Source: an uncultured Aureispira sp.
GTDB lineage: Bacteria > Bacteroidota > Bacteroidia > Chitinophagales > Saprospiraceae
Assembly (NCBI GenBank): GCA_902727865.1
Contig: CACVAQ010000008.1
Location: 1-34,265, forward strand
Length of the DNA: 34,265 bases
Reading direction: 5' to 3'
Shown: positions 1 to 34,265 of the stretch, piece by piece
Position numbering within the stretch: the stretch's first letter is position 1
Layout: each line of letters begins with the position of its first letter
Program-made: the position numbers and the translations under genes
The notes under the pieces: generated by a model
Databases searched by the model: none
What the model was told of the DNA's origin: nothing
Seen by the model: the letters and a program-made list of their open reading frames with translations, nothing else

Positions 1-1
1 G

Positions 2-118
2 TCTAAAATTGGTCGTACGTTCACAGAATATACCGCTACTTTAAAGGCGAATGATTGGAAAACTTCTTCTTCGATTTCCAAGGCTCAAAACAAAGTGCTT
101 GACTTGCTTGTTTTGTAG
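2..118 (+). CDS. C-terminal fragment of an unidentified protein (open at the window's left edge)
   Basis: Open frame from position 2 (SKIGRTFTEYTATLKANDWKTSSSISKAQNKVLDLLVL*) ending in TAG at 116-118; upstream part is outside the window. Confidence 0.55.
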   Translation, partial: SKIGRTFTEYTATLKANDWKTSSSISKAQNKVLDLLVL

Positions 119-181
119 GTAGTTTCTCGCAAAAATTTGTATTTTTATACTTACTTATTTTCATCTTTTAGCCATTATTCA

Positions 182-1390
182 ATGATAATTAAAAAGATTC
201 ATATAAAAAATCATCAACAGTTCAAGGATTTGGAACTGGATTTAACTTATCCTGCTGGGCATGAGAAAGCTGGAGAACCTTTGGATAAGGTTTGTTTTAT
301 TGGACAGAGTGGGACTGGGAAGACTACTTTGTTGGAGGAAATTTGGCTATTCTCAAAAAGGCATAAAGGCGATCTAAGTGAATCTAGGTATACAAATCCT
401 ATTGATTCCGAAAACCTCGAAATTAGCGCCCATGAAAACTATTTTTTTGAAAGAGTAAATAGTGCCTACTTTCATCTTCAAAATACATCTAAGTACTATA
501 ATGAAGAAGCCTCTTACCTGTATGACAACACTCAACTTTTCTCTTTATCCTTAGAGAATAATGGTTGGGAAAATATCCAAGAAGCTGTAGAGAAACACCA
601 ACAAGAAGTAGCTAAGTATTCTTTTGCAATCACTAAAGCATTCCGAAATCAAAACCATCAGCTTGCAGAAGAATATTCTAAAAAATTAGAGTTGTGGGAA
701 AAAGAAAATGAAACCCCATTAAGTGATTTAGCCGAAAATTATCTAAATCCAATTTTAAAAGATTTCGCCTTAGAAGTCAAAACGGAATTAGAATCTATAA
801 AAGATGTTAATCAAATTAACTTAATTAACAAGAACTTAGAGGTAATCCCTCAACAATTCTGGAGTACAGGCATAAAAAACATCATTGCCCGTACAATTCC
901 ACTTTACACCCACAACTTTGAGAACTCCATTATCTGTATAGACGAACCAGAAACTTCTTTATACCCAGATATTCAACGCAAAATAATTGACATTTACAGT
1001 CGCCTAGCTCCCAATAATCAATTTTTCTACGCCACCCACTCTCCTATCATAGCCTCAAGCTTCGAGCCTTGGGAAATCGTAGAATTAAAATTTGACGAGG
1101 AAGGTTATGTTTATAGAGACCAATATTGGGAAGGAGAAAATCATGTAGACAATTATAAATATGACCCAAGGTATTTGAGATGGGATTCTATTTTACAAAA
1201 TATATTTGACCTCGAAAATGATGGTAGTGATGAACGGAAAGAGCTGCTTCAAAAATTTGCCAACTTAGATAATAAGTTAAAAGAACGAAAAAGAAAAGGG
1301 GACAAATTATCAAAAGAAGATCCAGAAGTACAGAGCTTGATGAAAATGGGAAAACAATTAGGTTGGGATACTAAACAGGGGAACGCATGA
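182..1390 (+). CDS. AAA/ABC-type ATPase (PtuA/OLD-like, SMC-related), putative defence ATPase
   Basis: Start placed at MIIKKIHIKNHQQF rather than the upstream ORF start at 137; Walker A GQSGTGKTT, signature-like WSTGIKN, Walker B SIICIDEPETSLYPDIQ, H-loop ATHSP; ATGA overlap with the next gene. Confidence 0.85.
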   Translation: MIIKKIHIKNHQQFKDLELDLTYPAGHEKAGEPLDKVCFIGQSGTGKTTLLEEIWLFSKRHKGDLSESRYTNPIDSENLEISAHENYFFERVNSAYFHLQNTSKYYNEEASYLYDNTQLFSLSLENNGWENIQEAVEKHQQEVAKYSFAITKAFRNQNHQLAEEYSKKLELWEKENETPLSDLAENYLNPILKDFALEVKTELESIKDVNQINLINKNLEVIPQQFWSTGIKNIIARTIPLYTHNFENSIICIDEPETSLYPDIQRKIIDIYSRLAPNNQFFYATHSPIIASSFEPWEIVELKFDEEGYVYRDQYWEGENHVDNYKYDPRYLRWDSILQNIFDLENDGSDERKELLQKFANLDNKLKERKRKGDKLSKEDPEVQSLMKMGKQLGWDTKQGNA

Positions 1391-2067
1391 GAAAAATTGA
1401 TAAGCAATGCAACTTATCTACGGTTTACAAAATATGGGAATCGAACTTAACAGGCGATCATCCTAGTTATAGCCATTCTACTACAAAAAAGCTGCACTAT
1501 AATAGTATTGTGATGCAATTACTATCTAACCAAGATGGGTTGTGTGCCTTTACAGAAGAAAGAATTTGCCCTAACAATGACAATACCTATTCTGATAAGA
1601 ATTGGAAAAATGGCATTTATAAGAATCCTAAACCTGATATTTCTGGAGATTTAGAACATTTTAACGCTGATCTTAAAGAAAAAAAAGGATGGCTTTGGGA
1701 CAACTTTTTAGTTGTATCTTCTTTTATCAATCGTAAGAAAGGAACAAAAGAAGTTGACGCTATTTTAAAGCCAGACGATGTCAATTATGATGCATCCAAA
1801 ATGCTTAACTATAATCCTACCACTAACCTTTTCTCGCCACACACTGAATTAACAGACCTAGAGAAAGGTAGAGTCCAAAAAATGATTGACACCTTAGAAA
1901 TCAACAACGGGTTAATTGTAGATAAAAGAGAACGTTTTTTAAACAAAATATTTCTTTTGTCAGAACGTGGTGTCGATTTAGAAATAGATGAATTTCCAAC
2001 CGCTTACGAAATGACGAGCATCCTAAAAGCAACTGATTCCGAAGGTTCTATTTTAGACAGTTTATAA
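1387..2067 (+). CDS. HNH-like endonuclease (TIGR02646/PtuB-like fold)
   Basis: LCAFTEERI ... GDLEHFNADLKE ... WLWDNFLVVSSFINRKKG ... DTLEINNGLIVDKRERF matches the layout CAYCE...EHFxPK...WxNLlpsCxxCNxxKG...tixiLxLNxxxLxxxR; translationally coupled to the ATPase. Confidence 0.65.
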   Translation: MRKIDKQCNLSTVYKIWESNLTGDHPSYSHSTTKKLHYNSIVMQLLSNQDGLCAFTEERICPNNDNTYSDKNWKNGIYKNPKPDISGDLEHFNADLKEKKGWLWDNFLVVSSFINRKKGTKEVDAILKPDDVNYDASKMLNYNPTTNLFSPHTELTDLEKGRVQKMIDTLEINNGLIVDKRERFLNKIFLLSERGVDLEIDEFPTAYEMTSILKATDSEGSILDSL

Positions 2068-2081
2068 TCAACTTCAATTAA

Positions 2082-2747
2082 ATGTTCCAACACAAAAAAT
2101 TCTCCCAAGACCTCAAAACGTTCAAAGCACACTACCTAAATCAAGAGAAAGTAGACCAAGCATTAATCCAACAATACTTGGTAGATTTAGCAGCGATCGA
2201 CTTAGGTCAATTCCAGACAGATTCGGCTAAAATTGCCTTTTGGGTAAATGTCTATAATGGGCTTACAAATTATTGGGTCATCGAAAAAGGCATTAAAAAA
2301 AGTATGCTAGAAAAGCCCTTCCTAGTGATGTTTTCTAAGGTAGTTATTGGAGGGCATCGTTTTTCTTTAGACGATATTGAACATGGTATTTTGAGAAAAA
2401 ATCGTCGATCCTTGTATAAATTCTGCAAGCAGTTTTCAAAACGAGATCCTCGGCAGGCTTTAATCGTCGAGCAGTTGGATTATCGCATTCATTTTGCGCT
2501 TAACTGTGGGGCAAAATCTTGTCCTGCGATTGCCTTTTATGATAAAGAACAGCTAGAACAACAGTTGCAAATGGCAGAAGAGAGCTTCATTGAGCAAGAG
2601 TTTTTAGTCAACGACACAGAAAAAACTATTACTTGTTCCAAAATTTTCTGGCTGTACAAGAAAGACTTTGAGCAAATTTATGTCAACGCTCCTCAATATA
2701 AAGATTACAAAATCAGTCATCTAAAATATGATTTTAGCGTGCATTAG
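2082..2747 (+). CDS. DUF547 domain-containing protein
   Basis: AKIAFWVNVYNGLTNYWVI ... FSLDDIEHGILR ... DYRIHFALNCGAKSCPAI are characteristic DUF547 blocks. Confidence 0.85.
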   Translation: MFQHKKFSQDLKTFKAHYLNQEKVDQALIQQYLVDLAAIDLGQFQTDSAKIAFWVNVYNGLTNYWVIEKGIKKSMLEKPFLVMFSKVVIGGHRFSLDDIEHGILRKNRRSLYKFCKQFSKRDPRQALIVEQLDYRIHFALNCGAKSCPAIAFYDKEQLEQQLQMAEESFIEQEFLVNDTEKTITCSKIFWLYKKDFEQIYVNAPQYKDYKISHLKYDFSVH

Positions 2748-4056
2748 AAGTCGTCGAATTTAGCTCAGAAATTCCCAAAGCCTCCAACATCGTCTTCGCC
2801 TTCAACAAACACTCTTCATATTCTGCCTCAGGTTCCGAGTCGTAGACAATCGCTCCGCCAACTTGAAACGACAAATACGCTTTCTCGGCATTGTACAACA
2901 GAGAGCGAATGACCACATTAAAATCAAAATCGCCATTGGGCTCCACATAACCGACCGCTCCAGAATAGAGCCCCCGTTTGCTTTTTTCGTACTGCTCAAT
3001 CAGCTCCATACTAATCACCTTCGGTGCGCCAGTCATTGAGCCCATCGGAAAAGTAGCTTCCAGCACATCGACCCAATTTTTAGGAGCTTGCAGCGCTCCC
3101 ACGACCGTTGAAATCATTTGAGAAACCCGCTCAAAGCCATAAATACCAAACAAGTCACTTACTTTTATCGTCCCTGTTGTACAGACTTTCGTCAAATCGT
3201 TTCGCACCAAATCTACAATCATCACATTCTCTGCTTGATCTTTGATACTATTTTTAAGTTGTGCTTGCAATATTTGATCTTCTTCAAGACTCTCTCCCCG
3301 CTTAATCGTTCCTTTTATCGGTTGTGAAATCAATTGCCTTCCCCGCTTGCACAAGAATCGTTCAGGACTTCCACAAAGCAAATAATGTTTTTTTAGTTGA
3401 TAATACGTAGCAAATGGCGCCTTCGCTATTTGGTTCATTTTATTAAAAAGCGCCAAGGGATTTAAGTCTATATTTTCCGCAAAAAACTCTTGGCAAAAGT
3501 TCATTTCATAGGTATCGCCATCAATAATGTGCTGGCGAATTTTCTGAATTATCTTAAGGTATTCTTGTTTAGAAAGTCTTTGTTGGATTGAAATATCAAG
3601 GTGTTCAAAGTCCTCCACATTCTTACTAAATCCATTGATCTGCTCCCAAATAACGGCAGGCGCTTCTTTTTCAGATAAGAGTTCTACCGTTCCGTTGTTA
3701 TGAAAAAGAAATAGATAAGTCGGCACAAAAAAATACAACTCAGGAAACGCCAAAGAATCTTTATTTTCCGAGCTTAATGCTTCGACCTCATTTTTTAGAT
3801 CATAACTCAAATGCCCAAACAACCACGCCTTATTTTCTTTGGCAAAAGATTGCAAGGCGTCAAACGCTGTTCCCGAATGCGCTACACAAAGCTCTTTTTC
3901 AACACCTACTGCAATCAAACAATCGTAGGCACTGTATTTATCCATCTGATAATTATTACTATCTAGACAACAAATAACGTCTGACTGCTGCTGCGCCCAA
4001 TTTAAGATTTGATTTTTGATGGATCTTGTTTCAGTAAGAGAGGATATCATGATCAT
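2734..4056 (-). CDS. pabB: Aminodeoxychorismate synthase component I (chorismate-binding)
   Basis: DGDTYEMNFCQEF, SPERFL, PIKGTIKRG (K as in PabB rather than the A of TrpE PxAGT), MIVDLVRNDL, FPMGSMTGAPK, GAIVYDSEPEAEYEE. Confidence 0.9.
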   Translation of the reverse strand: MIMISSLTETRSIKNQILNWAQQQSDVICCLDSNNYQMDKYSAYDCLIAVGVEKELCVAHSGTAFDALQSFAKENKAWLFGHLSYDLKNEVEALSSENKDSLAFPELYFFVPTYLFLFHNNGTVELLSEKEAPAVIWEQINGFSKNVEDFEHLDISIQQRLSKQEYLKIIQKIRQHIIDGDTYEMNFCQEFFAENIDLNPLALFNKMNQIAKAPFATYYQLKKHYLLCGSPERFLCKRGRQLISQPIKGTIKRGESLEEDQILQAQLKNSIKDQAENVMIVDLVRNDLTKVCTTGTIKVSDLFGIYGFERVSQMISTVVGALQAPKNWVDVLEATFPMGSMTGAPKVISMELIEQYEKSKRGLYSGAVGYVEPNGDFDFNVVIRSLLYNAEKAYLSFQVGGAIVYDSEPEAEYEECLLKAKTMLEALGISELNSTTSNAR

Positions 4057-4077
4057 AAAGCATTTCTTGTCTAACGT

Positions 4078-4110
4078 AAAAAAGCTACCTCAAATGAGGT
4101 AGCTTTTTTA
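4078..4110 (-). terminator. Rho-independent terminator-like hairpin, bidirectional, downstream of the glmS-DUF4290 unit
   Basis: aaaaaagctacctc-AAAT-gaggtagctttttt, perfect stem flanked by A/T runs. Confidence 0.8.
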
Positions 4111-4131
4111 ATTTTTTATAAACGTCCAAAC

Positions 4132-4911
4132 CTAACGTTTTTTATTATTACGTAGATTTTTGTTGTTATTTTTATTTAGAGAAGCTCTTCCCCTAGTATT
4201 TTTATGCTTACTCTTAGAAGCACTTCTACTAGAAGTTTTCTTAGCCTTAGAGTTCGTGTGACGACTTGGCTTCGTTCTACTAGATGAATTATTGCTTAAA
4301 CCACTGTTACCGCCCGTTTTGTTCTTGCGAGGAGCCACTAAGGAATCTATATTTGTTCCAGGAGGGACTTCCAATTCACCTTTTGCTAATTTAGCAAATT
4401 CTTGAAAAATCACTTCATCGTTGACATTTTCTCGATTCCAAGTTTTGTAAGACATTTTCATATAAGCAGCAATCACGGCAATGTATGCTTCTTGTTTCTC
4501 TTTGTCTTCCATCCCCTTCGCCTTCTCAATCATTATGATAACATTTCGGCCATAATGACGTAAGCGCCTCGTCTTTTTAGGATAAGCAACGTGGTCTGGT
4601 TTACGTTTTGTTCTTGCATCAGGCAAATTATCTGGAATATCTATATCCAAATCATAATCAGCCATTTTAAGTACGTGAGACCATACTTTTAATCTATAAT
4701 CATCTACATTTCTAGTATGCGGATGCATAGACATAATCAAGCGGACTATTTTTTCAATATAAGCTTGACGCTCTTCTCTATCTTCTATCTTCTTAGCTTG
4801 ATTAATTAAGTTTTGGGTATTTCGCCCATATTCACGAATAAACAATCCGTCTTTTTGGGTATTATAATCAGCCATTTTTTTAGCTGAAGGTGTTCTATAG
4901 TCGTTATTCAT
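4132..4911 (-). CDS. DUF4290 domain-containing protein with basic low-complexity C-terminal tail
   Basis: MADYNTQKDGLFIREYGRNTQNLINQAKKIEDREERQAYIEKIVRLIMSMHPHTRNVDDYRLKVWSHVLKMADYDLDID block. Confidence 0.85.
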   Translation of the reverse strand: MNNDYRTPSAKKMADYNTQKDGLFIREYGRNTQNLINQAKKIEDREERQAYIEKIVRLIMSMHPHTRNVDDYRLKVWSHVLKMADYDLDIDIPDNLPDARTKRKPDHVAYPKKTRRLRHYGRNVIIMIEKAKGMEDKEKQEAYIAVIAAYMKMSYKTWNRENVNDEVIFQEFAKLAKGELEVPPGTNIDSLVAPRKNKTGGNSGLSNNSSSRTKPSRHTNSKAKKTSSRSASKSKHKNTRGRASLNKNNNKNLRNNKKR

Positions 4912-4919
4912 AATAATAT

Positions 4920-6761
4920 TTATTCTACCGTAACTGATTTTGCTAAATTTCTAGGTTGATCAACATTGCAACCTCTCAAAACAGCAATATGATACGCTAA
5001 TAATTGTAATGGGATAACAGATAACAAGGGCACTAGAGGTTCTGCCGTTTGTGGGATTTCAATAACGTGATCTGCTATTTTGGGAATGTGGTCATCTCCT
5101 TCTGTAATAATGGCCAAGACCTTACCTTTTCTAGCTTTGACTTCTTGGATATTACTAATTACTTTTTCACGCGTGCTGCCACTTGTTGCGATAATAACAA
5201 CAGGCATATTTTCATCAATCAAAGCGATTGGGCCATGTTTCATTTCTGCCGCAGGATATCCCTCTGCGTGAATATACGAAATTTCTTTCAATTTAAGTGC
5301 CCCCTCTAAAGCAATTGGAAAATTATACCCACGTCCTAGATAAAGTGCATTTTCTGCATCTTTCCAAAGGTGCGCAATTTCTTTGATTTTGGCATCTTGC
5401 TCTATGACTTTTTTCAACTTAGCGGGTAAGCTATCTAATTCATTTAGCAACTGAAAATAGTACGACTGAGAAATTGTTCCTCTGTTGTGTGCCAATTGAA
5501 GAGCCATTAAGGTTAACAAGGTCACTTGCCCTGTAAAGGCTTTCGTCGAAGCCACTCCAATTTCTGGTCCAGCATGAATATAAGATCCTGCATTTGTAAT
5601 TCTTGCAATCGAAGAGCCAACGACATTACAAATACCATAAGTAAGCGCTTCTTTTTCAATCGCCAAATCCAATGCCGCCAAAGTATCGGCCGTTTCACCA
5701 GATTGAGAAATAGCAATCACAACATCTTTATTGGTAATAATAGGATTTCTGTATCTAAATTCAGAAGCATATTCTACCTCGGTTGGAATCCGTGCTAAGT
5801 CTTCAAACAAATATTCTCCAATCAAACCTGCAATCCAAGAAGTACCACAAGCAATAATAATCAGGCGATCTGCATTCTTAATACGATTTTCAAACTCGGC
5901 AACACCTCCTAAAGTAATCAAGCCTTTTTTCACATTCAAGCGACCACGCATCGCATCTGCCATAGTGGTCGGCTGTTGATGAATTTCTTTCAGCATATAA
6001 TGCTCATAGCCCCCCTTTTCAATTGCCTCAATTTCCATCTCCAAATGCTGAATAAAAGGCGTTTGAATTTCGTTGTCTATTGTTTTCAAGGTCATTTCAC
6101 CGGCTCTATTCAAGGTAACGATTTCTTCCTCCTTGATATAGACCACATTCTTAGTATACTCTACAATCGGAGAAGCATCGGAAGCTAAAAAGAATTCGTT
6201 TTCACCAATTCCAACAACCAAAGGACTTCCCTTTCTAGCAGCAACAATTATATTCGGCTCTTTATTACTCAAGACAACAATTGCATAGGCTCCAACAACT
6301 TTGGTCAAGGCAATACGCACAGCTTCGGCAATGCCTACATTTTCTTTGGTCTGAATCGCGTCTATCAAATGAACCAAAACTTCTGTATCCGTATCCGAAA
6401 CAAAAACGTGTCCCTCTTTGATCAAGGCCGTTTTTATGGCATTATAATTCTCAATAATTCCGTTGTGAATAATCGAAATTTCACTATTCCCAGACAAATG
6501 AGGATGTGCATTGACATCATTCGGTTCGCCATGTGTTGCCCAACGAGTATGCCCAATACCGATGGTACCTGACATTTTTTTATTTTCAGTAAACTCAATT
6601 AAATCATTTACCTTTCCTTTTTTCTTATAAACTGTTAATTCTTCCCCATTCATTAGTGCGACCCCAGCACTATCATATCCTCTATATTCTAATCGTTGTA
6701 AACCTTTAATAAGAATCGGATAGGCATCTCTAGGGCCTACATAAGCTACAATTCCGCACAT
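4920..6761 (-). CDS. glmS: Glutamine--fructose-6-phosphate aminotransferase (isomerizing)
   Basis: MCGIVAYVGPRDAYPILIKGLQRLEYRGYDSAG, GHTRWATHGEPNDVNAHPH, two SIS domains, C-term LPRNLAKSVTVE-like (QPRNLAKSVTVE). Confidence 0.98.
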   Translation of the reverse strand: MCGIVAYVGPRDAYPILIKGLQRLEYRGYDSAGVALMNGEELTVYKKKGKVNDLIEFTENKKMSGTIGIGHTRWATHGEPNDVNAHPHLSGNSEISIIHNGIIENYNAIKTALIKEGHVFVSDTDTEVLVHLIDAIQTKENVGIAEAVRIALTKVVGAYAIVVLSNKEPNIIVAARKGSPLVVGIGENEFFLASDASPIVEYTKNVVYIKEEEIVTLNRAGEMTLKTIDNEIQTPFIQHLEMEIEAIEKGGYEHYMLKEIHQQPTTMADAMRGRLNVKKGLITLGGVAEFENRIKNADRLIIIACGTSWIAGLIGEYLFEDLARIPTEVEYASEFRYRNPIITNKDVVIAISQSGETADTLAALDLAIEKEALTYGICNVVGSSIARITNAGSYIHAGPEIGVASTKAFTGQVTLLTLMALQLAHNRGTISQSYYFQLLNELDSLPAKLKKVIEQDAKIKEIAHLWKDAENALYLGRGYNFPIALEGALKLKEISYIHAEGYPAAEMKHGPIALIDENMPVVIIATSGSTREKVISNIQEVKARKGKVLAIITEGDDHIPKIADHVIEIPQTAEPLVPLLSVIPLQLLAYHIAVLRGCNVDQPRNLAKSVTVE

Positions 6762-6850
6762 ATTTTTTTTGTTTAGTTGGTTGGGCTAATCGTGAGAAGG
6801 AAGAAGTTCATTTGAACTCAAAGTAGAATTTCTGATCCAGATAAAAAACT

Positions 6851-6905
6851 CATTTGCTTAAAAGTGGTTAAAAACAGAATGTTTTTAACCACTTTTAAGC
6901 AAATG
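6851..6905. repeat. Perfect 25-bp inverted repeat with 5-nt loop (possible terminator/RNA hairpin)
   Basis: catttgcttaaaagtggttaaaaac-AGAAT-gtttttaaccacttttaagcaaatg; intergenic between glmS start and DUF4270 gene stop. Confidence 0.9.
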
Positions 6906-6964
6906 AACTTATGCTAGGACAAAGAATACAAAACAAGCCTACTTGTTTAATACTCTTGCTGTCT

Positions 6965-8308
6965 TTATTGTATTTTGGTATAGGTCAAATAAAGTTTGGC
7001 TCTATTTATTCCCTTTTCATTCCTTAATTCAACCCGATTTGGGTCTAAAGCAGAAGGAAGTGTGATATAAATAGCAGGTTCAAAAGTTATGCCATTGACC
7101 AATGCTTGCATTTCTTCAGAGATATACATTCGATACACAAAATTTCTATTCCCAGTATCTTCAAAAACACCTCCAAATAAGAAATAAGATTGTGCACGAT
7201 TAATCGACGTGATTACATCGTCAATAGCGACTAAGTCACCGCCTAAGCTTTTGATTTTAGCCAACAACTGAATTGGTTCAGGAAAATCATTGGTTCCTGT
7301 ATCTGCTACAGGGATAACAAGTTCTGCTTTATTAATAATTACATTTCCTAAAGTGTGAACGAAAGGAAAAGCTATTTTAGTATGCAAACCATCTAGCCCT
7401 TGTACATAAACAACCGTATCTGTTGTTAAATTATCCGTTAAATCGACAGGATGTGTATGCCCAAAAGAAGAAACAACTTCTGCATCTTCATTGGTTAAAA
7501 AATCAAACGTTTTGGCAACACTTCCGCCATTAGAAGTATCGGTGTAATGCAAGGTTAGTTTGGTCAAATCATCTTTTGATTTAAACCGAATAATACTTGC
7601 ATCAGTAGGATTACTACTAGAGGGGCGAATTTGGATTCCTTTAAACCAATCCTTGAACTTTGTATTACTTTCGTAAATATCAATTCCCGTACTAGATGGA
7701 TCTAAGAAAAGTGCTCCTAAATCAAGACCAGCTTGATCGTCCAAACGAATTCTCAAATGTGGGCTCAGAGTTACGCCTCCTACCACGACGTTAGCCGTAT
7801 CGTTTGGTCTAAATTGAAAATTTGATTTCAACAAATTTCCATCTGTCATAAAGGTCTTATCGGAGTAATAAACCGTTCCTTCTTCAATATTTTCTACCAC
7901 CCTTGCAATTTCCCAATTCTGAGTAACTGTTGCGGGTTTATTGCTTGTAATTTCACCATAATGTCCAAAGTCTTGGTAAGCCAAAGACAACACAAGTGAA
8001 TCAAAAACACAGTTAGGAAAAACAGCGCCCGTATTATTGATACGGAAATTCATATAGGCAGAGGCAACGGACTCCCCCCATTCTGTATCTGAATAAGAGC
8101 CACAAACCATGATCGTTCTATTCGACGTTTCAACTCGGTCGGCAACTTGCGTTGTTAAAATAATAGTAGACGTATCCGTATAAAGAATATCTGACTGCTC
8201 TTGTTCTACTAACGACAAACCTATTTCACTAGACTTGCTACATCCCATAGCAGAAAATAACCCTACTGCCAGCATGCTGTACAGTAGGGATTTTAGATTA
8301 TATTCCAT
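6965..8308 (-). CDS. DUF4270 domain-containing lipoprotein
   Basis: Lipoprotein signal with ...GLFSAMGCSKSS; body resembles DUF4270 (EIGLSLVEQEQSDILYTDTSTI..., FDSLVLSL); gene neighbourhood with glmS and the GT5-like gene is common in Bacteroidota. Confidence 0.8.
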   Translation of the reverse strand: MEYNLKSLLYSMLAVGLFSAMGCSKSSEIGLSLVEQEQSDILYTDTSTIILTTQVADRVETSNRTIMVCGSYSDTEWGESVASAYMNFRINNTGAVFPNCVFDSLVLSLAYQDFGHYGEITSNKPATVTQNWEIARVVENIEEGTVYYSDKTFMTDGNLLKSNFQFRPNDTANVVVGGVTLSPHLRIRLDDQAGLDLGALFLDPSSTGIDIYESNTKFKDWFKGIQIRPSSSNPTDASIIRFKSKDDLTKLTLHYTDTSNGGSVAKTFDFLTNEDAEVVSSFGHTHPVDLTDNLTTDTVVYVQGLDGLHTKIAFPFVHTLGNVIINKAELVIPVADTGTNDFPEPIQLLAKIKSLGGDLVAIDDVITSINRAQSYFLFGGVFEDTGNRNFVYRMYISEEMQALVNGITFEPAIYITLPSALDPNRVELRNEKGINRAKLYLTYTKIQ

Positions 8309-8523
8309 GTATTTTGTAAGAATTTTTTTGATTGAAAATATTGGGCTTGTCCTATGTATATCTAGTATAACGCTTTGACTATAAAGAGTCGTTGGTTATC
8401 TCCAATATTTTTGAGCATAATAAGAACATTAGTTTAAACTTGATTCTAAATTCCGACGCCTAGTAAATACAATAAGCAGTTAAAAATCAAGTCGTACGAA
8501 TCAAAAAGATTCTCTAAAGTATA

Positions 8524-9327
8524 TTATACATTTTCTTCTGTTGCTCCTAATAATTCTTCGTAGAATTCTAAGTATCGACTACTTAATTCTGCTTGGTAAG
8601 GAAGTAATGGCTCCGATATATTTTCAGCAGAAACATCTTCTAAACCAATAATGGTTCCTTCTGAGAATTTAGAAGCACCAACATTCAAGTCCAGTACTCC
8701 ATCGTTAAGATAGGCATCTACAACAGCGCTCAAGTTATTGGCATCCATTTTTGCTTTAAACGTAGGCGCAAATGATTGGTTTGCATCTGCTGCATGGTAG
8801 GCAGAATAAACTAGTTGTGCATTTTGAAAGATAGGCTCATTTTGGTAGGTAGTTTTTAACATTGCTGGTAATAAACTAGTCATCCAACCATGTGCATGTA
8901 CAATATCTGGAGCCCATCCAAACTTCTTAACAGTTTCGACTACTCCTCTACAGAAAAAGATAGTACGGTCTAAATTATCTTCAAAAAATTCATCCTTTTC
9001 ATCTTTAAACACCTGTTTGCGCTTAAAGAACTCCTCATTATCCAAGAAATACACTTGCATTCTTGTTCCTGGCAAAGAAGCTACTTTGATAATTAGAGGA
9101 TAATCGTCGTCATCTACATTAATATTCATCCCTGACAAACGAACTACCTCATGAAGGCGATGTCTTCTCTCATTGATAGTTCCAAATTTAGGCATCAAGA
9201 TTCGAACCTCTACGCCATTTTCTTGAATATACTGAGAGTACTCACGCACAATTTCAGATATTTGAGAAAGGATTGTGTAAGGTTTCATCTCTTGAGTTAC
9301 TATCAATATTCTTTTCTTATCAGCCAT
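8524..9327 (-). CDS. Glycogen/starch synthase (GT5) N-terminal-domain-like protein
   Basis: KRILIVTQEMKPYTILSQISEIVREYSQYIQENGVEVRILMPKFGTINERRHRLHEV ... PDIVHAHGWMTSLLPAMLK; only 267 aa. Confidence 0.75.
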   Translation of the reverse strand: MADKKRILIVTQEMKPYTILSQISEIVREYSQYIQENGVEVRILMPKFGTINERRHRLHEVVRLSGMNINVDDDDYPLIIKVASLPGTRMQVYFLDNEEFFKRKQVFKDEKDEFFEDNLDRTIFFCRGVVETVKKFGWAPDIVHAHGWMTSLLPAMLKTTYQNEPIFQNAQLVYSAYHAADANQSFAPTFKAKMDANNLSAVVDAYLNDGVLDLNVGASKFSEGTIIGLEDVSAENISEPLLPYQAELSSRYLEFYEELLGATEENV

Positions 9328-9578
9328 AAAACTACTCGTTCTAAAAATTTAGTAAAAAAATCTTTCAAGAAAACACAAAAAGAAACTGTTTCTCGATTTG
9401 CAAATTTACGAAAAAAATACCAATTTGCCGTATTAAACTAGTTTCTTATAGTTTTATTAATTACTTTCCTCCGTTTTAGGACCTCCTAATCCTTTGTTTT
9501 GGAGTTAAAAAGCAACAAAAGCAGCATAATTCAATCCTATTTTTTTCAAATTGCATTCTATAATTTTTGCTTCTCTTT

Positions 9579-10430
9579 ATGTATATTTTCAAGACGGTTT
9601 CAGATTTACAACAGTACCTACATACACAAAAAAAACAGGCCAAGCGGATTGGCTTTGTTCCAACAATGGGAGCATTACACCGTGGTCATCTCAATTTAGT
9701 CGAAAGGGCTTTTGATGATTCTGATGTCGTAGTTTGTTCTATCTTTGTCAATCCAACTCAATTTGGAGAAGCAAATGATTTAGACAACTATCCTCGCCCA
9801 ATAGAAAGTGATATTCAAAAATTGGAACAATTGGGTTGTACGGTTTTATTTTTGCCTGCTGTTTCCGAAATGTATCCCAAAGATTTGGTTAGCCCTTCGG
9901 TTGATTTGAAGGGATTGGATAGCAGTATGGAAGGGGCACACCGGCCAGGCCATTTTGCGGGCGTAGTACAAGTTATCCTTCGATTCTTAGAGATTCTGCA
10001 ACCTGATTTTTTGTATATGGGGCAAAAAGATTACCAACAATTTGCAGTTATAAAATATGTTCTTCATCTTTTACAATTAAAGACCCAACTCGTTTGCGTT
10101 CCGATTGTCCGAGAAGAAGACGGTTTGGCGATGAGTTCTCGAAATATTCGATTGAGTCCAGCAGGCAGGCAAAGAGCCCGCTTGATTTCTCAGATGCTTT
10201 TTAAGGCAAAAGAATATGCTGCGACTAAGTCCTTAGAAGAAGTAAAAAAATACGCATTGACATTTCTTGATCAACACCAACTTGAGGTTGATTACTTTAC
10301 GATAATAGATGGAGACAGTCTCGAAAACATCGATTCTTTTGATAAAGCCACTACTGTTACGGCTTGTACCACTGTTCGAATAGATGGTGTTCGGTTATTG
10401 GACAATATAATCCTTAGAGAAAGTATCTAA
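9579..10430 (+). CDS. panC: Pantothenate synthetase
   Basis: GFVPTMGALHRGHLNLVERA, VVCSIFVNPTQFGEANDLDNYPR, MEGAHRPGHFAGVVQVILRFL, MGQKDYQQFAVIK, MSSRNIRLSP; start moved from TTG 9567 to ATG 9579 (MYIFKTVSDL). Confidence 0.97.
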   Translation: MYIFKTVSDLQQYLHTQKKQAKRIGFVPTMGALHRGHLNLVERAFDDSDVVVCSIFVNPTQFGEANDLDNYPRPIESDIQKLEQLGCTVLFLPAVSEMYPKDLVSPSVDLKGLDSSMEGAHRPGHFAGVVQVILRFLEILQPDFLYMGQKDYQQFAVIKYVLHLLQLKTQLVCVPIVREEDGLAMSSRNIRLSPAGRQRARLISQMLFKAKEYAATKSLEEVKKYALTFLDQHQLEVDYFTIIDGDSLENIDSFDKATTVTACTTVRIDGVRLLDNIILRESI

Positions 10431-10434
10431 AACT

Positions 10435-13400
10435 ATGATGAGTAAGATCGAAGACATTCAGAAAAAATATCAAGCCCTTAATAATTTCCAAAAAGACTTG
10501 GTGAAATTGTTAGTGCTGGTCGATAGTCCAGAAAACAAAACCAAGATTTTGCAAGTCTGCTTAAAAGCTAAGCTAAAATCAGACAACAAGCAATCCTATA
10601 ATGTAATCAGCATAGGACAAAGTTTAGAATTTTTGAGGGGCATGCAATTGGTCAAAAAGAATTTAGACCAAAAATATCAAATACATCCTGATGTTTACCA
10701 CTTTGCGGTGCAACAAGCCATTGCGGACAAACGCCTCAAGGTGTTGCGCAAAACCGTTGTTGCCTTGTTTCCTGGCGTCAAACAGCCCTACCAAGCTTAT
10801 CGGTATCCGAATGAATTGATTCGAGATGCTTCCTTTGCCATGTACAACGACGATTATGCCACGTTTCAGTTGGCCGTCAAAACCTTGCAAAAAGACAGCT
10901 CTTTTTATATTGAATCGCTTTACAAGAAATTGTTCATCGAACGGTATGGCATCAACAATATTCCGAAGCTTTCTCCTGAATTTCAATTTGAGTTCTATAA
11001 ATCTCAATTGGGGCCTATGATTGTTGCGCTCAAGGATGTTAATGAGCCACTCAAAAACATTCAGAAAATCGCTTCGACGCTAAAAGGCAATGACTTAGAT
11101 TTAGTCCATCATTATCTTAGCTTGCACGCTTTGTTGAAGGGCGATTGGGCGATGGCACGAAAAATTTGGGAAGGCAAGGATTCTATCAATGCGCTCAAAT
11201 TTAAAGGCTGGTTGTATTTTGCACAAGGCTACAACATCAAAGCGTTAAATCGTTATGAAAAAGCACTAAAAGAATACCGAAAAAAAGAAAAATCAACCAA
11301 GGCTTATTTTGATGATTATCACGGTATTATTTTCATTTTAGCCTTGCTAAAGGATCATAATTCCAAACATATTCCAACGATTAAGAACTTCTTTAAAGAA
11401 GCTTTTTCGCACAACATTAGTAATGTATACCTTTATTTGGGCGCTATTGTTGAGAATTTACAAGATAATTCTACCAAAGCTAAAGATCTATTCGAGCAAG
11501 AACATTTGTATTATAACCTACATGGCTTGCTCTATATTTACGCTCAATATTGGACACAAAATTTTGCGCCTAATTGGGAAAATTACGCTTTAACATTGCA
11601 ACACAAAGCCATCAAGAATGGGTACTACTGGGTTGCGTATAATGTGGCGGCCTTAATGCAGCAAATCAGTACCAATAGAAAAGAATTTTACGCCACAAAG
11701 GTCGAAGAATTACAGGAGATCATTGGTGCGGTTCCATCTTTGATGGATGTCATTGGTTTGCAAGAAGATTGGGAGGTTGCCTTACAATCATTGGAAGCCT
11801 TGCATGGACACAATACCAGCACGCAAGCGCATCTACAAAGCCGATTAATTTGGTTGGTCGATTTTGAAAAAGATGTTATTCAACCTAAAATTCAACGCAT
11901 TAATAAAAATGGTAGTTGGTCCAAAGGGCGTAATGCGGGACTGGACAAACTTGTCGAAGGCTCTGTCCTAGAAGCGACTCCACACGATATGCGTGTGATC
12001 AATACGATTACAAAATCTTCAGGTTATTATAATAACAATACCTATGGATTTTATTCGCCTTCCAAAACCTTTATGACCTTAGTCGATCATCCACTCTTGT
12101 TTTTGTACAAATCGCCAGATGTAGCTTGCGAATTGCGTCAAGGCTTGGTGGAATTAGTGGTCAAAGAAACAACCGAAGGCTACTCTATTAGTCCTTCTAT
12201 CAATGTCAAACATGAAGGCGTTTACATTGTAAAAGAAACTCCTACTCGTTATCAGCTCATTCAAGTGAGTGAAAAACAAGTACAATTGGCTCAAGCAATT
12301 GGAGGGGATAGTTTGAACATTCCATTAAAGGGAAAAGAACAGTTGGAACGTACCTTGTCGGGCTTATCGACAATTATGCCTTTGCAATCTGATTTAGAAT
12401 TCCAAAACGATAACATTCCTTCGGTAGAACCTGATACTCGTCTTTATATCCATTTATTGCCTGTTGGCGAAGGGTTTGACGTTGAGTTCTATATCAAGCC
12501 ATTTCAAGTCTCTGCACCTTATTACAAACCTGGTAAGGGTTCTGCTCGTGTGGTGACTAAAATCGAAGCCATTCGCACGCAAACCAAACGAGATTTGGCA
12601 GCAGAAGTCAAAGCTTTGAACGATTTAATTGATGTGTGTCCAACCTTGGCTAACAATGCACCGACAGAAGATCATTTGTGGCAATTGGAAAACCCACACA
12701 GTTGTCTGAAGTTGTTACACGAAATAGAGCCTTTTAGAGCTGACAATTTAATTGTCATTGAATGGCCGAAGGGAGAGCAACTGAAAATCAAACAGCAAAT
12801 TGATTTTACCAATATTAAGCTTTCTATTAGTAAGGAAAATAATTGGTTTGGTATTTCTGGTACGGTTCAAGTGAACGAGCATTTAGTCTTGGATATGCGT
12901 CAGTTGCTCAATATGATGCAAGAACAACAGTCTGAATTTATTGAATTGGATGATGGGCAGTTTCTCGCCTTAAGTAAAGATTTACAGAATCGCCTAGATA
13001 GTATTTATAAATTCACAGATGACGAAGGAAAGATTCATCCTTTGGCAAGTTTTGCGTTTGAGAATTTAACCAATGAAATTGAAACCCTTGATGTGGACAA
13101 CAGTTGGTTTGAGCACATCAATCGCTTAAAAAGTGTGGAGCAAGAAACCTTTATTTTGCCTAAAACACTTCACGCAACCTTGAGATCGTATCAAGAAGAG
13201 GGCTTTCAATGGTTGACTAAATTAGCTGCTTGGGGCGTTGGAGCTTGTTTGGCGGATGATATGGGTTTGGGTAAAACGATTCAAGCTTTGGCTGCGATCT
13301 TATATCGTAGTGAAAAAGGGCCTAGTTTGGTGGTCGCTCCTGCTTCTGTTTGCCGAAATTGGATCAAAGAAATCATGAAATTTGGACCTAGCTTAAAGCC

Positions 13401-14553
13401 TATTTTATTTAGCGAAAGTGATCGAAAACATTGTATCGAAACCGCCTCTGGTAATGACGTCTTAATTACAACCTATGGCTTATTACAAACAGAAAGCGAA
13501 CTTTTTAGTACTCGTACTTTTGAAACAATTGTACTCGATGAAGCGCAAGCTATAAAGAACAGCAATGCCAAGCGTTCACAAGCTGCCATGAAATTAAAGG
13601 GTAACTTTAAGGTCATTACAACAGGAACGCCGATTGAAAATCACTTGGGAGAATTGTGGAATTTATTCCGCTTTATTAATCCTGGTTTATTGGGCACGCT
13701 CAAAGGCTTTAGGGATCGCTTTGCTATTCCGATTGAAAAAGACCGAGACATTCCAACACAAAAGCAATTACAACTACTCATCCGTCCATTTATATTAAGA
13801 CGACACAAAAAAGATGTGTTGACGGAGTTACCAGAAAAAACAGAAATTGTATTAAGTGTCGATTTGTCTACCGAAGAACAAGCCTTTTATGAAGCGCTGC
13901 GTAGAAATGCGGTCGAAAGCTTAGAAAAAGATACGCAACAACAAGCAGGAACCAAACACCTAAAAGTTTTGGCTCAAATCATGCGCTTGCGTCGCGCTTG
14001 TTGTAACCCTCAGTTGGTTGATCCAGATTCTTCCTTAAAGAGTTCTAAACTAAAATTGTTTGGAGAGATTGTAGAAGAACTGATTGCCAATGGGCACAAA
14101 GCTTTGGTCTTTAGTCAATTTGTTGGTCATTTGCAGTTGATTGAAAAGTATATCAAGGATAAAAATATTCGATACCAATATTTGGATGGTCAAACGCCTA
14201 CCAAGAAGCGACAAGAACGCATTGATGCGTTCCAAGCGGGCGAAGGGGAATTGTTCCTCATTAGTTTAAAAGCTGGTGGAACAGGGCTTAATCTGACAGC
14301 GGCCGATTATGTGATTCACATGGATCCGTGGTGGAATCCTGCGGTAGAAGATCAAGCCTCGGATAGAGCGCATCGTATTGGTCAAAAACGTCCTGTGACG
14401 GTTTATCGCTTGATTACAGAAAATACGATTGAAGAAAAAATTATCAAATTGCACGAAGATAAACGAGATTTAGCCGATTCTTTATTGGAAGGAACGGATG
14501 CTAGTTCTAAATTATCTGCTGCCGATTTATTGGATTTAATTAAAAATAATTAA
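10435..14553 (+). CDS. SNF2-family DEAD/DEAH-box helicase/ATPase with about 900-aa N-terminal region
   Basis: LRSYQEEGFQWLTKLAAWGVGACLADDMGLGKTIQALAA, VLDEAQAIKN, TGTPIENHLGELWNLFRFINPGLLG, HLKVLAQIMRLRRACCNPQLV, SLKAGGTGLNLTAADYVIHMDPWWNPAVEDQASDRAHRIGQ. Confidence 0.95.
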   Translation: MMSKIEDIQKKYQALNNFQKDLVKLLVLVDSPENKTKILQVCLKAKLKSDNKQSYNVISIGQSLEFLRGMQLVKKNLDQKYQIHPDVYHFAVQQAIADKRLKVLRKTVVALFPGVKQPYQAYRYPNELIRDASFAMYNDDYATFQLAVKTLQKDSSFYIESLYKKLFIERYGINNIPKLSPEFQFEFYKSQLGPMIVALKDVNEPLKNIQKIASTLKGNDLDLVHHYLSLHALLKGDWAMARKIWEGKDSINALKFKGWLYFAQGYNIKALNRYEKALKEYRKKEKSTKAYFDDYHGIIFILALLKDHNSKHIPTIKNFFKEAFSHNISNVYLYLGAIVENLQDNSTKAKDLFEQEHLYYNLHGLLYIYAQYWTQNFAPNWENYALTLQHKAIKNGYYWVAYNVAALMQQISTNRKEFYATKVEELQEIIGAVPSLMDVIGLQEDWEVALQSLEALHGHNTSTQAHLQSRLIWLVDFEKDVIQPKIQRINKNGSWSKGRNAGLDKLVEGSVLEATPHDMRVINTITKSSGYYNNNTYGFYSPSKTFMTLVDHPLLFLYKSPDVACELRQGLVELVVKETTEGYSISPSINVKHEGVYIVKETPTRYQLIQVSEKQVQLAQAIGGDSLNIPLKGKEQLERTLSGLSTIMPLQSDLEFQNDNIPSVEPDTRLYIHLLPVGEGFDVEFYIKPFQVSAPYYKPGKGSARVVTKIEAIRTQTKRDLAAEVKALNDLIDVCPTLANNAPTEDHLWQLENPHSCLKLLHEIEPFRADNLIVIEWPKGEQLKIKQQIDFTNIKLSISKENNWFGISGTVQVNEHLVLDMRQLLNMMQEQQSEFIELDDGQFLALSKDLQNRLDSIYKFTDDEGKIHPLASFAFENLTNEIETLDVDNSWFEHINRLKSVEQETFILPKTLHATLRSYQEEGFQWLTKLAAWGVGACLADDMGLGKTIQALAAILYRSEKGPSLVVAPASVCRNWIKEIMKFGPSLKPILFSESDRKHCIETASGNDVLITTYGLLQTESELFSTRTFETIVLDEAQAIKNSNAKRSQAAMKLKGNFKVITTGTPIENHLGELWNLFRFINPGLLGTLKGFRDRFAIPIEKDRDIPTQKQLQLLIRPFILRRHKKDVLTELPEKTEIVLSVDLSTEEQAFYEALRRNAVESLEKDTQQQAGTKHLKVLAQIMRLRRACCNPQLVDPDSSLKSSKLKLFGEIVEELIANGHKALVFSQFVGHLQLIEKYIKDKNIRYQYLDGQTPTKKRQERIDAFQAGEGELFLISLKAGGTGLNLTAADYVIHMDPWWNPAVEDQASDRAHRIGQKRPVTVYRLITENTIEEKIIKLHEDKRDLADSLLEGTDASSKLSAADLLDLIKNN

Positions 14554-14738
14554 AAAAAGGTTTAGAAAAAACAATAAAGTTATAGACATAGTTTAAAACA
14601 AAAATTGTAAATTCGCCAATTGGGGCTGATCTTAAATCGTTTTAGAGAAACGCATTGTGTAGGACACGTAAGTTTCTTCCACGTACTATTTTGAATTGAA
14701 CACTATTCTGTAGAATCTAAAACAACCGCTCGTTGGAA

Positions 14739-14776
14739 ACCACGAAATAGCAGCGTAACAAGCAACATAGCTAATT
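14739..14776 (+). repeat. Intergenic repeat array, copy 1 (CGWAG-core family)
   Basis: accacgaaatagcagcgtaacaagcaacatagctaatt; shares CCACGWARTAGCAGCGTA and TAGCTAAT with copy 2. Confidence 0.6.
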
Positions 14777-14874
14777 CCTATTCTATTACAATCGTGGATA
14801 CGAGCTGTCACAAAAGATATAGTCCTTCTTTTAATTATTTTATAGCATACATATTTAAAATTTTATTGAAAATT

Positions 14875-15582
14875 ATGGCTAACGATAAGCTTCACGATAT
14901 TTGGAATCAATTTGGAAAACGCTACAAGGCGCATCCTTGGCATGGGGTTAACATTGGAGCAGGGGCTCCTGAAGTAGTTCGCTGCTTTATTGAGGTAGTT
15001 CCTGGTGACCAAATGAAATATGAGATCTGTAAAGAAAGCGGTTATTTAATGATTGACCGTCCGAATAAATTTTCTAACAACATCCCTGTACCTTATGGTT
15101 TGATTCCTCGTACGTATTCTGCTGAAGCTATGGCAGAATTTTGTATGCAGCAAACAGGCAGAACGGGGATTACTGGCGATAGTGATCCATTAGACGTTTG
15201 TGTTTTGATGGACAGAGCCTTGACGCATGGTGATTTGTTGTTGGATGCGATCATTGTTGGTGGTTTTCGCATGATTGATGGCGGTGAAGCGGATGATAAG
15301 ATGATAGCTGTTCTTAAAGGCGATCATACTTATGGCGACATCAAAGACATCAAAGATTGTCCAGAGAAACTAATCAAACGCATCAAGCATTACTTCTTGA
15401 CCTATAAGGAAGATCCAGACAATAAGGAGAGTACAAAAGAGGTAGAAATTACCCATACTTATGGTCGAGAAGAAGCTTTAGAGGTTGTTCGTAGAAGCCA
15501 ACAAGATTATGAAACACACTTTGGTTCTTTGAATCAAGACCTTGCAAAAACTTTAGCTGAAGCGCTGAATGTAGATGCTTAA
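14875..15582 (+). CDS. ppa: Inorganic pyrophosphatase
   Basis: MANDKLHDIWNQFGKRYKAHPWHGV..., YLMIDRPNKFSNNIPVPYGLIPRTY, GDSDPLDVCVLMDR, DDKMIAVLKGD; internal ATG chosen over ORF start at 14794. Confidence 0.93.
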   Translation: MANDKLHDIWNQFGKRYKAHPWHGVNIGAGAPEVVRCFIEVVPGDQMKYEICKESGYLMIDRPNKFSNNIPVPYGLIPRTYSAEAMAEFCMQQTGRTGITGDSDPLDVCVLMDRALTHGDLLLDAIIVGGFRMIDGGEADDKMIAVLKGDHTYGDIKDIKDCPEKLIKRIKHYFLTYKEDPDNKESTKEVEITHTYGREEALEVVRRSQQDYETHFGSLNQDLAKTLAEALNVDA

Positions 15583-15608
15583 TGGTTAAATAAAAGTTAT
15601 TACAATAT

Positions 15609-15647
15609 AAAAATGAGTTACTCTAATACCTAGAGTAACTCATTTTT
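15609..15647 (+). terminator. Rho-independent terminator of ppa
   Basis: aaaaatgagttactcta-ATACC-tagagtaactcattttt, about 17-bp perfect stem ending in a T run. Confidence 0.9.
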
Positions 15648-15893
15648 TATGTACTATAAAGGCACTAAAGCAAAGAAATGGGGCAATGTAGGCTTCGATC
15701 AAGCCTCTTTAACAAAATAAATGGTCGTGGTCTTTGGCATAAATTTTTAACAAGGACTCCATAAGTCTTCTCACGAAACCTTTTGCTCTTTAGTTCTGCT
15801 ACTAGATCCATAAACAAAGTGAACTAAAAAGCTGCTGTAATAAGACCTAAAACCCAAAAACGTAAACACGATCAAGTAAAAAATAAACAGCCA

Positions 15894-16688
15894 ATGAACT
15901 TAGAAAAAATATGCCAACAAACTTGTCAATTGAGCCTTGAAGTCGGGCAATTCTTAAAAGCAGAATTAGGGAAAGTCAAAGCGCAAGAAATTGAACATAA
16001 GCAATTAAATCACTTGGTCAGTTATGTAGACAAAACCGCAGAACAAAAACTAATCGAAGGCTTGAGGCGTTTTTTGCCTGACGCTGCCTTCTTGGCAGAA
16101 GAAGCAACGGTGGCGCATGAAAAAAAGGATTGGCAATGGATTATAGACCCCTTAGATGGCACGACTAACTTTTTGCATCAATTACCCTTCTTTTCAATTA
16201 GTATTGCCTTACAGCACAAAGAAGAGACCGTTCTAGGAGTGGTGCATGAGGTGAACAATCAAGAAACCTTTTACAGCTGGAAAGGGGCTGGGGCTGCTTT
16301 TTTGAATCAAAAGAAAATTAAGGTCAGCTCGACCAACAAGTTGGAAGATGCTTTGTTGGCAACGGGTTTTCCTTATTATGACTTTGAGCAAATGGATGCT
16401 TATTTAGCCATGATAAAACCCTTGATGCTCGGCACTAGAGGTTTGAGGCGTTTTGGGTCGGCCGCCTTAGATTTGGCTTATGTCGCTTGTGGGCGTTTTG
16501 ATGGTTATTTTGAGTACAGTTTATCTCCTTGGGATGTTGCGGGCGGTGCGTTTCTAGTACAACAAGCAGGCGGACTAGTTGGAGACTTTTCGGGAAAAAA
16601 TGACTTTATTCACGGTAGAGAAATTGTAGCAGGAAACCCTATCATTTACCAACATTTAGTTAAGGCTACCTTAAAAAATTTCAAATAA
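15894..16688 (+). CDS. Inositol monophosphatase family protein (SuhB-like)
   Basis: FLAEEATVAHE, WIIDPLDGTTNFLHQLPFFSISIALQ, LRRFGSAALDLAYVACGRFDGYFEYSLSPWDVAGGAFLVQQAGG. Confidence 0.95.
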   Translation: MNLEKICQQTCQLSLEVGQFLKAELGKVKAQEIEHKQLNHLVSYVDKTAEQKLIEGLRRFLPDAAFLAEEATVAHEKKDWQWIIDPLDGTTNFLHQLPFFSISIALQHKEETVLGVVHEVNNQETFYSWKGAGAAFLNQKKIKVSSTNKLEDALLATGFPYYDFEQMDAYLAMIKPLMLGTRGLRRFGSAALDLAYVACGRFDGYFEYSLSPWDVAGGAFLVQQAGGLVGDFSGKNDFIHGREIVAGNPIIYQHLVKATLKNFK

Positions 16689-17018
16689 AGGCTTCTTATC
16701 TACTTCTCTTATAACAATATTTTAATTATTTGTTAATTAAAAATTATTGCCTAATTTTTGCGTTATAAGAATAGATAATTGAGGTTACAGATTTAACACC
16801 TCTTAGCTGTCTTTGCTTTTTAATAGCTTCTTGTCGTTCTTTAACAAATCGTATGCTAATCGTTTAAACCACTTTTTTTGTTAGACGGCATGCCTCGTAC
16901 CTTTTAAGTATAGAAGTTGTTTATTTTCTTTTTATAATAACCGAATACAACGTTCTACTTAAAAGTATATCCCAATTCATAGCTGTTAACAGTTAGCCTA
17001 GGGGTTCCACTCCAGACG

Positions 17019-17054
17019 ATTAGCTACGCTGCTACTACGTGGTTACTGCGTGAG
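17019..17054 (-). repeat. Intergenic repeat array, copy 2 (CGWAG-core family, inverted)
   Basis: Reverse complement reads CTCACGCAGTAACCACGTAGTAGCAGCGTAGCTAAT. Confidence 0.6.
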
Positions 17055-17134
17055 AAGATTTGTCAAAGAACCCTTATTTTTAATAAAATTCAGTTACACA
17101 ACAAACAATTTATACACTAGTAATTCTTATACAA

Positions 17135-18106
17135 ATGAACATACACGAGTTGTTTAAAACCTATCAGAAAGAAAATAATTTTTCACAATATACCCCTAGA
17201 GAATTGTACGAGCCTATTGATTATATTTTATCCTTAGGCGGTAAACAAATTCGTCCACTTTTGGCTTTAATGGCTTGCCAATTATTTTCAAAAGACGTCC
17301 ATGCAGCGCTGCCCATTGCCTCTGCGGTTGAAATTTTTCATAATTTCTCTTTAGTCCATGACGACATCATGGACGCTTCTCCCATTCGAAGAGGGCAACC
17401 AGCCGTACATAAAAAATTCAATACCAACACGGCTATTTTGTCTGGCGATGTTATGCTTGTTTATGCTTACGAACATTTGAGCAAAGTAAGCCCAGAGCTC
17501 TTACCGATCATTTTACCTATATTTAATGAAGTTGCTATTGGAGTTTGTGAAGGACAGCAAATGGATGTCAACTTTGAAACACAAGCACAGGTAAGCCTTC
17601 CTGAGTATACCAGAATGATTGAACTAAAGACCTCTATCCTACTCTATGGAGCCATGAAAATGGGGGCTTTGGTTGGAGGAGCTTCGATCGAAGAGGCGGA
17701 GTTGATCGGAGAGTTTGGACGTAATATGGGTATTGCCTTTCAGATGCAAGACGATTGGTTGGATACTTTTGGGGCGCAAGCCAAAGTTGGAAAACGTATT
17801 GGTGGAGATATTATTCAAAATAAAAAAACAGCCCTCGTCATCAAAGCACTAGAGTTAGCCGATGCAACGACAGAACAAGAGTTAAATCAACTCTTATCGA
17901 GTACGCCTACAGCAGCAGCAGAGGCGGCAAAGATTGAGCGGGTAACCAGCATTTTCAAAGCTTTAGGTATCCCTGATGAAATGAAAAAAATTATGGCGGT
18001 TTATAAAGACAAAGCCATTCATAATCTGAATTTGCTAAACGTATCGGACGATGCAAAAAAATCTTTGTACGGCTTCTTAGATGCGTTGATGCAACGAGAA
18101 CATTAG
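17135..18106 (+). CDS. Polyprenyl synthetase (trans-isoprenyl diphosphate synthase)
   Basis: GGKQIRPLLALMA, FARM SLVHDDIMDASPIRRGQPAVH, SARM FQMQDDWLDTFG. Confidence 0.95.
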   Translation: MNIHELFKTYQKENNFSQYTPRELYEPIDYILSLGGKQIRPLLALMACQLFSKDVHAALPIASAVEIFHNFSLVHDDIMDASPIRRGQPAVHKKFNTNTAILSGDVMLVYAYEHLSKVSPELLPIILPIFNEVAIGVCEGQQMDVNFETQAQVSLPEYTRMIELKTSILLYGAMKMGALVGGASIEEAELIGEFGRNMGIAFQMQDDWLDTFGAQAKVGKRIGGDIIQNKKTALVIKALELADATTEQELNQLLSSTPTAAAEAAKIERVTSIFKALGIPDEMKKIMAVYKDKAIHNLNLLNVSDDAKKSLYGFLDALMQREH

Positions 18107-18129
18107 GAATACAAAGTATCCAGACTACA

Positions 18130-18171
18130 AAAAGCTGATTTTAGATTGTACTAAAATCAGCTTTTATTTTT
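18130..18171 (+). terminator. Rho-independent terminator of the polyprenyl synthetase gene
   Basis: aaaagctgattttag-ATTGTA-ctaaaatcagctttt followed by attttttct. Confidence 0.88.
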
Positions 18172-18283
18172 TCTAAAAATACGCTTAGCTTAGTTCCATA
18201 AAAACACGCTTAGGTATATGTAGAAGAAGCTGCTTAGAAATTAATCCAAGCAGCTTTATATTTTATACTACAAATAAGAAATC

Positions 18284-18712
18284 TTATTTGTATACTTTTT
18301 CTTCCCATGCCCAAGTAGACCGACGAGTCTTACCTTTCATGTTGGCATCTAATTTTTTAGTAAATTGCTTCTCTCTAATACGAGCAGATTTACCAGTCAA
18401 TTCACGCAAGTAGTACAAACGTGCACGACGAACATTACCTTTTTTCAAATTCTTAACAGACTCAACTGCTGGAGAATTAAAAGGGAATACACGCTCTACA
18501 CCTACTCCATGAGAGATTTTACGAACGGTAAATGTTTTAGAAGTGCCTGATCCTTTAATTTGGATAACATCTCCACGGAAAAGCTGAATACGTTCTTTGC
18601 TTCCCTCAGTAATTTTATAGCTTACAGAAACAGTATCACCTGATTTGAAAAAATCATAATCAGTAATATCACGAGCTGTTTGTTTCTCTACGAAGTTTAT
18701 TAAATCGTTCAT
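18284..18712 (-). CDS. rplS: 50S ribosomal protein L19
   Basis: FKSGDTVSVSYKITEGSKERIQLFRGDVIQIKGSGTSKTFTVRKISHGVGVERVFPFNSPAVESVKNLKKGNVRRARLYYLRELTGKSARIRE. Confidence 0.98.
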   Translation of the reverse strand: MNDLINFVEKQTARDITDYDFFKSGDTVSVSYKITEGSKERIQLFRGDVIQIKGSGTSKTFTVRKISHGVGVERVFPFNSPAVESVKNLKKGNVRRARLYYLRELTGKSARIREKQFTKKLDANMKGKTRRSTWAWEEKVYK

Positions 18713-18923
18713 TACAATGTATATTTATATCGCTAGTTTTTTCTAGTCTTGTTTACAAAAGCGTTGGCAAAGATAACATTATTTTCCAAAGTCTCTTTGT
18801 TTTGCACAAAAAAAAATCTAAAAATTCAATCTTTCTTTGATTCTTTTTAAAACAGGGACTTAAAATAGCTGTAACTATATTTTTATGGCAATCTGTGCGC
18901 GAGCTATATTTTATACTAAAAAG

Positions 18924-18951
18924 GAGCGACTATTAGAATCAATAGCCGCTC
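18924..18951 (-). terminator. Terminator-like hairpin downstream of dnaK
   Basis: Minus strand gagcggctatt-gattct-aatagtcgctc followed by ctttttag; one G-U wobble. Confidence 0.65.
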
Positions 18952-18977
18952 ACATTTTTTTATTTAAACAAAAACGC

Positions 18978-20891
18978 TTAAGCGTTTTTATCGTTGTCTA
19001 CTTCTTCAAATTCTACATCCGTTACATCCTCTGCCTCTCCTTCTGCACCACTGTCCGCATTTGGATTAGGGTTCTCTTGAGCGCCTTGAGCAGCGTTTGG
19101 ATCCATGTTTTGAGTCGCAGCAGCCCAAGCAGCATTTACGGCCTCTAATTCACGGTTAATGGCATCTACGTCTTGACGTTGATGTGCTTCCTTCAATTTA
19201 ACCAAAGCAGCTTCTAAACTGGTTTTAGCCTCTTCAGAGATTTTATCACCATATTCTTTCAATTGCTTTTCAGTTTGGAAGATCACAGAATCTGCCTCAT
19301 TGACTTTATCGACCGCCTCGCGCGCTTTTGTATCCGCTTCAGCATTTTCTTCCGCTTCATTTTTCATGCGTTGGATTTCATCCTCTGTCAAACCAGTTGA
19401 TGCTTCGATACGGATAGATTGCTCTTTTCCTGTTTTGTTCTCTTTTGCAGAAACTTTCAAGATACCATTGGCATCGATGTCAAAAGTAACTTCAATTTGA
19501 GCTTCTCCACGACGCATCGCAGGAATACCATCCAAATTGAAACGACCGATAGAACGGTTTTGTGTTGCCATTGGACGCTCCCCTTGTAGAACGTTAATTT
19601 CTACAGAAGGTTGATTGTCTTGAGCCGTTGAGAAAACCTGTGATTTACTAGAAGGAATTGTTGTATTCGCTTCAATTACTTTAGTGAATACACCGCCCAT
19701 TGTTTCGATACCCAAAGATAATGGCGTAACGTCTAACAATAAAACATCTTTTACATCACCAGTTAAAACACCACCTTGAATCGCTGCCCCTAAAGCAACA
19801 ACTTCATCAGGGTTAACACTTCTATTTGGTTTCTTGTTAAAGAACTTCTCAACTGCTTCTTGAATTGCAGGTATACGAGTAGATCCCCCCACCATGATTA
19901 CTTCATCAATTTCAGACAAAGACATGCCAGCATCTTCCAACGCTTTCTTACAAGGCTCAATACTACGTTTTACCAAACCATCTACTAATTGCTCAAATTT
20001 AGCACGCGTTAATGATCTTACTAAATGTTTTGCTCCAGAAGGACCAAAAGAGATATAAGGCAAGTTGATATCAGTACTGTTTGCAGAAGAAAGTTCAATT
20101 TTAGCTTTCTCAGCCGCATCTTTTAGACGTTGCAATGCTTCTGCATTTTGAGAAATATCTTCTCCCTCTTGCTCTTTAAATTCAGCCATCAACCATTCCA
20201 TGATAACACGGTCAAAGTCGTCACCACCCAAGTGAGTATCACCATTCGTAGATTTTACTTCAAATACGCCACCACCTAATTCTAAGATAGAAACATCAAA
20301 GGTTCCACCACCTAAATCGTATACCACGATTTTCATGTCTTGGTCACCTTTGTCCAAACCATAAGCCAATGCCGCAGCAGTCGGCTCGTTGATAATACGA
20401 CGTACTTTCAAGCCAGCAATTTCTCCAGCTTCTTTGGTAGCTTGACGTTGAGAATCGTTAAAGTAAGCAGGTACTGTTACAACAGCCTCTGTCACTTCTT
20501 GTCCCAAATAGTCTTCCGCAATTTTTTTCATTTTCTGTAACACCATCGCAGAAATTTCTTGTGGTGTATACTCTCTTTCGTCAATTTTGACACGAACAGT
20601 ATCGTTATTACCTTTGTTTACTTCATAAGGCATTTGAGTCGCTTCTTTTGCGATTTCGCTGTAACGAACTCCCATGAAACGCTTAATAGACATAATAGTG
20701 CGTTTTGGATTTGTGATTGCCTGACGTTTTGCAGGGTCACCGATTTTACGTTCACCGTTATCCAAAAAACCGATAATAGAAGGAGTAGTGCGCTTACCTT
20801 CATTATTGGTAATCACCACTGGTTCGTTTCCTTCCATAACAGCAACACAAGAGTTGGTTGTTCCTAAGTCAATACCAATGATTTTGCTCAT
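18978..20891 (-). CDS. dnaK: Molecular chaperone DnaK (Hsp70)
   Basis: [83 protein letters not shown]. Confidence 0.99.
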
Positions 20892-21095
20892 AATTTATAT
20901 ATTTATTGATTTTTTAATTTAATGTTGATCCTTTTGAGTTAGATTAATTTTCTTGCTCAATCCTATATAAACAAGGGATATACCATTCTAAAAAAAATGT
21001 TAAATTGGCATATTTAGAATTCATATCAGTATATTTTGTCCGATTATTATCTGTCATTATGTCAAAATGGCTAACTACGACGACTCCTAAAAGCA

Positions 21096-21130
21096 AAAGC
21101 CATTTGCAAGATTTTCTTACAAATGGCTTT
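21096..21130 (-). terminator. Terminator-like hairpin downstream of the lipoprotein gene
   Basis: aaagccatttg ... caaatggcttt, perfect 11-bp arms; A-rich on the left (T-rich on the minus transcript). Confidence 0.6.
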
Positions 21131-21152
21131 CATATAAAATAGGTTCTTAATC

Positions 21153-22283
21153 TTAATAACAAGGAAAGTTAGATTCAAATCCTAAGTTTTTTGTCAAAGG
21201 TCCCGTACTTAGATGCTCATAAGTTAAAGCGGACATTCTCATCAATCGAGGATCAGAAGCACGATCTGCACGTTCTATACGATCCGAGGTTGCAAGCACC
21301 CCATAGCCATCTTGAATATTAGAATAAGGAGCAGAAGGGTACAATCCTCCAACAAAACCTTCGTTTGATTTTCTAGCTAAAATATAATCTCTCAAACTAG
21401 TTGAAGCACCATCAATATACACCTCTAGGTATCCTCCACAACGTCTAGTATTCGTCCCTGTAACATCAGATAAGGTATTCCCCAAGAACTGATAAAAGAC
21501 CTCTCCACTAACAACTTGTTTGGTTTGATTGGCAACCACTGGAATAAAATCACTTGAAGCCGTCCACTCTACGGATTTGCTAACAATACTTCCTGGTATT
21601 TGAGCGCCCTGATTGTCTATTTCGTATTCTTTATAATGAAAACGGAACTTGTAGTCGTAAATGGCTGCAAAACCATTCCCCGTCATTTCTACCGTCAAAG
21701 AACTGTAAACTTCATCTCCCTGAAAATTAACCGACCTCCAAGCTATTGGTTTTAGAGGCGTTAAAGAATAAGAAGGTGTTGTAAATATATTAGAATTAGA
21801 CGCTCTAATAGATTCTGTTCTAGCATAAAAAATATTCCCTGTCTTTCTATTATGAATTTTCAAAATTAAATCATGTCCTGTTATTCCTGTTGTTTTGTAA
21901 GCATAACTAGGATCGTGTTGAAAGAGACCACTATCTCTAATAATTCCTTCGTCCGCTAAGTTTACACGTACAAAAGGTTTTGTCCAAAGCAAGGTGTCTA
22001 ATGTCGTATTATGAATATAATATAACTCGACATCTACTTCATTTGGATTAAAATATAGAGAATCTACATTTTTAGCAGCATCTAATGCGCTTTCGTTGGG
22101 TGGTAAATAAGCTCGTTCTACTCGGATATAATGCACCGAATCTTGGTTATGAATGACACCATATACAACAGGAATGTCTTTCCAAAGACCGATTACCCCT
22201 ATTTCATTAGAACAACTATATTGTGTACAAAGTACAATTCCCAATAAAAAAGCAACTATAAATTTCAACTTCATTTCATTCAA
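21153..22283 (-). CDS. Lipoprotein, possibly DUF4249-like
   Basis: Signal peptide/lipobox MKLKFIVAFLLGIVLCTQYSCSNE; beta-rich body (IPVVYGVIHNQDSVHYIRVERAYLPPN...); family assignment by resemblance only. Confidence 0.6.
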   Translation of the reverse strand: MNEMKLKFIVAFLLGIVLCTQYSCSNEIGVIGLWKDIPVVYGVIHNQDSVHYIRVERAYLPPNESALDAAKNVDSLYFNPNEVDVELYYIHNTTLDTLLWTKPFVRVNLADEGIIRDSGLFQHDPSYAYKTTGITGHDLILKIHNRKTGNIFYARTESIRASNSNIFTTPSYSLTPLKPIAWRSVNFQGDEVYSSLTVEMTGNGFAAIYDYKFRFHYKEYEIDNQGAQIPGSIVSKSVEWTASSDFIPVVANQTKQVVSGEVFYQFLGNTLSDVTGTNTRRCGGYLEVYIDGASTSLRDYILARKSNEGFVGGLYPSAPYSNIQDGYGVLATSDRIERADRASDPRLMRMSALTYEHLSTGPLTKNLGFESNFPCY

Positions 22284-22893
22284 TTTTTAAGCCTTATAAT
22301 CTTTAATCAAAAAAACAGTTCACAAAATCTTACGATCAAAACGTATCCCCTTGTCCTGAGCCTTTCACTTTTTATTTGTGGGCATCCGAAGATTTAATAA
22401 AAAAAAACATAACAGTCAAGAGCGTAGCGAACTCTGTTCCTTGATTATCAAAAAAATAGTTACATCCTCCCCCTTTCGGTTTCCAAACCTTTGTAATTTG
22501 TATTTTACAGCCGCTATTTCTTTTCTGTAAAAAGGAATTTGACGAATTAATAAGAGAGGACAACCTATAATAGTCTACAAAACTAAGGAATATCTTTCAA
22601 GATTAAGGTATGATTGTGCAATAATAGAGTATTATTTGTACAGCCAACAATTAATTCTCATCTTTAGGGGACTAAAATATTCTTCTGAAAGATTATTTAA
22701 ATGTTCCTTATTCATACGATGCTTGCTTTGAAGAGAGCGCGAACGAATCTATAAAGGATATTAACAATAAGATCAACTGCAAAGTAAGCCATTTTAGAAG
22801 ATTACAACAAACCATTTAGTGGGCTCTTGTATGATTTAAACGTATTTAAAAATACAATAGAAGAGTTTCTAACGATCATTTAACATAAATATC

Positions 22894-23709
22894 ATGTCTG
22901 TTCATAAACCAGTAAAAAAAATAACGACGCATGTTTTGCTTGCCATGAAACAGCGTCAAGAGAAAATATCCATGCTTACAGCCTACGATTATTCGATGGC
23001 TCGCATTCTTGATGCCGCAGGAATCGATATCTTATTAGTGGGCGACTCTGCCTCCAATGTCATGGCAGGCCACGAAACGACCTTGCCCATCACACTAGAT
23101 CACATGATTTATCATGCCCAATCGGTTGTTCGTGCAATTGACAGAGCATTTGTAGTGGTTGATTTGCCCTTTGGATCTTACCAAGGAAATTCTAAAGAAG
23201 CGCTGGCTTCTACCATTCGCATAATGAAAGAATCGGGTGCGCATGCGGTTAAAATGGAAGGAGGGGTTGAAATCAAAGAATCCATTACACGAATTTTGAG
23301 TGCTGGCGTTCCTGTTATGGGGCATTTGGGCTTGACACCTCAATCTATTTACAAATTTGGAACTTACACGGTACGTGCCAAAGAAGAGGAAGAAGCAGCT
23401 CAATTGTTATCCGATGCCAAGCTGCTAGAGGAATTAGGTTGCTTTGCTATTATTCTTGAAAAAATTCCTGCAAAGCTAGGAAAGCAAGTTGCTGAGTTGG
23501 TTTCAATTCCTGTGATTGGTATTGGTGCTGGTGCTGATGTTGACGGACAAGTACTTGTTACGCATGACATGATGGGAATTACGAAGGATTTTCAGCCTCG
23601 TTTTTTAAGAAGATACTTAGAACTTTTTGACGAAATGAAAGAAGCTACAAAACGCTACATCAATGATGTCAAAATGGGTGAATTTCCGAACGATAAAGAA
23701 CAATACTAG
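22894..23709 (+). CDS. panB: 3-methyl-2-oxobutanoate hydroxymethyltransferase
   Basis: [93 protein letters not shown]. Confidence 0.98.
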
Positions 23710-23850
23710 ATTTAGTTTTGTGGCTCACTACACGTTTAGTCCGCTGAGTATTCGGTTCAGTCGTGCTAAAGGTTTAGGAGCTATCAAAGAACGATTATTG
23801 GTAGATAATCCCAAACTGTCTATTTATAAAAAATTGTTGGAATGATGTGT

Positions 23851-23889
23851 CAATTTGAAGCTGTTCTATGGCAAAACAGCTTCAAATTG
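23851..23889 (+). terminator. Terminator-like hairpin between panB and mltG
   Basis: caatttgaagctgtt-ctatggcaa-aacagcttcaaattg, perfect 15-bp arms followed by ccccattttt. Confidence 0.65.
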
Positions 23890-23913
23890 CCCCATTTTTA
23901 AATTACGATACAA

Positions 23914-24969
23914 ATGGAATCCACCGAAACAAAGCCAAAACGGAGCTGGCTTAAACTATTTCTGGGGTTATTTTTCACCCTTGCTATTGTTGGTGCTGCA
24001 ATTGGCTATTACTTTTATAACCAAATGTTTGGCGTCAATCTTCAACTCAAAGAAGCCCGTGTTGTTTCCATCCCCAAAAACTGTCAATCTATAGAGCAAT
24101 TAGCAACGCTGCTAGAAGAAGAAAAGATCATCAAAAATAAGGGTAGTTTTGTCTTTACGGCAAACCAAATGAAGTATTCCATTAAAAGTGGTAAGTACAA
24201 AATTGCACCTTCTATTCAGAACAATCGCCACTTAGTCCGTGTGCTTCGTGGTCGCCAGTTAGCCGTTCGATTGACCTTCCATAATTTTCGAATCAAACAA
24301 CAACTAGCAGGTTATGTTGGGCAACAAATTGAAGCGGATTCTTTAGAAGTGATACAGTTGTTGGAGGATGCTAATTTTTTAGCACAATTTGGCTACACTC
24401 CAGAGAATGTCATGGCGGCATTTATTCCCAATACCTATGAAGTGTATTGGGATTGTGATGCGCTAACGTTTTGGAAAAAGATGTTGAAAGAAAATAAGAA
24501 ATTTTGGAATGAAGAACGACTTGCCAAAGCAAAAAAGTTAGAGCTCTCTCCTATTGAAGTCTACATTTTGGCTTCAATTGTAGAATCCGAAAGCCAATAC
24601 AAACCAGAACGTCCTAAAATTGCTGGCGTGTATTTGAATCGTTTGCGCAAAAAATGGGCGTTGGGAGCAGATCCTACGGTTATTTTTGCGGTAGGAGATT
24701 TTTCGATTCGAAGAGTCTTGGAATCGCATTTATTGGTTGAGTCGCCTTACAATACGTATAAATATGCGGGGCTGCCTCCTGGACCTATTTATATGTCCTC
24801 TATTAACTCTATAGATGCCGTTTTAAGCCCCGAAACACACCAGTATATGTTCTTCTGTGCAAAGCCACCAGAAGCAGGACAAGCACCCAATACACACGCC
24901 TTTGCGGTAAGCCATAGAGCACACATCAATAACGCTAGACGTTATCAAAGATGGATTCGTACGCAGTAA
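23914..24969 (+). CDS. mltG: Endolytic murein transglycosylase (YceG-like)
   Basis: N-terminal TM, ILASIVESESQYKPERPKIAGVYLNRLRKKWALGADPTVIFAVG, YNTYKYAGLPPGPIYMSSINSIDAVLSPETHQYMFF. Confidence 0.95.
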   Translation: MESTETKPKRSWLKLFLGLFFTLAIVGAAIGYYFYNQMFGVNLQLKEARVVSIPKNCQSIEQLATLLEEEKIIKNKGSFVFTANQMKYSIKSGKYKIAPSIQNNRHLVRVLRGRQLAVRLTFHNFRIKQQLAGYVGQQIEADSLEVIQLLEDANFLAQFGYTPENVMAAFIPNTYEVYWDCDALTFWKKMLKENKKFWNEERLAKAKKLELSPIEVYILASIVESESQYKPERPKIAGVYLNRLRKKWALGADPTVIFAVGDFSIRRVLESHLLVESPYNTYKYAGLPPGPIYMSSINSIDAVLSPETHQYMFFCAKPPEAGQAPNTHAFAVSHRAHINNARRYQRWIRTQ

Positions 24970-25090
24970 GTTTACACCTACATTACTTCGTGTAGAAATT
25001 ATTGATAATCAACTGCGAAGCACTCATGCAATAAACTAATACGAAATGGTTTTTATGTTTTTTGGTAAAAAAACTAAAACCTCGGAGAAG

Positions 25091-25190
25091 CAGCGAAGCT
25101 AACATAAGCGTAGCGCTCATGAACCGAACGAAGTGAGCTCACGAGCAAAGCGAGCTAACAAACGTAGTGAACTAATCCCACGAAGTATTA
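25091..25190 (+). repeat. Intergenic repeat array, copy 3 (longest CGWAG-core array)
   Basis: Core CGAAG/CGTAG/CGAAG/CAAAG/CGTAG/CGAAG at 25094, 25109, 25129, 25146, 25163, 25181; spacing 15-20 bp. Confidence 0.65.
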
Positions 25191-25389
25191 TACCTAGTAA
25201 CTTGGATTTTAAGACTAGATTTTAAATACTGCTTTAATACAGAAGGCTGAATTTCTACTGTTTTTTATGCTACAAAGCATTTAACATTAAAAATTCAGCC
25301 TTAAAAATTCAGCACAAGTCGATACTTAAACCCTGCTTTTATCCGACGAATCTATGACATGCATAACAAGCATTAAAAATAGACACAGC

Positions 25390-25725
25390 TTACTGCTTAA
25401 TTCTTTCATTAAACTCAGAACTACTGATGACAACATCATGCGGTTCTAACAAAGTACGAATTTCTTCTTCTTGCTCTTGCTCCTGTACTAGTCTTCGGTT
25501 TCTCCACCAAAGATAGCCCACAACTGTCATCATAATATATGGCCCGATAAGCAAATAAATAATTCCTTTGTTCAGACCAGCAGCAGCAGTACCACCACTT
25601 TTAAGATTAGACTCTGCCGACATTTTACACATGGGACATTGAGCCTCGACCATTAAGCTTGTTATTAAGATAACAACGAGTACTAAACCTGCTAATTGAA
25701 CAATTTTTAAAGTTGTATTTTTCAT
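25390..25725 (-). CDS. Small membrane protein with CPMCKM motif, linked to the cytochrome oxidase cluster
   Basis: Signal/TM, QCPMCKMSAESNLKSGG, second TM; start placed at MKNTTLK rather than upstream MKLKR. Confidence 0.65.
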   Translation of the reverse strand: MKNTTLKIVQLAGLVLVVILITSLMVEAQCPMCKMSAESNLKSGGTAAAGLNKGIIYLLIGPYIMMTVVGYLWWRNRRLVQEQEQEEEIRTLLEPHDVVISSSEFNERIKQ

Positions 25726-25822
25726 TCTTTTTAATTTCAATTCGATTCTTCCAAAGCGATTTTAGTTGGGATAATGGGGGTGGAGGTATTCTATTGAAAA
25801 TAGCGTTTGAGAATAGATCTGT

Positions 25823-26383
25823 TTATGTATAGTAAGGCGAAATCATAAGATAACAAATTACACCCGTAATTGAAACATAAAGCCAAATTGGATAGCTGAA
25901 TTTTACAATTTTTTGATGCTTTTTGATCTGTCCAGTATAACCGTATAAGAAAGCATACAACACAAAAGGTGCTTGAATGGCTGCCAAAACGATGTGTGTC
26001 AACAATAGAAAAAAGTAAACGTATTTTATGGCTCCTTCGCCTCCAAATTTAGTGTGTCCTGCCGTTGTGTGGTACATGATATACACGACCAAAAACAGCA
26101 AAGACAAGCCCATGCCCGTATAAATAAGGCGTTTGTGCAAATCAATATTTTTATTTTTAACCGCTACTAACGCTCCAATCAACAACAAGGCAACCGTAGC
26201 ATTCAGAATGGCGTTCACTAAAGGCAAGACATAGACATCAAATGGCCAATTAAAATCTTTAAACTTAAATTGAAACATTGCGCCAACAATTAGTGGTAAT
26301 GCAACTGAAATGACATTGACTAGCAATCGTAATTTTTTATACTGGCTAGTTTCGTTTCCCTGTTCATCCAATACTTTAATCAT
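25823..26383 (-). CDS. DUF420 domain-containing membrane protein
   Basis: Multi-TM protein with HKRLIYTGM ... THIVLAAIQAPFVLYAFLYGYTGQIKKHQKIVKFSYPIWLYVSITGVICYLM. Confidence 0.8.
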   Translation of the reverse strand: MIKVLDEQGNETSQYKKLRLLVNVISVALPLIVGAMFQFKFKDFNWPFDVYVLPLVNAILNATVALLLIGALVAVKNKNIDLHKRLIYTGMGLSLLFLVVYIMYHTTAGHTKFGGEGAIKYVYFFLLLTHIVLAAIQAPFVLYAFLYGYTGQIKKHQKIVKFSYPIWLYVSITGVICYLMISPYYT

Positions 26384-26402
26384 AACTTATCTTATTTTAT
26401 CT

Positions 26403-27080
26403 CTAATACAATTTCTCTTCTTGTTTCCATTCAATTTTTTTGCGTTGTTTTAAAGGCATGATAACTGCCATATGCCGCAATAAATCCTCGACGGTTCGTA
26501 CATCTTTCAAGTCATAATAATCACACAACAAAGGCCCTTTTAAATAATTATTAGAATCATCCTTACGACTTACTCGCCCGTCTAAGACTGCGACAGAAAA
26601 ACAGGTATGTTCTGTTTCCATCTTATAACGTCCTCGATCAATACCTTTGGTAAACTTCCAATTGATCGTATCAATTTTCCACTCAGCGATTGACGCCTCT
26701 AGCGACCAAGTCGAATCTTGACTAAAGTCTTCTGTGTGTATGACAAATAATAATTTTCTCTGATCTTCTTTACTAAAATTATTGCGCAAACTTTTTAAAG
26801 AATCTATAAGTTCTCCCATTTCATCTTTACATGCATAATCCCAAAAACCAGCAAAAACTAGCTTGCCTCGGATAGATTCATTGATTAAAGCCTCTCCTCC
26901 AAAAGTAGACAATTTACTAAAATCTACTCGGATAGAATCCTTTAAAAATTGCATCTCACTTCGAATTCCTTTGTGTTTATCGAGTCCCATTTTGGAAAAC
27001 AAAACAGTCAAAACAGGAAACCCTACTACAAATAACAAAAAGATCATTGCAGCAACTGGATTTTTTTTCTTTTCAGACAT
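26403..27080 (-). CDS. SCO1/SenC-like protein, degenerate copper-binding site
   Basis: N-terminal TM, KLVFAGFWDYACKDEMGELIDSL aligned to the SCO CxxxC region, EHTCFSVAVLDGRV aligned to the SCO H...vDxxG region; position next to DUF420 typical for SCO. Confidence 0.55.
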   Translation of the reverse strand: MSEKKKNPVAAMIFLLFVVGFPVLTVLFSKMGLDKHKGIRSEMQFLKDSIRVDFSKLSTFGGEALINESIRGKLVFAGFWDYACKDEMGELIDSLKSLRNNFSKEDQRKLLFVIHTEDFSQDSTWSLEASIAEWKIDTINWKFTKGIDRGRYKMETEHTCFSVAVLDGRVSRKDDSNNYLKGPLLCDYYDLKDVRTVEDLLRHMAVIMPLKQRKKIEWKQEEKLY

Positions 27081-27222
27081 ATCTATATATTGTATTCATA
27101 CAACCTGCATGAATGTTTTTTGTTCAAAAGTAAATAAGGAACTAGTTTACTTTCGTTGCTTAAAAGTGTAGTTGCCACAAAAGTAACACATCTTTGGCTC
27201 AACTCTGTATCTATAAAACAAA

Positions 27223-27255
27223 AAAAGTGTTCTAAGGATTACTTAGAACACTTTT
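27223..27255 (-). terminator. Rho-independent terminator downstream of subunit IV
   Basis: Minus strand aaaagtgttctaag-taatc-cttagaacacttttttt gtttt. Confidence 0.85.
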
Positions 27256-27303
27256 AAATAAGATTTTTTTCATTTGTAACAACAAAATGTTGATTTACAA
27301 AAA

Positions 27304-27738
27304 CTATTGAAACGATAGTTCTCTTGAGAGTTCATCGTTCGATAGCATACTTGTTTTTTTAGAGACCTCTTTCGCAGGAGCTTCAGCACCAGGGCGAGCA
27401 TCTTTTACATAGTTTCTATTTTGTCTAGCATAATCACCTTCCCACAAGAATGCAATCACTCCCCAAATTAATAGGGTCATTGGGAAAATAACTGTAGTAG
27501 CCATTCCTCCTACTTCTGCACCTAAATGCATAAAAATGCTAACAATATAATAAGCTTTGTACAAACTTAGTGTAATCATAGATAATCGAACAACAGCATC
27601 AGGAAGAATGTCTTTTAGAAATAAAGCAATTCCTACTTCAGCAAAAGTCACGATTAATAAAATCCAAAATCCTTTAACGCCTATTTTTATATCTTCTTTT
27701 CTTTGATCCTCGACACTTAGTCCATGTGAATGTCCCAT
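27304..27738 (-). CDS. Cytochrome c oxidase subunit IV family protein (caa3-type)
   Basis: Three TM segments, KAYYIVSIFMHLGAEVGGMATTVIFPMTLLIWGVIAFLWEGDY. Confidence 0.85.
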   Translation of the reverse strand: MGHSHGLSVEDQRKEDIKIGVKGFWILLIVTFAEVGIALFLKDILPDAVVRLSMITLSLYKAYYIVSIFMHLGAEVGGMATTVIFPMTLLIWGVIAFLWEGDYARQNRNYVKDARPGAEAPAKEVSKKTSMLSNDELSRELSFQ

Positions 27739-27801
27739 GATATATATAATTTATTATTGATGTTTTTAATTATTGATGTCCTGTTGACTTAGCTCGTTCT
27801 A

Positions 27802-28821
27802 TTATAATAAGTAGAATGCTAAGAATACAAATACCCAAACTAAATCGACAAAATGCCAGTAAAGACCTACTTTCTCAACCATAAGATGTCCATTGTTACG
27901 GACTCTATAGAAGCCAGACCAAGAGTTCAAAGCAATCACTAATAGAATTATTAGACCAGATAATACGTGAAATCCATGGAATCCAGTAATAAAGAAGAAC
28001 AATGTACCAAACGCTGTTGGTCCCATCTCTTCTACTAATAATGTTCCAGCAGTTTTGTACGCTCCTGGAAAATACTCACCATCATGATAAGCAATCAAAT
28101 AAGGATCACCAATTTCAAAAGTATTTTTTTTCTTACTTTGTACTAATGTCTCCGTTGCTTTCCCTTCATGTCTAGTGAAGTAATGATGATCAAATTTTTC
28201 AAAATACTTCTGATCATTTGCCGCATCATACAAATAAGGCAATGCCTCTTCACCGTGCCCTGCATCTGTGTGAATAGAAATCATCATTGTTTTTTCTTCC
28301 AAGTTAGGGTTCAATTTCTTAGCCTCCGCTAATGTAATATACTCTCCATTGTCCAAGGCAGAACTAAATGGATTGTTATAAATGGTCACCCCTTCTGCAA
28401 CAATTAAATTCGTCCATTCCCAAGCTTGACAGCCTAAGAACATTCCACCACCGATGATGGTCAAGAACATCCATTTTACAACACCATGAACATTCTCTAA
28501 TTTTCCTTCTTGCACTGCCCTAAGAACAGTTACCGAACTTACAATCAAAACAAAAGTCATGAACGTAACAAAAATAAGTGGAGCACCTTCGATTCCAAAA
28601 GGAGCCGTGCTAAATACGTGATCTGGGATAGGCCACGCATCCATGCTGAAACGCAAAGATCCATAAGCAATAAGGAATCCTGCAAAAGTGAAAGCATCAG
28701 AGAGTAGGAAATACCACATCATTAATTTTCCATACTCCGAGCGAAACGGAGAATCTCCTCCATCCCACAATTCTTCCATTCCGATTTCGTTTTCAATTTC
28801 GTGAACAGTATCAGTTGCCAT
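27802..28821 (-). CDS. Cytochrome c oxidase subunit III (long form)
   Basis: SEYGKLMMWYFLLSDAFTFAGFLIAYG ... FHGFHVLSGLIILL ... VGLYWHFVDLVWVFVFLAFYLL. Confidence 0.92.
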   Translation of the reverse strand: MATDTVHEIENEIGMEELWDGGDSPFRSEYGKLMMWYFLLSDAFTFAGFLIAYGSLRFSMDAWPIPDHVFSTAPFGIEGAPLIFVTFMTFVLIVSSVTVLRAVQEGKLENVHGVVKWMFLTIIGGGMFLGCQAWEWTNLIVAEGVTIYNNPFSSALDNGEYITLAEAKKLNPNLEEKTMMISIHTDAGHGEEALPYLYDAANDQKYFEKFDHHYFTRHEGKATETLVQSKKKNTFEIGDPYLIAYHDGEYFPGAYKTAGTLLVEEMGPTAFGTLFFFITGFHGFHVLSGLIILLVIALNSWSGFYRVRNNGHLMVEKVGLYWHFVDLVWVFVFLAFYLL

Positions 28822-28875
28822 TGTTACGACTTTAATTTTATATGAATATTAATTTTTATTTAAAACTATGGTTAC

Positions 28876-29460
28876 TTATTGTTGAATCCACAAGAATAAT
28901 AATAAGTATAACCACAAAATATCGACAAAATGCCAATACGTAAACGTTAATTCTAATCTTAATTGCCCCTTAGGCGTCCATTCCTTCGTACTGCCTTTCA
29001 AAGCATAGATCCAGCTAATCATCAGCGCAGTAATGCCACCAATAACATGCAAGGCATGTGTTCCTACTAGCAACACAAAAAAGCTACTAGATTGATTGGT
29101 CGAGATAAAAATCCCGTAGGTATCACTATTCAGTGTCAACCATCCCATGTATTGCAAAGCTACAAACAAAACTCCTAATCCTAATCCTACTGTTAGTAAC
29201 AGTCTGTATAAGGCGTAATTTTTTGCGACAAAAGCTTTGTACGCTACATGTAAAATAACACTACTGGATAAAATAACCCCTGTGCTATAAAAAAACTCAT
29301 CAACTATCGGAAACGACAACCAATTTGAGGCTGCTTTTCGAACAATATAAGCACTTGTAAACGCTGAAAACAACATCAACATACTTACGATTGCGGTCCA
29401 CAAAGCAAACTTTTTTGGATGGACCCTTCTTATTTTTTTTGGAGATGTAACCATTTCCAT
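28876..29460 (-). CDS. Cytochrome c oxidase subunit III (short form)
   Basis: KKFALWTAIVSMLMLFSAFTSAYIVRKA ... GTHALHVIGG ... LTFTYWHFVDILWLYLLLFLWI. Confidence 0.9.
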   Translation of the reverse strand: MEMVTSPKKIRRVHPKKFALWTAIVSMLMLFSAFTSAYIVRKAASNWLSFPIVDEFFYSTGVILSSSVILHVAYKAFVAKNYALYRLLLTVGLGLGVLFVALQYMGWLTLNSDTYGIFISTNQSSSFFVLLVGTHALHVIGGITALMISWIYALKGSTKEWTPKGQLRLELTFTYWHFVDILWLYLLLFLWIQQ

Positions 29461-29463
29461 ATA

Positions 29464-30363
29464 CTAGATTTTATCAAGAACTAATACAACCAAAACAACT
29501 GGCAAATATGCAAATGATGCGAACATCAATTTTCTAGCAGTTTGATCTGTACATTCTAGGTATAATTTGATGGCATAAGTTAGATAAAAGATTCCCATTA
29601 TCAACATAACCACACAAGCAATATAGCCTGAAATATTAAAATACACTGGCAGCGCACTCATTGGCAATAAACATAGCGCATAAAAGATACATTGTAGTGC
29701 CGTGCTTTTATCCCTCCCGTCTATTTTTTTAGATGGTAACAAATAAAAGCCTGCATTAGAGTAATCTTTGTAGGCAACCCATGCAATAGCCCAAAAATGA
29801 GGAAATTGCCAAAAGAACTGAAGGCTAAATAAAAAGAGCGCTTCTGGTCCTAAATTATTTCCCGCAGCAACCCAACCAATCGCCATTGGTAATGCTCCTG
29901 GTATGGCACCAATCCATACTGCTACTGGAGAAACACGTTTCATTGGTGTGTATATAAAAGAATATGAAATTAGAGACAAAGCACCTAAAACCGCTGTCAA
30001 GGAATTAAAAGAAGAAAGTAATAGTAAACCTGCTACACTTAGCAAGCCCGCTACTAATACCGCTTCTGATGTTTCCATTCTACCTGTTGCGAGAGGACGA
30101 TTCTCTGTTCGCTTCATGAGTTTATCATAGTCTTTTTCCAAGACTTGATTCAACGCATTTGCAGCTCCTGTCACAAAAAAACCTCCAAAACCTAATACAA
30201 ATAGATCTTGCCAAGTAAAAACACTTGTCCCTAAAAGAAAGGTAATACAAGCAGAAAAAACAACTAAACTTGACAACTTAACTTTTGTCAAGAGTTTATA
30301 GTCATTCATCTTTTGTTTCAAAAAACTTCCAATACTTCCCGTATTACTGTTTGTTGTTGCCAA
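29464..30363 (-). CDS. ctaB: Protoheme IX farnesyltransferase (heme O synthase)
   Basis: YKLLTKVKLSSLVVFSA, GAANALNQVLEKDYDKLMKRTENRPLATGRM, YTPMKRVSPVAVWIGAIPGALPMAIGW, FFWQFPHFWAIAWVAYKDYSNAGFYLLPS. Confidence 0.97.
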   Translation of the reverse strand: MATTNSNTGSIGSFLKQKMNDYKLLTKVKLSSLVVFSACITFLLGTSVFTWQDLFVLGFGGFFVTGAANALNQVLEKDYDKLMKRTENRPLATGRMETSEAVLVAGLLSVAGLLLLSSFNSLTAVLGALSLISYSFIYTPMKRVSPVAVWIGAIPGALPMAIGWVAAGNNLGPEALFLFSLQFFWQFPHFWAIAWVAYKDYSNAGFYLLPSKKIDGRDKSTALQCIFYALCLLPMSALPVYFNISGYIACVVMLIMGIFYLTYAIKLYLECTDQTARKLMFASFAYLPVVLVVLVLDKI

Positions 30364-30383
30364 CTTTTTGATATTTATAGGAT

Positions 30384-30426
30384 TCCAACAACAGTTTATT
30401 TATTTATAGAACAAACTGTTGTTGGA
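30384..30426 (-). repeat. Intra-operon hairpin between ctaD and ctaB
   Basis: tccaacaacagttt ... aaactgttgttgga, perfect 14-bp arms with 15-nt loop. Confidence 0.8.
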
Positions 30427-30437
30427 TAAATATTTTA

Positions 30438-32294
30438 TTAATCATGTCCTCCGTCAACTTCTCCTTCTGCCAAAGGCTCCGTTTGCATGATAAACTCTCT
30501 ACCATGACGTCCTAAATCATAAGGCCAACGGTGTACTTCAGGAATGTCTCCCTCCCAGTTTCCGTGTCCTGCATTGATCGGTGCAGTCCATTCTAAAGTT
30601 GTTGCTCCCCAAGGGTTCATCTCTGTTTGTTTTCTACCTCTGTAAATAGAGTAAAAGAAGTTAATAACAAACAACAGTTGAACAAGAAACGTCAAAATCG
30701 CTGCAATTGTCATGAATTCGTTCATCCCTGTAAATTCACTAAATGCTTGGAATTTATCAAAACGGTAATAACGACGAGGTACACCAGCCATTCCCAAATA
30801 ATGCATTGGTCCAAAGATGGCATAAGCACCAATCATCGTTCCCCAAAAGTGAATCTTTCCTAATGTCTCGTTCATAAAACGACCATACATACGTGGGAAC
30901 CAATGATAAATTCCAGAAAACATACCAAAGAAGGCAGCGACTCCCATTACAACATGGAAATGTGCTACAACGAAGTAGGTATCATGTTGTTGAAGGTCAA
31001 TCGCAGCATTTCCTAAGAAAATCCCTGTCAAACCACCTGAAATAAACATAGATACAAAACCTACAGAGAATAGAGAAGCAGAGTTCAATCTCAAGTTTCC
31101 ACCCCAAATAGTTGCAATCCAGTTAAATACTTTTACCGCAGATGGTACCGCAATAATTAAGGTAAAGAGGACAAATATATTCGCAATAAATGGATTCATT
31201 CCCGACATATACATGTGATGCGCCCAAACTAAGAACGACAAGACACCAATTGCTAAGATAGAAAACACCATCGCTTTGTAACCAAAAATTGGTTTACGTG
31301 CATGTACTGATAATACTTCTGATACTAGCCCCATTGCAGGTAAGATAATAATATATACCTCAGGGTGACCTAAGAACCAGAATAAATGTTGATACAAGAT
31401 CGCTGAACCACCCACACGAGTCGTCAAGGCCTCTCCTGCTATAAAAATTTCATTCAAGAAGAATGACGTTCCTAATACACGGTCAAAGGTTAACATAAAG
31501 AAACCTGAAGCCAATACTGGGAAAGACAATAGTCCTAAGACTGCTGTTATTAAAAATGCCCAAATCGTTAGAGGCATTCTAAACATACTCATTCCCTTTG
31601 TACGCATATTTAATATGGTACTAATGTAATTAATTCCACCCAACAAAACAGAGACCACAAAGAATACCAAAGACAACAACCATAGCGTTGCTCCAGCCTT
31701 AGATCCATCTGATGCCTGTGGCAAAGCAGATAGTGGCGGGTATCCTGTCCATCCACCTGAGAATGGTCCTGTATTTAAGAACAAAGAGATAAATAAAATT
31801 GCGCCTGCCAAGAAGAAGAACCAGTACGATAACATGTTCATCATTGGCGAAGCCATATCTCTAGCGCCTATTTGCAAGGGAATCAAAAGATTACTAAAGG
31901 TTCCCGACAATCCTGCTGTTAGTACAAAGAATACTAAAATAGTACCGTGCATTGTTACCAGTGCATAGTAAAAATCAGCATCAATCTCACCAAGTCCTGT
32001 TAATGGATCAATATTAATCCATCCACCTAATAATGGTTGTAACCATGCCATATCTGCATCAGGAAATCCCAATTGCAAACGGAAAATGATAGACATACCT
32101 GCTCCGATAATTGCCCAGAGCATTCCTGTAATCAAGAATTGCTTCCCAATTGTTTTGTGATCTTGGCTAAAAATGTATCTATCTATAAACGAAGATTGAT
32201 ACTTATCACCGTGATGTTCGTGGTCTCCATGCCCGTGGTCATCGTGGTGTCCGCCATGCACTAATTCTTTCTCTACGATATTAATATCTGCCAT
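30438..32294 (-). CDS. ctaD: Cytochrome c oxidase subunit I
   Basis: Canonical haem-copper oxidase motifs: YQHLFWFLGHPEVYIIILPAMGLVSEV, WAHHMYMSGMNP, QQHDTYFVVAHFHVVMG; His-rich N-terminus. Confidence 0.98.
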   Translation of the reverse strand: MADINIVEKELVHGGHHDDHGHGDHEHHGDKYQSSFIDRYIFSQDHKTIGKQFLITGMLWAIIGAGMSIIFRLQLGFPDADMAWLQPLLGGWINIDPLTGLGEIDADFYYALVTMHGTILVFFVLTAGLSGTFSNLLIPLQIGARDMASPMMNMLSYWFFFLAGAILFISLFLNTGPFSGGWTGYPPLSALPQASDGSKAGATLWLLSLVFFVVSVLLGGINYISTILNMRTKGMSMFRMPLTIWAFLITAVLGLLSFPVLASGFFMLTFDRVLGTSFFLNEIFIAGEALTTRVGGSAILYQHLFWFLGHPEVYIIILPAMGLVSEVLSVHARKPIFGYKAMVFSILAIGVLSFLVWAHHMYMSGMNPFIANIFVLFTLIIAVPSAVKVFNWIATIWGGNLRLNSASLFSVGFVSMFISGGLTGIFLGNAAIDLQQHDTYFVVAHFHVVMGVAAFFGMFSGIYHWFPRMYGRFMNETLGKIHFWGTMIGAYAIFGPMHYLGMAGVPRRYYRFDKFQAFSEFTGMNEFMTIAAILTFLVQLLFVINFFYSIYRGRKQTEMNPWGATTLEWTAPINAGHGNWEGDIPEVHRWPYDLGRHGREFIMQTEPLAEGEVDGGHD

Positions 32295-32345
32295 GATAGC
32301 TTATATTTAACTATTAATATTTATAATTTCTTCTTATCTATTAAC

Positions 32346-33815
32346 CTACTTAGCTGTATCCGATACAATTGTATCAATTTGTGGTACCGTTACAGGAACA
32401 GGTAGGGTCATTTTAACGTCATCGGCAATTGCCTTCGCAGCTGCTAATGCTTTATCTGATGAAGCTATATCTGTTGTTATACGAGCTGTTTTTTGAAGCG
32501 ATTTTAATTCATTCATCGCTTTTTCTGCTCTTACATAATTCACAGAACCCATTTCAGCCTCATTTCTCATGTCTTTCATCTTGTTCATGTAAACATTTAC
32601 ACGAAGTTTGTTTTCTACTAATTTCTCTAAGTTAGCCGTTTTTCCTTTCAATGGATCTTGAGCTGTATTATATACTTTAGAGAAGTACTGAGAGTTGACA
32701 GAACCAGGCATATACGTATACTCGATGCTACCAGATGCGCTATCGGCAACTACTTCTTCTAGTTCACCACCTTCTTGCTCATCCAACCAGTCTAAGTATT
32801 CTTCTTCGCTAACAATTTTAACTACGTTTCTCATACTATAATGTCCATTACCACAAAGTTCAGCACAAGCCAACTCATAGTTAAACATTTCCCAACGTTT
32901 CTTAGTATCATCATTTCTATCTTCAACTTGCCATTCTGGCTCTTTGCTCAAACGACGACGCATAGAATCTGTTGTTACAGTAGGCGTAAAGTTAAAGTAA
33001 GTTGGCATACCAGGAACAGCATCTGTTTTGACACGCATATCACGGATGTAAAAGTTATGTAATACATCACGCGCAGTAATCCGTACTCTAACAGGCTTTC
33101 CTACAGGAAGTACAATTTCAGTTGTCATGAAATCATCCATGTTCTTCTCATCTGTCCAAGTTTGTCCTAGAGGATTGACACCTTTCTTGATTTGAGTAAA
33201 GTATTTTGTACCAATTTTTCCATCACGACCAGGATAGCGAAGAAACCATAAGAATTGAGAACCTGTTGCCTCAATTTCTAAATATTCGCCATCTGCCTCT
33301 GGAAGCGTTACACTAACAGCATCTTCTGGCAAATCCAACATAATGTTGTTCCATGCTTGTAATCCTCCTACTACTAGGAAAGTCATTACAACAGAAGGAA
33401 TAATCATCCAGACCATCTCTAATGTTTCGTTGTGTGCCCAATAAAGACCAAGTTTGCCTTGCTTTCCTTTATATTTCCACACAAACCCAAATAATGCAAT
33501 GTGTGTTAACACAAATACAATAGATGTAAAAAACAAAGTAAGGTTAAATAAATAATCTACCTCTGGTCCATGTAGTGATGCAGCAATGTTTGGTCCCCAT
33601 CCCAAGGTTGTTGGAATGTAGTAGATGAAAGAAACCACACAGACAATTAAGAAACTTACCATAAAAATAATTCCTAATCCTGCCTGAAACTTGTTGATTT
33701 CATCTTGTTCTGCTGGGTCGTTACGTACAATAGATGCTAGCTCTCTAGCTTTTCCTATCTGCACGATAAATACAGCCAATAAAATGACACATAATGCCCC
33801 GATTGTAAATCCCAT
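32346..33815 (-). CDS. ctaC: Cytochrome c oxidase subunit II with long C-terminal extension
   Basis: Two TM helices, ETLEMVWMIIPSVVMTFLV, VLHNFYIRDMRVKTDAVPGMPTYFNFTPT, CuA ligands YELACAELCGNGHYSMRNVV. Confidence 0.95.
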   Translation of the reverse strand: MGFTIGALCVILLAVFIVQIGKARELASIVRNDPAEQDEINKFQAGLGIIFMVSFLIVCVVSFIYYIPTTLGWGPNIAASLHGPEVDYLFNLTLFFTSIVFVLTHIALFGFVWKYKGKQGKLGLYWAHNETLEMVWMIIPSVVMTFLVVGGLQAWNNIMLDLPEDAVSVTLPEADGEYLEIEATGSQFLWFLRYPGRDGKIGTKYFTQIKKGVNPLGQTWTDEKNMDDFMTTEIVLPVGKPVRVRITARDVLHNFYIRDMRVKTDAVPGMPTYFNFTPTVTTDSMRRRLSKEPEWQVEDRNDDTKKRWEMFNYELACAELCGNGHYSMRNVVKIVSEEEYLDWLDEQEGGELEEVVADSASGSIEYTYMPGSVNSQYFSKVYNTAQDPLKGKTANLEKLVENKLRVNVYMNKMKDMRNEAEMGSVNYVRAEKAMNELKSLQKTARITTDIASSDKALAAAKAIADDVKMTLPVPVTVPQIDTIVSDTAK

Positions 33816-33909
33816 GTCTTTGATATTGTTTAAAAGGTCATAATAACCTTCAAATTAAAATATTCATTGTTTTATAATTACTAACAAATCACTAGAAAAT
33901 AGTTCATTA

Positions 33910-34265
33910 TTAGTGTGCATCTCTTTCTGGTCCAATTCCAGTATCATAATGCTCACTCTCCTTAATATATGGATCGTTTGGCGGATACAATGGCGCACGG
34001 CTTAACGTGCTAAAGGTAATAAATAGGAACAATCCTAAGAAACCTAACATAGTTCCCAATTCTAATACTCCAGGGAAATGTACTCCCATCACAAATTGAG
34101 GTTCTGCATGATGTCCGTCGCCATGTCCATGAGCAGCGTGATCGTGACCAGCCTCGTGATCGTGTCCAGCTTCGTGATCGTGCCCTACATCTGTAGCAGC
34201 GTGATCGTGTGCTTCACCATCGTGACTATGATCAGCAGTTTCACCATGTGTGTTATCTGTATGTT
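33910..34265 (-). CDS. actF: C-terminal part of alternative complex III subunit ActF (quinol:cytochrome c oxidoreductase), runs off the right edge
   Basis: Frame open to the window edge: HTDNTHGETADHSHDGEAHDHAATDVGHDHEAGHDHEAGHDHAAHGHGDGHHAEPQFVMGVHFPGVLELGTMLGFLGLFLFITFSTLSRAPLYPPNDPYIKESEHYD...; SRAPLYPPNDPYIKESEHY resembles the ActF end and it precedes ctaC. Confidence 0.7.
   Translation of the reverse strand, partial: HTDNTHGETADHSHDGEAHDHAATDVGHDHEAGHDHEAGHDHAAHGHGDGHHAEPQFVMGVHFPGVLELGTMLGFLGLFLFITFSTLSRAPLYPPNDPYIKESEHYDTGIGPERDAH
34138..34185. repeat. Imperfect 18-bp tandem repeat encoding GHDHEA units
   Basis: gtgatcgtgaccagcctc / gtgatcgtgtccagcttc / gtgatcgtgccc in tandem. Confidence 0.8.

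Follow-up and report, generated by a model that had tools for sequence, protein, structure and literature searches.

A gene for an SMC/ABC-like ATPase and a gene for a small HNH-like protein stand side by side near one end of a contig from an uncultured Aureispira species, and raise the question of whether they form an anti-phage system and, if so, of which kind. An initial annotation of the 34,265-nucleotide stretch analysed here (contig CACVAQ010000008.1, hereafter the window) had proposed a Septu-like pair of PtuA and PtuB, possibly of a distinct subtype. We examined this proposal by profile searches, structural comparison, and comparison with related loci.

Organization of the gene pair

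The ptuA gene (182..1390, forward strand) starts with the ATG at position 182 and encodes an ABC/SMC-like ATPase of 402 aa, and its TGA stop codon (1388-1390) and the ptuB start codon, an ATG at 1387, overlap in an ATGA arrangement. The ptuB gene (1387..2067, forward strand) encodes a protein of 226 aa that is an HNH-type nuclease by profile. PtuA carries GQSGTGKTT (aa 41-49), CIDEPETSLYP (aa 252-262), and ATHSP (aa 284-288), with intact Walker A (aa 41-48), signature (STGIK, aa 228-232), Walker B/D-loop (aa 252-262), and His switch (THSP, aa 285-288), while PtuB carries EHF (aa 90-92), WDN (aa 104-106), and INRKKG (aa 114-119). The ORF list and translations thus agree with the frames, overlap, and motifs of the initial annotation.

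Because the window begins at the contig end, the left neighbor, an SH3_3-domain gene outside the system (1..117, forward strand), is represented by its 3' end; the gene is whole (3503-4783) in the orthologous locus L005, from a related uncultured Aureispira metagenome-assembled genome (MAG). Between this gene and ptuA lies a 64-bp leader (118..181, forward strand) with about 92% identity to L005. A consensus promoter scan of positions 1-2800 returned sites only slightly above shuffled sequence and none in the leader. The right neighbor, also outside the system, is a DUF547 gene (2082..2747, forward strand; Pfam DUF547, 7.5e-35), and no further defense gene was found in the window.

We gathered 13 pairs of the same clade, including that of the window, from Saprospiraceae, other Bacteroidota, and one Campylobacterota MAG. 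In all 13 the ATPase and HNH genes are adjacent, co-directional, and in the same order, with gaps between ptuA and ptuB of -17 to +12 bp. Gene-neighbor conservation, which the initial annotation had named as a check, is therefore seen in 12 other genomes, and since both frames and their order are conserved there, the pair is real well beyond chance.

Assignment to type I Septu

The best PADLOC match of PtuA is the PtuA model PDLC00274 (E=7.3e-69), alongside matches to Pfam AAA_15 (6e-24) and AAA_21. PtuB matches 18 PADLOC models, of which 17 are PtuB models (best PDLC00351, 5.9e-11) and one is HNH_I-A (4.2e-10), and a Pfam search with PtuB matched no family. PADLOC PtuA and PtuB matches were also obtained for 7 of the 13 clade pairs, each scanned singly. 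The HMM comparison that had been suggested for this pair thus came out as expected for the PADLOC models but not for TIGR02646, where PtuB scores 29.8 bits against a curated cut-off of 52.15; for NF041761 it scores 28.4 against 150.

The AlphaFold2 model of PtuA has a pLDDT of 69, low at aa 61-126, and its nearest PDB chains are the PtuA of retron I-A and of E. coli Septu (probability 1.00, TM about 0.46), the TM value probably being lowered by flexible and badly modeled parts. For PtuB, a prediction from a 7-row alignment reached a pLDDT of 46, and the HNH fold is thus taken only from the profile comparison: hhalign of the clade profile against zinc-bearing PtuB gave a probability of 98.6% (E=5.4e-16) and brought H91, N106, and N115 into register with the HNH positions. 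PADLOC, fold, and profile comparisons therefore agree that this is an ATPase and HNH pair of the PtuA/PtuB kind.

Further matches of PtuA, to AriA models (1.5e-22) and AbiLi (1.6e-16), might point to a pair of the PARIS (AriA and AriB) or OLD-like kind. PARIS shares with the window an ABC ATPase partnered with a nuclease; its effector, however, is a TOPRIM protein, whereas the partner here matches PtuB/HNH models, and with the PtuA1 models scoring far better (7e-69) we regard such an assignment as hardly credible. We instead assign the pair, with a probability of roughly 0.88, to a stand-alone, type I Septu (PtuA/PtuB) system with a putative anti-phage function.

Type I Septu (PDLC00274 and the PtuB1 models) resembles the window pair in its two-gene ATPase and HNH operon with no third gene, in its motifs and profiles, and in its patchy spread. 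Unlike it, the window's PtuB is distant from every PADLOC PtuB model and has lost zinc cysteines, and its PtuA belongs to a sub-lineage with a variable insert and LDLTYP.GH.K.G.PLDKVC before Walker A. The suggestion of a distinct subtype therefore holds for PtuB, which falls in its own clade without these cysteines, but not for the gene content, which is plain type I, nor for PtuA, which the PADLOC model fits well. The ATPase is indeed short, as had been remarked, yet no domain is missing: its length reflects a variable insert that ranks with the shortest in the clade.

A PtuB clade without the zinc knuckle

Where ordinary PtuB has CxxC and then C..CN, the window's PtuB reads CAFT and SSFIN, so that C53 is kept, T56 stands in second place, and the second pair is wholly gone. 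In the alignment of the clade, H91, N106, N115, and C53 are invariant (13/13), the second cysteine of the first pair and the whole second pair are absent throughout (0/13), and a cysteine occurs at position 61 in all but one (12/13). Judged by these residues, PtuB of the window is a protein with the HNH catalytic layout and without the HNH zinc knuckle. The four other ATPase-HNH pairs of the window's genome (on contigs C93, C35, C190, and C80) retain the zinc cysteines, and so do most of the relatives retrieved with two PADLOC PtuB models. When 66 PtuB-like proteins were placed in a tree by a quick method, the 13 formed one side of a branch with an SH-aLRT of 99. A literature search returned nothing relevant on zinc-free PtuB.

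A zinc-free PtuB is nevertheless not unprecedented, because the PtuB of E. coli ATCC 25922, the structure of which is solved (PDB 8ee7), has lost these cysteines too: its second cysteine (in LCCYSE) and second pair are missing. The ATCC 25922 system (PDB 8ee4, 8ee7, 8eea, and 8sux) is likewise stand-alone, and its PtuA is matched in fold by that of the window with a probability of 1.00. Its PtuB, however, lies on a separate, long branch among zinc-bearing proteins, away from the 13, and a direct profile comparison with it gave no significant match (8.6%). From this placement, the cysteines have probably been lost more than once, independently in ATCC 25922. At the ATCC 25922 locus (L041, 3208-5333), RefSeq annotates ptuA as a pseudogene with a frameshift and gives ptuB a late start; the ptuA frame as we read it runs uninterrupted for about 465 codons, and structures of the proteins have been solved.

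The absence of three of the four zinc cysteines in all 13 proteins, together with the weak scores against PtuB models, could also be read as degeneration, with PtuB having lost its nuclease activity along with the zinc site and serving as a regulator or antitoxin-like partner of PtuA. We consider this quite improbable, as the H, N, and N residues, unlike the cysteines, are invariant across a deep clade, and as the ATCC 25922 system, whose PtuB has lost the same cysteines, has been reported as DNA-targeting (in a statement quoted in PMC11555353). We therefore keep to the reading of PtuB as a nuclease, and assume from its conservation that the domain would be stable and active with one zinc cysteine of the four.

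In the PtuA tree, 12 of the 13 fall in one clade (100/99), while the zinc-free PtuB of L007 is paired with an ATPase of another lineage, which suggests that the nuclease can switch partner. In L007 (66-3627) the pair is preceded by the end of a DUF3696/NsnB-like ATPase gene and by a gene for a 313-aa protein with no Pfam or PADLOC match, possibly making this a small defense island. A decayed second zinc-free PtuB gene, with stop codons and no recognizable PtuA, was seen at L060 2371-2694 (G247:C2), in a genome that also carries the intact pair L058.

Regarding the window's genome (G000), the four other pairs are Septu-like (L009, L010/L003, L011, and L012, in the contig order given above), and the ATPase on C80 is incomplete in the locus examined. 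In the same genome, a gene for a HEC-01A-like ATPase lies amid nucleotide-sugar genes together with a small partner gene (L002, G000:C139 26973-27179). G011 and G870, genomes from a single genus of the family, have 14 HNH_I-A-like places each, which is unusually many Septu-like nuclease genes.

A hypervariable segment behind Walker A

Directly after Walker A, PtuA contains a segment (about aa 56-125; 344..556, forward strand) that cannot be aligned between the window and L005, which are orthologous loci in two sister species. Both genomes are MAGs, and the frames are intact in both. DNA identity between the two is mostly 80-95% over the leader, the remaining ptuA, ptuB, DUF547, and pabB, and drops to 15-25 of 60 bases, with gaps, at ptuA codons 55-120 or thereabouts. 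At the protein level, identity is 51/55 before the segment (93%), 11/70 within it (16%), and 229/277 after it (83%). The loci L008 and L052 show the same pattern (91%, 21%, and 67%), and across the clade 61 to 195 residues separate Walker A from the conserved Trp that comes next. We found nothing relevant in the literature searched on a hypervariable Septu ATPase.

Two origins of this segment were rejected: a frameshift, since nucleotide similarity on either strand amounts to 14-base chance matches, and slow drift, since the flanking DNA is mostly 80-95% identical. The left edge of the segment is sharp and its right edge graded, which fits either recombinational exchange or fast diversification with indels. 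Its variability suggests a recognition region under diversification. We tentatively propose, as a possibility somewhat short of an even chance, that PtuA of this clade carries an exchangeable cassette of about 60-195 aa, swapped or quickly diversified at one locus while the rest is conserved, which would choose the phage signal that fires the zinc-free HNH nuclease.

Insertion and spread of the pair

In six congeners (L018-L023) the SH3 and DUF547 genes are direct neighbors, the DUF547 gene starting 18-64 bp after the last SH3 codon that could be aligned; the leader is missing from all six, as part of the inserted segment. The pair is carried by only two of nine genomes of the genus. By this comparison, it is a late, horizontally acquired insertion between the SH3-protein and DUF547 genes, which run in the same direction, and is best explained as having entered in the ancestor of the two Aureispira-like species. 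The empty sites between two unrelated flanking genes support the earlier description of a module set in a housekeeping segment, and a vertically inherited pair with a known non-defense role, the alternative named there, is not what was found.

The empty sites also bear on whether the pair is the effector half of a type I-A retron (Septu type II) whose reverse transcriptase (RT) and msr-msd RNA were lost or lie just outside. Retron Ec78/Eco7 (type I-A), like Septu Ec-B88, has an ATPase and HNH effector pair, and the window's PtuB matches HNH_I-A, with weak matches also to the retron Ec78 PtuA and PtuB models. However, ATPase_I-A fits PtuA far more poorly (1.8e-13) than PtuA1 does, retron PtuB keeps CAYCE and the later cysteines, and, whereas the retron has an RT and RNA, no RT gene was found in the window or around L005 and no Rfam match was obtained. 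As the empty site indicates that ptuAB alone was inserted, with no RT, a retron remnant is largely refuted, and we hold it to be very unlikely. A stand-alone Septu pair is thus retained.

Across the clade, the GC content of the pair is below that of its own locus in every case (13/13), and the nearest substantial upstream gene is co-directional in 11 of 13, a count that skips a short, spurious-looking antisense frame in L052 and, for the window, relies on the truncated 3' end of the gene and on L005. One copy is in the Campylobacterota MAG. Other sites are after a trpB-like gene (L058), after pntB (L057), and, on the same strand, between the fumarate/succinate dehydrogenase flavoprotein and iron-sulfur genes (L055, 2424-7535). 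No integrase was noticed beside the pair. A search for phage- or plasmid-borne PtuB copies found none, and one with PtuA in phage and plasmid sequences retrieved only two distant plasmid matches. The pattern fits a defense cargo that spreads horizontally and is transcribed from host operons. The L055 copy sits inside a central metabolic operon. In L052, the stretch separating ptuA from a RecD2-like helicase gene holds short tandem repeats (2385-2838; the frame reads as repeated ARANKIV).

Proposed mechanism and implications

In E. coli Septu B88, Walker A or B mutants of PtuA and HNH mutants of PtuB lose immunity, and the system cleaves tRNA-Tyr (PMC13096335). AriA, a related ATPase, keeps its nuclease caged until a phage protein binds (PMC11455837), and PARIS serves us as a working analogy for control. 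By analogy with these systems, PtuA, a head-only ABC/SMC-type ATPase, would oligomerise and hold PtuB silent in uninfected cells under the control of ATP. A signal made by the phage or by the infection would alter PtuA, probably via the aa 56-125 segment near the nucleotide pocket, and the altered PtuA would release or activate PtuB. PtuB, as an HNH nuclease with H91, N106, N115, and one metal, would then cut nucleic acid, either tRNA or phage DNA, of which we prefer neither for the window pair, and its domain would work without the structural zinc of ordinary PtuB. Cutting would halt phage production, likely by abortive infection.

Zinc-free PtuB systems will escape annotation that depends on the cut-offs of TIGR02646 or NF041761, and the zinc-free PtuB clade shows that the knuckle cysteines are not required for membership in the family. 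In PtuA, a segment scrambled between sister species within an otherwise well-conserved ATPase points to a possible trigger-binding site.
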